A program made the translations under genes and the position numbers. The notes beneath the pieces were generated by a model. The model searched no databases. It had not been told where the DNA came from and was given only the letters and a program-made list of their open reading frames with translations. Below, in pieces: positions 1-64,000 of a stretch of DNA of 64,000 nucleotides; within the stretch, counting starts at the first letter, position 1, and every line of letters starts with the position of its first letter. Origin of the DNA: Chloroflexota bacterium (lineage in GTDB: Bacteria; Chloroflexota; Anaerolineae; J036; Brachytrichaceae); contig JANXLU010000049.1 in assembly GCA_025354985.1 (NCBI GenBank), forward strand, positions 1-64,000, given 5' to 3'.

Positions 1-1
1 C

Positions 2-174
2 GAGTTGGCCGCCACCCCGGCCGCCCAATCCAGCATCACCCACGACAATGCCCTTCGTCTCATTAACAAAGTCGAAGGCGACGCAACCAAATCCGTCTTG
101 TCAACGCCATGGTTTTGGATGTTCATCCTCGTTGTCCTTGCCTGGGCGGCATTCAGCTTCCTGTCAAGAAATTA

Positions 175-175
<1 letters not shown>
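2..175 (+). CDS. C-terminal fragment of an unidentified membrane-anchored protein
   Basis: Only the last 57 codons lie in the window; the frame is open from base 2 to the TAA at 173-175. The end of the protein is a hydrophobic segment of about 17 residues (starting PWFWMFILVVLAW) followed by a short tail ending LSRN, so the protein is probably tail-anchored or its last transmembrane helix lies here. The stop codon overlaps the ATG of the next gene (TAATG), which implies translational coupling. Family unknown. Confidence 0.6.
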
Positions 176-2578
<2,403 letters not shown>

Positions 2579-2675
2579 GACGTACGGAATGCTTTAGCCG
2601 GAAGAACGCACGCGTCACGCAGGACTCGCTGCGGCGGAAATCGAATAGAGGCGGGTAAAATCGATTTCGCCGCAC

Positions 2676-4325
2676 ATGGAAGATCAAACTACCGCTTTCT
2701 ACGCAATACTCGCGCTGGCCTTCGCGATGGCGATTGCGTTGGGTGCGGTCGTCTACTTCGTGTTTTTTCGGCGGTCCCACAATACCGGGGCGATTGCCGG
2801 CAACCCGGCCGCGGCGGTGGTTTGCATTAGTGGCCCAAGCAAGGGCAAACAAGCACGGTTCAAAAACGGTGTGGTAAGTATCGGGCGGTCGCCTTCCGCG
2901 GCAATTGTGCTAACCGAGAGCCTGGTGAGTATGAACCACGCGGAAGTTCGCTATCGCCAGGGTCGGTACACCCTGGAGGATCAGAACAGCGGCAACGGCG
3001 TGTGGGTGCAGGGTCGGCGCGTGCACCAGGAACCAATCTCCGCGGGTGAGGTTTTCATGATTGGGGCGAACACTTTTCAGCTGGTCATGCCCGGGCAAAA
3101 AGTGGGGATTGTGCCTCCGCCGCCTGCTTCATCGCCGGAGGCGCTTGCGCGCGGAAGCGGCTACATCGACATTGAAAATTACAAGCTTGGCATGTTGGTC
3201 GCTGAAGGCGGCCAGGTAAACGTATATCGCGCGCAGAGCCGGATCGACAACACCACCGTAGTGATAAAGTATATGAATTCGGTGGATCCGGGTCCGCAGG
3301 GCGATTACATGCGGCAGAAATTTGAACAGCAGTTGCTAATCGGAGCCTCGATCCGTCATCCACATTGTGTGCGAATCGTTGGTGGCAATGCCAAACACAA
3401 CCCCCCCTACATTATCGAGGAATTTTTGCCGGGAGGCACGCTGGCGGAAAGAATGCGCGCCGGTCGCATGAGCAACGGCGAAGTGACACGGTTGATCGGT
3501 CAGACCTGCGATGCGCTGCAATATTTGCACAACCGTAAAATCGTACACCGGGATTTGTCACCCAACAACATCATGTTTGGCGCAGACGGTGGTTTACGTG
3601 TGATTGACTTCGGCATTGCGCACATCGGCGGGGCCGCCACACGCACATCGGCGGGCATGATCATCGGCAAAGCAAAATATATGAGTTTGGAGCAGGCCCT
3701 TGGCGCGCCGGTTTTACCACAAAGCGACATCTATGCGTTGGGGTGCATCGCCTATGAAATGTTGACCGGGCGCCCGCCGTTTGAGGGCGAGGGCATGGAC
3801 GTGCTAACCAAACACCTGCAAGTGATACCGAAACCCGTCAACGAAATCGTCCCGGGTGTGCCCGAACCGATCAACCGCGCCATCCAGCGCGCGCTTGAAA
3901 AGGAACCCGGGGCCCGCTTTGCCACGGCCGAAGATATGGCGCGTGCGTTTGGCTACACGGAACCCTTTCACAAGGGTGAGGTGAGCCGCACCGGGCCGGC
4001 CAGCATCAAGCCGTCTCTCTTTGATCTGGGCGCATCCGAAATAAAACTCACCGTCGTCAATAATGGTCGCGTGCTCACCATAAAGGAATCTCCGGCTATT
4101 TTGACCCGAGACATGGTCAATCCAACCGATGCGGCCATGAGCCGCCAACACGCCCAGCTCGACTTCCACGAAAACCTTTGGTGGGTTTCCGAAGTGACCG
4201 GCAAACGCAGTTCAAACGGCATTTACTTGAACACTATACGTGTGACGGACGATCAAGGCAGCTTTCTAAGCCCGGGTGATGAAATTCGCCTGGGTGAAAC
4301 TCTAATAAAAGTAGAAGGCTTGTAG
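2676..4325 (+). CDS. Membrane Ser/Thr protein kinase flanked by two FHA domains
   Basis: 549 residues. An N-terminal transmembrane helix (about 8-31) is followed by FHA domain 1 (about 53-135, with GRSPSA, SMNHAEV and NSGNGVWV), a Hanks-type kinase domain (about 168-425) and FHA domain 2 (about 455-545, with SRQHAQL and SSNGIYLN). Catalytic residues are present: Lys198 (VVIKYMN), His291-Arg-Asp293 (HRDLSPNNIMF), Asp311 of the DFG motif, and the SDIYALGCIAYEMLTG segment. It should be an active kinase whose FHA modules bind phosphothreonine. It leads a co-directional set with a VWA-FHA protein and two PP2C phosphatases. A TAAAAT box (2656-2661) lies 14 nt upstream of the ATG with no clear SD. 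Substrates unknown. Confidence 0.9.
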   Translation: MEDQTTAFYAILALAFAMAIALGAVVYFVFFRRSHNTGAIAGNPAAAVVCISGPSKGKQARFKNGVVSIGRSPSAAIVLTESLVSMNHAEVRYRQGRYTLEDQNSGNGVWVQGRRVHQEPISAGEVFMIGANTFQLVMPGQKVGIVPPPPASSPEALARGSGYIDIENYKLGMLVAEGGQVNVYRAQSRIDNTTVVIKYMNSVDPGPQGDYMRQKFEQQLLIGASIRHPHCVRIVGGNAKHNPPYIIEEFLPGGTLAERMRAGRMSNGEVTRLIGQTCDALQYLHNRKIVHRDLSPNNIMFGADGGLRVIDFGIAHIGGAATRTSAGMIIGKAKYMSLEQALGAPVLPQSDIYALGCIAYEMLTGRPPFEGEGMDVLTKHLQVIPKPVNEIVPGVPEPINRAIQRALEKEPGARFATAEDMARAFGYTEPFHKGEVSRTGPASIKPSLFDLGASEIKLTVVNNGRVLTIKESPAILTRDMVNPTDAAMSRQHAQLDFHENLWWVSEVTGKRSSNGIYLNTIRVTDDQGSFLSPGDEIRLGETLIKVEGL

Positions 4326-4334
4326 GTAACATTC

Positions 4335-6413
4335 ATGAAAGTAATTCTCTTCTCAAATTTTGGCGCACGGTGCATCCAGGGCGCGGTGCGATCAGGGCGT
4401 CGTGCCCTCGTCCCCGTCTTAATCGCAGTTGCGCTGGTCGCCGCCCCCATCACCGGGGCCACCGCGCAAACCGGCGGCGTGACGATTACATTTACGCCAA
4501 ATACGTGCGTCAGTGATAATTATCCCGAGGTGGTGTGCATTGTCACGGCCATTGATGCGAAAGGCGTGCCCTATGACAAACTGACGCAAAGCCAATTTGA
4601 CGCCGCGCTGGACAACGGCCAGCCGGTGACCGAGCTTAAGGTGACCCCCCGCAGCAATCCGAATGTCGTTGCCAACTATGTCTTGATTCTGGATCTCGGG
4701 GCCACGGCGCCGGGGTTGGATATTGAAGCGCTCAAATCCGCGAGCAAGAGCATCCTTACTGATTTGGCCCCCGAGGATCAAGCCGCCATGATCGGCATCA
4801 CAGGAAAGATCGACCTGGGTGATACCGTGAATCCGCCGATTGACAAGTCCAAGGAGATTGGATTTGTAAAGGCCGGACCCAGCCGCAACGAGGTCATCAA
4901 CCTGATCACCACCTTGCAACGAACCGGCAACACCCCCCTTTATGATGCCGTTTGCAAGGCGCTGATTCTTGCAGCACGGCAAAACGTGGGCTCGCGGGCG
5001 ATTTTTGTGATCTCGGATGGTCGCGACATAACCAGCAGCGCCTGCGTAAAACCAGAGGACCCGATCAACCGGGCCGCCACGGACAAAACGCCCATCTATG
5101 CCATCGGCGTGGGCGCCAACCTGACCGAGGACTATCTCAAGCGGCTGACCCTTGGCACCGGTGGGTTGTATCTGGGCAAGGCCACCGACGGGGCCACGAT
5201 CGAGGCGAAGTTCAAGGATGTGCAGACGCTGCTGAAGAGCCAGTATGAGGTCAGGTTTAAGTCGTCACTGGCAAGTGATGGCCAGGCCCACGGCATCAAG
5301 GTTGGGGTGACGCTCCCCAGTGGCCGGGCCGAGGGTACATCGCGCTTTATCGCGCTGGCCGGACTGGTGCCGGAACTGCGCAAGCTGGTCTACAAGATCG
5401 GGGACCGCGAGATTGCCCCCAACGAGCTGGTTACAGATCGGGGCGACTTGGTCATTGAACCGGAAATCGCCGCCCGCAAGGTGGCCCGGGTGGAATATGA
5501 CATTGGTGGCGAGACCTTTACCTATGACACCCAGCCATTTTCAGCGCGCATCCCAATTGCGAAGTTCAAACCTGGCGTGGATACCAAGCTCGTGGTTCGC
5601 GTGATCGGCGACGCAAAAGATCCAAAGACGGTGTCCACCCGTGAAGAAACGCTGCTGGTCAAGCCGCTGGCCGTGCCCACGGCCGTGCCGACCCCGCGAC
5701 CGACGCCCACCCCGCCGCCGCTCTTTCCACCCCAACCCGGCAGCCCTATATTTTGGGCGATGATCGCGCTGGGCTTGTTGCTGCTGCTGTTTCTGGGTCT
5801 GCTCTTGATTGGTCTCAGCCGCCGCAGACGCGCCCCGCCACCCGTCGAGTATCAGGTACCCGAAACCGGAATATTTTCCGCGGGCGGAACCGAATCCTTC
5901 CCCGTGTCGGGCTCGGCAACGCCATCCTACGACGCAACCTCCGTTTCACCGATCGTCCAACAGCACACCGCGATATTTGGGGTAACGCCGGGTGCGGGCG
6001 ACCAGTCGTCCGATTCCGGCAAAACTGCCATCATGGGATTGGGCGGCACTTCCGTGATGGAAGGCGCCGGCAAGACCATGATCTTTACCCCGGGCAAGGC
6101 CATGTTGGAGATCACAAGTGGCGAGCTCATGGGACAGCGATTTTCCTTGGGTGGCAGCCTGAGCCAGCTAGTAGCCATTGGCCGCGAAGTTACGGGCGGC
6201 ACGGATATTAAATTCACGCCCAAGAGTGCATTTGTGAGCCGCAGACACGCCGAAATCAAATATCAGGATGACAAGTTGTATCTCACTGATCTGGGATCGA
6301 GCTCGGGTAGCAAGCTAAACGGCACCCGCCTTACCGCCAACACGCCGACCGAAATCAAGATCGGTGACAAAATTGAAATTGCAGACATAAAGGCTGAGGT
6401 CAAGGAACCTTGA
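4335..6413 (+). CDS. Secreted VWA-domain protein with a transmembrane helix and cytoplasmic FHA domain
   Basis: 692 residues. A signal sequence (about 20-45) precedes a VWA domain (about 113-290). Its MIDAS-like start reads LDLGATAP rather than DxSxS, so metal binding may be weakened. A beta-rich region follows, then a PTPRPTPTPPP linker, a transmembrane helix (about 470-492) and a basic stop-transfer (SRRRR). The C-terminal FHA domain (about 595-690) is complete with SRRHAEI, SSSGSKLNG. The topology puts VWA outside and FHA inside. It begins 10 bp after the FHA-kinase gene, so it is a likely membrane partner or substrate of that kinase: ligand sensing outside, phosphothreonine recognition inside (inference). 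Confidence 0.85.
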   Translation: MKVILFSNFGARCIQGAVRSGRRALVPVLIAVALVAAPITGATAQTGGVTITFTPNTCVSDNYPEVVCIVTAIDAKGVPYDKLTQSQFDAALDNGQPVTELKVTPRSNPNVVANYVLILDLGATAPGLDIEALKSASKSILTDLAPEDQAAMIGITGKIDLGDTVNPPIDKSKEIGFVKAGPSRNEVINLITTLQRTGNTPLYDAVCKALILAARQNVGSRAIFVISDGRDITSSACVKPEDPINRAATDKTPIYAIGVGANLTEDYLKRLTLGTGGLYLGKATDGATIEAKFKDVQTLLKSQYEVRFKSSLASDGQAHGIKVGVTLPSGRAEGTSRFIALAGLVPELRKLVYKIGDREIAPNELVTDRGDLVIEPEIAARKVARVEYDIGGETFTYDTQPFSARIPIAKFKPGVDTKLVVRVIGDAKDPKTVSTREETLLVKPLAVPTAVPTPRPTPTPPPLFPPQPGSPIFWAMIALGLLLLLFLGLLLIGLSRRRRAPPPVEYQVPETGIFSAGGTESFPVSGSATPSYDATSVSPIVQQHTAIFGVTPGAGDQSSDSGKTAIMGLGGTSVMEGAGKTMIFTPGKAMLEITSGELMGQRFSLGGSLSQLVAIGREVTGGTDIKFTPKSAFVSRRHAEIKYQDDKLYLTDLGSSSGSKLNGTRLTANTPTEIKIGDKIEIADIKAEVKEP

Positions 6414-6432
6414 GTTACCATCCGTTGTCTTG

Positions 6433-8115
6433 ATGCCAAATTATTCTTCAGCCCTCCTGTCCGATGTCGGACCGGTTCGCAGCAACAATGAGGATCGCAC
6501 CTACGCGCCGCCAAATAGCGTAGACGCTGCCATGATCGAGGCGCGCGGACGGCTGTTTATCGTGGCCGATGGCATGGGCGGATACGCCGCAGGCGAGGTT
6601 GCCGCGCAGATCGCGGTCGATACCATTAGCGAGCACTTTTATGGCGGGGAAGCTGGCGACAATCTGGCCGAACTGAATGTGGCGGATGGTCTGCGCGAGG
6701 CCATCACCGCGGCCCAGGAAGCAATCTCAGCGGAACAGGCGCGTGACCCGGAAAAAGCCCAGATGGGCTGCGCCATCGTCATGGCCGTCATTAGGGGTGA
6801 CGAGGTAACGATTGCAAACGTGGGCGACTGTCGGGCGTATGGTCTGCTGAGCGGCGCCTGGAAGCAGCTAAGCCATGATCACTCCTGGGTGGCCGAACAA
6901 GTGGCGGCCGAAATCATCACCCAAGAACAAGCGGTTCATCACCCGATGCGGAGCGCGCTTACGCGGGCGCTGGGTCAGGCCAGCGTAAGCAGTGAGCCCG
7001 CGGTCAACGTCTTTCACTGGAACGGTGGCGACCGACTTATGATGTGCAGTGATGGATTATGGGACACGCTCACGGAAGATCAGCTGTTCAAACTATCCCA
7101 AAAACCTCCGCAACAGGCGGTGACCGAGCTGATCCAGCAGGCCATCCAAATGCGCACGCAAGACAACGTGACGGCCTGCGTGGTCATCAACGATGACCCC
7201 AAGCCTGACAAAACCATGCAACTTTCGGCCCTTTTGCCTGCCAAAACTGCACCTGCGCGCGCCGCCCGACCACCGATGTGGCTTGTGGGTTTGCTCGGAC
7301 TTCTGCTTGTTGGGTTGGTTGCATTCGCGGGCTGGGGCATTCTGCGCCCCCAGGCGCCACTTAGCCAACCCGGACCAACCGCAATGGCGGATGCGAGCAC
7401 CGGCGGCCCGGCCAATGCGGTCACGCCACGTGAGGCAACTTCGTTCCCGACATCGGCCCCGCCAACCAATCTGCCAACCGTGGCGCTGCCCACGGTAACA
7501 GTGGCGCCAGCCACAGCAACGCCCGCTTCAGGATTGTCGAACCCGACCAACACTCCTGCGCCCCCAACGGCAGTGCCGACGCGCACACCAGTTTTACCAG
7601 CCAACGTTGAACCCACACCGAGCCAGGCCACCCCGCCAGCGCAGATAAGTGCTGCCGCACGCGTGCAGCCCGCCTCGGAAATTTGGCTGTGCAACCTGAA
7701 GGACGCGACGCCTGAAGGATGTACATCTGACATGCGAACCAGTTTGGATCCTCTGAGCAGCACCATCCACGCCAGTTGGTCGCCCGGGCTCACAACCGGC
7801 AAAGATTTTGATGTGAGTTGGAAGCGCTATGAGCGCGCCACGCCGGTAATCATCTGGTTGTATCGGTGCACCTGGAGCGCTGCCGGACAGGCTCATTCCT
7901 GCGCCACGGTGCCCCCCGATTCCAGACGCGCCCTGCCGACCGGCATGAACAACTTTGTCACCAATGGGACCGCGATATTTAGCAACGGCGACAAAACCGG
8001 TGATGGCATCAGCCCGGGGTGGGGGGTCAAGGGCTTTTTAGCCGGGCGCTATCGCTTTGAGTTGCAACCCAAAGGCTCCAATCCAGCTGGTATTGATTTT
8101 GAAATCAAACGATGA
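6433..8115 (+). CDS. Membrane-bound PP2C-type Ser/Thr phosphatase with extracellular C-terminal domain
   Basis: 560 residues. The PP2C domain (about 5-250) has the metal-binding motifs SNNEDR, VADGMGGYAAGE, NVGDCRAYG and CSDGLWD, plus a terminal TQDNVTACV. A transmembrane helix (about 279-302) leads to a Thr/Pro/Ala-rich stalk (about 305-395) and a roughly 160-residue outer domain with several cysteines (WLCNLK, GCTSD, YRCTW, SCATV) that I do not recognise. It probably reverses phosphorylation by the neighbouring kinase. A TTG start one codon upstream (6430) is possible; ATG 6433 is preferred. Confidence 0.88.
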   Translation: MPNYSSALLSDVGPVRSNNEDRTYAPPNSVDAAMIEARGRLFIVADGMGGYAAGEVAAQIAVDTISEHFYGGEAGDNLAELNVADGLREAITAAQEAISAEQARDPEKAQMGCAIVMAVIRGDEVTIANVGDCRAYGLLSGAWKQLSHDHSWVAEQVAAEIITQEQAVHHPMRSALTRALGQASVSSEPAVNVFHWNGGDRLMMCSDGLWDTLTEDQLFKLSQKPPQQAVTELIQQAIQMRTQDNVTACVVINDDPKPDKTMQLSALLPAKTAPARAARPPMWLVGLLGLLLVGLVAFAGWGILRPQAPLSQPGPTAMADASTGGPANAVTPREATSFPTSAPPTNLPTVALPTVTVAPATATPASGLSNPTNTPAPPTAVPTRTPVLPANVEPTPSQATPPAQISAAARVQPASEIWLCNLKDATPEGCTSDMRTSLDPLSSTIHASWSPGLTTGKDFDVSWKRYERATPVIIWLYRCTWSAAGQAHSCATVPPDSRRALPTGMNNFVTNGTAIFSNGDKTGDGISPGWGVKGFLAGRYRFELQPKGSNPAGIDFEIKR

Positions 8116-8213
8116 TTTAATCCACCTTAACGTATCATGAGTTGGTGCGCCATGCAATTTTGGCAATCATTCAACCCAGACCCATTCAAGCATAGTAAAA
8201 GCAGGTTGGCTGC

Positions 8214-9530
8214 ATGAACAATAAGCTCGGTTCTCCGTCCTCCCAGCTGCGCCTTAATTGGAGTGGCGTCAGTAATCAGGGGCCGCGTGCCGAAAATCAG
8301 GATGCGTTTGTGCTGGCCAAGCCCGATGATCCGCGGCTGACCCAGCACGGCATATTGCTGGTTGTCTGCGATGGGGTGGGTGGTGAGAAGGGTGGCAAAA
8401 TCGCCAGTGCCACCGCCTCGCATACCGCGGCAGAGTCGTTTTATGCGTCGGACACCGGCGTGGAAGAGGCGCTGGCGAAAGCCGTGACCGACGCCCATGC
8501 CGCAGTAAAGACCGAGGCGGCCAAGGAAGCCAGCCTGAGCAATATGGCCAGCACCATCGTCATGGCCCATGTGCAACAGCCGGGTGGCGCGCTCACGGTT
8601 GCGCATGTGGGTGACAGCCGCGCCTATCGCTTCCGCGATCACAAGCTGACCCGACTCACCAGCGATCACAACTGGGTGTTTGAGCAGGTGCAGCGCGGTC
8701 TGATGACCGAGGCCGATGCCAAGGTCAGCAGCATGCGCAACATGATCACGCGCTCGCTGGGGTCAAGCCCAAACAACACGCCCGAGGTCACGCACGTCAC
8801 GAGCGACATGCAACCCGGCGACCGGCTGCTGCTGTGCACCGATGGGCTGCACGGGGTGATCTCACAAGACAAGATTGAAGAAATTCTGGGACGCAGCACA
8901 CCAGCCCGAGAAGCGGCAGACGCACTGGTCCAAGCCGCGCTGCCGACAACAACAGACAACGTCACCGCCGCCGTGCTGGATTATGGTCTGCCCGATGCGC
9001 CGGCACTCGCCGCTGTCGTCGCGGTGCGCGCTGGTGCGCAAGAATCGGCCCATGCAAAACAACCCGCCACGGCGCGTAAGGCGCCCGTCGGCATAATTGC
9101 TGCGCTCGCCGGGCTGCTCGCGGTGGGTGGCGTGCTCGCCGTGTTGCTAACCGGTCGGGGCCCGGCCCCAACCGATCCCACCCCGACCGCGGGCGCACTT
9201 GAACCCACCGTCACCACAGCCTCGCAGGCGATCGTGCCCAGCCAGCCCAAACCCACCGCTACGGTTATCGTCGTATTGGCGGCTTCGCCGGTGGCTCAGG
9301 CCACCACCGCACTGGGCGTGCTTGAGCCAACCGCCACCATACTGATCCCAACCAACACGTTTACCCCGGTGCCGCCCACACTAACGCCGACGCCGACCAA
9401 TACACCCACGCCTGCCCCAACCAATACTCCTGTACCGTCTCCGCCGCCGCCGTCAGGTGGGGGCGGTGGGGGCGGAGGAAACAACCCTCCACCAGCCTGC
9501 CAGCCTGGTCCTGGAAAGAAGTGTCCCTAA
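8214..9530 (+). CDS. Second membrane PP2C-type Ser/Thr phosphatase with Thr-Pro tail
   Basis: 438 residues. PP2C catalytic domain at about 15-260 with AENQDAFV, VVCDGVGGEKGG, AHVGDSRAYR, CTDGLHGV and TTDNVTAAV. A transmembrane helix (about 288-312) is followed by a long Thr-Pro tail (TPTPTNTPTPAPTNTP) ending in a Gly8-containing, Pro-rich, cysteine-containing terminus. Unlike the preceding phosphatase it has no folded outer domain, so the tail may span the wall. The two phosphatases are similar but diverged, probably an old duplication with different targets. It is 98 bp from its neighbour; that gap has no clear terminator. Confidence 0.87.
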   Translation: MNNKLGSPSSQLRLNWSGVSNQGPRAENQDAFVLAKPDDPRLTQHGILLVVCDGVGGEKGGKIASATASHTAAESFYASDTGVEEALAKAVTDAHAAVKTEAAKEASLSNMASTIVMAHVQQPGGALTVAHVGDSRAYRFRDHKLTRLTSDHNWVFEQVQRGLMTEADAKVSSMRNMITRSLGSSPNNTPEVTHVTSDMQPGDRLLLCTDGLHGVISQDKIEEILGRSTPAREAADALVQAALPTTTDNVTAAVLDYGLPDAPALAAVVAVRAGAQESAHAKQPATARKAPVGIIAALAGLLAVGGVLAVLLTGRGPAPTDPTPTAGALEPTVTTASQAIVPSQPKPTATVIVVLAASPVAQATTALGVLEPTATILIPTNTFTPVPPTLTPTPTNTPTPAPTNTPVPSPPPPSGGGGGGGGNNPPPACQPGPGKKCP

Positions 9531-9554
9531 TTTGATCGTAGGTTCCCAGCAATT

Positions 9555-10706
9555 ATGAAATACACCGTTTTGTTGTTGTTTGTTTGTCTCGCTGTGCTTA
9601 CTGCGGGCGTAACCTTGCAACGCAATGCGTTATCCAGATTTGGGCAGGATTCAAACGAATTGTTTGTCGCCAATACAGCGGATGAAACCCTGGCCGGCTC
9701 GCAGGGTTTGTGCGTATTTGTGCCTGCTGTTCAAAACAATTTTTGCTCGATATCCGGCGGTGCCGATTGCTTTGAACCAAACGACGAGCCCACGGCAAAT
9801 AACCTGCCGATCGTTGGGCGTGGCGCCATCGAGGCCCGCGAAAACCCGAGTGACTATTCCGATGTATATCAGTTGAAGCTGACAGCTGGCCAACCCTATA
9901 ACGTGGCCGTTCACACATTGACCCCGGCCATCGATTTTGACCTGTACTATTGGCCGTCAAAGCCTGCCAGCCGGTCAAGCTATTCCAAGAGTGCCACCAC
10001 ACTTGGGGACGATAACTTGTCATTTACCGCGACCGGAACGGACTACGTCCAAGTTATTTTTGGTAGCGTGAGCGGCAGTGGCGCTTATCGACTGACCGTA
10101 TCGGGTGGGCCGGCAACAGCCACCCCATCCGCACCACTTGTGTGCAGTGGCCCGGCAACGGCCACGCCCACTCAGACGGCCACGCCGACAATCACGAGCA
10201 CATCTACCAAGACGGTCACACCAACCGCGACCGCCACCAGCACAAATACACCAACGCCGACAGACACCGCGACACCGACTGCAACCCCGACGGTTGCGGC
10301 AACACCGTTGTGTGTTGCCATAAACACGGTGGTGCAACGAGGTGGGTGTGGTGATACGACCAGTGCCAATGGCAACAACTTGGTTGGTCAGGCTTTTGCA
10401 ATCACGCCAACCCTTGGCGCAAACTTCATTCTGTACTCGGCAGCACAAAAGTTCACGGACGACGATGATTTTTATTCAATCAAGCTGACCAACCCGTCAC
10501 ACATGACCGTTTCACTAGCAGCCTCGATTCCCGATCTGGACCTGTATCTTGAAATCTCGGCTGGCACCGTAATAAGCAACCTTAGCAACAGTTCGAATGA
10601 GTCGGTGGACAACGTAGCCGTATCCAATACCGTCAACATTCACGTCAACGCTGCATCCGGCCCGGCCATTCCCTACACGCTTACGGTTCTTTATAACTCG
10701 CCTTAG
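9555..10706 (+). CDS. Secreted two-domain protein with PPC-like modules and Thr-Pro linker (paralog 1)
   Basis: 383 residues with an N-terminal hydrophobic signal (YTVLLLFVCLAVLTAGV). The first module (about 50-200) contains CSISGGADCFEPNDEPTANN, AIEAREN, DVYQLKL and DFDLYYW, typical of bacterial pre-peptidase C-terminal (PPC) beta-sandwich domains. A Thr-rich linker of about 60 residues (TPTQTATPTIT...) separates it from a second, related module beginning CVAINTVVQRGGC with DDDDFYSIKL and DLDLYLEI. No protease domain is present, so it is probably a surface binding protein. It closely parallels the next gene, with which its end is nearly contiguous. Confidence 0.75.
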   Translation: MKYTVLLLFVCLAVLTAGVTLQRNALSRFGQDSNELFVANTADETLAGSQGLCVFVPAVQNNFCSISGGADCFEPNDEPTANNLPIVGRGAIEARENPSDYSDVYQLKLTAGQPYNVAVHTLTPAIDFDLYYWPSKPASRSSYSKSATTLGDDNLSFTATGTDYVQVIFGSVSGSGAYRLTVSGGPATATPSAPLVCSGPATATPTQTATPTITSTSTKTVTPTATATSTNTPTPTDTATPTATPTVAATPLCVAINTVVQRGGCGDTTSANGNNLVGQAFAITPTLGANFILYSAAQKFTDDDDFYSIKLTNPSHMTVSLAASIPDLDLYLEISAGTVISNLSNSSNESVDNVAVSNTVNIHVNAASGPAIPYTLTVLYNSP

Positions 10707-10762
10707 TGGCCTCATCCCGGGCAAACGCGCCAGGCCAGACCACCGCGACAAGGAGATGGTCC

Positions 10763-11938
10763 ATGAAGAATAGCTACTTGGTTGCTGGTCTGGCAGCGCT
10801 CGCTTGTGCTGGTGTGTTGCTGATCCAGCGTCAGGCTGTCAACCAGCCTATTGGCGAAGTGTCAAACTTGGTCGTCGAAAACGTGTTCGATGCGCGCGAG
10901 GCAGATGCCGACGCAGCCGCGCAACCCGCGCTCTGTCGATTCTTTCCGTTGATCGCAAACAATGCCTGCTCGATCGGTTCCGGAAACGATTGTTTTGAAC
11001 CAAACGACACCGCGGCGCAGGCGGCCTTTCTAGCGTTTGGCCCCGGCGCAATCGAAGCCCGCCTATCGACCGGTGATGTCCACGATGTCTACCGATTGAT
11101 CCTCGCCAACGGCGGGCGCTACACCGTCACGGTGCACCGCCTGGGCGCGGCAGACCCCACTACCGGCGACGCCGATCTGTATTACTTTCGTGGCACGCCA
11201 AACCCGGGCCTCAGCAACTACGTTGCCAGCTCCACCCAGCGCACAGCCATCGATGACAGCGTCCTCATCACCGGCACTGCAGCGGACAATTACGTGGCCG
11301 TCGTGAATTTCAGCCAGGATGCCAATCTCAGCTATAGACTCACCACACTGAATGCAGGCACAGCCGTGCCAGTCACGCCCAGATATTATTGCGTGACCCC
11401 TACGCCTACCAGGACGCCAACGCCAACCAATACGCCGACGAACACGCCCACCAATACCCCGACTGCGACGCCAACCAACACGCCGACGCCAACACCCACG
11501 CCATTGTGCGCGCCGCTCGCCGGCCCAGCCACACAGCAGGCCGATGGCTGCAATGAAACAACCAACCCAGCCACGGGCAACAACGACTTTGGCACCGCGT
11601 TCCCACTAACGCCGCGCCCCCAAACGATTTACGCCAGGGAATTTATTGTCAACGGGGCCTCAAAAGATGTTGACGACTACTACCTGATCAACGTGCCCGT
11701 GGCCACCACCATCACGATCACACTGGACTCCACCAGCGGCAACACAAATCAGCAGATATATCTACGGCAAAACGATATTGGGCAATCCGCAGTGGCGCAA
11801 GACGCGAGCCCAAGCAAACTCAAATTTATCAGCCACAAGGTAACCGCCTCCGACGCACAACCCTTGCGCATTCATGTTGCTGCCGTCGGCGGTGTCGGCA
11901 CTTGGCCATATATTCTTACCATCCAGCTCAGCCCATAA
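10763..11938 (+). CDS. Secreted two-domain protein with PPC-like modules and Thr-Pro linker (paralog 2)
   Basis: 391 residues with the same architecture as its upstream neighbour: signal segment (NSYLVAGLAALACAGVLL), PPC-like module with NDCFEPNDT, AIEARLST, DVYRLIL and DADLYYFRG, a TPTNTPTNTPT linker, then a second module with DVDDYYLINVP. The frame is open back to 10706, but the ATG at 10763 has an AGGAG Shine-Dalgarno at 10751-10755 with good spacing and starts directly into the signal peptide. The pair arose by tandem duplication. Placement behind kinase and phosphatase genes suggests surface proteins linked to that signalling set (inference). Confidence 0.75.
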   Translation: MKNSYLVAGLAALACAGVLLIQRQAVNQPIGEVSNLVVENVFDAREADADAAAQPALCRFFPLIANNACSIGSGNDCFEPNDTAAQAAFLAFGPGAIEARLSTGDVHDVYRLILANGGRYTVTVHRLGAADPTTGDADLYYFRGTPNPGLSNYVASSTQRTAIDDSVLITGTAADNYVAVVNFSQDANLSYRLTTLNAGTAVPVTPRYYCVTPTPTRTPTPTNTPTNTPTNTPTATPTNTPTPTPTPLCAPLAGPATQQADGCNETTNPATGNNDFGTAFPLTPRPQTIYAREFIVNGASKDVDDYYLINVPVATTITITLDSTSGNTNQQIYLRQNDIGQSAVAQDASPSKLKFISHKVTASDAQPLRIHVAAVGGVGTWPYILTIQLSP

Positions 11939-12064
11939 CCGCACCGATCTGGCCCATTGGGCACCGTTGTCGCGCCGGCGGTGCGCGCAGCCATCCCGTA
12001 ACCGCTCCAAAAATACGCCCCAGACCAATCCGTATGCAGTGCCATGCGACCGCGTGTAGGCGCG

Positions 12065-13207
12065 CTAACCTTGCAGGAAGGCCGTAGCCGTCTCGGCAAC
12101 CACGTCACAAACGACCGGGATGCTCACCAAATCGACCCATTCCTGACACTGGTGAAAATTACCGCCGCGCGGACCAAACACAATGCAGGGTATGCCACTC
12201 TCACCATTGATGACATTTGCATCGGTGATACCGACCCAGTGGCGAATCTCAGGCGCCCGACCCCGCACCCGTTGATACGCGCTGGAAAACGCCCTGGTAA
12301 ACACATGATCGGGCTGATCAAAGCTCCACGGGGTATAGAACGGATCACGCACGCCAAACTCAAATGTGGCGGGCGACTGCAGCGAATCAGCAAATGCACG
12401 CAACTTGGACAGCACGTCATCACGTGTCTCGCCGGGCACGATCTGGCGGGTCAAAAGCACGCTGGCTTTTTCCGGCAGGGTAATCACATATTGCGGGCTG
12501 CCGGCGTGGATGCTTAACAAGGTTTGGGATGACGGAACCAGAGGGTGTTTCACCTCCGGCACGGCCGAGCACACCTGCGCGGCAAACCGCGCCGCCTCGA
12601 TGCCGGCATTAATGCCCTCCCAGGGCAGGAAGCCATGCGCCGCCTTGCCCGTCACGTCAACCTGAATGAGGATTTTGCCGGGTGCGCCGATCACCGCACC
12701 ATCCCAGAATGGTTCGGTGACGATGCACGCATCTGCGCGCAGACCCGAATCCATGAGCGCATGTGCACCCATCGACAGCGCCTCCTCATCCGTCACGCTG
12801 CTAAAAATTAGCGTGCCCTTCCACAGGTGCTTGTTTCGCGCGAGCTCGCGTGCGACCAGCATGTTTGCCACCACCCCGCATTTCATGTCTGCGGCACCCA
12901 GCGCATAGAACAAGTCACCTTCGCGCATTCCCTGCCACGGATCGCACTTCCAACCCTCGGCGGCCAAAACCGTGTCCATATGCCCGTTCAACAACAACGC
13001 CGGGCCCGGACCATTGTCAATTTCGGCGATCACATTTGGCTGGCCATTTTTGGCGGTCACCAACCGCGTGCGCATGCCGTTTTCATTCATCCAGATAGCA
13101 CACACTTGCTGTGCGGCCTCTTCCTCACCCGGATAGCTGCGCACTGCCACAAGGGATTTCAGAAGCGAAAATGCTTCTTCTTTGTTGAAGGTCATCATAT
13201 TAACCAT
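12065..13207 (-). CDS. M20-family metallopeptidase/deacylase (ArgE/DapE-like)
   Basis: 380 residues. Di-zinc motifs are in order: NGHMDTV (His ligand and Asp), GAADMKCG (bridging Asp), TDEEALS (catalytic Glu and ligand) and ACIVTEP; a C-terminal FGPRGGNFHQ supplies the last His region. The lid/dimerisation domain starts near KILIQVDVTGKAAHGF. The family hydrolyses N-acyl or peptide amide bonds; substrate cannot be told. It overlaps the end of the dioxygenase gene by 8 bp; internal starts at 13198 and 13195 are possible. Last gene of the minus-strand run beginning at 19212. Confidence 0.85.
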   Translation of the reverse strand: MVNMMTFNKEEAFSLLKSLVAVRSYPGEEEAAQQVCAIWMNENGMRTRLVTAKNGQPNVIAEIDNGPGPALLLNGHMDTVLAAEGWKCDPWQGMREGDLFYALGAADMKCGVVANMLVARELARNKHLWKGTLIFSSVTDEEALSMGAHALMDSGLRADACIVTEPFWDGAVIGAPGKILIQVDVTGKAAHGFLPWEGINAGIEAARFAAQVCSAVPEVKHPLVPSSQTLLSIHAGSPQYVITLPEKASVLLTRQIVPGETRDDVLSKLRAFADSLQSPATFEFGVRDPFYTPWSFDQPDHVFTRAFSSAYQRVRGRAPEIRHWVGITDANVINGESGIPCIVFGPRGGNFHQCQEWVDLVSIPVVCDVVAETATAFLQG

Positions 13208-14039
13208 TCACCGGGGAAGCCGCCGAATAAATCACGGGATTAAGCGGTGAAGCCACGACCTCACCAACCCGGGCGCCGGGCATCCAACTGGCCCAGTCAT
13301 TCTCGTGATTTTTGTATTTTGGCGCGATAAGTTTGATGCCATCCTCCATGTAGATGATGGTCATCACCGCCCGCGGCCTATCCGCCACATTGGGCGAGGC
13401 GCGGTGAAAAATCCACCCGCAGTGAAAGCTAACTTCGCCCAAATCATAGGGACCTTCATCAAGTGGAAAGTCACGCAGATTGTGGGCAATCTTCTTCTCA
13501 CTCTCGTCGCTGATGCCAAGCTCGCGACCAGCCTCGATCATATGGCTGCCAACGCTAAATGTGAGCGGACCAAGCTCAATGGGCGTCGCCTGCAGCGGAA
13601 TCCAAACCGTGCAGGTATTATTATTGCTTAGCGGCCAGTAGAACTGATCCGCATGCCACGGCGTTATGCCGCCTCCCGGTTCTTTATACAGCGCCTGATC
13701 GTGATACATGCGCACACCGGTGACCCCCATAAGCTCGGAAGCAATCCGTCCGAGACGCTTTGAAAAGGCAAATTCGCGCACCAGCTCATCCTTGGTCCAA
13801 AGATTCATGATCTGCAGAAATGCGCGCTCATATGTGTTGCGCTCTGACAGCGGTTTGGACTGGGTGTTCATGGTGCGAACCATGCGGGTGATTTCAGAGC
13901 CATAGAAATCGATCACCCCGGGTGAGAGCACCTGCCTTAATTTGACGTAGCCATTCTTCCGATAGTGCGCGATGGCCGCTTCGTTTAGTGCATATGGTTG
14001 GTGGAGTTGTTCAGCGAGTTCGGAGCGAGTTTGTGACAT
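13200..14039 (-). CDS. Phytanoyl-CoA dioxygenase (PhyH) family Fe(II)/2-oxoglutarate oxygenase
   Basis: 279 residues. The iron facial triad is visible as HAD in TPWHADQFYWPL and the distal His in FHCGWIFHRASPN, with a nearby Arg (DRPRAVMTI) for 2-oxoglutarate. The family hydroxylates diverse small molecules; the substrate here is unknown. A good Shine-Dalgarno (AAGGGGGAA) precedes the ATG by a few bases, as expected for an operon-internal gene; it begins 18 bp after the debranching enzyme stop codon. Confidence 0.85.
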   Translation of the reverse strand: MSQTRSELAEQLHQPYALNEAAIAHYRKNGYVKLRQVLSPGVIDFYGSEITRMVRTMNTQSKPLSERNTYERAFLQIMNLWTKDELVREFAFSKRLGRIASELMGVTGVRMYHDQALYKEPGGGITPWHADQFYWPLSNNNTCTVWIPLQATPIELGPLTFSVGSHMIEAGRELGISDESEKKIAHNLRDFPLDEGPYDLGEVSFHCGWIFHRASPNVADRPRAVMTIIYMEDGIKLIAPKYKNHENDWASWMPGARVGEVVASPLNPVIYSAASPVNG

Positions 14040-14057
14040 GTCTATTCCCCCTTGGAT

Positions 14058-16091
14058 TTATTGTACGGACAAGTCCTCTGAGATACACCTCAGAATCTCG
14101 GCGACACTCCATGCTTGGGCGATACAACCGCCCGGCGCGTGCGGCGCATCAGCATCAAAGACCTCCGAGATACTTCCAAGACCTGCATCCGCAAGATGCG
14201 GTACAAAACCGGCAAGTAAATTGCGTGCGCGCGCGGACGCGCTCCCATGAACCCGAGCGTAGGCCGAGACAAACGGCCCCATTAGCCAACTCCAAATAGT
14301 GCCTTGATGATAAGCGCCATCGCGACGGATGACGTCACCGGCGTAATGCGGCACATATCGACTGTCGCGTGGGCTGAGCGAACGCAGACCGACCGGGGTA
14401 AGCAATTCACGTTCCACGCAATCTACAACACAACGCGCGCGTTCGTCGTTCAACATCGAATGACGCAGGCTGACTGCAAACACCTGGTTTGGGCGGATGG
14501 CCGCGTCAACTATGTCACCATCAACCACATCATGCAGACAGCGCTCGGTGTCATTCCAAAAGCTGGCGTTAAACGCCGCGCTGGCGCGTGAAGCGAGCTC
14601 GGCGCACCACCTTGCGCGTGATGCATCACCGCACAGCAACGCCAGATCACGAAGAACGCACAGCGCGTTAAACCAGAGCGCTTGAATTTCCACGGGCTTT
14701 CCGACTCGGGGCGTTACGACCCAATCGCCCACCTTGGCATCCATCCAGGTTAGCTGAACACCGGGCTGGCCCGCCACCAGTAACCCATCTTCATCAACGT
14801 GAATGTTATAGCGCGTACCGCGGACATGCCAATCCACCACATCGCATAGCGCCGGGAACATGGTTTTTTGAATAAAGCCAAAGTCACCCGAGTAGTGCAA
14901 GAGCGAGCGAACCGCCTCAAACATCCAGAGCGTGGCATCGACCGTGTTGTACTCGGGTTGTTGCCCGCTATCCGGAAAGCGATTTGGAAGCATTCCCTTG
15001 TCCAAATACAACACAAAGGCGCGCAGCAGACCCCGCGCTACGTCAAATCGCCCGTTGACAAGCGTCAATCCAGGAAGCGCAATCATCGTATCCCGGCCCC
15101 AATCGCCAAACCACGGGTAGCCGGCGATGATCGTATGGTCCGAACCACGTTTCACAATAAATTGATCGGCGGCCATTCGCAAGTCGGTTGCCAGCTTTTG
15201 GTAAACCTCTTCCGGCACCTCATCACCTGGCGCGCCCGGAGATTGCCGGGATGGCAATCCTGGAACAGCCATCCGGCGGGCCAATTCGCGGTCACGCAAT
15301 TGATCAAACTCGCCTATCTCGTGACCTTCCAAGGAATAGATGAGACGGATTGATTGACCCGCCGCAACGTCAAAACACAGCTCGTCCGGCTGATACAAAT
15401 CCTCATGCCAGTCCAGTCCCCGATCGCGTTCCGCATGAAGCTCAAAATCGCGATACCAAAATGCAGTAGTTACAACGCTGCGGGCGTTATGCGCCACGTG
15501 CATTGCGGGGTTTGAGTTCCATTCCGCCTGTTCATGCATGGTTGCATGAAAGTCCCGGCACGCCAGCAAGGGCCGAACAAGAAATTCTACAAACGCGCCG
15601 GTCGGCAAGCCATCAATCACATACGCGATGCACACGGTATTTTCGCCATGAACCAGAAATATGTGTTTCTCAATGGTCAACGATTCAATCGAATATGTGA
15701 TTATTGGATACGGATCACGGCGAAACCCGGTCAGCCATAGATATCCCTGCGGGTGCACTGCGCCGGGATATTGATTCGTTGATAAATCGTAGCGGCGCTC
15801 CGGGCCGGCTGTTTCGCGTATGACCAAGGTTTCTTCGACTTTGCTCAACAACACCATCCGGCCGCCCGGCGGTTGGGTGGCCGCCACCAATAGACCGTGA
15901 TAGCGCCGCGTGTTCAACCCAATCACTGAGGACGACGCAAAGCCACCCAGGCCGTTGGTTTCCAGCCATTCAAGAGTACAGGCGCGGGAGATATCCCGAA
16001 GCACCGATTCAGAAATCGTTGTGTCACCCGCCGGAGAATCTAAACTAGTCAGCACGGTGCTATCAGTCCTAATACCCACCGGGCCCGCCAC
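14058..16091 (-). CDS. Glycogen debranching enzyme (amylo-alpha-1,6-glucosidase type)
   Basis: 677 residues. The N-terminal bacterial GDE domain (about 35-250) opens with EWLETNGLGGFASSS and TRRYHGLLVAA. The C-terminal (alpha/alpha)6 domain has YPWFGDWGRDTMIALPGL, PNRFPDSG and the SEVFDADAPHAPGGCIAQAWS motif of this family. It should hydrolyse alpha-1,6 branch points of glycogen or related glucans in the cytoplasm. Full length. It overlaps the membrane-repeat gene upstream by 23 bp, suggesting co-transcription. The start is uncertain because the first 30 residues carry no domain. Confidence 0.9.
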   Translation of the reverse strand: MAGPVGIRTDSTVLTSLDSPAGDTTISESVLRDISRACTLEWLETNGLGGFASSSVIGLNTRRYHGLLVAATQPPGGRMVLLSKVEETLVIRETAGPERRYDLSTNQYPGAVHPQGYLWLTGFRRDPYPIITYSIESLTIEKHIFLVHGENTVCIAYVIDGLPTGAFVEFLVRPLLACRDFHATMHEQAEWNSNPAMHVAHNARSVVTTAFWYRDFELHAERDRGLDWHEDLYQPDELCFDVAAGQSIRLIYSLEGHEIGEFDQLRDRELARRMAVPGLPSRQSPGAPGDEVPEEVYQKLATDLRMAADQFIVKRGSDHTIIAGYPWFGDWGRDTMIALPGLTLVNGRFDVARGLLRAFVLYLDKGMLPNRFPDSGQQPEYNTVDATLWMFEAVRSLLHYSGDFGFIQKTMFPALCDVVDWHVRGTRYNIHVDEDGLLVAGQPGVQLTWMDAKVGDWVVTPRVGKPVEIQALWFNALCVLRDLALLCGDASRARWCAELASRASAAFNASFWNDTERCLHDVVDGDIVDAAIRPNQVFAVSLRHSMLNDERARCVVDCVERELLTPVGLRSLSPRDSRYVPHYAGDVIRRDGAYHQGTIWSWLMGPFVSAYARVHGSASARARNLLAGFVPHLADAGLGSISEVFDADAPHAPGGCIAQAWSVAEILRCISEDLSVQ

Positions 16092-17493
16092 CTACGCTGA
16101 GCAACACGGGCAGCAACACGCCAAGACCAATCACAAACAACCAAAGCGCTGGAGCAGGCGTGCCAAGCGGTCGGACCATGCGTGACTCGCGCGCGGCAAG
16201 CCGCGGATCCAGCAACAGCCAATCCGCATTGCGATGTTCAAGCAAAAGGAAAACAACGGCGGTGGCCGCGCCATAAAAGAGGTGGCCGAGCAAAGATGGC
16301 AGTGCGGCGCCGCCCGCTTCGGCAGACCAAGCCAGCGGTGAACCAAGCAATATGGGGAAGAGCGTAAGCGGACCCAAAAACCACCAAACCAAACCGTAGA
16401 CCAGTCCCCACATAATGCTGCCCCCGGCGGTTGCGGATTCATATTGAAACAATACGCCATAGCTGGCGCCTATCAGCGCACTGATCACCAGGTGCACGAA
16501 GAAGCCGAGCACGGGCGAGGTTCCACCTACAATCTGCGCCACGCGCGGCAGGGCGCCTGTGGCGATCATGACCAGGCTAAAGAGCAGACCACCCGCCATG
16601 CTGGCCAATATGCCTCGGCCAATGCCCTGCAGTCCCCGGCTCCCCACACCACTGACCTGACGGTTAATCGGGTCGCTGTCGCGGAAGAATGCCAACCAAA
16701 GCCGGTCGATCGTGGCGTAAATTAAGCCAACGATCAACCCGTAGACTGCGTGGCCAATCAAAGATCCAAACAGTTGTGCACCCCGATCGGCGCTCCAGTT
16801 GAGCGGCTGATTTAACAACAACGGCAAAATCGTGAGCGGCCCCACGAACCACCAAAACACGCCATAGCCCAAACCCCAACCAAGACTGCTGCCGTGCCCG
16901 CGTGCGTCGCGTTGAAAGAGTGCACCAAAACTGGCCCCGATAAATATACCTATTCCATAGTGCAGAACGATTCCAGTTTCACGAACGTTGGATCCGGCAA
17001 TACCAGCAATCAACGGAAAGAAATTTACCTGCTCCATCCAACGACCAAATGCCCAGCTGCCGACTATTCCCGCCAGACCGCCCACGATAACCGCGCGCGA
17101 CAGCGAAAACGGTTCGGACGAAGCCCGCCGGAGGCCCAACGTTCCCAATGCAATACCCAATGGCGCACCAAAGCAAACCAAATAGGCCACCAGTTCTGGG
17201 AAATGATCACGGGCGGCGGAAAACATTTCGGTCTGGCCGGTTGCGCGCGCTGCCAGTCCGGCCGGCAGCGCGATCCACAATAACAACGCATACGCTATTC
17301 CCCAAAGCATTCCGGCGCCGGGGGACTTGGCCTCCCGGGCGTCCAGAAAGACAAAAGCGACGCCAAAAATTACCCCCCAGATCACAAGCGGCAATCCAAA
17401 CAATGTGGACGGCAAGCCCGACAGCATGATGATCAAGCCACCTGCCGCACCAATAATCGCACAAACAATCAGTGGGATTCGATATGGTTTCAT
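16069..17493 (-). CDS. Polytopic membrane protein built from internal repeats
   Basis: 474 residues, about 12 transmembrane helices. Two clear repeats align: YGIGIFIGASFGALFQ...WGLGYGVFWWFVGPLTILP...PLNWSADRGAQLFGSLIGHAVYG and LVISALIGASYGVLFQ...WGLVYGLVWWFLGPLTLFP...PLAWSAEAGGAALPSLLGHLFYG. A third, weaker copy is near the N-terminus (WGVIFGVAFVFLDAR...WGIAYALLLWIALP). No catalytic motif and no recognised family. It follows the NADH dehydrogenase by 15 bp with a GGACGGAG Shine-Dalgarno, and that enzyme carries the same module at its N-terminus, which points to a joint membrane complex (inference). Confidence 0.8.
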   Translation of the reverse strand: MKPYRIPLIVCAIIGAAGGLIIMLSGLPSTLFGLPLVIWGVIFGVAFVFLDAREAKSPGAGMLWGIAYALLLWIALPAGLAARATGQTEMFSAARDHFPELVAYLVCFGAPLGIALGTLGLRRASSEPFSLSRAVIVGGLAGIVGSWAFGRWMEQVNFFPLIAGIAGSNVRETGIVLHYGIGIFIGASFGALFQRDARGHGSSLGWGLGYGVFWWFVGPLTILPLLLNQPLNWSADRGAQLFGSLIGHAVYGLIVGLIYATIDRLWLAFFRDSDPINRQVSGVGSRGLQGIGRGILASMAGGLLFSLVMIATGALPRVAQIVGGTSPVLGFFVHLVISALIGASYGVLFQYESATAGGSIMWGLVYGLVWWFLGPLTLFPILLGSPLAWSAEAGGAALPSLLGHLFYGAATAVVFLLLEHRNADWLLLDPRLAARESRMVRPLGTPAPALWLFVIGLGVLLPVLLSVGGGPGGY

Positions 17494-17508
17494 ATTTTTT
17501 GCTCCGTC

Positions 17509-19212
17509 CTATTCGGTCGTTTGCACGATGTCTCGTGGGAAAAACAACTCGATCAACCAGTCACTCATCACACGCACTTTGCGCTCAAGCCCGGGCAGCT
17601 TGCCAAGATAGATTGCGCGCCACATCAGCCATGCCATTAATCCGGAAAACAAAATCGTCTTGTTGGTAAACGGAATCGAAAGCTCGGCGCACGCCGTATG
17701 GTGTCCGACCACTGCGAGCAGACCCAATGCCTTGAAGCGAAATGACTGCATCGATTTGCCGCTCACAACAGCCTTTATATTGTGGGCCACCGTTTTCGCC
17801 TCGCGCAAGGCGAATTGCGCGGTGGGTGGGCAGGTCTTGCCCGGATTTAGCGTATCGGGCACCACCGCACAGTCCCCCAGGGACCAGACACCCGGATGGC
17901 CAGTAACCGCCAGCGTGTTGGCCACAAGCACCGCGCCTCTCTTGTCGCGCTCGACCGTCGGGGGAAGGGTGCGTAACAACGGGTTTGGCGTGGTACCGGC
18001 TGTCCATACGAGGGTGTTTCCCGGAATGGTCATTGGCTGACTGTTGCAGGTACAGGTGACAGAATCGTCATCGCAATCATTGAGACGGGTATTCAACATA
18101 AACGTAACGCCCCGCGCGGTCATCCGTTGCTCGGCATATTTTGCCAGGGGCTCGCTCAGCTCCGGCAGGATGCGATCACGCGGATGCAGCACAACTATTT
18201 TCAGGTCATCGGTCGACAACTGCGGATAGTCCGCCAACATTCCGCGCGTAAAGTCGTTTAATCCACCGGCCAGCTCGGCCCCCGCAAAGCCCGCACCGGC
18301 AATCACAAATGTCAACATCGCTTTGCGCTGCGCGGGATCGCTTTCGCGGTTTGCCCGTTCAAACATATCGATAACACGATTGCGGATGTGCATGGCATCC
18401 GAAATACTTTTGAAGTCATAGGCGCGCTGCTCCACGTTTTTCATGCCGAGATAATTTGAGACTGATCCCAGGGCCAGCACCAAATGATCGAACGGCAGGC
18501 TCCATTGGTTGCGGGCATCCGAAACGCCGACCGACTTGGCATCAAGGTCGATGCTCGTGGCGGTTGCGCGGATTACGTTGGTGCGGCGCAAACTGGTCCG
18601 CAGCGGTGTGCTTATGTGCGTGGGTTCCAGACTGCTTGCCGCCACTTCGGCAAGCATGGGCGTAAATAGCAGCGCGTTATTTTCGCTTACCAGAGTAATC
18701 TCCACCGAGGTATCCGCCCCAAACTCTTCTTCAAGATGGCTGGCGGTGGACATCCCGGCAAATCCGCCACCAAGAATCAGGATCCGGGTTTTGATCTCAC
18801 GGTTTGCGGGTGCGCGAATGGGCTCCGGACCAAGTATCCGCGTCGCGACACCTGTCGCCAAGCGTAGAAGAACCCCCATCGCGGCGCCCCAAAGAACCCA
18901 ACCGACAAGCAGTGGAAAAAGTCCACGCATGCCATCCGCGCTCCACAACGGTGTCCCCATTCCCTGCAGCAATGGCACTGCGACGACATGGATCAGTGCC
19001 CACAGCGGGACGCCGATCGCGCCTCCGGACATAATGGTATTCGCGATGGATCGATTGGAAGCGTTGAATACAAATGCCAGCGCAATCCCGGCTAAAACCG
19101 ACACAAGCAGCACTTCCCATACGGGCCGACCGGCGGAGGCCGCGACGAGCAGAAGTGGAAACGCTGCGAAACCGGCCACCGAACCAAGCACTATTTTTCT
19201 CATATCGTTCAT
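17509..19212 (-). CDS. Type-2 NADH dehydrogenase fused to an N-terminal membrane module
   Basis: 567 residues. Residues about 1-135 are hydrophobic and contain GVPLWALIHVVAVPLLQG...PLWSADGMRGLFPLLVGWVLWGAAMG, matching the repeat of the adjacent membrane protein. The rest is an NDH-2 flavoprotein: FAD motif ILILGGGFAGMSTASHL, TPMLAEVAASSLEP, the NADH motif FVIAGAGFAGAELAGGL and FAD-binding VWSLGDCAVVPD. It should pass electrons from NADH to quinone without pumping protons. The ATG at 19212 lies 3 nt from an AATACT box on the minus strand; the ATG at 19203 (MRKIVLG) lies 11 nt from it and may be the true, leaderless start. Confidence 0.88.
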   Translation of the reverse strand: MNDMRKIVLGSVAGFAAFPLLLVAASAGRPVWEVLLVSVLAGIALAFVFNASNRSIANTIMSGGAIGVPLWALIHVVAVPLLQGMGTPLWSADGMRGLFPLLVGWVLWGAAMGVLLRLATGVATRILGPEPIRAPANREIKTRILILGGGFAGMSTASHLEEEFGADTSVEITLVSENNALLFTPMLAEVAASSLEPTHISTPLRTSLRRTNVIRATATSIDLDAKSVGVSDARNQWSLPFDHLVLALGSVSNYLGMKNVEQRAYDFKSISDAMHIRNRVIDMFERANRESDPAQRKAMLTFVIAGAGFAGAELAGGLNDFTRGMLADYPQLSTDDLKIVVLHPRDRILPELSEPLAKYAEQRMTARGVTFMLNTRLNDCDDDSVTCTCNSQPMTIPGNTLVWTAGTTPNPLLRTLPPTVERDKRGAVLVANTLAVTGHPGVWSLGDCAVVPDTLNPGKTCPPTAQFALREAKTVAHNIKAVVSGKSMQSFRFKALGLLAVVGHHTACAELSIPFTNKTILFSGLMAWLMWRAIYLGKLPGLERKVRVMSDWLIELFFPRDIVQTTE

Positions 19213-19249
19213 CCAGTATTCTTCAGACAGGTTATGAATTCATTACGGG

Positions 19250-19255
19250 TATAAT
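19250..19255 (+). promoter_or_regulatory. Probable -10 box for the S1-domain gene
   Basis: A consensus TATAAT lies in the divergent gap between the NADH dehydrogenase and the S1-domain gene. No good -35 is visible at 17 bp. The resulting leader would be about 55 nt and contains the AAAGGA Shine-Dalgarno. Confidence 0.5.
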
Positions 19256-19316
19256 CGTCGCTCTATTTTTGTAAGCTAATTAGACCCCAAAAACACCGGG
19301 GAACAAAGGACACATT

Positions 19317-20315
19317 GTGAGCGATCAGGCAGCAGCAGAGTTGAACGGTGCACAAGCGCCACTCAGCCTTCAGACACTAAAGCCCCGTATGGAACTCAAG
19401 GGCAAGATAAGCAAGGTTGAGCTTGCGGGAGCACGCGTGGATGTGGGCGTGGGCACCGATGGGATGTTGCACATCAGCGATGTATTGTCCGAGGAACCGA
19501 TAACCCGGCTTGCAGATGTGCTGAAGGAAGGCCAGGAAATCATCGTGTATGTCCGGCGTCTGGATGTGGCCACCAAGCGAATTGGCTTGACCATGTATAA
19601 GCCGCCGCTCTTTGGCTGGGACAATCTTGAGCCGGGCTTGGTGCTGCATAATGTCAAGGTGGCGTCTGTCACCAAGTTTGGCGTATTTGTTGACGTCAGC
19701 GGTCCAAAGGATGCATTGCTCCCTCATGAGCTGGTGAAATTTGACGGTAAGTTGCGCCAGGGCGACGCCCTCGAAACCGTTTGGGTGACCCAGGTGGATG
19801 AGGAGCGCAATCGCATTGGCTTGACCATGTTTCAACCACCCGATCTGCCATGGGAAAAAATCAAGCGTGGCGATGTGATCAAGGGCAGGGTCACCAAGGT
19901 GGACACGCGCGCCGCCTATATTGAAGTGGGCGCCGAGACCGAAGGACAAATCCGCAGCACCGGCATGGGTTTTGGTCAGCCCAGCGACTTCGTGGAAGTG
20001 GGTGAAGAGCTGGAAGTGCGAGTGACGCGCGTCGACGCCCAACGCAAAATCCTCGACCTAGCCCTGACCGGCATGAACGCCGAGGATTATTCACTCAGCA
20101 GCGCTAATGAAGAGACGCCCATCAGCCCAATGGAAGCCGCGCTTAAGCGCGCCCAGCGCAATCAGCGCGTGGCCGCAGCCGCCGCATCGGGTACACCCAC
20201 CGCACCCAGCGTCAGCAAAAAACAAGCGGCACAGGCCGAAGCCATTAAACGCACTTTGGCGCACATGGCGGCGGTAAAACAGGCCGAAGCCGCGCTCACC
20301 AAGAAAGACGCGTAA
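19317..20315 (+). CDS. RNA-binding protein with three S1 domains (RpsA-like)
   Basis: 332 residues. Three S1 OB-folds at about 23-100, 103-180 and 183-260: GKISKVELAGARVDVGV...GMLHISDV, LHNVKVASVTKFGVFVDVSG and KGRVTKVDTRAAYIEVGA. The last 60 residues are an Ala-rich charged tail. It is likely a ribosome-associated or mRNA-binding protein similar to ribosomal protein S1, though bona fide S1 usually has four to six domains. The start is GTG, preceded by AAAGGA at 19305-19310. Many genes nearby seem to lack SD sites, which makes the role of an S1-like protein in initiation interesting. Confidence 0.85.
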   Translation: MSDQAAAELNGAQAPLSLQTLKPRMELKGKISKVELAGARVDVGVGTDGMLHISDVLSEEPITRLADVLKEGQEIIVYVRRLDVATKRIGLTMYKPPLFGWDNLEPGLVLHNVKVASVTKFGVFVDVSGPKDALLPHELVKFDGKLRQGDALETVWVTQVDEERNRIGLTMFQPPDLPWEKIKRGDVIKGRVTKVDTRAAYIEVGAETEGQIRSTGMGFGQPSDFVEVGEELEVRVTRVDAQRKILDLALTGMNAEDYSLSSANEETPISPMEAALKRAQRNQRVAAAAASGTPTAPSVSKKQAAQAEAIKRTLAHMAAVKQAEAALTKKDA

Positions 20316-20338
20316 ACCTCGCATAATTCAGTTGTCTC

Positions 20339-20377
20339 AGCCAGTCATCGGCGGTCAAAGACCTCTGGTGGCTGGCT
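20339..20377 (+). terminator. Hairpin between the S1-domain gene and lysS
   Basis: AGCCAGTCATC (20339-20349) pairs with GGTGGCTGGCT (20367-20377) with two G-U pairs, with an inner GGTC/GACC stem. A T-rich stretch (CTATTTATTT) follows immediately. It can terminate the S1-gene transcript; since lysS starts only 10 nt later, it could also influence lysS translation. Confidence 0.55.
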
Positions 20378-20387
20378 CTATTTATTT

Positions 20388-21965
20388 ATGGAACTTAACG
20401 AATCGGAACGTGAAAAGCAGACAAAGCTGGCGCGAATTCGGGCGCTGGGCATCAACCCCTTTCCCCCACGAGCGGAATGGATCGCCCAGCGTGTGATGGC
20501 AATTGAGGCCGCAGATCGGGCGAAATCGACCGGTTCAAACACCGACAATCAGAACGCCGATCAGCCAGAGCAAGCCAGTCACACTAGTACGCCGACACAA
20601 CCATTCTCCGTGATGGGCCGGGTGATTCGCAAGAACACAAAGGGCAAGGTCAGCTTCGCCCATATTGAAGACGAATCCGGCAAGGTGCAGTTCTTCGCGC
20701 GGCTGGGTGACGATTCATTGTCCGCCGAGCGCTTTCAACTGTGGGACTCCTTGATAGATGTGGGGGATTGGGTCGAGGCAGTTGGCATTCCATTCCTGAC
20801 CAAAGCGGGCGAACCAAGCCTGCGCATCTCGGCATGGAATCTTTTAAGCAAGGCCATCACGCCGCTCCCGCTTGCCAAGGAGGAAAAGCAGACGGATGGA
20901 AGCATCAAACGCTACAGCGCGTTTGCTGATCCAGACCTGCGCTTCCGCCAACGCTATACGGATCTTGCAGTAAACCCCGAAGTGCGCGAAATCTTTATCA
21001 AACGCGCCCGGCTGGTCAAGGGTATTCGCGACTTTATGGATTCAAATGGGTTTCTCGAAGTTGAGACACCCATCCTCCAACCGCTGTATGGCGGCGCCGC
21101 CGCCCGACCATTTACCACCCATCACAATCAGCTTGATCAGGACTTGTATCTGCGCATATCTTATGAACTGTATCTCAAGCGGCTGCTCGTGGGCAATATT
21201 GAACGCGTCTATGAAATCGGTCGGGATTTTCGTAACGAGGGCGTCAGCTTCAAACACAACCCGGAGTTCACCCAGATCGAATTCTATGCAGCGTATATGG
21301 ATGTCTTTGCGGTCATGGAACTGACCGAGCGGATGATCCAGGCGGCCGCACGCGCCGTGCTGCCGGCGTCGACCAATGGCATCAGTCAGTTTCGCGGAAA
21401 CACCATCAATTGGTTTCAACCCTTTGCCCGGCAAACCATGCGCGACGCGATTTGTGAGCACACCAAGCTGGACTACACACTCTTCCCGGATGCAGAGAGC
21501 TTGGGCGCGGAAATCGTCAAGCAGAACCTGATGTCCGCGGAGCTGGTGCGTGGAAAGACCAGGGGAAAGCTGATCGATAGCCTGTTGGGCGACTACGTCG
21601 AAAAAACACTGATCCAACCCACGTTCTTGTATGACTACCCACGCGACATAAGTCCGCTGGCCAAGAGCAAGGTTGATGACCCGGCAACCGTGGAACGCTT
21701 TGAGGGTTTTATCGGCGGGATGGAGTTGTGCAATGCGTTCACCGAGCTCAATGACCCGTTTGACCAGGAGCAACGCTTTCTCGATGAGCAGAAGGGCGGC
21801 GACGACGAAGCGCAGCTACTTGACGAGGATTACATTCGCGCGATGCGATACGGCATGCCACCGAATGGTGGTTTTGGCATGGGGATTGACCGCCTGGCGA
21901 TGTTGCTGACGGACAAGGACACAATTCGCGAGGTCATTCTGTTCCCGCATCTGCGGCAAGGTTGA
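20388..21965 (+). CDS. lysS: Lysyl-tRNA synthetase, class II
   Basis: 525 residues. An OB-fold anticodon-binding domain (about 60-165) precedes the class II catalytic core. Motif 2 is RVYEIGRDFRNEGVSFKHNPEF and motif 3 is GGFGMGIDRLAMLLTD, ending ILFPHLR as usual for LysS. A Gln/Asn/Thr-rich insert of about 25 residues at positions 45-65 separates the N-terminal helix from the OB-fold. No Shine-Dalgarno is visible before ATG 20388; a hairpin ends 10 nt upstream. The stop overlaps a TTG that could begin the next gene. Confidence 0.96.
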   Translation: MELNESEREKQTKLARIRALGINPFPPRAEWIAQRVMAIEAADRAKSTGSNTDNQNADQPEQASHTSTPTQPFSVMGRVIRKNTKGKVSFAHIEDESGKVQFFARLGDDSLSAERFQLWDSLIDVGDWVEAVGIPFLTKAGEPSLRISAWNLLSKAITPLPLAKEEKQTDGSIKRYSAFADPDLRFRQRYTDLAVNPEVREIFIKRARLVKGIRDFMDSNGFLEVETPILQPLYGGAAARPFTTHHNQLDQDLYLRISYELYLKRLLVGNIERVYEIGRDFRNEGVSFKHNPEFTQIEFYAAYMDVFAVMELTERMIQAAARAVLPASTNGISQFRGNTINWFQPFARQTMRDAICEHTKLDYTLFPDAESLGAEIVKQNLMSAELVRGKTRGKLIDSLLGDYVEKTLIQPTFLYDYPRDISPLAKSKVDDPATVERFEGFIGGMELCNAFTELNDPFDQEQRFLDEQKGGDDEAQLLDEDYIRAMRYGMPPNGGFGMGIDRLAMLLTDKDTIREVILFPHLRQG

Positions 21966-21985
21966 CCGTTGACTGGAACTGCAGC

Positions 21986-22765
21986 ATGCTAGAAACCACC
22001 GCACGACGGGACTACCTTTGGACGCAATTGTGTGATCTGCCCTATTTTCGCGCGCTGCTCCGCGCGATCGAGGCGCGGTTTTATGAAGATCTGCCGGTCG
22101 TCGCGCCAATTCTGGATATCGGCAGCGGTGACGGTCTGTTTGCACGCCAAGCGTTTGGTCAGAAGTTGGACTTGGGGATTGATCCGTTTGCCGCGCCCAC
22201 ATATGGATCGGTCTATCGAGACGGTTACAAATCCATTTCGATTGCAGAAGGAAGCGCGGTGCCTACGGCAGACGAGACGTTCCAAACAGTCATCAGTAAC
22301 TCGGTCTTGGAGCACATTCCAGATCTAAATCCGGTTATTGCCGAGGCCCACCGCGTGCTAAAACCAGGTGGATATTTTTTGTTTTGCTCGCCTTCAGATT
22401 ACTTTGACCGTTGGCTGTTGGGTGCGCGGATTTTTGGTGATGCCTATCGCCGATTCTTCCAACGGATCGCCCGGCACGTGACCTGCGATGGTCCGCAGGC
22501 CTGGACCGCGCGTTTGGACGCCCATGGTTTTGATGTTGAAAAGTGCTGGTATTACTTTTCGCCCCACGCGGTCCACGTATTTGAAATTGGTCACTTTCTT
22601 GGGCTGCCAAATCTCATTACGAAGAAGTTGTTTGATCGATGGGTGCTTTGGCCAAGCACAAGCAACCCGGCGCTTCGCATGCTCCATCGCTGGCTTGAGC
22701 CCATCTACAATGAATCGCTTCCAGACAAGGGTGCGTGCATATTCGTGGTGGCGCGCAAGCGGTAG
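21986..22765 (+). CDS. SAM-dependent methyltransferase (Methyltransf_11 type)
   Basis: 259 residues with a Rossmann-type methyltransferase domain (about 35-160): SAM motif I ILDIGSGDGLFARQ, a following acidic residue (GIDPF), and NSVLEHIPDLNPVIAEAHRVLKPGGYFLF. The C-terminal 100 residues look helical. Substrate unknown; pairing with an FkbM-type methyltransferase gene suggests glycan or natural-product modification. A TTG at 21962 overlapping the lysS stop could extend the protein by 8 residues; the ATG at 21986 is chosen because it begins the conserved part. Confidence 0.8.
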   Translation: MLETTARRDYLWTQLCDLPYFRALLRAIEARFYEDLPVVAPILDIGSGDGLFARQAFGQKLDLGIDPFAAPTYGSVYRDGYKSISIAEGSAVPTADETFQTVISNSVLEHIPDLNPVIAEAHRVLKPGGYFLFCSPSDYFDRWLLGARIFGDAYRRFFQRIARHVTCDGPQAWTARLDAHGFDVEKCWYYFSPHAVHVFEIGHFLGLPNLITKKLFDRWVLWPSTSNPALRMLHRWLEPIYNESLPDKGACIFVVARKR

Positions 22766-22787
22766 GGAAGACAAATTAGCCATCGTT

Positions 22788-23582
22788 ATGCTCAATCGTC
22801 TCGCCTACTACGCCCGATCCATTCCGACAATTGCGCGGGGCGTGGCCAATTTGGATGCGCTGCCCCGGAGCATGCTCGGGTTAAATCCGATCATACGGTT
22901 GCGCGGCGGCCCACAACTTCGAGTTGGCAGCTTGATGGATGTCTGGATTGCCAAGGAAACGATACTGGATCGCGACTACGAGCGCGTTGGGACATCGATT
23001 CTGGATGGCTGGACCATTTTGGATGTTGGCGCGGCACTCGGCGATTTTGCCGTATATGTGGGTCTGGCACACCCAACAGCGCGTGTGATCGCATTTGAAC
23101 CTTTTACCGAAAGTTTTGCCCGATTACGGGAAAATATCGAGCTAAATCATCTGAAAAACGTCACCGCGGTTCCACGCGCCATTAGCAACAACGGCGGCAT
23201 GATCTCGCTGGCCAAAACAGGCTCGGCAGTGCAACACACAATTACCGAAAGCACGCTCTCCGGGCACGCCAGCGAATCATTGCGGGTGCCGGCATTGACG
23301 CTTAACGACGCCCTTGATGACCATGAAGTGAACCGGTGCGACTTTCTGAAAATGGATTGCGAGGGTGCGGAGTTTGAGATTTTGTTAAACGCGCCCGTAT
23401 CCGCCACGGATCGCATCGATCGCATTTGCCTTGAATATCATGACGGGTTTACCAGCCAGGATCACACCGCGCTGGTCCGTCATTTGGAAAACCGGGGATA
23501 TGAGGTTACCTGCACGCCAAACCCCGTCCATGCGCACTTGGGTTTCCTATATGCGCGAAAAGCTATAATCAACAAACTATGA
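22788..23582 (+). CDS. FkbM-family methyltransferase
   Basis: 264 residues. SAM motif ILDVGAALGDFAVYVGLAHP and the acidic strand-2 end AFEPFTESFARL, followed by FLKMDCEGAEFEILL, which is the signature of the FkbM family. These enzymes typically O-methylate sugars or polyketides. The frame stays open upstream to 22488 inside the preceding gene; ATG 22788 starts the recognisable protein. Its TGA overlaps the secG ATG (ATGA), but secG also seems to have its own -10 box inside this gene. Confidence 0.82.
   Translation: MLNRLAYYARSIPTIARGVANLDALPRSMLGLNPIIRLRGGPQLRVGSLMDVWIAKETILDRDYERVGTSILDGWTILDVGAALGDFAVYVGLAHPTARVIAFEPFTESFARLRENIELNHLKNVTAVPRAISNNGGMISLAKTGSAVQHTITESTLSGHASESLRVPALTLNDALDDHEVNRCDFLKMDCEGAEFEILLNAPVSATDRIDRICLEYHDGFTSQDHTALVRHLENRGYEVTCTPNPVHAHLGFLYARKAIINKL
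23564..23569 (+). promoter_or_regulatory. -10 box TATAAT immediately upstream of secG
   Basis: Consensus TATAAT ends 9 nt before the secG ATG at 23579, which would place the transcript start within about 3 nt of the start codon. It lies inside the end of the FkbM gene. No -35 match is evident. Confidence 0.5.
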
Positions 23583-23818
23583 TTCTGAACGTATTTCTGA
23601 GCATTGCTCAGATCGTGTTGTCGGTTGCGCTAATTGGCGCGGTTTTACTCCAGAGCAAGGGCGAAGAATTGGGGGGTGTATTTGGTGGCGCTCAGAGCAT
23701 TTATCAAACCCGGCGCGGTGTGGATCGGCTGTTGTTCACACTCACTGTATTTTTGGCCATAGCCTTTTTTGTTTTGGCCGGCATCAACGTCTGGCTGTCG
23801 GGCGGCTTTACAGCCTAA
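23579..23818 (+). CDS. secG: Preprotein translocase subunit SecG
   Basis: 79 residues with two transmembrane helices (about 2-22 and 53-73). The conserved loop LLQSKGEELGGVFGG follows helix 1, as in SecG. It is the small accessory subunit of the SecYEG channel that assists SecA-driven export. The next bases hold an intrinsic terminator, so this is the last gene of its unit. Confidence 0.92.
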   Translation: MILNVFLSIAQIVLSVALIGAVLLQSKGEELGGVFGGAQSIYQTRRGVDRLLFTLTVFLAIAFFVLAGINVWLSGGFTA

Positions 23819-23838
23819 ACTTCAATCTCGTCAGGATT

Positions 23839-23877
23839 AAAAGGAGCATCCCGAGGCTTGCCCGGGATGCTCCTTTT
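23839..23877 (+). terminator. Strong intrinsic terminator after secG
   Basis: A perfect 15-bp stem (AAAAGGAGCATCCCG at 23839-23853 with CGGGATGCTCCTTTT at 23863-23877) around a 9-nt loop, with A and T runs at the base. It is bidirectional by sequence, but only plus-strand genes flank it. Confidence 0.9.
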
Positions 23878-23888
23878 GGCATAAAAGC

Positions 23889-25547
23889 ATGAAAGCTAAT
23901 CGCCTCCCGGTGCTGTTACTAATAGCAGGGGCGCTGGTGATTGCTTTTGTCGTGTTGCGGTTTGTGCAGCCAACCGACACGCCGAACCCAACCGGCGGCG
24001 GAACTTATGTAGAGGGAATTGCCGGTGCGCCGCGGGCGATCAACCCGTTGCTGTGCGAGCTTAACGACGCAGATCGGGATTTGTGCGGTCTTATTTTTAG
24101 CGGCCTGACGCGCTTGAATGAGTTTGGCGAGGCACAGCCCGATTTGGCCGAAACCTGGTTCGCATCTCCGGATGGTCTGACCTACACGGTAAAAATTCGT
24201 GACACCGCACGATGGCACGATGGCATCATGGTTGATGCTGAAGATGTGGTGTTTACGGCGCAGCTGTTACAGGCGCCCGACTTCCCCGGTAGGGCTGATA
24301 TCGGGGCACTCTGGCAAACCATCAAGGTCGCAAAAATCGATGACCAGACCGTGCGATTTGTGCTCAGCCAGCCGATCGCATCCTTTCCAGATTATTTGTC
24401 GATTGGCTTGCTCCCCAGACACGTGCTGAGCACGACCAACGCGGCCAACATTGACAAGGTGCCTTTTAACCTTCAACCCATTGGCACGGGCGGATGGAAA
24501 CTGACAAATGTTGCATCTGCAGGGACGCGGGTGAGTGCCATCACGCTGGAACCGGTCTCTCGAGACACCGTTACGCACAAGCCCTTTCTCGACAAAATCA
24601 TTCTGCGTTACTACACGAGCCCGCAGGCGGTGTTTGAGGCATTTCGAATTGGTGAAATCGATGGCACGGGGGGCCTGACCCCGGACTTGATGAACCGACT
24701 TATCGGTCGGGATGACCTGACCATTCATACGACCGAACTTGCGCGCAGTGTCAGCGTATTTATCAACACCCGTAAAGACAGTGGTACGGTTGCACTGAGT
24801 GAAAAGCCGGTTCGCCAGGCGCTGATGTATGCGCTTGACCGGGATCGGTTGGTGCGCGAAGCGCTGGCGGGCCAGGCCGTAGTCGCCGATTCTCTGTTCA
24901 TTCCCGACACGTGGGCCTATCACACGGGTGTCAAGCGATACGCCACCAACGCGTTGCGCGCGGTGGAGTTGTTGCGTGGCGCCGGATATGAATTGCGCGC
25001 GGTGGCGCCCAGCCCGCGCGAAGTTTGGCAAAAGGACGGCGAGGCCTTGTCATTTACGTTGCTCACACCAGATGATCCGGTGAGGCGTGCGGTTGCAGAG
25101 GCGGTCGCCACTCAGTGGCGCGAACTGGGTGTTGTGGTGGCGGTGCAACCGGTGCGCAATCTGGCGCGCGATTTTCTCGCAACCCGTCAATTTCAGGCCG
25201 CGCTCACCGATCTTGAAATGGGTGGTGACCCGGAGGTCTACGCGCTTTGGCATCGGAGCCAGACGGTAACCGGTCAAAACTATACGGGTTATGAAAGCAA
25301 GGAGGTCAGCGACTGGGTGGAGCAGGCCAGGCTCAGTCAGGATCGAACCGTGCGCGCTGAACTATACCGAAAGCTGCAGGATGCCCTTGCTGAGGATCTT
25401 CCCGCCATTCCGTTGTATCACCCAATCTATCGCTATGTAATCGCCAACTATGTGCGCAATGTGCAGTTGCCACCACTGCTCAATACGAGCGATCGTCTGC
25501 GAGACGTTTCGGATTGGGCCATAAGCACACGTGCGCCCCGCCGCTAG
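23889..25547 (+). CDS. ABC transporter substrate-binding protein, peptide/oligopeptide type (SBP_bac_5)
   Basis: 552 residues. A single N-terminal hydrophobic helix (about 7-26) without a lipobox cysteine anchors it to the membrane. The mature part has the family 5 pattern: INPLLCELNDADRDLCGLIFSGL, AETWFASPDGLTYTVKIRDTARWHDG, VVFTAQLL and ALMYALDRDRLVREAL. The family binds peptides, nickel or opines for an ABC importer. No permease or ATPase gene lies next to it, so it is an orphan receptor or uses distant partners. It starts 11 nt after the secG terminator and no SD is apparent. Confidence 0.9.
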   Translation: MKANRLPVLLLIAGALVIAFVVLRFVQPTDTPNPTGGGTYVEGIAGAPRAINPLLCELNDADRDLCGLIFSGLTRLNEFGEAQPDLAETWFASPDGLTYTVKIRDTARWHDGIMVDAEDVVFTAQLLQAPDFPGRADIGALWQTIKVAKIDDQTVRFVLSQPIASFPDYLSIGLLPRHVLSTTNAANIDKVPFNLQPIGTGGWKLTNVASAGTRVSAITLEPVSRDTVTHKPFLDKIILRYYTSPQAVFEAFRIGEIDGTGGLTPDLMNRLIGRDDLTIHTTELARSVSVFINTRKDSGTVALSEKPVRQALMYALDRDRLVREALAGQAVVADSLFIPDTWAYHTGVKRYATNALRAVELLRGAGYELRAVAPSPREVWQKDGEALSFTLLTPDDPVRRAVAEAVATQWRELGVVVAVQPVRNLARDFLATRQFQAALTDLEMGGDPEVYALWHRSQTVTGQNYTGYESKEVSDWVEQARLSQDRTVRAELYRKLQDALAEDLPAIPLYHPIYRYVIANYVRNVQLPPLLNTSDRLRDVSDWAISTRAPRR

Positions 25548-25557
25548 CGTGCTGTCA

Positions 25558-25578
25558 TATCCGCCGCGGGCGGATAAT
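25558..25578 (+). promoter_or_regulatory. Palindrome overlapping a -10-like box upstream of the C26 hydrolase gene
   Basis: TATCCGCC (25558-25565) and GGCGGATA (25569-25576) form an 8-bp dyad with a 3-bp centre. GATAAT (25573-25578) overlaps its right half and ends 8 nt before the ATG at 25587. This is a plausible operator over a leaderless promoter, or a short hairpin ending the upstream transcript. Confidence 0.4.
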
Positions 25579-25586
25579 GCCATGTC

Positions 25587-26321
25587 ATGACTTCATCCGC
25601 CTCGCCGATTATTCTCGTCCCCACTCAACGATACCCGGAAACCAAGCGTTACTCCGTTGGCTATGATTATGTGGATTCTCTGGTCGCGGCCGGGGCCAAT
25701 CCCTTTTTGTCTCCCGTGGCAATTGCAACGCGAACCGAAGATTTGCGCCGGGCGTATGAGATGGCCGACGGCATATTGCTCGCCGGCGGACCAGATTGCG
25801 ATCCACTTCTTTTTGGCGAGGTCGCCCACGAAAAAACCGAGGGCATTGACCCGGATCGCGACAGCGCGGAGTTGCTGTTGGCACGTTGGGCGGCCGAGGA
25901 TGACAAACCATTGTTCGGTATTTGCCGGGGTGTGCAGATGATGAACGTGGCGATGGGTGGAACATTGATTCAGGATGTTCCATCGCAAACCATCAGACCC
26001 CTCCGCCATGCCGGCGATCAGACCCAACGCGCCCAGCTGCTGCACACTGTTTGCGTCGAACCGGACAATCGCTTGTCCCGAATCGTCGGAGCCGGAGTGG
26101 TGGGCGTAAACAGTTTTCATCACCAGGCAGTTGGAAGAATTGCCACGGGATACTTGGTGACCGCCCGATCGGATGACGGCGTTATCGAAGGTATCGAGAA
26201 CCCGGAACTCACGTTTAACCTCGGTGTCCAGTGGCATCCGGAGAACCTGGCGGCGGCCGGGCATGTCGAAATGATTGCCTTGTTCCGGGAATTTGTGATG
26301 GCGGCCAGCGCGCAGGCCTAG
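25587..26321 (+). CDS. Gamma-glutamyl-gamma-aminobutyrate hydrolase family protein (peptidase C26)
   Basis: 244 residues with a class I glutamine amidotransferase fold. The nucleophile elbow is GICRGVQMMNVAMGGTLIQD (Cys at about 113) and the His-Glu pair is in LGVQWHPENL; the NSFHHQAV loop is typical of PuuD-like enzymes. It should hydrolyse gamma-glutamyl amides such as gamma-glutamyl-GABA. There are no other puu genes nearby, so the substrate is open. Confidence 0.88.
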   Translation: MTSSASPIILVPTQRYPETKRYSVGYDYVDSLVAAGANPFLSPVAIATRTEDLRRAYEMADGILLAGGPDCDPLLFGEVAHEKTEGIDPDRDSAELLLARWAAEDDKPLFGICRGVQMMNVAMGGTLIQDVPSQTIRPLRHAGDQTQRAQLLHTVCVEPDNRLSRIVGAGVVGVNSFHHQAVGRIATGYLVTARSDDGVIEGIENPELTFNLGVQWHPENLAAAGHVEMIALFREFVMAASAQA

Positions 26322-26431
26322 GCATTGGTGTCGACTCGGTCTTACTGGTGACCAGAATTTGGTGCCGCAAACATTCATTCCACCCCTCGCCGCCCGTGTA
26401 ATTCGTCACTTCCGTGGCGCACTCATTTCGG

Positions 26432-26437
26432 TATAAT
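26432..26437 (+). promoter_or_regulatory. -10 box TATAAT upstream of the cytochrome gene
   Basis: Consensus TATAAT ends 10 nt before the ATG at 26448, with no Shine-Dalgarno between. This predicts a leader of at most a few nucleotides. Confidence 0.55.
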
Positions 26438-26447
26438 CAAACACGAC

Positions 26448-27173
26448 ATGGAGTCATTGCTCAAGAACACGTCTTTGCTGGTATTTATCATCGCCGGAGC
26501 GCTATTTGGCGTGGTTATTGTGGGTGGGATTTTGTTTGGTGTTCTGTCCAACCTAATCACAAGTTGGACAGCTTCGACTGCGCCAAGCGAAGAGGCGATG
26601 ACCGCTTGGAACGCAAAACAATTCAAGACGGTGACCGCCGAATTGGCCTCGCCGAAGCCTTTGATTAAGCTGACGCTGCGCAACGAGCCGTTTCTTGTGT
26701 CGCTGCTTGCGTTCCTCATGGCGTTCACGTTGTCAAGTTTCTTTGTAAAAGTTCCCGTGGTTGAAGCAGTGGCGACGCAAGATCCTGCCGCTACGCCTAA
26801 ACCGGTCAAGCTGAAATCTTGCAAAACTGCCGAGACGTGTGCCGTGCAGGTAAAGTTGTTGCCGACAAACGGAAATGTGGCGCATGGATTGACCCTATAT
26901 AACGAACAAGGCTGCATTGGATGCCACAGCCTCGAAAAGGGCAAAATTGTGGTTGGGCCATCCTATTACGGCGTCTACACGCGCGCAGCCACACGCAAGC
27001 CGGGATATTCACCCCAAGAATACATTTACGAGAGCATCGTGAACCCCAACAATTATGTGGTGGATGGCTTTCAGCCAAATATTATGAACGGTGGTTTTCT
27101 CGCTGCACTATCCCAGCAAGATATGGCCGACATTCTGGCCTGGATGAAGACCGCAAACGCTCAGACGGACTAA
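26448..27173 (+). CDS. Membrane-anchored monoheme cytochrome c
   Basis: 241 residues. Two transmembrane helices (about 9-35 and 83-103) flank a roughly 45-residue loop; the C-terminal half is a class I-like cytochrome domain with the heme motif CIGCH at 156-160 and a likely axial Met in QPNIMNGGF near 208. Ends QQDMADILAWMKT as in many cytochrome c domains. It should carry electrons on the outer face of the membrane, possibly as part of a respiratory complex whose other genes are absent here. Its stop overlaps the convergent molybdopterin-binding gene by 4 bp. Confidence 0.87.
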   Translation: MESLLKNTSLLVFIIAGALFGVVIVGGILFGVLSNLITSWTASTAPSEEAMTAWNAKQFKTVTAELASPKPLIKLTLRNEPFLVSLLAFLMAFTLSSFFVKVPVVEAVATQDPAATPKPVKLKSCKTAETCAVQVKLLPTNGNVAHGLTLYNEQGCIGCHSLEKGKIVVGPSYYGVYTRAATRKPGYSPQEYIYESIVNPNNYVVDGFQPNIMNGGFLAALSQQDMADILAWMKTANAQTD

Positions 27174-28192
27174 GTCTCGCGGATCATCCCGCGCTCGTGG
27201 ATTTCTTCCAGCAAGCCTCCAACACCCAAGCCGACCACGTCGCGCCGCGTCAGCCGGTCGCCGGATAGCAGCCGCGGCAATACGTAGTCCACCACATTTA
27301 ATTTACGGCTGCGTACGCAGCCAGGCGCGCCCAAAATTGGCATGTGCCCAAGATAAGCCACCAGCAGCAGATTGCCGGGATCAACGGGAGCACCAAAGAT
27401 TGTCACATCGCCCCCGGCACGTTCTATCGCGCGCGGTGCCAGGTCGTGGCGATCCATGATGGCAGTATCCCCCGCCAAAATGACCATGGCATCGCCCCGC
27501 TCTCGGCAAGACCGCAGAGCATGTGACAGCGCCGTCTCATCCTCTTCGGTTTCCTGTGGCACAAACTCAATCGCATGAAGTATTGACCCACACGCTTCAA
27601 TGCGAGCGCGGACACTGTCGCCAAAATCGGCGACCAGGCGTTCACGGGCACCCGCCGATCCTCCCAGAATCATGGTCACTTTTTGTTTGGCAAATTCATC
27701 CACCCGGACCACCTGACGCATCCCGCAGATTGTGCGCACTGTATCCAACGCCGCACCCGGCACGGCATATGGAATAACCTTTATGGTGACCGCCATCTGT
27801 TTCGGTGTGGTTACACTGTAATTTGCGAGCGATGCGACAGTTACGGCGCCATCCGCGACCTCGTTAATGGCCTCTATCAAGGATGCATCCACGCGCAACA
27901 GACCAAGACACGTCGACAGAAGGTTGACACGGCCGCCCGCCGCACCCATGGAACGAAGACCCCGCCCCATAATCATCCCGGCGATCTTACGGGCGGCTTC
28001 GTCTTCACCAACATCGCCAGGTTCCAGCTCCGCCACGTATACGCTCGCGCGGGCTTCATTCCGAAGCAATGCCACATCCGCCTCGGTCAGCGGTTTACCC
28101 TTGCGCATCAAACGGGTGCCGTTGCGTCTGGCAATGTTATGACCAAGAATTTTCCCGATGGCGTGATCGATTGCCACAGAATGGAATTGCAT
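27170..28192 (-). CDS. Molybdopterin-binding protein (MoeA/MogA-like domain)
   Basis: 340 residues. The N-terminal part (AIGKILGHNI...GKPLTEADVALL) is MoeA-like, and the C-terminal MoCF-type domain shows AMVILAGDTAIMDRHD, GAPVDPGNLLLVAYLGHMPILGAPGC. These proteins bind molybdopterin during cofactor maturation or insertion. The full MoeA domain set is not present, so it is probably the stand-alone molybdopterin-binding type found next to molybdenum hydroxylase genes, but none is in the window. An ATG three codons upstream (28201) is an alternative start. Confidence 0.75.
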   Translation of the reverse strand: MQFHSVAIDHAIGKILGHNIARRNGTRLMRKGKPLTEADVALLRNEARASVYVAELEPGDVGEDEAARKIAGMIMGRGLRSMGAAGGRVNLLSTCLGLLRVDASLIEAINEVADGAVTVASLANYSVTTPKQMAVTIKVIPYAVPGAALDTVRTICGMRQVVRVDEFAKQKVTMILGGSAGARERLVADFGDSVRARIEACGSILHAIEFVPQETEEDETALSHALRSCRERGDAMVILAGDTAIMDRHDLAPRAIERAGGDVTIFGAPVDPGNLLLVAYLGHMPILGAPGCVRSRKLNVVDYVLPRLLSGDRLTRRDVVGLGVGGLLEEIHERGMIRET

Positions 28193-28251
28193 GCAGACCA
28201 TTATTGTGCAGGAGAGCGGCGGCCAACCCCAGCCAGGAATCTTCGCCGGTT

Positions 28252-28848
28252 TTACAGGCTGCCCTTGGTGGAAGGAATTCCGATTCGGCGTGGGTCGATC
28301 CGCGTGGCGGCATCGAGTGCCCGACCCAACGCCTTGAACAGCGCTTCAGCCTTGTGATGATCATCCCGTCCATATACAACCCGCGCATGTATGTTGGCTC
28401 GCAACTGAATGGCCAGGCTTTCAAAGATATGTGCAACCAGGCTGGTACCAAGACCACCCATCGAAGGGGTGGCAAACTGCGCATCGAATACACAATATGG
28501 TCGCCCGCTCAAATCCACAATCACGTGTGCCAGCGCCTCGTCCATGGTCACGAAGGCATCCGCCATGCGCACGATCCCGGCGCGATCTCCCAACGCTTTG
28601 TCAAACGTTTGGCCAAGCGCGAGCGCAACATCCTCGACCGTGTGATGCTCGTCGATATGCACGTCGCCGGTTGCCTGAACCGTTAGGTCAAACAATCCGT
28701 GGTGCGCAACGTGATGCAGCATGTGGTCATAAAACCCAATGCCGGTGTTCAGTTCAGCCGCGCCCGTACCATCGATGGATAGCTCCACCAGCACCGAGGT
28801 TTCCCTGGTTTGTCGCTTAACCGAGGCCGATCGTCCCGTGGCGGCCAT
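28252..28848 (-). CDS. hisB: Imidazoleglycerol-phosphate dehydratase
   Basis: 198 residues, the normal single-function length. Metal-binding HHxxE repeats are present: [28 protein letters not shown], and near the end [17 protein letters not shown]. It catalyses the sixth step of histidine biosynthesis. No other his gene is in the window. The ATG shares one base with the stop codon of the YtxH-like gene upstream, so the two are translated from one message. Confidence 0.96.
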
Positions 28849-29069
28849 TATTGTGCCGGGCGATTTTCGCGAAGGGCGTCCAGTTGTTCGGTCAGTTGAT
28901 CACGTCGATCTTCGGCGGCACGACGCCCGGCATCGACAATTTCCTGAATCTCTGCGCGGATTCGGTCTCGCACGCCCTCGCCCGAGCCGGGCGCAAGGAG
29001 CAGCGCGGCAACGGCCCCCAGACCACCACCAAGAATCAGTCCCGTGATAAAAGAACTCAGTTTACGCAT
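28848..29069 (-). CDS. Small YtxH-like membrane protein
   Basis: 73 residues. A glycine-rich transmembrane segment ([23 protein letters not shown], split around residues 7-29) with the typical [16 protein letters not shown] turn is followed by a charged helix ([20 protein letters not shown]). This matches YtxH/gas-vesicle-associated small proteins of unknown function. The frame is open further upstream, but ATG 29069 is the natural start. It is translationally linked to hisB. Confidence 0.8.
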
Positions 29070-29174
29070 GTGTCTCGCTTCAAAGGCTGGTTCGCGGGTT
29101 ACAATTTTATGGTTGCGAGCGAATGCAATCTGAACCTGGCATTCGGTCAACAGATTTACAGCCAAACAAATTAT

Positions 29175-30275
29175 ATGCGTGTAACAAAACTGGCCGCGCA
29201 GGCCAAACGTCAGGGATTGGATTGGGTCGCGGTGGTCCCGGGGGCCAACATGATTTATTTCACCGGATTGCACATGCACCTCAGCGAACGCCCAACCGTG
29301 GCCTTCTTCCCGGCAGATGCCACGCAGAAACCGGTTTTGGTGCTGCCGTTCTTTGAAGTTGGCAAGGCCATGCAGGGGCACCCCAGGCTGGACTGGCAAA
29401 CGTTTTCCTACGTGGATGGTCAGGACTATCAAGAAGCCTTTGATGCCGCCGCACAGGCCGTGGGGCTTGACGGCGCAAAGATCGGGGTGGAACCCCGGGC
29501 CATGCGATTTCTGGAGTTGGATCATATTGCCCGATCCGCACCCACGGCAAAAATCAGCTCGGCGCATGAGGCCATTGCGGCTTTGAGAATTACAAAAGAT
29601 GCCGCCGAGATTGAAGCCACTCGAAAAGCCATTCAGCTGTCCGAAAACGTTCTGGCGCGCACGTTGGAAGAGGTGCACACGGGCATGAGCGAGCGCGAGG
29701 TTGCCGCCGCGCTCAGCATCAACGCGCTGAAACTTGGATCGGAGGGGGTAGCGTTTGAGCCACTGGTGCAGGTTGGGCTTGGCGCTGCATATCCTCATGG
29801 CGGCGCAGGTGATCGGATCATCTCTCAGGGCGATGTGCTGCTAATTGACTTTGGATATACGAAAGCCGACTATCCGGCCGACATCACGCGAACTGTTTTC
29901 GTGGGTGAACCAACGCCCGAACTGCGCAAAATCTACGCTGTTGTGCAAGCCGCAAACGCCGCCGGGCGTGCGGCAAGCAAACCCGGGGTACTGTGCCAGG
30001 AAGTGGACCGCGCGACCCGAAAAGTGATCGATGATGCCGGCTATGGCAAGTACTTTACCCATCGCACCGGTCACGGTCTGGGGCTGGAAGGTCACGAGCC
30101 GCCTTACATCGTCGAGGGTGACACCACCGTGCTTGAGCCAGGCATGCTGTTTACCATCGAACCCGGAATATATATCGAAGGCGTGGGTGGTGTGCGCATC
30201 GAAGACAACATGGTTATTACGGAAACGGGAGCGGAAAGCCTCACTACGTTTACGCGCGATTTGTCAACCATTTGA
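29175..30275 (+). CDS. M24-family Xaa-Pro aminopeptidase
   Basis: 366 residues: an N-terminal creatinase-like domain (about 1-130) and a pita-bread catalytic domain. All metal ligands are present: LLIDFGYTKADYPADITRT (two Asp), THRTGHGLGLEGHEPP (His), FTIEPGIYIEG and GVRIEDN (two Glu). It removes N-terminal residues before proline or hydrolyses dipeptides. The frame is open upstream to 28851 but that part covers the opposite-strand ytxH; the ATG at 29175 fits the family. Its stop overlaps the start of the ATP-grasp gene. Confidence 0.92.
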   Translation: MRVTKLAAQAKRQGLDWVAVVPGANMIYFTGLHMHLSERPTVAFFPADATQKPVLVLPFFEVGKAMQGHPRLDWQTFSYVDGQDYQEAFDAAAQAVGLDGAKIGVEPRAMRFLELDHIARSAPTAKISSAHEAIAALRITKDAAEIEATRKAIQLSENVLARTLEEVHTGMSEREVAAALSINALKLGSEGVAFEPLVQVGLGAAYPHGGAGDRIISQGDVLLIDFGYTKADYPADITRTVFVGEPTPELRKIYAVVQAANAAGRAASKPGVLCQEVDRATRKVIDDAGYGKYFTHRTGHGLGLEGHEPPYIVEGDTTVLEPGMLFTIEPGIYIEGVGGVRIEDNMVITETGAESLTTFTRDLSTI

Positions 30276-31159
30276 GCGTGATCGATCTGCTTGCGCTTTG
30301 GAACTGGGAACCCGATGCTGATTTCATCTGGCTACTGGGCGAGGCCTGCGCCAAACACGGGGTGTCATATCTTGCGCTAAACGAACACGAAAGCGAGGGT
30401 GTGGCTGACCAGCTCGCAAAAAGCGAACTCACGGCGCGCGCGGTGTTGGATCGTTCCTGGGATGTGATGACCCACGATCACGGCTACGAACAAACGATAA
30501 CCAAGGCCGTCAATCGGGTTTTGAATCCGTATGATGCCGTTCGCAAAACGACCAACAAGCCCAGCATGCACTACCTGTTGATGCAGCATGGCTTCCACGT
30601 TCCGTTCCTGTTGGTGTTGCCATCCGTGCACGAGGCGCCCACACTGACCAAGCGCGATCTTAGCCCGTTGGGGCGCCAATTCTCGATCAAAGGCGCACAT
30701 GGTGGGGGCAGCGGCGTGTTGCATCCAACAACCTCGTGGGAGGATATCGAACGACAGCGGCACGATTGGCCCGACGATGAAACCATCTTGCAGGCCTGGG
30801 TTACACCGTGCATGATGGGTGTGCATCCAGCTTGGTTTCGAATGTTCTATACCTGTGGCGAGGTCTCGCTGTGCTGGGCCAATGATCGAACCCATGTGCA
30901 GACGCTTGTGAGCCCGGACGAAGAACGCATGTATGACTTGTCACATTTGCGGGGCACGGTTCTGAAAGTTGCCGAGCTAACTGGCCTGAACGCGTTTTCC
31001 ACGGAGATAGCCAAGGACGAACACAACGTATGGAAGGTGGTTGATTACGTCAATGAGCCGTGCGATTATCGACTGCAAAGCAGCGTGTATAACGGGGTGC
31101 CCGATATCGTGGTAAAAGAAACGGCCGAGGCGATGGCACGCTGGGCCAAACAAGCATGA
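30272..31159 (+). CDS. ATP-grasp ligase-like protein (RimK-like fold)
   Basis: 295 residues. The central region contains QFSIKGAHGGGSGVLHP, a glycine-rich loop behind a conserved Lys, and VWKVVDYVNEPCDYR near the C-terminus, where ATP-grasp enzymes bind Mg-ATP. This suggests formation of an amide or peptide-like bond via an acyl phosphate. Substrate unknown. The start is TTG at 30272, overlapping the TGA of the peptidase gene, or GTG at 30278. Tight coupling to an Xaa-Pro-type peptidase hints at joint peptide metabolism (inference). Confidence 0.7.
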   Translation: MSVIDLLALWNWEPDADFIWLLGEACAKHGVSYLALNEHESEGVADQLAKSELTARAVLDRSWDVMTHDHGYEQTITKAVNRVLNPYDAVRKTTNKPSMHYLLMQHGFHVPFLLVLPSVHEAPTLTKRDLSPLGRQFSIKGAHGGGSGVLHPTTSWEDIERQRHDWPDDETILQAWVTPCMMGVHPAWFRMFYTCGEVSLCWANDRTHVQTLVSPDEERMYDLSHLRGTVLKVAELTGLNAFSTEIAKDEHNVWKVVDYVNEPCDYRLQSSVYNGVPDIVVKETAEAMARWAKQA

Positions 31160-31186
31160 GTGGCGCCAGCGTGTGCCTCATGGCGC

Positions 31187-32368
31187 CTACCAATTGGTTA
31201 CGCTACCGTCGCGACGCTTCCAGTGAGGTGCTTCCCAAAACTTAAATGTCTGACCCTGTGCCAGTGCCTCATTAAAGTCAATGCCCAACCCGGGCGCAGT
31301 GGGGAGCGGAAAGGACGTTCCAACCAATTTTGGGTTGTTTGGGAAGAGATCATCCACGGACGTATCCTTGCTGTAATACAAATTCTCGGTCTGTGAAACC
31401 CGCACTTCCAGCCAGGCAAAATTTGGCACGGCCGCGGCCAACTGTATGGTCGCCGCGGTGCATATGGGTCCCAACGGATTGTGCGGCATCAGGTCGATGT
31501 AATGTGTCTCGGCCATGCCAGCCACCTTCATGGCTTCGGTAAACCCGCCCACGTTGCAAATATCCAGGCGGGCAAAATCGGTGATGCCACGTTCAATATA
31601 CGGTGCAAACTGCCATTTGCTGGCAAATTCTTCGCCTATGGCAAAAGGGACATCGGTCATTCGGCGCAGGGCCTCATAGGCTTCGGGCGACTCATCCCGG
31701 ATTGGTTCCTCGATAAAGTCCAACGTTCCCTTGGGCATGCGCTGGCAAAAGCTGGCAGTCTCGGCCACGTTGAGACGGTGATGATAGTCGATCCCCAAAA
31801 CAAGCTCGCTGCCGCACTCTTCGCGGGCTTTGACCAGCCACTTTGCAGTCAGCGGAATGCTCTCGCGCGGCTCAAAGATGTCGGTGCCGGGAACGAATCC
31901 GCCCGGAGTATTCGGCATCATTGGGCCGGTTCGCACCACGTTCCAACCGTTGGCCTGGAGTAGTTTTATGCCCTCGATCAATGCCTGGCCATGTCCACTG
32001 GCTGTCGGGAAACAGGGAATCACATCGCGCTGCCTGCCACCCAACAGTTGATAGACCGGAACGCCCAGTGCCTTACCTGCAATGTCATATAGTGCGATGT
32101 CCAATGCGCTCTGTGCCGCCAACAACACGCGACCGCCTTCAAAATATTGGCTGCGATACAGCTCCTGCCAAATGCGCCCGTAGTGCATCGGGTCTTTGCC
32201 AATCAGAAACTCCTTAAAGTGATTGATGGCCCCGATCACTGCCAGTTCTCGCCCACTAAGCCCGCTTTCGCCCAAGCCGTAAATTCCCTGATCAGTCTCA
32301 ACCTTTACGATAAGTTGGTTGCGCGTGCCAACCCAAACCGGATAAGATTTGATTGCGGTGATTTTCAT
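31187..32368 (-). CDS. Enolase-superfamily sugar-acid dehydratase (mandelate racemase/galactonate dehydratase type)
   Basis: 393 residues: an N-terminal capping domain (KITAIKSYPVWVG...GIYGLGESGLSG) and TIM barrel. Metal ligands are visible as GIDYHH (Asp), DFIEEP (Glu) and AIGEEF (Glu); a catalytic His is likely in LMPHNPLGP. The family dehydrates aldonic or uronic acids. The nearest described type seems to be D-galactonate dehydratase, but the substrate cannot be fixed. ATG 32368 lies 7 nt from a TAAGAT -10 box, with no SD, so a leaderless message is likely. Confidence 0.88.
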   Translation of the reverse strand: MKITAIKSYPVWVGTRNQLIVKVETDQGIYGLGESGLSGRELAVIGAINHFKEFLIGKDPMHYGRIWQELYRSQYFEGGRVLLAAQSALDIALYDIAGKALGVPVYQLLGGRQRDVIPCFPTASGHGQALIEGIKLLQANGWNVVRTGPMMPNTPGGFVPGTDIFEPRESIPLTAKWLVKAREECGSELVLGIDYHHRLNVAETASFCQRMPKGTLDFIEEPIRDESPEAYEALRRMTDVPFAIGEEFASKWQFAPYIERGITDFARLDICNVGGFTEAMKVAGMAETHYIDLMPHNPLGPICTAATIQLAAAVPNFAWLEVRVSQTENLYYSKDTSVDDLFPNNPKLVGTSFPLPTAPGLGIDFNEALAQGQTFKFWEAPHWKRRDGSVTNW

Positions 32369-32375
32369 GGAGAAT

Positions 32376-32381
32376 ATCTTA
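32376..32381 (-). promoter_or_regulatory. -10 box TAAGAT upstream of the sugar-acid dehydratase
   Basis: On the minus strand TAAGAT ends 7 nt before the ATG at 32368. The expected transcription start would coincide with the A of the start codon. Confidence 0.5.
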
Positions 32382-32480
32382 ATCGCATAACTCTCATCCA
32401 AAACGACCAATTTGTTCGTATACTATGGGTAGGCGGATAAAGGTTTAAGATTTAACGCAGGTGCGTTACAAATGTAACCC

Positions 32481-32792
32481 ATGAATCGCAGAATTGTTCT
32501 TTTAACGGCGACAGGCGTATGTTTGCTGGCGGTACTGGCCGGTTGTGGTTCTGGGCGATCAACTTCCACACTGGTTCCGGGTGCGAATACACTAGTCATT
32601 ACCAATTTTGAGGCGAGTGACAGCGCTCGAAAGGAGCCGGGTATCGTGTGGCCCACCGAGCAGCAGTCACAATCGTTAACGCTTGAAGATCACACATTTG
32701 CCCGGGAACGGGACGTCCTGACTGAATCGGTTGCCAGTCAGGCACAAGCCGAAGACGCAATGCATGCATGCGCGGGTAATTCGCATCGCTAG
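32481..32792 (+). CDS. Small predicted lipoprotein of unknown function
   Basis: 103 residues. A lipoprotein signal (RRIVLLTATGVCLLAVLAGC) ends in the lipobox LAGC. The mature part is short, polar and without recognised domain (ITNFEASDSARKEPG, AQAEDAMHACAG). A small palindrome GTTAC-AAAT-GTAAC (32466-32479) lies directly before the ATG and may be regulatory. The last residues could be poorly conserved; a short hairpin (TCGCCTTTTGGCGA) follows the stop. Confidence 0.55.
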   Translation: MNRRIVLLTATGVCLLAVLAGCGSGRSTSTLVPGANTLVITNFEASDSARKEPGIVWPTEQQSQSLTLEDHTFARERDVLTESVASQAQAEDAMHACAGNSHR

Positions 32793-33015
32793 CAACCATC
32801 GCCTTTTGGCGATTTGATCAGGCAATTGCCACACCAACCGATGCACGCTGGAAGCACGGTTTAATGTGTCGTCGCAAGGCGGCTAGTTTTGGTTGTTGGT
32901 AACCTGCCAATTAGTTTATAACACCAGCCAGCAGCACAGCGCCGGGTTTGCCATCTCGCTCTACTAGCGACATGGGAGACGCGGCAAAAATATTTATCAG
33001 GAGCTCAAAATCCAA

Positions 33016-33819
33016 ATGCCCATGTCCCCAAAGCGACCTTTGCAAGGTAGAAACAACCGAAATGACCGGACGAATCGCAACGACCGTGGAAACGGAGGCG
33101 GTGGTATGAGTAACGGCGGTGGTGGCGGGATGAGCAATGGGGGGGGCGGCGGGATGAGCAACGGGGGGGGCGGTATGAACAACGGTGGCGGTGGTGGAAA
33201 CCGCAACGGAGGCGGACGCAGCCGACGGGGTGGAAATTGGCCCCAACAGGCCCCGCAACCACAACAAGACACGTCTCTTCTCAAGCAAACCCGGGGTGCG
33301 ATCGAACGGGTTGGCGTAATTGAGATTGGTGGCAAACCCGCAACCGTTCTTGGACGGGATGTACAAGTGGGGATGTTTGCTCCGGAATTTACGGTTACCG
33401 CGAACGATTGGAGCCAGGTGGATGTGCTCACGCAAACCGCGGGCAAGGTGCGCATCATTGCATCGGTGCCATCTCTCGATACCAACGTGTGCGCCATAGA
33501 GACGCGGAAATTCAACGAAGCAGCGGCCAGCTTGAGCGAAGATATTGAAATCGCCGTGATTAGTACCGACATGCCCATGACGCAAAAGCGTTGGTGTGGA
33601 GCGGCCGGTGTGGATCAGGTCACCACATTTTCAGACGTGCTGAACACCGATTTTGGAATCAAATATGGCCTGCTGATCCGTGAGCGTCGTTATCTGCGGC
33701 GGGCGGTGTTTGTGGTTGATCGCAATGACAAGCTCAGCTATGTGGCATACATGGCGAAGCTGGGTGACGAACCGGATTACGATGAAGTGATCCGCGCTGC
33801 AGAAGCCGCCCTTAGCTGA
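33016..33819 (+). CDS. tpx: Thiol peroxidase (Tpx-type peroxiredoxin) with Gly/Asn-rich N-terminal arm
   Basis: 267 residues. Residues 100-267 are a Tpx domain: PSLDTNVCAIETRKFNE holds the peroxidatic Cys159 and QKRWCGAAGVD the resolving Cys194, with the usual ~35-residue spacing. It reduces hydroperoxides using thioredoxin. Residues 1-95 are unusual: a basic start (NRNDRTNRNDRG), tandem GGGGMSNGG repeats and an Arg-rich RSRRGG patch. There is no start codon close to the Tpx domain, so at least part of the arm must be translated. AGGAG near 33000 precedes the ATG. Two G8 tracts lie within the repeats. Confidence 0.88.
   Translation: MPMSPKRPLQGRNNRNDRTNRNDRGNGGGGMSNGGGGGMSNGGGGGMSNGGGGMNNGGGGGNRNGGGRSRRGGNWPQQAPQPQQDTSLLKQTRGAIERVGVIEIGGKPATVLGRDVQVGMFAPEFTVTANDWSQVDVLTQTAGKVRIIASVPSLDTNVCAIETRKFNEAAASLSEDIEIAVISTDMPMTQKRWCGAAGVDQVTTFSDVLNTDFGIKYGLLIRERRYLRRAVFVVDRNDKLSYVAYMAKLGDEPDYDEVIRAAEAALS
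33097..33205 (+). repeat. Tandem Gly/Met/Ser/Asn-coding repeats with two G8 tracts
   Basis: Four imperfect in-frame copies of roughly 24-27 bp encode GGGGMSNG-like units. Homopolymeric G8 runs occur at 33139-33146 and 33163-33170. Copy-number change would keep frame, but slippage in a G8 run would shift frame and abolish the peroxidase downstream. Confidence 0.75.
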
Positions 33820-33825
33820 TCCGAC

Positions 33826-34182
33826 CTACCAACCCAGCCATTTCTTGGGTTCAATTTCCACCACGGTGTTGTAACCCGGATCAGTGGTGATATCCCAGTT
33901 GTACTTGTCCTTGAAGGCAAGCGCAAGATCAGATGGAAATGGCGGGGAGATGAGCGTCGCCACCCCCTCCGCAATGACGGGTTTGTTGCCATCCTCCAAA
34001 GCAAAAACAACCCCGGGGTTTGCGCGCATGTTGCGAAGCTTGACGCTTTCCTGCATGCAAACATAGCAGCGTTCGTTTTGCCAGACAAACCAGATGGGCA
34101 CCAGATGGGGCCGGCCATCTGGGCGCACGGTGGACAGCCAGATATTTTTGTCGGTCAACAGTCTGGGGTCGGATGAAGACAT
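33826..34182 (-). CDS. Pyridoxamine 5'-phosphate oxidase-like split-barrel flavoprotein
   Basis: 118 residues. The split-barrel motif WLSTVRPDGRPHLVPIWFVW and following VCMQESVKLRNMRANPGVVFALE are typical of the PPOX/F420-dependent deazaflavin reductase superfamily that binds FMN or F420. The protein is short but covers the domain. Physiological substrate unknown. It is convergent with the thiol peroxidase gene (6 bp apart). Confidence 0.8.
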   Translation of the reverse strand: MSSSDPRLLTDKNIWLSTVRPDGRPHLVPIWFVWQNERCYVCMQESVKLRNMRANPGVVFALEDGNKPVIAEGVATLISPPFPSDLALAFKDKYNWDITTDPGYNTVVEIEPKKWLGW

Positions 34183-34206
34183 ACGACCAGTGTAGCGCCA
34201 AACTGG

Positions 34207-35085
34207 TTATAAATCGCGTTTGGAAAATGAACGCACGGCCAGACCCAGTAGCACGACGATATACAGGCAGGACCAGACCACCATGAAATTGCTCGGGATA
34301 CTGGCTGAAGAAAACGGGCCGATGGTTACCTCACGCATAATCGGGCTCTGCATGTTGTAAGCCGCGAGACGCCACAGCGCCTCGCTGGGAACAAACAAGC
34401 TCGTCACAATGCCGACGTTTTTTGCAGCATCAATGTTTGTAAGCGCGCCCAGTTGTTCCACCCAGCCACCGATAAATGCCAGACCGAACAATCCGAAGCA
34501 CATGACACCATTTGCCAGCGTGCTTAGGCGGGTTCCGCCCGCAATCGACAACGTAATCAATGCCGTAGTCTCAAGCAGCATGATGCCAAAGCCGGTAATC
34601 ACGTTCTCTGGCGAATAACCGGTGACAATGCGCATGATGAGAAGCACACCACCACCCATGAGCAACAGGTAAGCCGCACACAAGAGCCAAAATCCGAGCC
34701 ACTTTCCCAGCACAACCACGCCGCGGTTCAGCGGTTTAACGACCAGGCTTTGAATGGCGCCGGAGCCAATTTCACCACTCAACGTGTCCACCGGAGTCAA
34801 CACACTCATCATGACGATCAGAAAATTAATGGCATACAACCCGGCCATGGTGAATAATTCATACACGAGGTTGAGACCAAGCTGGCGTGAGCCGGGTACG
34901 GCGCGCGTGATCTGCGGGAAAATGAATTCTGGGCGCGCAGTTTCAAGCTGGTTGTTTATCAGAACCATACTGACGCCAAAGATCAGGAGAAATGCCAACC
35001 CAAATACCAGCCCGGATAGCACCACCCGACGCCGGCGGGCTTCGTGAAAAGTGAGGTGCGCAATCGTAAGAATATCCATCTTCAA
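34207..35085 (-). CDS. ABC-2-type transporter permease
   Basis: 292 residues with about six transmembrane helices: (VVLSGLVFGLAFLLIFGVSMV), (LYAINFLIVMMSVL), (WLGFWLLCAAYLLLMGGGVLL) and a C-terminal helix (VVWSCLYIVVLLGLAV). The first cytoplasmic segment (TIAHLTFHEARRRRV) is the usual coupling region. Its start overlaps the ATPase stop by 4 bp. Together they form an exporter of unknown cargo. Confidence 0.87.
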   Translation of the reverse strand: MKMDILTIAHLTFHEARRRRVVLSGLVFGLAFLLIFGVSMVLINNQLETARPEFIFPQITRAVPGSRQLGLNLVYELFTMAGLYAINFLIVMMSVLTPVDTLSGEIGSGAIQSLVVKPLNRGVVVLGKWLGFWLLCAAYLLLMGGGVLLIMRIVTGYSPENVITGFGIMLLETTALITLSIAGGTRLSTLANGVMCFGLFGLAFIGGWVEQLGALTNIDAAKNVGIVTSLFVPSEALWRLAAYNMQSPIMREVTIGPFSSASIPSNFMVVWSCLYIVVLLGLAVRSFSKRDL

Positions 35086-35996
35086 CCCATACGCTCGGTT
35101 CCGAGCACCTCAATAAACAAAGCCTCCAGACTGCGTCTTTGCGACGCCACCTTGTAAATTTCAAGACCCTGACCAACCAACCAGGCGACGATCCGTGGGA
35201 TGACGGACGCCTCGGCAACCGTTAGCGTACAGTTTTCGCCGTGAATGCATAGGTCGGTGCCGAACTGGGCCAAACCCGGCAAAAGTGCCGCACCGTTCGA
35301 TCCGATACATACCTCGACTGTGACCGTGTCCACATGTTCACGCAGGTTGACTTCGCGCGCAACCTCGCCCTGCTTGATAAACACCACGCGGTCGCAGGTG
35401 ACCTCAACCTCACTAAGCAGATGCGAGTTCAAGAATACGGTGGTGCCCTCACCGCGAAGCTCGGTGATCACATCACGAACCATGAGACGGCCGAGTGGAT
35501 CAAGCCCCGAAGTGGGTTCGTCCAGAAAAATTAGCTTTGGGTGATTCAACATGGCCATGGCCAACCCGACACGCTGGAGCATGCCCTTGCTATATGTACG
35601 CAGCTGACGATCACGCGCATCCGTAAGATCGACGCGCTCCAGCAGGCTTGAGATGCGGAGGGCACGGGCCACGCGCATGCCCAACAGACGGGCGTGAAAA
35701 TCCAAAAACTCGGAGCCAGTCAGCCAGTCTTGAAATCGAAAGTGCTCGGGTAGGAAGCCGACCGCGCTGCGGGTGGCCACGTGGCCCACCGGCTTGCCCA
35801 GCATCCGAGCGGTGCCGCTTGTTGGGTGCACCAGACCCAGAAGCATTTTCATGCTGGTGCTCTTACCCGCACCATTTGGCCCCAGAAATCCAAAGACCTC
35901 GCCCTGGGGCACCTCCAGGGTGAGGTCTTTTACAGCCAGCTTTGCGCCGTATTCCTTGCGTAAGTGGCTGGACGCTATGGCCGGTGTATTACTCAC
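35082..35996 (-). CDS. ABC transporter ATP-binding protein (export type)
   Basis: 304 residues. Walker [17 protein letters not shown], signature [14 protein letters not shown] (a KGM variant of LSGGQ common in ABC-2 exporters), Walker [14 protein letters not shown] and the switch His in [10 protein letters not shown]. The C-terminal ~80 residues form the DUF4162-like tail. GTG start. Only 20 bp separate it from the upstream membrane regulator gene, so it is probably co-expressed with the ECF sigma factor. Confidence 0.92.
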
Positions 35997-36016
35997 TATG
36001 ATCGGTTGCGGTCTGA

Positions 36017-36994
36017 TTACTGCAATGCGTTGGCCGTAACCAGGAGGTCATTCTCCGACAATGAACTACTCATGGCATAGAGCACATCACCTTCACTCCA
36101 CATTAGCATGGCGTGCGGGGCGGTATTTCCGCGAAGCTGCTGAGCTTCCGAGACCAGGACACCCTTGGCCCCGCGGACGGTCACCTCGCGATATTTCGCA
36201 AACGAGGTGGGAACGGGCAACACCAACGTGGTGTTCCAGTCAATACTACGCGCAAACCTGGCCGCATCAGCGGGTGGCATGCCAATTACACGCAGACCAA
36301 TTTCGCCCAATTCCGCCAACTTCACACCATCAGGCAGCTGCACTTCGGGGCTGTGGAGCTGGACAAAGGTCAAGCCGCCGCCAGTGTCCGATTTGTATTC
36401 AGCCCGAACGGCCTTCGGAACACTTATGGAAACCGTTGCACCATCCAGCGCAGCGGGCACCTTGACATCACTAACACCAGCCAACTGCAGCGCCGCATTA
36501 ATTTTGTTTACATCGGGAACAAACGACGCGGCGGACTCGCCCTCCACCGTCAATGACGCAAGCGACATGCCACGTGGGTTTGGCGGCAAGCGCACCGGGA
36601 ACCCCACCGACTTGGATGCCTCTGAAACGGTTCCCACCGATTGCCCCTGCCCCGGACGCCTGGTCACGACCGGGTCTGATGCAAACAAGGTTTTTGGATC
36701 GAGCTGTTTCAGTTGAGATTGATCAAATCGGGCCGGATCAAATTGCACGACTGCGATCCGTTTGACACGAAACAGACTCAGGAAATCCTGGGCGGAGACA
36801 CTGACACCGGGCACAACAAAGACCGATCCGACCGCGAGAACGGCGGCGCTTACGACCGCCAAAGCTCGGACACGAGTTGCCGAAAAAATTGTATTCGTCA
36901 TTTTTTGCTCCTGTACTTCACGTAGTTTGCGCTGCAGCGATCGGTCGAATTCCGCCCGCGGCTGTGCTTGATACTTGCTTAGAAATTCATCCAT
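36017..36994 (-). CDS. Membrane protein, likely anti-sigma factor or regulator partner of the ECF sigma
   Basis: 325 residues. A short cytoplasmic segment (about 1-38, MDEFLSKYQAQPRAEFDRSL, rich in charged residues) precedes one transmembrane helix (about 43-65) and a long outer domain (about 70-325) containing several beta-rich segments. The outer part resembles DUF4367/anti-sigma outer domains, but no zinc-finger anti-sigma motif is present. The ATG at 36994 has an AAGGAGAG Shine-Dalgarno and overlaps the sigma gene by 8 bp, the classical arrangement for sigma/anti-sigma pairs. Confidence 0.7.
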   Translation of the reverse strand: MDEFLSKYQAQPRAEFDRSLQRKLREVQEQKMTNTIFSATRVRALAVVSAAVLAVGSVFVVPGVSVSAQDFLSLFRVKRIAVVQFDPARFDQSQLKQLDPKTLFASDPVVTRRPGQGQSVGTVSEASKSVGFPVRLPPNPRGMSLASLTVEGESAASFVPDVNKINAALQLAGVSDVKVPAALDGATVSISVPKAVRAEYKSDTGGGLTFVQLHSPEVQLPDGVKLAELGEIGLRVIGMPPADAARFARSIDWNTTLVLPVPTSFAKYREVTVRGAKGVLVSEAQQLRGNTAPHAMLMWSEGDVLYAMSSSLSENDLLVTANALQ

Positions 36995-37565
36995 GCTGGT
37001 TCTCTCCTTTTGGTTTTTCCAACTCGCCCGCGTCCAGTTGGGCGCGCAATCGGGCGACGGCGCGCTGGGCGATGGTGCCCACATTGCTTTCTCCCAACTT
37101 CATAATCCGGCTTATTTCACGGTTGTTACAACCTGCGCCATACTTCAGGGCCAGCAGGTCACGTTCGCGTTCGCCCAGCGTCCACAGGGCAACGTGCAGC
37201 CGCCTAAACTCTTCGTTGCGCTCGACCTCGTCTTCAACCACGCGCGGCTGGGTTGAAATCACGGTATCTTCAAGCGAAACGTTGACTTTGCGGGTGCGGT
37301 AATGATCAGTTACCAAATTCCGCGCGATTGTGAACAACCAGGTGTTAAACGCAGCCAGGTCATGGCGATAACTGGCACGGGATCGCCATGCGCGCTCAAA
37401 GGCGGCTGATGTCAGGTCTTCCGCAACCTGATTGTCTTCAACTCTATAGCGAACAAAGTTGTATATCCGCGGCAGATATTCGGCGTATATCGCATTCCAA
37501 TCCGCATCCTGCCGGGCGTCAGGGCCAAGGCGCAGGCCACTCAGAATGTTCAGTTGCAATGCCAT
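36987..37565 (-). CDS. ECF-type RNA polymerase sigma factor
   Basis: 192 residues. Region 2 (about 25-95): YLPRIYNFVRYRVEDNQVAED and TWLFTIARNLVTDHYR. Region 4 (about 120-175): LHVALWTLGERERDLLALKYG and NREISRIMKLGESNVGTIAQR with the helix-turn-helix. It likely directs polymerase to its own operon (anti-sigma, ABC exporter). A TAAGAT box ends 9 nt before the ATG with no SD, so the message is predicted leaderless. Confidence 0.9.
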   Translation of the reverse strand: MALQLNILSGLRLGPDARQDADWNAIYAEYLPRIYNFVRYRVEDNQVAEDLTSAAFERAWRSRASYRHDLAAFNTWLFTIARNLVTDHYRTRKVNVSLEDTVISTQPRVVEDEVERNEEFRRLHVALWTLGERERDLLALKYGAGCNNREISRIMKLGESNVGTIAQRAVARLRAQLDAGELEKPKGENQHG

Positions 37566-37574
37566 CTACAACAT

Positions 37575-37580
37575 ATCTTA
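37575..37580 (-). promoter_or_regulatory. -10 box TAAGAT upstream of the ECF sigma gene
   Basis: Minus-strand TAAGAT ends 9 nt before the ATG at 37565. Predicted transcript start is within 2-3 nt of the start codon. Same hexamer as in front of the dehydratase at 32368. Confidence 0.5.
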
Positions 37581-37631
37581 CGATGAGGTCCTGAAAGTAT
37601 CACAAGGGACCGGGCGGATCGGGGCGCCAGC

Positions 37632-38072
37632 CTAATCCGGGAGGCGTTCCATGACAATCGCGTACTCAGCGAAGCCCATGGCAAGGTAAAACTTTCGGGC
37701 GCGCTCGTTGGCGAACAAGACTTCAAGTGTGATGCGCTTGCGCGGGGCTATCCGATCACTTAGCAGGGTGAGCATCCGACGACCAATTCCCGCGCGGCGA
37801 TTTTCACGAGCGACAAAAAAATGGCGGATATACACATGCTTACCCTCGTCGTGATACAGAATATAGCCCGCGGTGTTTGAGCGTGGATCTTCATGCCCGC
37901 GAAACAGAACCGCGGTGTATTCATCGCCGGCGATCCAGCGGCGCATGCGCATGGTCAGCTCGGTCTGCGTCATCGGGTTGGTATGCCCCTCGTCATCAAT
38001 GAGCTGACGGTTTAGACGCGCCAACTCAGGCGCGTCCTGAACGCTGGCAAAACGGAAGGTCAGGGCTTCCAT
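37632..38072 (-). CDS. GNAT-family N-acetyltransferase
   Basis: 146 residues. The acetyl-CoA binding motif is HFFVARENRRAGIGRRMLTLL (shown in part: RRAGIGRR), preceded by GYILYHDEGKHVYIRHF and followed by NERARKFYLAMGF, all typical GNAT. Substrate unknown. ATG 38072 starts 10 bp after the lpdA stop; a longer frame begins at 38105 inside lpdA and is less likely. Confidence 0.85.
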   Translation of the reverse strand: MEALTFRFASVQDAPELARLNRQLIDDEGHTNPMTQTELTMRMRRWIAGDEYTAVLFRGHEDPRSNTAGYILYHDEGKHVYIRHFFVARENRRAGIGRRMLTLLSDRIAPRKRITLEVLFANERARKFYLAMGFAEYAIVMERLPD

Positions 38073-38082
38073 CGTGCTGCGA

Positions 38083-39489
38083 TCAAATATGGATGGGGAT
38101 ACCAAAGACGCCGTGGGCGGCTTCCATCAGGACTTCGCTCAGGGTCGGGTGCGCATGGACGGCATGGGCGATTTCATCCGGTGTGAGCTCGGCGTTTTTT
38201 GCAAGCACAAATTCCGGCAGCAACTCGGTAACATCCGGCCCCACCATATGGACACCCAGAATTTCGCCGTATTTGGCGTCAGCAATGATTTTTACAAAGC
38301 CCTCGGTGCTCTTGATCGCCATGGCCTTGCCATTCGGGCTAAATGGGAACTTGCCTATCTTGACCGTGAGACCCTTTTCCCTGCACTGCGCTTCGGTGAG
38401 CCCCATGCTGGCGACCTGCGGATGAGTGTAGGTGCAGCGCGGGAGCGCATCGGGGTCGAGGTGCGCGATGTGCCCGGTGTATTTGCCCATGCCCGCGGCA
38501 ATTGCCTCGGCGGCGATCACACCCTGGGCTTGCGCGACGTGAGCCAGCGCGAGCACGCCGTTAATATCGCCTATTGCATACACCCCGGGCACGTTGGTGA
38601 CCATCTGCGCATCAACGGTCACATAGCCGCGTTCAGTTGTCTTGACACCGGCAGCTTCGAGACCAATATTCTTGGTGTTTGGGGTGACGCCGGCAGCAAC
38701 CAATACCCAATCAGCGGTGAGCGTTTGGGGCTGACCGTCCTTGTCAGTTAACATGATGCTGACGCCATCGGGCAACACTTGGGCATCTGTGATCTTGACA
38801 CCGGCCTGTGTCTGAATGCCGTGTTTGTTAAATGAGCGTACGACCACCTGGGCAACGTCGGCGTCTTCGCGCGGGAGAATCTGGGGCAGTGCCTCGAGGA
38901 CGGTTACCTCGGTGCCATACGCGTTAAATACATACGCAAACTCCATGCCGATGGCGCCCGATCCGATCACGATCATCCGCTTGGGCGCGGTAGTCGCCTC
39001 AAGCAGCTGCCGATACGTATACACGCGCGCACCATCAACCTTGAGCATCGGCAGACTATTTGGGCTGGTGCCGGTTGCCAGGATCATATTTGAAGCAGTG
39101 ACGGTGCGGTCGCCAACCTGTAGGGTGTGTGCATCGGTCAGCGCGCCCGATCCCTTGATAACGGTGACATTGTTCTTCTTCATCAAGAACTCCACGCCCT
39201 TGACCAGCTTGGCGCTGACATCCCGACTGCGCTTGTGAGCGATGGCGTAATCAACCTTGAGGTTGTCAAAACTAAACCCGTAGTCGGCGCCCTCATGAAG
39301 AATATTCAGCACCTCGGCGTTGCGAATCAAACTCTTGGTTGGGATGCAACCCCAGTTCAAACAGATGCCACCAAGGTTATCGCGCTCAACAACCACGACT
39401 TTCAGCCCCAACTGTGCGGCCCGAATTGCCGCAACATAACCGCCCGGGCCACCACCAAGCACCGCCACATCGAAATCAAAGTTTGCCAT
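38083..39489 (-). CDS. lpdA: Dihydrolipoyl dehydrogenase (E3)
   Basis: 468 residues. FAD motif VAVLGGGPGGYVAAIRAA, redox-active disulfide GGICLNWGCIPTKSL, NAD motif MIVIGSGAIGMEFAYVF, YAIGDINGVLALAH, and the C-terminal dimer motif AVHAHPTLSEVLMEAAHG with the catalytic His-Glu. It reoxidises lipoyl groups of 2-oxoacid dehydrogenase or glycine cleavage complexes. No E1/E2 genes are nearby. The frame is open to 39702, but the standard N-terminus is at 39489, which lies 10 nt from a TAGAAT box: predicted leaderless. Confidence 0.96.
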   Translation of the reverse strand: MANFDFDVAVLGGGPGGYVAAIRAAQLGLKVVVVERDNLGGICLNWGCIPTKSLIRNAEVLNILHEGADYGFSFDNLKVDYAIAHKRSRDVSAKLVKGVEFLMKKNNVTVIKGSGALTDAHTLQVGDRTVTASNMILATGTSPNSLPMLKVDGARVYTYRQLLEATTAPKRMIVIGSGAIGMEFAYVFNAYGTEVTVLEALPQILPREDADVAQVVVRSFNKHGIQTQAGVKITDAQVLPDGVSIMLTDKDGQPQTLTADWVLVAAGVTPNTKNIGLEAAGVKTTERGYVTVDAQMVTNVPGVYAIGDINGVLALAHVAQAQGVIAAEAIAAGMGKYTGHIAHLDPDALPRCTYTHPQVASMGLTEAQCREKGLTVKIGKFPFSPNGKAMAIKSTEGFVKIIADAKYGEILGVHMVGPDVTELLPEFVLAKNAELTPDEIAHAVHAHPTLSEVLMEAAHGVFGIPIHI

Positions 39490-39495
39490 GTCACC

Positions 39496-39505
39496 TACAA
39501 TTCTA
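39496..39505. promoter_or_regulatory. Overlapping divergent -10 boxes between lpdA and the YprB-like gene
   Basis: Plus strand: TACAAT (39496-39501) ends 10 nt before ATG 39512. Minus strand: TAGAAT (39505-39500) ends 10 nt before the lpdA ATG at 39489. The two boxes share two base pairs and the two start codons are only 22 bp apart, so the two promoters should exclude each other. Confidence 0.55.
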
Positions 39506-39511
39506 AGCCTG

Positions 39512-40726
39512 ATGGATGGCTCGTTGCGCGACAAACTTCTACGGCTGGGCGTGCACAAAGGTGCATCGCAGCTAAGACCACGCGTGCCTCCTGCGGCGGC
39601 GCCCGATATCCCGCGGGCCAATAACCCACGCGCGGCGGCCGTCGACGAACTGTGGAACATCGAAGCGCACACGATGTTTGGCGTCGTCAAAATCTTGCGC
39701 ACTACCTTTGGGGTTGATCACGTGCATGGTGATCGCCGGCTAATTCGTTCGCTTGAGCAACCGTTTCGAGGCGTGCACGCGGAACACGCACTATATCTTG
39801 ACACTGAGACCACCGGTCTGGCGGGTGGCGCCGGGACGCTGGCGTTTTTGATTGGGGTGGGATACTTTGATACAGGTGATGATCAGCGCTTCATCGTCGA
39901 TCAATATTTTCTGCAGGAGCCGGCAGACGAAGCCGCGATGCTGGCGCACTTGGAATCGCGGGTGCATCAGCACGATGCGCTGGTCACCTTTAATGGGCGG
40001 GCGTTTGATGTGCCACTGCTGGAGACGCGGTACGTTATGCAGCGAATTCCGCCATCGTTTTCCGAGAAGACCCATCTGGACTTGTTGATACCGTCCCGTC
40101 AGGTTTGGCGTGGCGCACTGGCCTCATGCAGCTTGGGTTCGCTTGAATTTCATTTGCTGGGTGTGCATCGGGATCAGCAGGACATCGCCGGATTTTTGAT
40201 TCCACAGTTGTATCGCGAGTATCTGCAGGCAGGCGCGCCGCGGCGGCACGAAGAAATGCAGCGGGTGATGTATCACAACCTGCATGATATTTTGAGCATG
40301 GTCACGCTAAGTTCCAGATTGCTGGATGCGTTTGACCGCCCGCAGGCGGTTGAAGAGCATATCGCCGTGGCCACGCAATTTGAGCGGGCCGGCGATCTGG
40401 AACAGGCGATAGCAACCTATGCCCGGGCGCTCCAATCACCAGATTCGCACGCGCCATCAAGACAGCCGCCGCGGGCGCGGATGGCGGCAAACCTAAAGAA
40501 ACTTGACCGGCACGGCGAAGCGGTGGAGCACTGGCAAATGCTGGCGGCAGAGGGCGATAGGCACGCGTTGATCGAGCTCGCCATGTTTTACGAGTGGCGC
40601 GAGAAGGATATTGAGAAGGCCTTGAAATGTGCACGGCGGGCACATATGCTGGCTGGGGATGCCAGAACACGGGCGGTCATTCTGTCCAGGGTCGCGCGCT
40701 TGGAACGAAAGTCGCCCAAGGCATAA
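39512..40726 (+). CDS. YprB-like DEDD exonuclease/RNase H-fold protein with TPR tail
   Basis: 404 residues. The RNase H-like domain (about 85-265) holds the acidic catalytic residues: LYLDTETTGLAGGAGT, TFNGRAFDVPLLETR and NLHDILSMVTL. The last 120 residues form TPR-like helices (FERAGDLEQAIATYARALQ, HGEAVEHWQML, DIEKALKCARRAHML). It is probably a 3'-5' exonuclease or structure-specific nuclease with a scaffold tail. An ATG at 39488 overlaps the lpdA start codon on the other strand; ATG 39512 is preferred since the TACAAT box lies 10 nt upstream of it. Confidence 0.8.
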   Translation: MDGSLRDKLLRLGVHKGASQLRPRVPPAAAPDIPRANNPRAAAVDELWNIEAHTMFGVVKILRTTFGVDHVHGDRRLIRSLEQPFRGVHAEHALYLDTETTGLAGGAGTLAFLIGVGYFDTGDDQRFIVDQYFLQEPADEAAMLAHLESRVHQHDALVTFNGRAFDVPLLETRYVMQRIPPSFSEKTHLDLLIPSRQVWRGALASCSLGSLEFHLLGVHRDQQDIAGFLIPQLYREYLQAGAPRRHEEMQRVMYHNLHDILSMVTLSSRLLDAFDRPQAVEEHIAVATQFERAGDLEQAIATYARALQSPDSHAPSRQPPRARMAANLKKLDRHGEAVEHWQMLAAEGDRHALIELAMFYEWREKDIEKALKCARRAHMLAGDARTRAVILSRVARLERKSPKA

Positions 40727-40750
40727 TCCAATCAGTCAGGCGTTGTTCCC

Positions 40751-41500
40751 ATGTCAATTTTCTCAGCCTCCCAAACACGCAGCCATGTGGCGCGCAACCA
40801 TGCGGTGTTCGCGCCGGAAAGCCACGTTCCCGCCCGGATCGCTGGCTGGCGAAATGCCGAAACGGTGACGCTGATCGGGCCGCGTCTGGGCGCAAAATTT
40901 GCGGAATATTTGATTACCCTGAACGCAGGCGGGCTGTCAGCAATGCCCCGAGCCAACACCTCTCGGTTTGTGTATATATTGGATGGCGGGGTGACCTTTC
41001 ATTCGGCCGATCAAAGCCGTGCGCTAAACCAGGGTGGCTTTGCTTACATTCCGCCAGATACTGCCCATGAAGTGCGCTGTGCGGATATGGCCAGGATCGT
41101 CGTAATCGAGAAGCCTTACGTCGCCACGTCGGCCGCGCAACAGCCCGATGCGGTTGTGATTGGTCGCGAACAGGATATACCTCGCAAACCCGTGGGCGGA
41201 GACCCATCGGTGCAGGTGAAACAACTTTTACCCGATGACGCAGGATTCGACATGGCGATGAACATCATGGCGTTTGAACCAGGCGCGGCGCTGGGCTTGG
41301 TGGAGGTGCATGTGATGGAACACGGTCTGTTGATGCTGGATGGATCACTTCTTTATCGTCTGGGCGAGCGCTATTCCCCCGTGCAGGCCGGCGATGTCAT
41401 TTACATGGCGCCGTTCTGCCCGCAATGGTGCGCGGCGTTTGGGCGTGGCATGGCCCGGTATCTGCTTTACAAGGACTGGAACCGCGACGCGTTTGAATAG
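40751..41500 (+). CDS. allE: (S)-ureidoglycine aminohydrolase (bicupin)
   Basis: 249 residues with two cupin barrels. The second is highly diagnostic: GLLMLDGSLLYRLGERYSPV, AGDVIYMAPFCPQWCAAFG and ARYLLYKDWNRD; the metal-binding Glu/His are in LVEVHVMEHG. The first cupin has FVYILDGGVTFHS and PPDTAHEV. The enzyme releases ammonia from (S)-ureidoglycine to give (S)-ureidoglycolate in allantoin degradation. No allantoinase or allantoate amidohydrolase gene is in the window. It is convergent with a urease-beta-like gene 38 bp away. Confidence 0.9.
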   Translation: MSIFSASQTRSHVARNHAVFAPESHVPARIAGWRNAETVTLIGPRLGAKFAEYLITLNAGGLSAMPRANTSRFVYILDGGVTFHSADQSRALNQGGFAYIPPDTAHEVRCADMARIVVIEKPYVATSAAQQPDAVVIGREQDIPRKPVGGDPSVQVKQLLPDDAGFDMAMNIMAFEPGAALGLVEVHVMEHGLLMLDGSLLYRLGERYSPVQAGDVIYMAPFCPQWCAAFGRGMARYLLYKDWNRDAFE

Positions 41501-41538
41501 ACGGACAGCGGGACAAATTTGCGTGCACGTGGAAAGCG

Positions 41539-41952
41539 CTAGCGGATTGGATCGTGCACGGTTACCAATTTGGTTCCATCGGTAAAGGTGGCCTCAACCT
41601 GCATGTCCAGCACGTGCATGTTGGTGCGCGAACCGTCATGGGTAAATCCGAGCTCCAGTCGACCGGTGGTCTTGGTTTGCACAACACTCATGGCGTCAAC
41701 GACGAGGGGCACTTCTTTTGAATCGCCGGGTTCAAAACGAACTGCGGTGCCAGCTGGGATATCGAGACGCATACCGTAGGCCTGCGTGCGATCAAAAGCA
41801 AGCGCCCGGTTTACCTCAAAAAAGTGAAAGTGGCTGCCAATCTGGATCGGTCGGTCACCCGTATGATGAACGAGAACGCGTGCCACGGCCCGACCGTCGT
41901 TTGCGCAGATATCGCCGGCATTGGGATCAAGCAGATACTCGCCCGGCTTCAT
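41539..41952 (-). CDS. Orphan urease beta-subunit-like protein with altered C-terminus
   Basis: 137 residues. The first ~85 match UreB closely: [64 protein letters not shown]. The usual UreB ending (a short GGxRxVYGF-type stretch) is replaced by about 50 different residues ([40 protein letters not shown]). No urease gamma, alpha or accessory gene is present. The two reading frames next to the divergence do not encode the usual ending, so this is not a simple frameshift. The open frame extends to 42372 but that part is antisense to the next gene; ATG 41952 is the UreB start. Confidence 0.8.
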
Positions 41953-42101
41953 GTAACTTGAACCAACCTTTGTAACAACAAGGCTTGGCGCGCACGGGCA
42001 AGCACGGGTTTTGACCGCAGGGCAACATGGAACAGAGCTAACGTGGGCTGCTCGGTGCACCAGCGGGTAACGTTTAATAAGTATACAACCATGTTTGCGC
42101 G

Positions 42102-43577
42102 CTATCCTCCAATGATCTGGCGGCGGACGGCGTCGAGGGCGCGGAGCGAGGTGAGGTTGCGCATGTTGAAGCCATAGGACAGCTCTCCGCCGACGAAGCT
42201 GGCGACGCGGCCATCGGGCGGGGAGTTGTAGTGGAAGCCATCCGGACCCATACCGCGGTTGGGCAGGTTGTTTAGGGCGCGACGCAGATCGAGCAGGGGC
42301 ACGCCATATTCGCGGGCAAGACGGATGATGATGCCGTTGATGTAGCCACAGGGTGCGTTGTTGTCCCGGCATTCAAGGTCGTCTCCCTTGGTCTCAAGAA
42401 TTGGAACCACGCCATATGAGATGTGGAGCTCGATGATCTTGCGGTAGCGCGTTTCGAAACCCTGCCAGGTGTGTTGATCGCCGGTGCCGAGGAGGACGAG
42501 CGCGACCGCGGGGTGGTTGTTGGCTAGCTCGCACTCGACCGGCGAACGCCCACTACACCCTCCGCTGGACTCGCCAGGGTCGAGCGCTTTGGTGGTATTA
42601 AACCCGCCTTTGGCGCACAGGCTGTCACGGACAAACGAACCGCGGAACCAATCCATGGTGTCTTGCAAAAAGCCGTAATTGCCAAGCTCGGCGTTGCCCC
42701 AATCGAAGGGTTTCATATAGGCCGGGTTGGCGCTGTTGCTGTCGCCAATGATGCTGAAGACATGGGGATTGTTGCCGCGGGTCTGGCCCTGCCGGTATAT
42801 CTGAACGGCGCGGGCGCCGATACCGCTTACGTAGGGGTCGTCGGGGATGACCCATGGCGTCTTGACCGGGACCGGCGTCGGGCCGGGTTTGCCACCCTGA
42901 GTTTGGCTGCCAGCGTCGGCGGGCCGTGCCGAGATTGAAATGGGTGGCGGAGCGCCCGGGATGCTGGCAGCCTCGATGCCATTGAGCTGGACATAAGGGG
43001 CAAAAACCCATCCGGTCTTGCCATCGACCGTGATGTTGTACCAGCCGCCATCGGCACTGCGTTTGAGTACCTTGAGCTGCGTGTATGCGGGCAACTTGCG
43101 GATCACGTTGGCATCAATGGCGGGTTGCTCGCGCAATCGCAGACCGTCCGCCTCGATACTGACATAGGGTGACCCGGCGGCCGGTGGCGTGCCAAGAACC
43201 GCCGGATTGGTATCGGAGAGACCCGGGAGCAAAATTTCCTGTCCGATCTGCAACAGCTCAACCTTGAGACCGGGATTGGCGAGCAGAATGTCATCGGCGG
43301 CGATGTCATACCTGGTCGCGATATCCACGATAGTGTCACCAGCCTGGACGATGTGTTTGAGCGGGACGGCGGTAACCACCGGGCCGGGCTGTGGTGTGGG
43401 CGTGGGAGCATCGGTGGGCTGCGGGATGGGCGTCTCGGTCGGGTGCGGCGTTTGCGGATAAATGGTGACCGCAATGGCGTCGGGGGCCGCGGTCGCGATG
43501 GGTGCGCTGCAGGCACCCAGCATGGCTCCAAACAGCGCGACCAACAACAGGCCAAACCGACCCAATGACGTATTCAT
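42102..43577 (-). CDS. Lipoprotein with LysM, SH3-like and SGNH-hydrolase-like domains
   Basis: 491 residues. Signal with lipobox ([13 protein letters not shown]), a Pro-Thr linker ([18 protein letters not shown]), a LysM domain (about 85-130: [22 protein letters not shown]), an SH3b domain (about 145-205: [19 protein letters not shown]...[11 protein letters not shown]) and an SGNH-like region (about 260-490) with [12 protein letters not shown] and [10 protein letters not shown] supplying candidate Ser and Asp-x-x-His. It probably binds peptidoglycan and deacylates a wall polymer (inference). ATG 43577 is preceded at 12 nt by TACAAT on the minus strand; an upstream extension has no signal peptide. 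Confidence 0.8.
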
Positions 43578-43589
43578 GCGCACCGAGCT

Positions 43590-43595
43590 ATTGTA
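43590..43595 (-). promoter_or_regulatory. -10 box TACAAT upstream of the LysM/SGNH lipoprotein gene
   Basis: Minus-strand TACAAT ends 12 nt before the ATG at 43577, without an SD sequence between. It is divergent from the MerR promoter 18 bp away. Confidence 0.45.
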
Positions 43596-43612
43596 GCGAG
43601 CACAAAAGGGGC

Positions 43613-43643
43613 TTGACATTCCTCCATGGGCAAGTCTTATGAT
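43613..43643 (+). promoter_or_regulatory. MerR-type promoter with 19-bp spacer and operator dyad
   Basis: TTGACA (-35, 43613-43618) and TATGAT (-10, 43638-43643) are 19 bp apart, the long spacer typical of MerR-activated promoters. A 22-bp imperfect dyad (43615-43636) with arms GACaTtCC and GGgCaAGTC fills the spacer, in the same arrangement as known BmrR/Mta-type operators. The next gene encodes a MerR regulator, so autoregulation is expected. The -10 overlaps an ATG at 43639, which therefore cannot be the start from this promoter. Confidence 0.75.
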
Positions 43644-43653
43644 TATCCCGAAC

Positions 43654-44472
43654 ATGTTCAAGATAGGCGAGTTCGCAAGATTAACCCAGGTGTCGGCGAA
43701 GGCGCTGCGGCTGTATGACGAGCTTGGTTTGCTCAAACCGTTGCGCACAGACAAATTCACCGATTACCGCTATTACTCGGCGGATCAGCTGCCACGTTTG
43801 CATCGCATCATTGTCCTAAAGGAGATCGGGTTTACGCTGGAACAGATTAAGCCTTTGCTCGAAGCCCCGGTAAGCGCAGAGCAAATCAAGGGAATGCTTC
43901 AACTCAAACGGGCGGAAACTGAGGAGGCCATGCGGCTGGGACAGGAGCGCTTGGTGCGGATCGAGGCGCAGCTGAGACTGATCGAACAGGAAGGAAAAAT
44001 GTCACACTACGAAATTCTATTAAAGCAAGTATCAGAAGAAAGGGTGGCCGGAGCCAGGGATCATGTCGCAAGTTTTGGCCCGGCGCATACGGCGGTCATT
44101 GGCGCAACGTTTGCCAAGGTCGCGGCATTTGTGGCCCGGCAGGGTGTCAAGCCGGGCGCGGCGATCGCGGTATATTATTCGACCGAGACGATGACCAACG
44201 TGCCGTTTGAAACAACGTATGGCATTGGCAACGCCAAAGTGACGCCCGGAGAGAGTGTCGAGGTCTATACGCTGCCGGCGGCAGAGATGGTGTGCACGGT
44301 GCACCGCGGGGCTTTTTGGAAGATCGGGGAAGCCTATGAAGCGATCACGAAATGGTGCGAGGCGAATGGGTATCAACCGTCGGGAGCGAACCGCGAAATC
44401 TCTCACGTTTATGATCCGGCCGACATGGAGAAGAACGTGACGGAAGTACAGATTCCGGTTCAGAAAATCTGA
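43654..44472 (+). CDS. MerR-family regulator with GyrI-like effector-binding domain
   Basis: 272 residues. The winged helix (FKIGEFARLTQVSAKALRLY, then LLKPLRTDKFTDYRYY) is followed by a coiled coil (about 75-118) and a GyrI/BmrR-type ligand-binding domain (about 120-270). It resembles multidrug-sensing BmrR/BltR regulators that bind hydrophobic cations. An ATG five codons upstream (43639) lies within the -10 element; ATG 43654 lies 10 nt after it, so the start is here and the mRNA is predicted leaderless. No efflux pump gene is adjacent; the divergent lipoprotein gene may be a target. Confidence 0.85.
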   Translation: MFKIGEFARLTQVSAKALRLYDELGLLKPLRTDKFTDYRYYSADQLPRLHRIIVLKEIGFTLEQIKPLLEAPVSAEQIKGMLQLKRAETEEAMRLGQERLVRIEAQLRLIEQEGKMSHYEILLKQVSEERVAGARDHVASFGPAHTAVIGATFAKVAAFVARQGVKPGAAIAVYYSTETMTNVPFETTYGIGNAKVTPGESVEVYTLPAAEMVCTVHRGAFWKIGEAYEAITKWCEANGYQPSGANREISHVYDPADMEKNVTEVQIPVQKI

Positions 44473-44475
44473 CGA

Positions 44476-44527
44476 TCGGCACACGGGTGAGCATCATCCT
44501 GCAGGGTGGTGCTCACCCGTGTGCCGA
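44476..44527 (+). terminator. Long hairpin after the MerR gene
   Basis: A 24-bp stem (44476-44499 with 44504-44527), the outer 18 bp perfect and two G-T pairs in the inner part, with a TGCA loop. It starts 3 bp after the merR stop. It lacks a T-run (an A8 run follows on the plus strand), so it may act as a Rho-independent-like pause, an mRNA-stabilising hairpin or a protein site. Confidence 0.6.
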
Positions 44528-44583
44528 CGAAAAAAAATCCTCCAATCGGGCTGGCAGGATAAAGCGTGTTAAATTCACCGGCT

Positions 44584-44964
44584 ATGGCAAGTATTGAGAT
44601 GCGGCGGGGGCGGTTGCTGTGGCTGCCGGCTGTGGTGATGTTGGTGGCCTGCGCAACGGCGGGGACGCCGGCGCAGACGGTGGAGCAATATGTGCAGGCT
44701 CAGGTGAAGGGCGACGCGAACGCGATGATCGCGCTGAGCTGCCCGACTTGGGAAGCACAAGCAAAGCTGGCCGCAGACTCGATTAAGAGTCGCAGCCCGA
44801 AATTGGAAGGGCTGGCCTGCAAGGAAGCCGGGGCGGATGGAACAGCGACACTGGTGGCCTGCACGGGCAAAATTATCACCAACTACGGTGGGGAGAGCCG
44901 CGAGGTGAACCTGGCCGAACGGGCTTACAAACTGGTTGACAACAAAGTGTGCGGTTTTAAATAG
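44584..44964 (+). CDS. Small predicted lipoprotein, NTF2-like
   Basis: 126 residues. Lipoprotein signal RGRLLWLPAVVMLVAC with lipobox LVAC. The mature part begins with QTVEQYVQAQVKGDANAMIA and continues to SREVNLAERAYKLVDNKVCG, a layout seen in small NTF2-like (DUF4878-type) lipoproteins; assignment is by shape only. Start is uncertain: GTG 44566, ATG 44584 or ATG 44599 are in frame; a TAAATT box ends 8 nt before ATG 44584. Two Cys pairs may form disulfides. Confidence 0.65.
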   Translation: MASIEMRRGRLLWLPAVVMLVACATAGTPAQTVEQYVQAQVKGDANAMIALSCPTWEAQAKLAADSIKSRSPKLEGLACKEAGADGTATLVACTGKIITNYGGESREVNLAERAYKLVDNKVCGFK

Positions 44965-44969
44965 CCGTG

Positions 44970-46283
44970 CTACAACGTTGCCAGCTTTGCACGGGCTTCA
45001 TCAGCGCGTAGCACATTGAAGTGCGGGTTGATCTGCAGGGCGAATGTCAACTCTGATTTGGCACCGGGCTTGTCACCTGCGGCAAGCGCGATCATGCCGG
45101 CATGGAAGTGCAACTGTGCGTCCCGCGTGCCCAGGCGCAGCGCCTGATTCGAATACGTGTGCGCCTCGGTGATGTTGCCGGCACGATACAACGCCCAAGC
45201 CAGGGTATCGGCGGCGTAGATGCTGGGTCGGCGGGCGAGCACCTCACGGGCGCGGGCCACCGTAGCCGCCAAATCTGCGCCATGATCGGCATCGAACAGG
45301 GCCAACTCAAGATCCACATCGACACCGCCACTGGCGCTAAGCTTGTCGATAACACGAACCAGATCATAGGATTGTTGCGCAGCGGCGAGTTGCCCTTCGT
45401 GCTCTTGAAGCTCTCCCAACGCAATGACGAACTCGGGCATGGGCAACTGTTTGACTAGCTGTTGGTAGATATCAAGCGCCTCGGCCGGGCGGCCCTGAGC
45501 AACGCGAACACGGGCCATACCAGCACGGGCAAACACATAGTCGGGCTTGAATCGCAAGGCCGCGGCATAGGTCTGCTCAGCCTGAGGCAGGTCACCCGAG
45601 TTAAAGTACAGGTTGCCCAGTTGGACCTGCACCCACAGCCCGCTCTCGGCGGTCTGGTTACTTGACCCAAAGGCGCGCTTCATCAGGTCAATTGCGACGA
45701 GCATGTCACCATGCAGCTCGCGTTGATAGCTGACACGGCTGTAGCTGGAAACGTCTGGTCGGATGTCAACCATTTTCTGCACTGCCGCGGCGGCTTCGTC
45801 ATACCGCCCGAGCTCGGTGAGCGCATCACCAATAACGCCAAAGATTTGGGCCTTGAATGGATTCTGCTCCAGAGCGCGATCAGCCCAACTTAATGCTGCT
45901 GTGAACTGATGCCGCGAGCCGGCAAGGGCGCCCTTGCCCAGCAGCGCGTCGACGTTGTTCATATCCCGAGCCAGGCTCGCGTCAAAGGCCTTTTCGCTCT
46001 GGGCATACATGGTGGCGTCGTTGGTCTCGCGAACACGCTGTAGGAAGGCCCAGCCCAACTGGGAGTATGCGGTCGCGTCTTCAGGATTGCGGCGCAAACG
46101 TTCCTGCATTTGTGTGATCGTGTCCAGTGCCGGGCGCTCAACTGCCACGGGCGCATCAGGTTGCAGACGCGGAACAATGGGAGCGCGGACAGTGCGAACA
46201 AGCTGCACCGCGAGCACTCCGCCACAGACCAGGGTGCTGATGGCCAGGAGAGCCAAGGGTTTGCGACCGGAGAGGTTGAGCAT
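44970..46283 (-). CDS. TPR-repeat membrane protein
   Basis: 437 residues. One N-terminal transmembrane helix (LALLAISTLVCGGVLAVQLV) and then about nine TPR-like repeats, e.g. EDATAYSQLGWAFLQRVRET, PFKAQIFGVIGDALTELGRY, LWVQVQLGNLYFNSGDLPQA and FHAGMIALAAGDKPGAKSEL. It is an extracytoplasmic scaffold, probably partnering the DUF4331 protein encoded 54 bp upstream on the same strand. A TTG two codons before the ATG is possible. It is convergent with the lipoprotein gene. Confidence 0.82.
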   Translation of the reverse strand: MLNLSGRKPLALLAISTLVCGGVLAVQLVRTVRAPIVPRLQPDAPVAVERPALDTITQMQERLRRNPEDATAYSQLGWAFLQRVRETNDATMYAQSEKAFDASLARDMNNVDALLGKGALAGSRHQFTAALSWADRALEQNPFKAQIFGVIGDALTELGRYDEAAAAVQKMVDIRPDVSSYSRVSYQRELHGDMLVAIDLMKRAFGSSNQTAESGLWVQVQLGNLYFNSGDLPQAEQTYAAALRFKPDYVFARAGMARVRVAQGRPAEALDIYQQLVKQLPMPEFVIALGELQEHEGQLAAAQQSYDLVRVIDKLSASGGVDVDLELALFDADHGADLAATVARAREVLARRPSIYAADTLAWALYRAGNITEAHTYSNQALRLGTRDAQLHFHAGMIALAAGDKPGAKSELTFALQINPHFNVLRADEARAKLATL

Positions 46284-46337
46284 GGGCAAAGAGTGCGGGA
46301 GGGCATGTTAGGCGCTAACGCGTCCTCCCGCATTGAA

Positions 46338-47924
46338 TTAGAGGTCGAGCTTCTTGGGGTTCTGATACTGGCGATTCTGACCCTGATGGGCATACGCCAA
46401 ATATGGGAAGGAGGTGCGATAGGGCACGTCGTTGCCGTATACGCCGGTGTCAATTACGCCAATCAACGCCGGGTTAAAAGCGAAGCTGGTGTCATTCGTC
46501 AGCGGCTGCCAGGCGGCTCCGGCAACGGCCAGCAACTCGATGTTGGTGACGTCATCGGTGAGGCGGCGCCCATTGGGGAATCCACAGGCGTCACCGGCGA
46601 GGATGCCGAGGCGTTGGGGAACCGGGGCGCACAGGCCACCCTTGACTGCGGTGTTTAGGCGGAGCATTTCGCCACCCTGGGTCAGGTTCTGGGGTCGGGT
46701 GACCTTGAACCCGGCGGGCAACGTCACGGGAACAGCTGTTCCACCGACGCCACCGGTTTGGATGGTGAAGGGTTGGGCGAGTTGCATGCCAGCCAGGAAG
46801 ATGTCGAAGATGTCGGATCGGGGCTTGCCGGGATTTGGCACGCCATACAATCCACCGAGCAGGCTCTGGAGCTCGGGGGTGAGCACGCTCTTGAGCAACA
46901 GTGCGCCCGCGGCTTCGAGACCGGGGATCTGGCCGGTGGCGAGTGGCACGTCCACGCTTGGGGGAATGCTGTTAAAGGCGTCCTTGAGCGCAAGCGGGAT
47001 CACCACTTCGTTTACCAGGGGCATTCCCAGGCGGGAGACTTGGACATCGGCACCGCTATAGGTGACGCTGTTCAAACCGCCAACAGTGCGGACGGATGGT
47101 CGGGTGGTGGTTGCCCACACGCCAATGACCGGATCGGTTCCGCGGGTGAGGCGGGCGATGGGCACTTGCAGAGCGATGGAATGCACATTGAAGCCGGCGA
47201 GAGAATCCAGCCCCTTCTTGGTGCCGGTTGCGTAGCCGATTGGTGCGGCCTGTGGGCGCAAAGTCAAGAGATCAAACACCGTCAGGTCAACCCAGAACGG
47301 ATCATCGGTCTGACCCACGAAGGCCTTTATGCCACTGGTGGCGTCGGTGTTGATTCCGGCATCTGACAGTGCCTTAAAGTTTGGCGTGCTCTTGCTGCCG
47401 ATGTTTACGGGCGGCATGAGCTTGTTGGCAAACAGCACGGTTGAAACCGGGCCAGCGCCGTCATTGACGATCTCGGTGACGGTGTAATACTGGCGAATGT
47501 TGTAATCGGTATCGTTGAGTGAGGTGAGCGGACCGGTGTTGTACAGGAAGGTCGCGCCGTTCTGGGTCTCGTTGCGGAAGGTCACTTCATAGGTGATGTG
47601 GGCCTGGGCATCTCCCTTGTTGTCGACGTTGATGCGATATTTGGCGCCCTCATCAAAGCGGAAATAGTTTGGACCGCCATCGGGAGACTCAAAGGGAATC
47701 CAGCTTGCGATCAGGGTAACGGTATTTTGTTTATCGGGTGAGACAAATGCGTATACGTCGGTTGTATCGGCCGTGGGATCCATTGAGATCAATGGCGCCT
47801 CGCGGTGGCTGCTGGCGCCGGTGCCCGTCGGGTCGACGGACAGGGCACTGGTGGCGGAGAGCATGGCAACGGACAAGCCGATGGCCAAGCCACCCCGCAC
47901 CTTTTTAAGTGTGGATGGTTTCAC
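46338..47924 (-). CDS. Secreted DUF4331-family protein
   Basis: 528 residues. Signal peptide (about 1-30) followed by the diagnostic ASSHREAPLISMDPTADTTD and VYAFVSPDKQNTVTLIASWIPF (given in part). The middle and C-terminal parts continue the family pattern (NVHSIALQVPIARL, GRRLTDDVTNIELL). Function of the family is not known. GTG start preceded by AAGGAG. It lies between a NicO-type transporter and a TPR protein gene on the same strand. Confidence 0.9.
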   Translation of the reverse strand: MKPSTLKKVRGGLAIGLSVAMLSATSALSVDPTGTGASSHREAPLISMDPTADTTDVYAFVSPDKQNTVTLIASWIPFESPDGGPNYFRFDEGAKYRINVDNKGDAQAHITYEVTFRNETQNGATFLYNTGPLTSLNDTDYNIRQYYTVTEIVNDGAGPVSTVLFANKLMPPVNIGSKSTPNFKALSDAGINTDATSGIKAFVGQTDDPFWVDLTVFDLLTLRPQAAPIGYATGTKKGLDSLAGFNVHSIALQVPIARLTRGTDPVIGVWATTTRPSVRTVGGLNSVTYSGADVQVSRLGMPLVNEVVIPLALKDAFNSIPPSVDVPLATGQIPGLEAAGALLLKSVLTPELQSLLGGLYGVPNPGKPRSDIFDIFLAGMQLAQPFTIQTGGVGGTAVPVTLPAGFKVTRPQNLTQGGEMLRLNTAVKGGLCAPVPQRLGILAGDACGFPNGRRLTDDVTNIELLAVAGAAWQPLTNDTSFAFNPALIGVIDTGVYGNDVPYRTSFPYLAYAHQGQNRQYQNPKKLDL

Positions 47925-47945
47925 AGTAACTCCTTAATTGTTGAT

Positions 47946-47977
47946 GGGCCGGCGGGTTGCGAACCAACCCGCGGCCC
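47946..47977 (-). other. Intercistronic hairpin between the NicO-type gene and the DUF4331 gene
   Basis: GGGCC plus GCGGGTTG (47946-47959) pairs with CAACCCGC plus GGCCC (47965-47977): 13 bp with one bulged G and a 5-nt loop. No T-run follows on the minus strand, so it is more likely a processing or stability element, or a weak terminator, just before the DUF4331 SD. Confidence 0.5.
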
Positions 47978-47991
47978 GGGGTTTTATGCCG

Positions 47992-49503
47992 TCAGAGGAC
48001 CCCCGCCTGCGCAAGCGCGTTCCAAGTAATTGCACCGCCGGCCAGCGTAATTACGAGGGCACTGAACACGGGCGCGAGCCTGAGTAGCCCGGCACTATAG
48101 GGAAGCAAGCGCCGCTGCGAATTTCGCGCGGCAAACTTTGTAAAAATATCCTTGGCACGCACCATCAACAAGCCAACGACGGTGAGCGTGCCGGCCAGAC
48201 CGGCGCTAAAGGCGACCACGAGGATCAGGCCAAAGGCGGCGCGGTTTAGGGCAATCGCGCTTAACAACAATACGAGCGCGCTGGGGCAGGGCAACAGCCC
48301 GCCACTTATCCCGAGTGAGAGCAGGCTGCGCCAGGTGACCTCGGTGGGCGGCTCATGGGTATGCACATGACCGTCGCCGTGATCGTGGGTATGGGCAACC
48401 GCATCCTCATGTACGTGGGCATGATCGTCCACGTGTTGATGCGCGCCCGACCCGGACTTTCGCAGCAAAGGCTTGAGACGGTTCCACACGAGCAGCAATC
48501 CAATCCAAACAACCAGCGCACCCGAAAGCGCTTCGAGATATGGAAAATAGCGCTCGGCCACGAAGTAGCGGGCGGCCACAACCGTGAGCAAACCGAGGGC
48601 GAATACGCCCGCGGTGTGCGTAATGGTGGTGGTGAGCCCCAAAAACAGCGCGTGCCGTGAGGTCGCGCGCGAACCAATGAGATAGGCGGCAACGATGGTC
48701 TTGCCGTGACCGGGAGACATGGCATGTGCCGCACCCCACACGATGGAACCCAGTAAGGTGAGGAGGATGGCCCCAAGGCTTAGCTCTTTGCGCGAGAGTA
48801 ATTCGCTGACGAAGGCCTGAACCGCCGGGACGGATGTGGAGGCGGCAATACCAGTCCCAGTCGAGCTCTGGGGCAGTTCATCAGCGACAATGCCGGATTC
48901 GTAGTCAAACGTAACGCTGCTGATGCCGGGTGGCTTTGCGAGCAAGTCATCAGCGTAGACGCGAAGTTCATTGCTCAGCTCTTTGGTCGGATAGTCACCC
49001 GAGAGCTTGACCCCGCGACCGGCGCGGACGACCATCTCCTGCCAGCCCAGGCTGGGCATGAAATTGTCGTCCCCGTAGCGGATGGCGCCGTGATCATCGG
49101 GGAGCGCGGCCTCAAACACGAGCACCATGCGCTGGGTGTTTAACCCGCCCGTGCCTATTGGGAATTCAATCGTCTGGCTGACGGGTTTGAGTTGGACTTG
49201 AACGCCATCAACCTGAAAAGCCAGATTTGCGGATATCTGCGGGGTCTCACGCTTAAGATAGGCCAGTTGCTCGGCTTCGCTGATGACACCATCGCCATTG
49301 GCATCCATGCGGGATTTTTCCTGGAAGGCGGGGATTTCGGCCCGGTCAATGATATAGACCAGCCGGACACTTTGGGCGCCCACCTCGAGACGGGAATAAC
49401 GATTTACGCTCAAGTTCCCGAGCGGATGTGCCAGCACTGGAGCGGCGGTCACAATGACCAGCGTCAACGCTGCGGTTATGGGTGCCAAACGAGCCAGTTT
49501 CAT
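47992..49503 (-). CDS. NicO/RcnA-like metal transporter with outer EF-hand-containing domain
   Basis: 503 residues. After a signal peptide (ending VLAHPLG) comes a roughly 200-residue outer domain with an EF-hand-like loop DANGDGVISEAE. The membrane part (about 240-503) has the NicO-type motif WGAAHAMSPGHGKTIVAAYL, a His/Asp-rich cytoplasmic loop (HQHVDDHAHVHEDAVAHTHD) and GGLLPCPSALVLLLSAIALN. It is a probable Ni/Co (or related metal) exporter or importer. ATG 49503 begins the signal peptide; an upstream frame extension does not. First gene of the operon with DUF4331 and TPR genes. Confidence 0.82.
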   Translation of the reverse strand: MKLARLAPITAALTLVIVTAAPVLAHPLGNLSVNRYSRLEVGAQSVRLVYIIDRAEIPAFQEKSRMDANGDGVISEAEQLAYLKRETPQISANLAFQVDGVQVQLKPVSQTIEFPIGTGGLNTQRMVLVFEAALPDDHGAIRYGDDNFMPSLGWQEMVVRAGRGVKLSGDYPTKELSNELRVYADDLLAKPPGISSVTFDYESGIVADELPQSSTGTGIAASTSVPAVQAFVSELLSRKELSLGAILLTLLGSIVWGAAHAMSPGHGKTIVAAYLIGSRATSRHALFLGLTTTITHTAGVFALGLLTVVAARYFVAERYFPYLEALSGALVVWIGLLLVWNRLKPLLRKSGSGAHQHVDDHAHVHEDAVAHTHDHGDGHVHTHEPPTEVTWRSLLSLGISGGLLPCPSALVLLLSAIALNRAAFGLILVVAFSAGLAGTLTVVGLLMVRAKDIFTKFAARNSQRRLLPYSAGLLRLAPVFSALVITLAGGAITWNALAQAGVL

Positions 49504-49668
49504 CGTGATTTCACATCCGCGGTCCTTTTTACACACCGCGTTATTTATCCCTACGGCTGCCATTTTGGTTTTGGATGCATGGATGTGCAGTTGTGTTGCA
49601 ACCAAATTCTGCCGACCGTGTGGGCACGTTATCACACGGAGGTTGGCGTGGCCGTGGATCGACGGAGG

Positions 49669-50850
49669 TTATTCCTCGCCGAGGTATTCGGATTCGTGCG
49701 GGTGGACAACCATGAGACCGGCGCCCCGACGGCGCCCCCATGAGCCGGCACGCGAGCGCGTGGCGGATGGATTGGGTGTCAGCGCGGCAAGACGGCTGTC
49801 GTCAAAGGCGATCCCCAAACCGGGTTGATCGGTGAGCATGATCCAACCGTCGACTATTTTGTGATCGTGTTTGAGACCGTCGCCGCGTCCCAGCATGGCG
49901 CACTCCATGCTGATGTGATTTGGAATGACGGCGGCAACATGGGCCATCACATGCGCCGCGCAATTCATAAGCGAGACCGGCTTGTCAAAGGCATAGGCAA
50001 GGTCAGCCACCATTAATGCGCCGGTGATGCCTGCGGTGCGCAACCCAACCTGAACGATATCAACCGCTCCGTGCTGGAGGAGCGGTCGAAATTCACTTAT
50101 GTCATCCAGGTTCTCTCCGGTGGCGATTGCGGCGCTCACGGAGTCACCGACCTGCTTGAGACCCTGAGCGTCCCAACGGCGGGCCGGTTCCTCAGCCCAA
50201 AAAATATCGAACTGGCGCTCGATTTCGCGGATGGAGCGGATGGCTTGTTTGGGGGACCAATACTCGTTTGAATCGATCATCAGCACCGGGGTCTTTCCGG
50301 AAGTCGCGAGGGCATCACGCATGATGGCGATCCGGCGAAGGTCGGCTTCCTGATCGAGACCGATCTTAAGCTTTCCCGCGTTGACGCCGTGAGCGGCCAG
50401 GCCGGTGTAAAAGTCGCGAATTTCGGCATCGGACAGGCTTAAGTCGATGCCACTGGCATAAGCACGCACGGCGCGGGTGCTTGCCCCGAGGGTTTTCCAA
50501 AGAGGTTCGTTGTTTAGTTTTGCTTTTAGATCCCACAACGCAACATCAATCGTACTGATGGCGGAATTGATCATCCCGCGGTTGCCACCTTTAAAGGTGG
50601 CGTCGATCATGCGTTTCCAGTGACCGCGTACCCCGCGGGGATCACGACCGATAAGCAGATCAGCAACCAAGTCATGGATTTGGGTGCGGATACCGGGCGA
50701 GCCCAATGTGACGCCGCTCACGCCTTCGTCGGTATCCAGCCAAACGGCCAGCATGGGCATGCCGTTGTGCCCGACGGGGTCATTGGCATCGGCGATGGTG
50801 CGCTTGCAGGTGATTTCGTAGGGGGTGGTGCGGATACCGGTTATTTTCAT
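49669..50850 (-). CDS. Enolase-superfamily enzyme (mandelate racemase/muconate lactonizing type)
   Basis: 393 residues. Capping domain KITGIRTTPYEITCKRTIAD and a TIM barrel with KLKIGLDQEADL (KxK-like catalytic Lys), MIDSNEYW (metal Asp), WAEEPARRWD (metal Glu) and AIATGENL (metal Glu). The C-terminal ~35 residues are basic and extend past the usual domain. It differs clearly from the dehydratase at 31187. It lies downstream of a sugar ABC transporter on the same strand, so an acid-sugar substrate imported by that system is plausible. ATG 50850 gives the canonical KITGIRT start. Confidence 0.85.
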   Translation of the reverse strand: MKITGIRTTPYEITCKRTIADANDPVGHNGMPMLAVWLDTDEGVSGVTLGSPGIRTQIHDLVADLLIGRDPRGVRGHWKRMIDATFKGGNRGMINSAISTIDVALWDLKAKLNNEPLWKTLGASTRAVRAYASGIDLSLSDAEIRDFYTGLAAHGVNAGKLKIGLDQEADLRRIAIMRDALATSGKTPVLMIDSNEYWSPKQAIRSIREIERQFDIFWAEEPARRWDAQGLKQVGDSVSAAIATGENLDDISEFRPLLQHGAVDIVQVGLRTAGITGALMVADLAYAFDKPVSLMNCAAHVMAHVAAVIPNHISMECAMLGRGDGLKHDHKIVDGWIMLTDQPGLGIAFDDSRLAALTPNPSATRSRAGSWGRRRGAGLMVVHPHESEYLGEE

Positions 50851-51032
50851 GGGTAACACTGGATTGACTGCCGGGCGTTTAGAGTGGGCGGGTGCCATTG
50901 TCGGCGGCAGCTTCCGGCAATTTTTAGCAGGATCGCTTCTGCTCCGCACAGCGACCGCGACGTGGGTGTGGACAAGTCCACGGGTCTTAATCAATTAGGC
51001 GGACTAAACCAAAGCCAAGAGTGACCGCTAAG

Positions 51033-51058
51033 GCAAGGGCGGCGGCGGCCGCCCTTGC
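51033..51058 (-). terminator. Hairpin downstream of the sugar-transport operon
   Basis: A perfect 11-bp GC-rich stem (GCAAGGGCGGC / GCCGCCCTTGC) around a 4-nt loop, in the 260-bp gap between the substrate-binding protein and the enolase-superfamily gene. No T-run on the minus strand follows; on the plus strand GTCTCTTTCT follows. It probably separates the two units partially. The rest of the gap (50851-51110) shows no gene. Confidence 0.55.
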
Positions 51059-51110
51059 GTCTCTTTCTGCCTGGATGCTTGTAATCGTGCGTGCGTATTA
51101 AGAGATATTG

Positions 51111-52394
51111 TTACTTCAACTTGCCGGCGATGGCATCTTCGAGACCTTTGGCCAGGGTTTGCGCGGCGGCGGCCGGGGTAACTTCGCCGAGCAACACGCG
51201 TTGGAAGGTGGGCAGGACCACGCTGTTTTGCCAGCCGGGTTGACCCGCAAACTGCGGTGCAGTGGTGCCGGTGCTTAACGCACTAAACGCGGCGGTGTAA
51301 TACGGATTCTTGGTGATGCGCTCGTCCTTTGCGGCTTCAGAATTTGATGGGACATAACCGGTCTTCTCCATCAGCGCAATCTGCGCGTCCTTCTGACCCC
51401 AGAAATTCACCCATGCCCAGGCGGCTTCCTCGTTTTTCTTATCAACGATACCGTTGTAGGACGGTGACACATCATTTACAACTGCGGCGGGGCCCTTGGG
51501 TCGGGGGATGCTCATGAACTTGGCGCCATCGGTGCCGAGGAAGGACTGCACATCAGCCAACGAGCCGGTATGGTGCCATAACATGGCGGTCTTGCCGGTC
51601 TGGAAGGCCTCGAGGATTTGGCGGAAGCTGTCATTTGTGACGCTGGGTGGCACAGCCTTGGCCTTGGTGTAGAGCTCGGAATACCACTTGAGCGCGTCGG
51701 TGGTTTTGGCAATATCCAACGCAGCCTTGCCAGAGGCATCCACCAGTGGTGATCCAAACGCGCGAATGACCTGCACCACCAAACCTTGGCCACCAGCTCC
51801 GCCGCGCATGCCAAAACCAAAGCGACCCTTGGCCGGATCGGTCATCTTGACCGCGGCATCAAACATTTCATCCAAAGTGGTTGGCGCCTTCACGCCCTTT
51901 TCATCAAACCAATCCTTGCGGTAATACATCCAGTCAACAAACATGAAGCTGGGCACGCCATACATCTTGCCGTTGATGGTGGCTGCGTCATAAAACTTGG
52001 CGGGAAAGTTCTTCTTTTGTTCCCACTTGTTAATCCGATCGGTCAGATCAACCAGACCGCCCATGCCAACCATGTCAGGCACACGATCGGATGAGATCAT
52101 GGTTGTGTCTGGCTTGCCGCCGCCCTGAACGGCCAACGTGAATTTAGCCATGAAGTCGGCATTCGGAATGTTGAGCGATTCAACCTGAGCATCAGGGTAG
52201 GCCTTGGCAAACAGTTGTTCACCCGCCTTGAGACCGGCGAATTCGCTCTCGCTGGTGTAGTGATGCCAGTAAGTAACCTTGCCACTGACCTTGGCCGCAG
52301 GCGCGGTAGCGGGCGCGCAGGCCGCCAGCACGGCACCCGCGCCCAACACGCCAGCACCCTTTATGAGACGTCGTCGACTTATTTTGAAACCCAT
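51111..52394 (-). CDS. Sugar ABC transporter substrate-binding lipoprotein (family 1)
   Basis: 427 residues. N-terminus has both a Tat-like SRRRLIKG and a lipobox (AVLAAC). The mature protein shows VTYWHHYTSESEFAGLKAGE, FTLAVQGGGKPDTTMISSDR, YGVPSFMFVDWMYYRKDWFD and TAAFSALSTG, typical of carbohydrate-binding proteins. It delivers an oligosaccharide or sugar derivative to the two permeases encoded upstream. An AAGGA Shine-Dalgarno precedes the ATG. Confidence 0.92.
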   Translation of the reverse strand: MGFKISRRRLIKGAGVLGAGAVLAACAPATAPAAKVSGKVTYWHHYTSESEFAGLKAGEQLFAKAYPDAQVESLNIPNADFMAKFTLAVQGGGKPDTTMISSDRVPDMVGMGGLVDLTDRINKWEQKKNFPAKFYDAATINGKMYGVPSFMFVDWMYYRKDWFDEKGVKAPTTLDEMFDAAVKMTDPAKGRFGFGMRGGAGGQGLVVQVIRAFGSPLVDASGKAALDIAKTTDALKWYSELYTKAKAVPPSVTNDSFRQILEAFQTGKTAMLWHHTGSLADVQSFLGTDGAKFMSIPRPKGPAAVVNDVSPSYNGIVDKKNEEAAWAWVNFWGQKDAQIALMEKTGYVPSNSEAAKDERITKNPYYTAAFSALSTGTTAPQFAGQPGWQNSVVLPTFQRVLLGEVTPAAAAQTLAKGLEDAIAGKLK

Positions 52395-52491
52395 GTGTTC
52401 TTTTCCTTTTCTTGATATTTTTCTTGTTTTGTTGAAGGTGACAATTAATGTCGCGCTGAGCCCGGGGCACCTTCCAACCCAAGGCGCCGAA

Positions 52492-53352
52492 TCAACCCTT
52501 AACCGCGCCCACCATCAAACCCCGGACAAGTGACTTTTGGGCAAAAGCGAAGAAAACAATAATCGGCAAAATACTGGTCATGCCCCCCGCGGCAATCAAA
52601 CCCCAGGGAAGCTGAAACTCGCCAACCATCAGTTGAAGAACCACGGGCCATGTGCGCGAGCCGTCGCTATTGGTGAGCATAAGCGCGAACAAAAACTCGT
52701 TCCAGGCGCCGACCGCGATCAAGACGGAGGTGGCCGCAATGCCGCTGCGGGCCAGAGGAATCACCACGCGAAACAAGGCGCCAAAGCGGGTGCAGCCATC
52801 GATGCGCGCGGCGTCCTCAAGGTCGGCCGGGACGGCATCAAAAAATCCCTTTAGCATTAGCAGGCTGACCGGCATGCTGAAGGTGGTGTAGGTGAGGGCC
52901 AGACCCCACACCGTATCCAAGAGTCCGATGCTGCGAAGCATGATGTAGAGCGGCAGGAGCATCAGCACCACCGGAAACATGCGGATGATGAGATAAAAAG
53001 TGAGCAGCCCGCCCCGACCGCGGAAGCGATAACGCGAGATGCTATAGGCGGCAAATGTGCCAACCAGCAGACAAAGTACGACGGTGACGGCAGTGGTGAA
53101 TGCGCTGTTGCGAAACATGGTGACCACGCCGGCACGGTTCCAAAGCGTGACATAGTGTTCAAGCGTCGGGTGCAGCGGAATATACTGCATCTCGTTCGTG
53201 ACAATGTCCTTTTCCGGTTTTATGGACGTGAAGGCGGTCCAAACCAGCGGGCCAAGCGCAAATACCAGCATGAACGCGACAATTGCGTATGCAATCGCAT
53301 CAAAGAGACGCTGGGTGGCTTTTTGACTGCTGCGGATTGAGGTAAATGACAT
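52492..53352 (-). CDS. Carbohydrate ABC transporter permease (MalG-type)
   Basis: 286 residues, six transmembrane helices. The EAA coupling motif is EDAARIDGCTRFGALFRVVI. Helices include AIVAFMLVFALGPLVWTAF near the N-terminus and GGMTSILPIIVFFAFAQ near the end. It starts 10 bp after the sister permease gene. No ATP-binding subunit is encoded nearby, so a shared MsmK-like ATPase elsewhere is expected. Confidence 0.93.
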   Translation of the reverse strand: MSFTSIRSSQKATQRLFDAIAYAIVAFMLVFALGPLVWTAFTSIKPEKDIVTNEMQYIPLHPTLEHYVTLWNRAGVVTMFRNSAFTTAVTVVLCLLVGTFAAYSISRYRFRGRGGLLTFYLIIRMFPVVLMLLPLYIMLRSIGLLDTVWGLALTYTTFSMPVSLLMLKGFFDAVPADLEDAARIDGCTRFGALFRVVIPLARSGIAATSVLIAVGAWNEFLFALMLTNSDGSRTWPVVLQLMVGEFQLPWGLIAAGGMTSILPIIVFFAFAQKSLVRGLMVGAVKG

Positions 53353-53362
53353 CGGGTGTGGG

Positions 53363-54331
53363 CTAGGTGGCTTTGGTGACGCCGCTAAAGCGCAGATACA
53401 GCGAGGTAAAGATCATCAAGATGAGCAGCATGATGACCGATACCGCGGCGGCGGCGCCGAAATTAAAGTTTTCGTAAGCGATTTGGAACGCATATAGCGA
53501 CAGGGTAAAGGTGGCCAACCCGGGCCCGCCATTGGTAAGCACAATCATGAGATCCGGCGAGTTCACCAGCGTGATCACACGAAGAATGATGGCGGCGACG
53601 ATCACCGAGGTCAACATGGGCAGGGTGATACTGCGAAATTTCTGAATTGCATTGGCGCCATCCACCTCGGCGGCCTCGTAAAGCTCCTCGGGAATGGACT
53701 GGAGCCCGGCATAGAGCAAGAGCGTAAAAAACGGAAAGCCGCGCCACAGGTCGACCAGCATCACGGCCGGCATGGCTGTAGCTGGATCGGCAAACCAGGC
53801 CCGGTAGCTGGCCAGCAACCCGATACGGACCAGGATGTCATTGATCACACCCAGCCGCGAATCCAACAATAGCGCCCACATGTGGCCGGCAACCACGGAT
53901 GGAATGACCCAGGGAAGCAGAAGTAGAACGCGCGCAAGCGGGCCGCCGCGGAGGGTCTTGCGATTGAGCGCAAGCGCCGTAATGAGACCAACCAAAAATT
54001 GCGAGAGCGCGCCTCCGGCTACCCACACAAACGTATTCCGGACGATTTGAGCAAAGTCGTCATCCTGAAACAGTTCAATGTATTGCTGCAGCCCGACAAA
54101 CGTGGCGCCGAGGCCGGCACGCAGCAGGTTATATTGATGAAAGCTTAGGTAAATGCCGTATCCGACCGGATAAACGACCACGGCAAGGACCAGGATCAGG
54201 CTGGGCAGTAGCAACAAATAGGCCCAGAATCGGCCCTCGGAGATTTCGCCCACGAAGCGCGCCAATAGCGCGCCGGAGCGAACCACACGCCGGTTGGACT
54301 TTGGAAGTACGGATGTGGTATCTGGAGTCAT
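53363..54331 (-). CDS. Carbohydrate ABC transporter permease (MalF-type)
   Basis: 322 residues with six helices, starting WAYLLLLPSLILVLAVVVYP. The EAA motif is YEAAEVDGANAIQKFRSITL. Forms the heteromeric channel with the MalG-type partner downstream. ATG 54331 opens a polar cytoplasmic tail (TPDTTSVLPKSNRR); the frame extends upstream to 54424 without family similarity. First gene of the transporter operon. Confidence 0.92.
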   Translation of the reverse strand: MTPDTTSVLPKSNRRVVRSGALLARFVGEISEGRFWAYLLLLPSLILVLAVVVYPVGYGIYLSFHQYNLLRAGLGATFVGLQQYIELFQDDDFAQIVRNTFVWVAGGALSQFLVGLITALALNRKTLRGGPLARVLLLLPWVIPSVVAGHMWALLLDSRLGVINDILVRIGLLASYRAWFADPATAMPAVMLVDLWRGFPFFTLLLYAGLQSIPEELYEAAEVDGANAIQKFRSITLPMLTSVIVAAIILRVITLVNSPDLMIVLTNGGPGLATFTLSLYAFQIAYENFNFGAAAAVSVIMLLILMIFTSLYLRFSGVTKAT

Positions 54332-54455
54332 GTGAAATTGCCACGAACCTGTTGCCGTAACTCCCCTTAATAGTAGCAACGGACCTCGCGTTGTCAAGCG
54401 ATAATCCGGACATGATGCGGACATGAGCGTGAGATCACAAGCGCTTTGTTGACGC

Positions 54456-54461
54456 TATACA
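54456..54461 (+). promoter_or_regulatory. -10 box TATACA upstream of the helicase gene
   Basis: TATACA ends 9 nt before ATG 54471 and no SD is present. Predicts a start of transcription within about 3 nt of the start codon. Confidence 0.45.
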
Positions 54462-54470
54462 CTCACAGGC

Positions 54471-56783
54471 ATGCCATTGCGTGCAGAACAACAGGAGATC
54501 GCAAATTACGCCGGTGGACGACTGGCGGTGAGCGCCGTGCCAGGAAGCGGGAAGACGTATACGCTGGCCGCACTGGCTGCGCGCATGCTGGCGCAGGCTG
54601 GCGAACGCAGCAACGTTTTTGATGAACGTGAATTGCTGGTGGTTACATTTACAACGAGCGCGGTGGACAATATCCGCAACCGGATTCGCCGGCAGTTGAG
54701 TGATCTGGGGTTGACCGATGGCGGATACAGGGTGTTGACCCTGCACGGGCTGGCGCACTTGATTGTCCGAACGCGGCCGGACCTGGCGGGAACCGGGAGC
54801 GACTTTTCGATTGATGACGAAGTAAGCGGTGGTCAGGCGCTCACCGATGCCGTGCGGTGGTTTACCGACTTCGCATACAGCGACACCTGGCAGAGCTTTC
54901 TTCCGCAGGATTCCAACGCCCAGACGCAGACACGCACGCGAGAAGCCTGGCGGAGCGCCACCTACCGCCTGGCTTCCGAGGTGACGCGGCTTTCCAAAAA
55001 CCTTCGGTTGGGCGCGAGTGAACTACGTAGTTGGCTGGACGGAACAGCACCCGGTCCGCAGATGGCTGGCAGGATACTGTCGCCCTATCTGGATATTGGT
55101 GCACGCATCTACGAGCGGTATGAAAAGTTGCTTGCTCAGAGTGGGCGACTGGATTTTGACGACCTGATCGGTCGGGCAATTGGCGCGCTTGAAAGCAACG
55201 AGGAGTTTCGCGCGTCGTTAAACAGTCGCTGGTATGCAATCCTGGAAGATGAGGCGCAGGACAGCACCCCGCTACAAGAGCAGATTCTGGGTTTGCTCTC
55301 GCGGGATCACAACAACTGGGTGCGGGTGGGTGATCCAAATCAGGCGATCATGACCACCTTCACGGCAAGCGATGTGCGCTTTTTTCGCGAGTTCTGCGTG
55401 GTGAACCACACGCTGCCTCTGACGCGGAGCGGTCGGAGCACGCCGCAGATCATCGAACTGGCCAACTGGCTGACACGGTGGTCCACGCACAATCATCCTG
55501 TGCAAGAAGTGCGCCGTGTGGCCTTGAGCGAGGCGGTGCAGATCGTGCCACTGGAAGCCGGCGAAACACCGGGTAACCCGACCACCGGGCGGGTGCATTT
55601 TGAAGCATATGCAAACGACGAGACGGAGTATCAACGCGTGGCCAAAAGCGCGGCCGGGTTTGTATTAAAGAACGAAGAGAAAACCTGTGCGATCCTGACG
55701 CTCACCAACCAGGCGGGGGACGAGATCGTCAAGGAGCTTGAGGCGGAGAAGGCGCGGTTGCCGCTGGCGCAGCGCGAGCTGCCGTTATTTGCCGATCAGC
55801 TAAAGAATCCCAAGCCGGTGCGGGACGTGGCGGACGCGTTGGCGCTGGCGGTTCGATTTTGCAGCAATCCACTTCAAGCGGGTGTGTTGGACAAATTACG
55901 CGTTGCACTGCTGGCTCTAAACGTTGGGAGCAAGCTGCCGGTGGTCGCGGATGAAAAGCAACTGCTCGCAGTGCTCGCCAGCAAACTGAATATCGAGCAA
56001 TTGCTGTATCCATGGGCCGGTGGCGACCCGGCTCTGCCAAAAAAGGTCGTGTTGTCTGAAGATGCATTGCAACAGCTGACCAAACTGACGACCCTGGTCG
56101 CGCGCTGGGTGCGGGCCAGCCTGCTCCCGGTTGACCAATTAATGCTAACCATTGCGCAGGACGTGCTCACCCGTGACAACGAACTGGCCATCGCCCACAG
56201 CCTCGCGCTTAGCATGCGCCGCTATGCCGCGCTAAATCCATCGGCACAACTGGGCGACCTGGCGGACAAGCTTAAAGACATCGCCAATAATCGGCAGAGC
56301 TTTCTTAGCCGCAGCTTGTTGGAGGCGGGATTTGAGCCACAGCCCGGGGTGATCACGGTAACCACGCTGCACAAGGCGAAGGGATTGGAATGGGATCGCG
56401 TATATATGGTCTGTGTGGATACGCTGGATTTCCCACATGACCCCGAAGCGACCAATTGGCGCGGCGAACAGTGGTATTTGGGTGGGCGGGACCCTGCGAC
56501 GGAGGCGCGCAAATCGCTGGAACATGAGTTTGCGGCGCGGAGACCGACACAGTCGCCGCGCGAAACAATTGAGCCCGACCGCGATTTGTTGGGTGATCAG
56601 ATGCTGATCCGCGAAGCGAGGATTGAGGCTATTGCGGAACGACTGCGACTGCTGTATGTGGGCGTCACGCGCGCAAAGAGCGAGCTACAGATCAGCTTTA
56701 GCCGAACACGGGGGCGATCGACTCAAAACAGACTCGCGCTGGCCATGGAGATGTGGAAGCGCACGCAGACGCCCGTGGACTGA
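54471..56783 (+). CDS. UvrD/Rep-family superfamily I DNA helicase
   Basis: 770 residues. Walker A VSAVPGSGKTYTLAALAARM (Lys28), motif Ia VVTFTTSAVDNIRNRI, Walker B YAILEDEAQDSTPLQEQ (about 257-266), motif III RVGDPNQAIM, motif V TVTTLHKAKGLEWDRVYMVC and motif VI RLLYVGVTRAKSELQISFS. It is a 3'-5' DNA translocase expected in repair or recombination. It lacks an obvious C-terminal nuclease domain. Standing alone between divergent and convergent neighbours. Which family member (UvrD, PcrA, AddA-related) cannot be set; the spacing is more like stand-alone UvrD-like proteins. Confidence 0.9.
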   Translation: MPLRAEQQEIANYAGGRLAVSAVPGSGKTYTLAALAARMLAQAGERSNVFDERELLVVTFTTSAVDNIRNRIRRQLSDLGLTDGGYRVLTLHGLAHLIVRTRPDLAGTGSDFSIDDEVSGGQALTDAVRWFTDFAYSDTWQSFLPQDSNAQTQTRTREAWRSATYRLASEVTRLSKNLRLGASELRSWLDGTAPGPQMAGRILSPYLDIGARIYERYEKLLAQSGRLDFDDLIGRAIGALESNEEFRASLNSRWYAILEDEAQDSTPLQEQILGLLSRDHNNWVRVGDPNQAIMTTFTASDVRFFREFCVVNHTLPLTRSGRSTPQIIELANWLTRWSTHNHPVQEVRRVALSEAVQIVPLEAGETPGNPTTGRVHFEAYANDETEYQRVAKSAAGFVLKNEEKTCAILTLTNQAGDEIVKELEAEKARLPLAQRELPLFADQLKNPKPVRDVADALALAVRFCSNPLQAGVLDKLRVALLALNVGSKLPVVADEKQLLAVLASKLNIEQLLYPWAGGDPALPKKVVLSEDALQQLTKLTTLVARWVRASLLPVDQLMLTIAQDVLTRDNELAIAHSLALSMRRYAALNPSAQLGDLADKLKDIANNRQSFLSRSLLEAGFEPQPGVITVTTLHKAKGLEWDRVYMVCVDTLDFPHDPEATNWRGEQWYLGGRDPATEARKSLEHEFAARRPTQSPRETIEPDRDLLGDQMLIREARIEAIAERLRLLYVGVTRAKSELQISFSRTRGRSTQNRLALAMEMWKRTQTPVD

Positions 56784-56819
56784 TGGCTGCGGTTGCAGGC
56801 ATCAATCCACGGGCTCGGC

Positions 56820-57821
56820 TTAACCCTTTAGATACTTGTTGAACCAGGCCAACGTGTCGGCCCAGGCGGCGACCGCGGCGGCTTCGTTGTAGCTGCCACC
56901 GGTGTCATTGTTGAAGGCGTGGTTGGCATCGGCATATTGCTTCTTGTCGAACGGCTTGCCGGCTTTCTTCATGGCCTCTTCAAGCGCGGGGGCGGTGCCG
57001 TTTACACGGTTGTCCAAGGCGCCATAGACGGCAAAGATCGCGGCGTTGGTACCCTCGATGGGTTTCAAGGGTGCGCTGGGGACCGGTCCGTAATACGGGA
57101 CGGCGGCCTTGATCTTGGAATTTGCCGCGGCCAGCTGGATGGTTTGACCACCACCGTAGCAGAAGCCCATCACACCGAGCTTACCGGCCAGCAGACCGGG
57201 TTGCTTCTCAAGGAAATCAACCGCGCCATTCATGTCCTTGACCAGATCCTCTTCCTTGGCGTTGCCGAGCCAGCCCGGGACCTTGTCCGGGCCAACCGTG
57301 TCGGTGCCGCCGCCGCGGCTGACCAGATCGGGCGCGACCGCGATAAAGCCGGCCTTGGCCAGGCGGCGGGCAACATCACGAATGTGATCGGTTAGGCCGC
57401 GGTTCTCATGAATCACCACGATACCGGGATAGCTGCCGGCAGCCTTTGGGCGGGCCAGATAGGCACTGACCTTGATATCAGTGTCATAGCTCACAGCGTT
57501 GCCTTCCACCGCAGGGTCTGTGGCGGCCACACCCAATACGGGATTTTTGGCTGGTGACACGGGCGGACCGGGAGGCACGGCGGTGTTTGGTTGGGCGGCG
57601 GTTTGGGCCGGAGCCGCAGTTGGCGCAGCGGCTGGAACGCCACACGCGCTTAACAATGCGGCCGCTGCCGCCGAGCTTCCGGTTATATACAACACGCGCT
57701 TAAGCATGCTGCGTCGGCTGAGATGACCATCGAGATAGTCCTCGACCATCTCGGTGCCGAGATACCACTGCATTTGGGTCAACTGCTTTACGTCAAAATC
57801 GGGGCGTTTGTTGGTGGGCAT
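56820..57821 (-). CDS. Dienelactone hydrolase family protein, exported
   Basis: 333 residues. An unusual ~35-residue polar N-terminus precedes a Tat-like signal, LSRRSMLKRVLYITGSS, and a lipobox-like LLSAC. The alpha/beta-hydrolase domain carries the nucleophile elbow GVMGFCYGGG (Cys), an acid in AVYGALDNRV and the His in ADANHAFNND, the Cys-Asp-His triad of dienelactone hydrolases. It hydrolyses lactones or esters at the cell surface; the real substrate is open. A TAGGAG Shine-Dalgarno precedes the ATG. Confidence 0.87.
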   Translation of the reverse strand: MPTNKRPDFDVKQLTQMQWYLGTEMVEDYLDGHLSRRSMLKRVLYITGSSAAAAALLSACGVPAAAPTAAPAQTAAQPNTAVPPGPPVSPAKNPVLGVAATDPAVEGNAVSYDTDIKVSAYLARPKAAGSYPGIVVIHENRGLTDHIRDVARRLAKAGFIAVAPDLVSRGGGTDTVGPDKVPGWLGNAKEEDLVKDMNGAVDFLEKQPGLLAGKLGVMGFCYGGGQTIQLAAANSKIKAAVPYYGPVPSAPLKPIEGTNAAIFAVYGALDNRVNGTAPALEEAMKKAGKPFDKKQYADANHAFNNDTGGSYNEAAAVAAWADTLAWFNKYLKG

Positions 57822-57836
57822 GTTTCTCCTACATTG

Positions 57837-57887
57837 CCCACAACCCGTACCATTCCACGTTTTGCATGGCGTGCGGCGGGTTGTGGG
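57837..57887 (-). other. Hairpin in the 5' region of the dienelactone hydrolase gene
   Basis: CCCACAACCC (57837-57846) and GGGTTGTGGG (57878-57887) form a 10-bp perfect outer stem with partial inner pairing (CCAT/ATGG). It lies between the FkbM gene stop and the SD of the hydrolase gene, with no T-run on the minus strand. Could be a terminator remnant or an untranslated-region structure. Confidence 0.4.
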
Positions 57888-57983
57888 GAACTAGTATTAA
57901 TAGTGCGGCCGCTCGATGAGCGGCTGCTGATTGCGCTCGTTAAGTTAACGCCAGACGACCCATAAATGGTTTCTATCACCACG

Positions 57984-58802
57984 TCACGATCGGCGGCTGC
58001 ATACGATTAATTCACCATACCCATAAATATCAAATGGATGGCCGGAAATGGCGGCGTAGAAAATATCCGATGCGCGGCCAAACGAGGTGCGATCATGCAG
58101 CTCAATCACGAGGTTATCCACGCAGGATAGCCAGGTATCGACGCCCTTGGCAAACACAATCGCTTCCGCGCCTTCGATATCCATTTTAAGGATGGAAATC
58201 CTCGGGCATCTGGCTTCAGCGAACAATGTGGCGATGTCAACGGCGCGCAGATCGGGATGTTCACCTGGAAAGCACTCGCGCACTTGGGTGGCCCAGGCGC
58301 TTTCGCCGGGGCATATCTTGAGGTCGGCGGGGTGAGACCAAATCGCGGATTGGAGCGCGCGAACGCGAGCGCCATAGGGCGCCACATTCCTTTGCAACTG
58401 GGCAAAGTTGGCGGGGTCCGGCTCAACCGCGATCAGTCGGCTGGATGGAAAACGGCTCAGGAAATAAGCGGATGCGTGACCCACATTTGCGCCACAGTCG
58501 ACGATCACGGTTGCGTCGGCCAGGTGATCCAGGCACGCGTATTCGCGCTCGATAAAGATTTGACCAAATACGCTCATATCGCTGGTAAGGGGACGCACCA
58601 CCACGGGGTGCGTGGCGTGTTTTGGAGACAGGGTGTAACAGGCCGGCACAGGAAACAAAGGCCGCGGGAGCCGCTGATTTATTTGATCCTGCAGGTAATA
58701 CGCGGCCTGGACCGGCGCCAGGTTCTGGAACAATCCGGCAATCTTCTTGAACAGCGAAATGTGCACGGTGGGATGAGACGGTGGTGTGATCTGGCGTGGC
58801 AT
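57984..58802 (-). CDS. FkbM-family methyltransferase
   Basis: 272 residues. SAM motif VIVDCGANVGHASAYFLSRF, IAVEPDPANFAQLQRNVAPY and the FkbM signature ISILKMDIEGAEAIVF. Substrate unknown, probably a sugar hydroxyl. Start unclear: ATG 58802 is chosen; an upstream ATG (58847) and GTG (58859) in the same frame would add an atypical 15-19 residues and reach into the divergent metG leader region. Confidence 0.82.
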   Translation of the reverse strand: MPRQITPPSHPTVHISLFKKIAGLFQNLAPVQAAYYLQDQINQRLPRPLFPVPACYTLSPKHATHPVVVRPLTSDMSVFGQIFIEREYACLDHLADATVIVDCGANVGHASAYFLSRFPSSRLIAVEPDPANFAQLQRNVAPYGARVRALQSAIWSHPADLKICPGESAWATQVRECFPGEHPDLRAVDIATLFAEARCPRISILKMDIEGAEAIVFAKGVDTWLSCVDNLVIELHDRTSFGRASDIFYAAISGHPFDIYGYGELIVCSRRS

Positions 58803-58881
58803 GGGTGAATTTGGGCTACCGTGACATTTTATTTGAACGAACGCCATCACGTGCACCACGCGGGGAAATGAAAGATCGTGC

Positions 58882-58887
58882 TACAAT
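58882..58887 (+). promoter_or_regulatory. Extended -10 box for the metG leader
   Basis: TGC followed by TACAAT (58879-58887) forms an extended -10 element. It ends 10 nt before the leader-peptide ATG at 58898, the same spacing seen at other predicted leaderless starts in this window. No -35 match is visible. Confidence 0.6.
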
Positions 58888-58897
58888 TTCTCTCGCA

Positions 58898-58966
58898 ATG
58901 ACTGCAAACCTCGGTTCAAGCATGATGATGCCCGGCGAAACAATCGCGCGGGCTGATGAACAGTGA
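58898..58966 (+). CDS. metG leader peptide with three consecutive Met codons
   Basis: A 22-codon open frame, beginning MTANLGSSMMMPGE and ending ARADEQ before TGA at 58964-58966. Codons 9-11 (58922-58930) are ATG ATG ATG. It lies between a -10 box and an intrinsic terminator in front of methionyl-tRNA synthetase, the position of a regulatory leader peptide. The peptide itself is unlikely to have a function; ribosome position would be the signal. Too short for normal gene finders. Confidence 0.75.
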   Translation: MTANLGSSMMMPGETIARADEQ

Positions 58967-59029
58967 GTGTTGTCCGTCAGTTTCAGAAATGGTTTTAATC
59001 AACCGCCCGCGCAAGTGGGCGGTTTTTTT
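58930..59029 (+). promoter_or_regulatory. Transcription attenuator of metG (alternative hairpins plus intrinsic terminator)
   Basis: Three exclusive pairings are visible. Hairpin 1:2 pairs GCCCGGCG (58930-58937) with CGC-G-CGGGC (58945-58953). The antiterminator 2:3 pairs GCGCGGGC (58946-58953) with GCCCGCGC (59005-59012), 8 bp perfect. The terminator 3:4 pairs AACCGCCC (59001-59008) with GGGCGGTT (59017-59024) and runs into T7 (59023-59029). Strand 1 begins at the third Met codon of the leader peptide, so a ribosome stalled for Met-tRNA would mask it, free strand 2 and prevent termination. Confidence 0.8.
59001..59029 (+). terminator. Intrinsic terminator in the metG leader
   Basis: An 8-bp stem AACCGCCC/GGGCGGTT with an 8-nt loop, followed by a run of T ending at 59029. 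It is 69 bp upstream of the metG start and downstream of the leader-peptide stop, so metG expression requires read-through. Confidence 0.85.
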
Positions 59030-59098
59030 GTTGGCTGAATCGGTTGAGTTGTTTGCATTAGTTTCAATACCTTGGAACAAAGAATAGTAAGGAGAAAA

Positions 59099-60871
59099 AT
59101 GGAAAACATTCTGGTTTGTCTGGCCTGGCCATATGCGAACGGCGACGCACACGTGGGCCACATCGCGGGCGCCTATTTGCCCGCGGATATTTTTGCGCGC
59201 TATCAGCGGCTCACCGGCAACCGGGTGGTGGTGGTCAGCGGTAGCGACAGCCATGGCACGCCGATTGTGGTGAGCGCCGAGAAGCAAGGCAAGACCCCGC
59301 GTGCGCTATTTGAACATTTTCACGCCAGGTTTTTGCAGACATGGATAAAGCTCGGAATCAGCTATGACCTGTATACGCACACCGACACCGAAAACCACCA
59401 CGCGATCGCGCAGCAGATGTTTACGCGGCTGAACGACAACGGGCAGCTGTTTCTGGCCAAACAAAAGCAGGTGTATAGCGAGAAGCAGCAAAAGTTTCTG
59501 CCAGATCGGTTTGTTGAGGGCACGTGCCCTATCTGCGCGTATGACAAGGCGCGTGGAGACCAGTGTGACAACTGCGGGAATCTGCTTGAAGCGGTGCAGC
59601 TCATCAATCCGCGCAATCGAAACCTGGCCGATGATGTTCTGAGCATTCGCGAGAGCGAACATTACATGTGGGATCTGCCGCAGGTGGGGCCGGCTATTGG
59701 CGAATATCTCGCGGACAAGGACAGCTATTGGCGACCTCAGGTGCTAAACTTTGCGCGCAACTTTGCCAAAGACCTGAACCCGCGCGCGTTTACACGCGAC
59801 CTGACGTGGGGGATTCCGATCCCGGTGCCTAACAGCGAGGGGAAGTGCATCTACGTGTGGTGGGAAGCGGTGCTCGGCTATCTGACCGCGACGATTGAGT
59901 GGGCCAAGCTCAATGGCACACCGGAAGCGTGGAAGGATTTTTGGTATGCGCCCGACAACGTAAAAATCTATAACTTCATTGGCAAGGACAACATTCTGTT
60001 TCACACGGTGTTGTGGCAGGGGATCCTATTGGGAATGAAGCACCTGGGTGACGAAGCTGCGCCACGCCCGGGAGACAACCCGACGTTTAACCTGCCATAT
60101 GACGTGCCTGCAAATCAATATGTAAATTTGAACGGGCAAAAGTTTAGCAAGAGCCTGGGTGTGAGCGTGGAGGCGCTGGAATTGGCCGAAAAATATGGCG
60201 CGGACCCCGTGCGGTTTTATCTGACCCAGATCATGCCCGAGCAGCGTGATGCGGATTGGAGCTTTGAGGGCTTCACGCAGGCGAACAACAGCGAACTGCT
60301 GGCCAAATGGGGCAACCTGGCGCAGCGCACGCTAAGCCAGATATTCAAAAACTTTGACGGAGCCATACCAATCCCCGGCGCATTGACCGAGGCGGATCAG
60401 GCCCTGCTGACCGCAAGCCGGGCCGCGTTTGCGGCGGTCGGTGAATCGCTTAACGCGGTGCGATTACGCGAGGCACTGACGCTGGCAATGGAGCTGGCCG
60501 GCAAAGCTAACTACTACATTGACCAGCAGGCGCCGTGGAAAATCATAAAGGTGGACAAGGCGCGGGCCGGGACGCAACTGTATGTGGCGGCCCAGGTGAT
60601 CGATCACTTAAGCGTGTTGCTCTCACCATTTGTGCCGGATCTGTGTGAGGCGGTGCGCCGGCAGTTGGGCTATGCCAAGCCGCTCTTCGGCCGGTTGTTT
60701 ACCGAGACGGTGCACGAACGCACGCGCGACCACGAGGTGTTGCGCTATGACGCGCGCGAGGCGGACGGACATTGGGTGGCTTCGCAATTGGCAGCCGGAC
60801 AAAAGCTGGGGGGTGAGCCCAGAGGGTTGGTGACAAAAATCGAGGTTGCAAAAGAGTTACCGAAAACATAG
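59099..60871 (+). CDS. metG: Methionyl-tRNA synthetase
   Basis: 590 residues. Class I signature region LAWPYANGDAHVGHIAGAYL (HVGH), zinc-binding knuckle CPICAYDKARGDQCDNCG (about 143-160), KMSKS loop as GQKFSKSLG (about 345-352) and a C-terminal anticodon-binding helical bundle. It lacks the C-terminal Trbp111-like dimer domain, as some forms do. The ATG at 59099 has a clear AAGGAG (59089-59094); the frame is open back to 59072 but has no better signal. Expression is probably controlled by the attenuator just upstream. Confidence 0.96.
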   Translation: MENILVCLAWPYANGDAHVGHIAGAYLPADIFARYQRLTGNRVVVVSGSDSHGTPIVVSAEKQGKTPRALFEHFHARFLQTWIKLGISYDLYTHTDTENHHAIAQQMFTRLNDNGQLFLAKQKQVYSEKQQKFLPDRFVEGTCPICAYDKARGDQCDNCGNLLEAVQLINPRNRNLADDVLSIRESEHYMWDLPQVGPAIGEYLADKDSYWRPQVLNFARNFAKDLNPRAFTRDLTWGIPIPVPNSEGKCIYVWWEAVLGYLTATIEWAKLNGTPEAWKDFWYAPDNVKIYNFIGKDNILFHTVLWQGILLGMKHLGDEAAPRPGDNPTFNLPYDVPANQYVNLNGQKFSKSLGVSVEALELAEKYGADPVRFYLTQIMPEQRDADWSFEGFTQANNSELLAKWGNLAQRTLSQIFKNFDGAIPIPGALTEADQALLTASRAAFAAVGESLNAVRLREALTLAMELAGKANYYIDQQAPWKIIKVDKARAGTQLYVAAQVIDHLSVLLSPFVPDLCEAVRRQLGYAKPLFGRLFTETVHERTRDHEVLRYDAREADGHWVASQLAAGQKLGGEPRGLVTKIEVAKELPKT

Positions 60872-61163
60872 AGAAAATCATTTCATTGTTTGCGCGAGAT
60901 TATGAAACCGACCGGCTCGTGCGCAATGAGGTGTTGCCCGGCGCCGAATGAGTTCTGGCCGGTGAGGGCACTGCAACCCGAAAATTTGATGGCACGTGCT
61001 GATCAGGCATGGCGCCGAGGTTCTCACCGGCATCGTGTTGAATTTTGACGCGATCAAGCACTATTTACGCGACCTGGACCTTGAGGGGATAGTCTGGCAT
61101 CACCCGGATGGACGGATGGTCAAGATAAAACGGAAGGACTTCTTCAAATTCAAGCGGACCTAG
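60868..61163 (+). pseudogene. Remnant of an RNA ligase-like gene (DUF5565-type)
   Basis: Two out-of-frame pieces encode parts of an RNA/DNA nucleotidyltransferase ligase. Frame A (60868-60999) reads IEKIISLFARDYETDRLVRN, then EVLPGAE, stop (TGA at 60949 where the family has Trp), VLAGEGTATRKFDGTC, which contains the adenylated-lysine motif KFDGT. Frame B (60990-61160) reads WHVLIRHGAEVL and then DLEGIVWHHPDGRMVKIKRK, the C-terminal ligase motifs. The initiator position is ATA (60868). The middle of the domain is missing. So the gene has a lost start, a nonsense mutation and an internal deletion with frame change. Confidence 0.7.
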
Positions 61164-61179
61164 TGTTACCGCTGCGTCA

Positions 61180-61185
61180 TATACT
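61180..61185 (+). promoter_or_regulatory. -10 box TATACT upstream of the kinase gene
   Basis: TATACT ends 6 nt before ATG 61192, so transcription would begin at or next to the A of the start codon. No SD sequence is present. Confidence 0.5.
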
Positions 61186-61191
61186 CGCCCC

Positions 61192-62622
61192 ATGGCGGAT
61201 TTAACGGCGGGTCAGACATTTGGCCCGTATAACATTGTTGGGTTGATTGCCCGGGGCGGGATGGGCGCGGTCTATCGCGCAAAAAGCGCGGATGGCAAAG
61301 TGGTCGCGCTTAAGACCCTGGCTGACCAGTTTTGCAACGACGCCTCGATGCGTGCGCGGTTTGAGAAAGAGCCCCAGCTCTCGCCGCTTCATCCGGGAAT
61401 TGTGCGCATCTTGGACTCGGGGATCATAAACGGCACGCCCTATTTTGCGATGGATCTGGTGGAAGGCAAGGGTCTGGACGCGGTGTTGCGCGAGCACGGG
61501 CCTTTTAGTGCGCACGATTTTTACCCGGTTCTAAACGATGTGGCGGCGGCGCTTGACGGTGCTCACCATGCAGGGGTGGTGCATCGGGATATCAAACCGA
61601 GCAACGTGATGTTGCGCGCGAGCGACAACCGGGCGATGCTGACGGATTTTGGCATCGCCAAACGGGTGGATGGCGGAGCGGACAGCGCAGCGACAAACTC
61701 CACCCAGGCCGGGGCAATCATTGGCACGGTGCGGTATATGTCGCCGGAGCAGGCGCTGGGGAAACCCGTCACCAATCGCAGCGATGTGTACTCGCTGGGC
61801 GCGCTGGCCTACGAGATGATGAGCGGCAAAGCCCCCTTCGAAGCGCCGGATGCATTTGCGTTGATGCGGATGCACATTCAGGATACGCCCGCCGCACTAT
61901 CCACGGTGCCGACCTCGATTGCGGAGGTCGTGAACAAGGCACTGGTGAAAGACCCGGCTGCGCGCTATCCATCTGCAGGCGAATTTGCCCGGGCGTTTTT
62001 TAATGCATTAACAGGCACATCCGGCGAAACGGCGGCCACACTGGTGATGGGTGCGCCGCCAATGCAGAGCGCGACGCGACCGCCAGGGACGGCACCGGGA
62101 CAGGCGGTGAGCCCGGCACTGAGGAAACGATCGGGATTGCCGGTAGGGGCGATCGTGGCGGCCGTGGTGTTGATATTGGCGGGGACGGCGGCCGCCACCT
62201 ATTTCCTCATCGGAGGGCGCCTGCCCAGACCCGGCGCAACCACCACCGCGCCAACGACCGTGGGCGGTATCACGCGGGCGACGGTCACGGCCTTCCCGAC
62301 GGCGGAGGGCACGCCCCTGTTGCTCTCGCCAAAGCCCGATACGGTATTTGATAATTTCCCGCGAAACACCACCTTTGACTGGCGGGCCGTGCCGGGTGCT
62401 TCAAGATATGTGGTGGAGATTGATTGCATGGGCTGCAAGGAAGCCGGCAAATGGAACAGCGACCTCTCGCCTTCTCAGTCGGTCACGCGCACGACAACCG
62501 TATCAAAACTCGATTTTGTGTTTTTTGGCGCGCAACCCGGGCGCTGGCGAGTTTGGGCAATGCTCGATGGCGGGCGGGCGGGACCGCGGTCGGATTGGTC
62601 GACTTTTTCGTATACGCGTTAG
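61192..62622 (+). CDS. Membrane Ser/Thr protein kinase with extracellular sensor-like domain
   Basis: 476 residues. Kinase domain (about 11-275): LIARGGMGAVYRAKSADGK, VVALKTL (Lys), VVHRDIKPSNVML (His131), LTDFGIAKR (Asp152) and SDVYSLGALAYEMMSGKAPF. A linker leads to one transmembrane helix (about 317-338) and a roughly 110-residue outer domain with TTFDWRAVPGASRYVVEIDC and WRVWAMLDGGRAGPRSDWST, resembling a fibronectin III-like fold. PASTA repeats are absent. A second signalling kinase, remote from the FHA-kinase cluster at 2.7-8 kb. Confidence 0.92.
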   Translation: MADLTAGQTFGPYNIVGLIARGGMGAVYRAKSADGKVVALKTLADQFCNDASMRARFEKEPQLSPLHPGIVRILDSGIINGTPYFAMDLVEGKGLDAVLREHGPFSAHDFYPVLNDVAAALDGAHHAGVVHRDIKPSNVMLRASDNRAMLTDFGIAKRVDGGADSAATNSTQAGAIIGTVRYMSPEQALGKPVTNRSDVYSLGALAYEMMSGKAPFEAPDAFALMRMHIQDTPAALSTVPTSIAEVVNKALVKDPAARYPSAGEFARAFFNALTGTSGETAATLVMGAPPMQSATRPPGTAPGQAVSPALRKRSGLPVGAIVAAVVLILAGTAAATYFLIGGRLPRPGATTTAPTTVGGITRATVTAFPTAEGTPLLLSPKPDTVFDNFPRNTTFDWRAVPGASRYVVEIDCMGCKEAGKWNSDLSPSQSVTRTTTVSKLDFVFFGAQPGRWRVWAMLDGGRAGPRSDWSTFSYTR

Positions 62623-62641
62623 GCAAATTAATTGGCCAAAC

Positions 62642-64000
62642 CTACGCCGAGGCCGGCGGTATCTTCTCCGCGAGTTTGCGAGCCTCGTCCGCAATCAAGC
62701 CGGCAACTGGATCGTCGCTGATGCTTACGGGTGTTCCGGCCACCAGCGCCTGACCCTCACCGGCAATTTGAATGTCTGATGGCACATGAGCGGCAACCAA
62801 CTGCCCACCTTCAACCGCCATGCCCTCGGGCGCAATCAGGGGTTCATTGGCGGCAACCGCGGAGCCATCCGCGGGGACCAACCGACCGGCGGATATGGCC
62901 ATACCTTCGGGCGCCACACCAGGCTCGGCATCTACCACCTGCCCACCCTGGATCATCTTGCCCTCGGGTGCAATTTGGATTTCTTCCCCTGCTGGTGGCG
63001 AACCGGCATCGGGCGTGGATTGCTCGCCATAGGACCCTGTGGCATGATCCGGCGCGCGAAAGTCGCGGCCCTCGGAAATCGGTGGCGCAGGTGGGAGCTC
63101 GGATTGGTTTTGAGAAACCTGTGCCGGGTGACTGACGGGCGAGGCAACGCCATGACCTGGATGCAGCGAAGTCGAGGCATCGGTACTGATTGGTTGCCCG
63201 GCCACGGAGGCATCCGGTGAGCCCGCCGCATGGCCGGCATTTGTGACTCCTGATGACCCGGGCGTTTGGTGCGGCGCATTGCCACCGGGCACAACCGCAG
63301 CTGCACCTTGCACAGGCTGCATCGCAGGTGATGGTGGTGTTCCAATGGTTGGCGTGGGTGACTGGCCCGACACTGGCGACGACCCGTCCAATGGGTGAGC
63401 CGCTGGCGTACTGGTGTGCCCGTCACCCGGGGCGCCCGGACCGGCATGTGCGACTGGTGTGGCGTCCGTCTGATGTGGATCAGTCTGTGTGGGCGCACCT
63501 GAACCCGGTTCGTGACCTACCGGTTGACCTACAGTCGGGCCGGTACTAGCAGGGTCACTTGGTGACCCGGAGTGCCCTGGCTGAGCCGGTGGATTGATGG
63601 ATCCAATGGATCCATCTGGAGATGTCGGACTGGTGCCGCCTGTGTGACCGACGCCGCCAACCGGCACGTCGTGTCCTGCCGGTGTGGGATCACCGGTATA
63701 AGTTTCACCAGGAACATGGCCACTCACATGGGGCGGCAGGTCGGCTGTGCCTGGTTCAGCAATAGTTCCAGGGCCGGTTTCGCTCGGAACGGTGTCCGTC
63801 GTTGTGGGTTCCACAGGGTCTGCACCGAGTTCGGTCCCGGTAAACACATTGCCAAACGCCTGAACAATATCCGACCAAAACACAATTAATAATGCGCCAA
63901 TACCTATGGCCGAAGCCACCCCAATACCGGAAGCCACGGTGAAATAACAATCACCAAGACCGCTGCAGTTATCGGCGCTGGCGATCTGCGGGAGGGCGCA
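62642..64000 (-). CDS. Large Pro/Gly/Ser-rich membrane protein with C-terminal repeats (5'-truncated)
   Basis: The frame runs through the right edge of the window, so the N-terminus is missing; at least 452 residues. The visible start CALPQIASADNCSGLGDCYF precedes a transmembrane helix (GIGVASAIGIGALLIVFW), then a ~270-residue low-complexity stretch rich in Pro, Gly, Thr, Ser and His. The C-terminus (about the last 110 residues) has four related repeats around APEGMAxxGGQLV. A GTG at 63937 could start a shorter protein but would drop the in-frame upstream residues. Family unknown; convergent with the kinase gene (19 bp). Confidence 0.65.
   Translation of the reverse strand, partial: CALPQIASADNCSGLGDCYFTVASGIGVASAIGIGALLIVFWSDIVQAFGNVFTGTELGADPVEPTTTDTVPSETGPGTIAEPGTADLPPHVSGHVPGETYTGDPTPAGHDVPVGGVGHTGGTSPTSPDGSIGSINPPAQPGHSGSPSDPASTGPTVGQPVGHEPGSGAPTQTDPHQTDATPVAHAGPGAPGDGHTSTPAAHPLDGSSPVSGQSPTPTIGTPPSPAMQPVQGAAAVVPGGNAPHQTPGSSGVTNAGHAAGSPDASVAGQPISTDASTSLHPGHGVASPVSHPAQVSQNQSELPPAPPISEGRDFRAPDHATGSYGEQSTPDAGSPPAGEEIQIAPEGKMIQGGQVVDAEPGVAPEGMAISAGRLVPADGSAVAANEPLIAPEGMAVEGGQLVAAHVPSDIQIAGEGQALVAGTPVSISDDPVAGLIADEARKLAEKIPPASA
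62718..62985 (-). repeat. Four degenerate APEG repeats in the C-terminal part of the Pro/Gly-rich protein
   Basis: Units of about 22-27 residues: IQIAPEGKMIQGGQVV, GVAPEGMAISAGRLV, PLIAPEGMAVEGGQLV and IQIAGEGQALVAGTPV. Each has an aliphatic strand, an Ala-Pro/Gly-Glu-Gly turn and a second short strand, suggesting a beta-solenoid or beta-hairpin stack (inference). Confidence 0.7.

Follow-up and report, generated by a model that had tools for sequence, protein, structure and literature searches.

The window, the stretch of 64,000 nucleotides (nt) that was analyzed as a whole, carries on its forward strand a gene at positions 59099 to 60871 that encodes a protein of 590 amino acids and is preceded by a Shine-Dalgarno sequence (AAGGAG), read from the sequence at 59089 to 59094. 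An earlier note on this DNA had called the gene metG, and it is a true methionyl-tRNA synthetase (MetRS) gene, since the product scored 455.9 bits against TIGR00398, for which the cutoff is 336.35, and matched PF09334 with an E value of 6.4e-129. The gene on the other side of the leader encodes an FkbM-family methyltransferase and is divergent; thus, the terminator found in front of metG belongs to the metG transcript, and the possibility that it serves the upstream gene was ruled out.

All elements of the leader lie on the forward strand. An extended −10 element of the leader promoter (TGC-TACAAT) at 58879 to 58887 is followed by a leader peptide open reading frame (ORF) of 22 codons (MTANLGSSMMMPGETIARADEQ*) at 58898 to 58966, in which codons 9 to 11 (58922 to 58930) are ATG ATG ATG, the putative regulatory codons. 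Strand 1, the protector (GCCCGGCG), occupies positions 58930 to 58937, its first base being the final one of the third Met codon. Strand 2 (CGCGCGGGC) extends from 58945 to 58953 and has either strand 1 or strand 3 as its partner, whereas strand 3 (AACCGCCCGCGC), at 59001 to 59012, pairs with strand 2 through positions 59005 to 59012 and doubles as the 5′ arm of the terminator through positions 59001 to 59010. The 3′ arm is formed by strand 4 (59015 to 59024), and an intrinsic-terminator T tract is read at 59023 to 59029. The promoter element, the ORF, the Met codons, and strands 1 to 3, including the onset of strand 1 at the last Met codon, were thus found where the earlier note had put them; only strand 4, given there as 59017 to 59024, proved to be slightly longer.

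The alternative pairings proposed for these strands, strands 1 and 2 (1:2) together with the terminator 3:4 or the antiterminator 2:3, were also recovered. The core of strand 2 (GCGCGGGC, 58946 to 58953) is a perfect 8-bp complement of 59005 to 59012 in strand 3, and 3:4 is a 10-bp stem followed by the T tract. Predicted energies were −14.7 kcal/mol for 1:2, −26.7 kcal/mol for 2:3 (−20.4 kcal/mol for the core duplex), and −18.9 kcal/mol for 3:4, and the fold of the whole leader in the window was only mildly better than that of shuffled sequences (z = −2.15). The three helices are mutually exclusive in the family of the window genome, as is required of a trp-type attenuator, and a further criterion of that class is satisfied by a short leader ORF that starts near the promoter and lies upstream of a terminator and a structural gene. 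Among 58 hairpin-plus-T sites in the window, an upstream ORF with a two-Met cluster was present at three, the metG leader included, and a three-Met cluster was present at the metG leader alone.

Each of the 23 family leaders has a −10-like hexamer (5 of 6 matches) whose end lies 8 to 12 nt upstream of the start codon. The usual distance between a −10 element and the transcription start is 6 to 8 nt; therefore, the mRNA should begin at the leader start codon or a few bases before it. On this indirect evidence, we infer a transcription start at about 58893 to 58898 in the window, and the leader mRNA is probably leaderless in this family. A start downstream of 58930, which would have refuted the attenuator proposed earlier, is not indicated, since the promoter was found upstream of the ORF, although by sequence only. 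In other families of the class, some leaders exhibit the same or a shorter −10 spacing, and others combine a longer 5′ leader with a Shine-Dalgarno-like sequence (L036, L058, and L061).

Conservation of the leader within its family

All 28 genomes of the family, which represent the whole order in our set, carry metG, and the upstream region was readable for 27 copies. The leader peptide is kept before metG in 23 of them and is missing from the remaining 4, which comprise the three genomes of genus g6 and L020. At two of the g6 loci (L029 and L030), the metG start codon is immediately preceded by a −10-like hexamer, an arrangement that looks as though deletion of the leader had rendered metG itself leaderless.

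Where the leader is kept, the peptide varies freely in its N-terminal half, and most family leaders end with M-x-M-P-G/D. The first Met codon of this pair is invariant in the 22 aligned leaders, even though none of the paired strands includes it. Six different codons occur at the next position, and 18 of the 22 leaders have ATG as the third codon. Among the other four is L013, in which the Met pair lies two codons farther upstream (..MLMPSPG..), so that its second Met served as the anchor of the alignment. Of 23 family leaders, 20 keep both Mets of the pair, and the second one has been lost in L014, L018, and L027. The frame that links the promoter to the Met cluster stays open and has a start codon in 23 of 23 leaders, compared with 0 and 2 for the other two frames, a test that is partly circular because the −10 element was located relative to the chosen start. 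A terminator kept in the absence of the Met codons or of the reading frame, the other case that would have spoken against the attenuator, is therefore not the rule.

The pairs of 1:2, 2:3, and 3:4 are preserved in 93, 94, and 90% of the cells of the family alignment, respectively. Strong covariation within the family was sought but not found. The best of the three helices in this respect was 2:3, with two compensatory changes that were equaled in 4 of 500 shuffles, and 1:2 did not rise above the shuffles; covariation is weak here because the strands are too conserved. Thus, the comparison with Chloroflexota relatives that the earlier note had called for was borne out for the Met codons, the frame, strands 1 to 4, the terminator, and the drifting N terminus, all within the family, and the covariation it had expected of each helix was met only in part, with the pairs kept but slight covariation overall and none beyond shuffles for 1:2.

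In the window (58935 to 58966), a 1-base deletion between strands 1 and 2 distinguishes the leader from those of its kin, such that the peptide ends with ..ARADEQ* instead of ..RAG*, and strand 2 is unchanged. Since the C terminus of the peptide is altered in this genome, the deletion argues against the peptide itself as the signal.

When the family genomes were searched with a covariance model for copies of the element elsewhere, 22 metG leaders and 12 weaker matches outside metG leaders were obtained. The three strongest of these 12 were rejected: they lie in or beside ordinary coding sequence, and two of them adjoin an ordinary hairpin terminator.

Methionine codons before metG and their spread over the phylum

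To what extent the Met codons exceed chance was assessed with dinucleotide shuffles. In the family, an ORF in which two or more Met codons fall within a stretch of six codons precedes the metG terminator at 21 of 24 loci versus 8.5% of the shuffles, and for the loci of the class the corresponding values are 22 of 38 and 5.2%. Clusters of at least three Met were present at 26% of the class loci but at 0 of 1,140 shuffles. In a Met-blind test, for which one ORF per locus was selected by position and length only, Met accounted for 9.9% of the residues versus 1.7% in neighboring proteins; this 5.7-fold enrichment was the highest for any residue. As controls, other synthetase genes of the same genomes were inspected, and Met clusters were found at neither pheS (0 of 23) nor trpS (0 of 26), the pheS control being limited by a match in L190 that started within the gene and by a near absence of terminators at pheS loci. 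These data indicated that the arrangement is more than chance and that the codon cluster matches the amino acid of the regulated gene, as in trp-type attenuators.

Terminator-type leaders with clustered Met codons were further observed at 27 of 80 metG upstream regions from other families of the class, to which L154 has to be added, and at 2 of 38 outside the class (L125 and L145, both of family f101). These leaders were chosen by eye from a scan, from which two chance-looking matches (L067 and L078) were excluded, and for two of the 27 (L065 and L069) the terminator is weak or has no clear placement. In total, the leaders span 13 families of the class, the family of the window genome included, and one family of another class, with a patchy distribution across families. 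Leaders of different families look unrelated, as exemplified by L035 (MYLLSTGYSEMMMPRPPW..), L051 (MKRSTILMMMRSLPW..), L054 (..LGMMVMCYPRR..), L056 (..FTMSMVMRSPRR..), L106 (MVTMTMVMRMAMFGR..), and L111 (MNFKPAFPMVLITMAMRTMRMEMSCC..), and share the clustered Met codons before metG. Strand 2 was not seen at the expected place in f39 and in L114. Family f10 (L036 to L046) carries a second strong hairpin (CGGTCGGGGGCCTGAGGCCCCCCCGACTG) that overlaps the end of the leader ORF, besides the terminator nearest to metG.

Ribosome position and the pairing of strand 3

The effect of the ribosome was simulated by moving its edge codon by codon over 52 leaders and computing the upstream pairing of strand 3 before strand 4 exists. 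Pairing of 2:3 was stronger when the ribosome stood at the Met codons than when it had reached the stop codon (P = 0.0006; 52 leaders). In addition, the steepest loss of pairing fell 0 to 4 codons past the last Met in 19 of 41 less redundant leaders versus 9.4 expected (P = 0.0006). Strand 2 usually starts 13 to 22 nt after the last Met codon, which is just outside the leading edge of a ribosome stalled there, and the regulatory codons are sited such that a ribosome halted on them would hide strand 1 but leave strand 2 accessible, so that this criterion of trp-type attenuators is satisfied as well. The 2:3 duplexes are also stronger than those of shuffled sequences (combined P = 9e-10), with the reservation that family members are not fully independent.

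Placing the ribosome at the Met codons and removing it altogether did not yield clearly different pairing at equilibrium (P = 0.17; 52 leaders), and for this reason 1:2 has not been shown to play its classical role beyond the family of the window genome. In that family 1:2 is conserved, whereas in others the hairpin is often weak, so that the state without a ribosome may not terminate there, and several other leaders already favor 2:3 without a ribosome. For the complete leader, equilibrium folding favored the terminator at most ribosome positions (0.96 in the window with the ribosome at the Met codons) and did not separate the states of the switch; it was therefore rejected as a proof of switching. 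Since equilibrium favors the terminator, we infer that switching must rest on 2:3 forming kinetically before strand 4 is made.

In several leaders (L010, L017, L054, and L106), 2:3 pairing without a ribosome is as high as that with a Met-stalled ribosome and drops only when the ribosome reaches strand 2. Such behavior would suit a general translation-sensitive attenuator, in which any slowed or absent translation of the leader permits 2:3 and the Met codons are incidental. We regard this explanation as improbable, because it accounts neither for the 5.7-fold enrichment and the clustering of Met nor for a first Met codon that is invariant though unpaired, and because the Met clusters directly precede the point at which pairing is lost and the regulated gene is that of MetRS.

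Even less credence is given to a pause that is caused by nascent-peptide arrest, for example, at the recurrent Met-Pro-Gly, or by a stall at proline codons, rather than by tRNA shortage. It is true that M-x-M-P-G/D is common in the family of the window genome and that Met-Pro recurs in f9, f39, f41, f43, and f53, but Met is not followed by Pro in many leaders (L036, L051, L052, L054, L056, L064, L106, and L111), and the residues preceding the Mets are not conserved. Moreover, CCC GGC sits in strand 1, and the recurrence of Pro-Gly is thereby explained by the RNA.

Proposed mechanism and known systems

We consider it very likely that the element is a ribosome-mediated transcription attenuator of metG that senses charged elongator Met-tRNA, although no expression data are available. 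According to this model, RNA polymerase would initiate at the leader start codon or a few bases before it, and a ribosome, whose translation of the leader is inferred, would trail the polymerase. With plentiful Met-tRNA, the ribosome would clear the Met cluster and either cover strand 2 or depart, letting 1:2 form; with strand 2 covered or engaged in 1:2, 3:4 would form and transcription would terminate before metG. With scarce Met-tRNA, the ribosome would wait with a Met codon in its A site and strand 1 covered, and strand 2, left exposed because its start lies about 13 to 20 nt farther downstream, would pair with strand 3 as soon as the latter is made. The 2:3 helix would then pre-empt the terminator, metG would be transcribed, and Met-tRNA would be restored. 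Thus, more MetRS is probably made when charged methionine tRNA is short. As far as can be judged from sequence evidence, the metG leader would work like a trp-type attenuator that reads methionine codons: the features that can be tested in this way fit, the response to Met-tRNA is inferred, and the untranslated state is unresolved. The interpretation as a Met-codon attenuator put forward earlier is supported to this extent, and regulation in vivo has not been shown.

MetRS also charges the initiator tRNA; therefore, a severe shortage should block the start of leader translation, and in a trp-type design with a strong 1:2, blocked initiation would lead to termination just when MetRS is most needed. 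A speculative solution, which we put forward with considerable doubt, is a Met-specific attenuator that occurs across several families of the phylum and whose sensed amino acid is the initiator. A moderate shortage would stall elongation at the Met cluster, a severe one would prevent initiation on the leaderless mRNA, and a weak 1:2 would give antitermination in both states, so that the switch would keep working even if initiator Met-tRNA were lost as well. Such a design would suit an amino acid that serves in both the initiation and the elongation of peptides. For MetRS, a methionine version across Anaerolineae and one further class would extend attenuation to the sole amino acid whose shortage threatens initiation on the leader itself, and it makes testable how an attenuator functions when the synthetase of the sensed tRNA also charges the initiator.

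The trp-, his-, and phe-type attenuators of Proteobacteria, including E. coli pheST (PheRS), resemble the metG leader in having a leader ORF whose codons match the amino acid handled by the regulated gene, the alternative 1:2, 2:3, and 3:4 pairings, and an intrinsic terminator, and the target of pheST is likewise an aminoacyl-tRNA synthetase. The metG leader differs from them in sensing methionine, the initiator residue, in its occurrence in Chloroflexota, and in its probably leaderless mRNA, and no sequence kinship was seen. Leaderless amino-acid attenuators are known from Actinobacteria; their transcripts begin at the leader start codon or one nucleotide away from it, and they resemble the metG leader in their clustered regulatory codons and in attenuating the genes downstream, but they sense other amino acids, act on biosynthetic rather than synthetase genes, and belong to another phylum. 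Examples are the leaderless amino-acid attenuator of C. glutamicum ilvBNC (PMC11857589) and the polycysteine leaderless ORFs of mycobacteria (Canestrari 2020, cited in PMC13236596).

Besides the His, Leu, Thr, and Trp leaders of Rfam, PMC3766115 lists Ile/Val and Phe leaders, with a probable gamma-proteobacterial origin, and no RNA structures were reported for methionine operons of Actinobacteria (PMC1262725). Leader-peptide attenuators have been described for Trp, His, Leu, Thr, Ile/Val, Phe, and Cys, most of them from Proteobacteria and Actinobacteria (PMC3766115; PMC1262725; Canestrari 2020, as cited in PMC13236596). Searches of the open-access literature yielded no methionine attenuator for metG, a scope that leaves out most subscription papers, above all the survey of attenuation in amino-acid and aminoacyl-tRNA operons by Lopatovskaya et al. 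(2010, Mol Biol 44:128), which is cited in PMC4833913. Within these bounds, the novelty claimed earlier for a Met-codon attenuator of MetRS holds: this kind of attenuator is already known, and the methionine specificity, the phylum, and the initiator-residue twist appear to be new.

A riboswitch or T-box (SAM or tRNA-Met) that governs the terminator, with a merely fortuitous ORF, can practically be dismissed, for although a terminator alone would fit it and T-box-like elements do precede valS, leuS, and a further locus in the window genome, only about 100 nt separate the leader start codon from the terminator, there is no conserved aptamer-like block besides strands 1 to 4, and no Rfam match reached the gathering score in the window and 20 metG loci apart from one tRNA gene. 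The Rfam models of the T-box (RF00230) and the SAM riboswitches were unmatched by the metG leader, and a search of metG leaders at lax thresholds gave unconvincing matches only, none of them a T-box or SAM element. As an attenuator, the metG leader shares with the T-box leaders of synthetase genes the matching of synthetase transcription to tRNA charging by antitermination; T-boxes, however, bind uncharged tRNA directly, whereas the ribosome would be the sensor in the metG leader, where no T-box was found.

The three T-box-like elements of the window genome all score below the Rfam cutoff. They are L224 (G000:C19:152645-152854, minus strand; E value of 5.3e-15), followed by an ORF that reads as valS; L225 (G000:C20:115236-115462, minus strand; 8.4e-12), followed by one that reads as a YbaK/ThrRS-editing-like protein; and L226 (G000:C45:89271-89479, minus strand; 2.5e-7), followed by one that reads as leuS. 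These genes were named by reading their translations, without a family search. This suggests that a single genome can rely on T-box-like elements for some synthetases and on a ribosome-sensed leader for a different one.

Upstream of trpS, eight loci of the family (L202, L203, L208, L210, L211, L215, L216, and L220) also carry a strong terminator-like hairpin, the arms of which resemble GCGCCCGTCCTC and GAGGACGGGCGC. It had no Rfam match in the seven loci scanned. Some of the short ORFs near these hairpins contain PNWK or PNWR, and the hairpin is possibly part of another attenuator.
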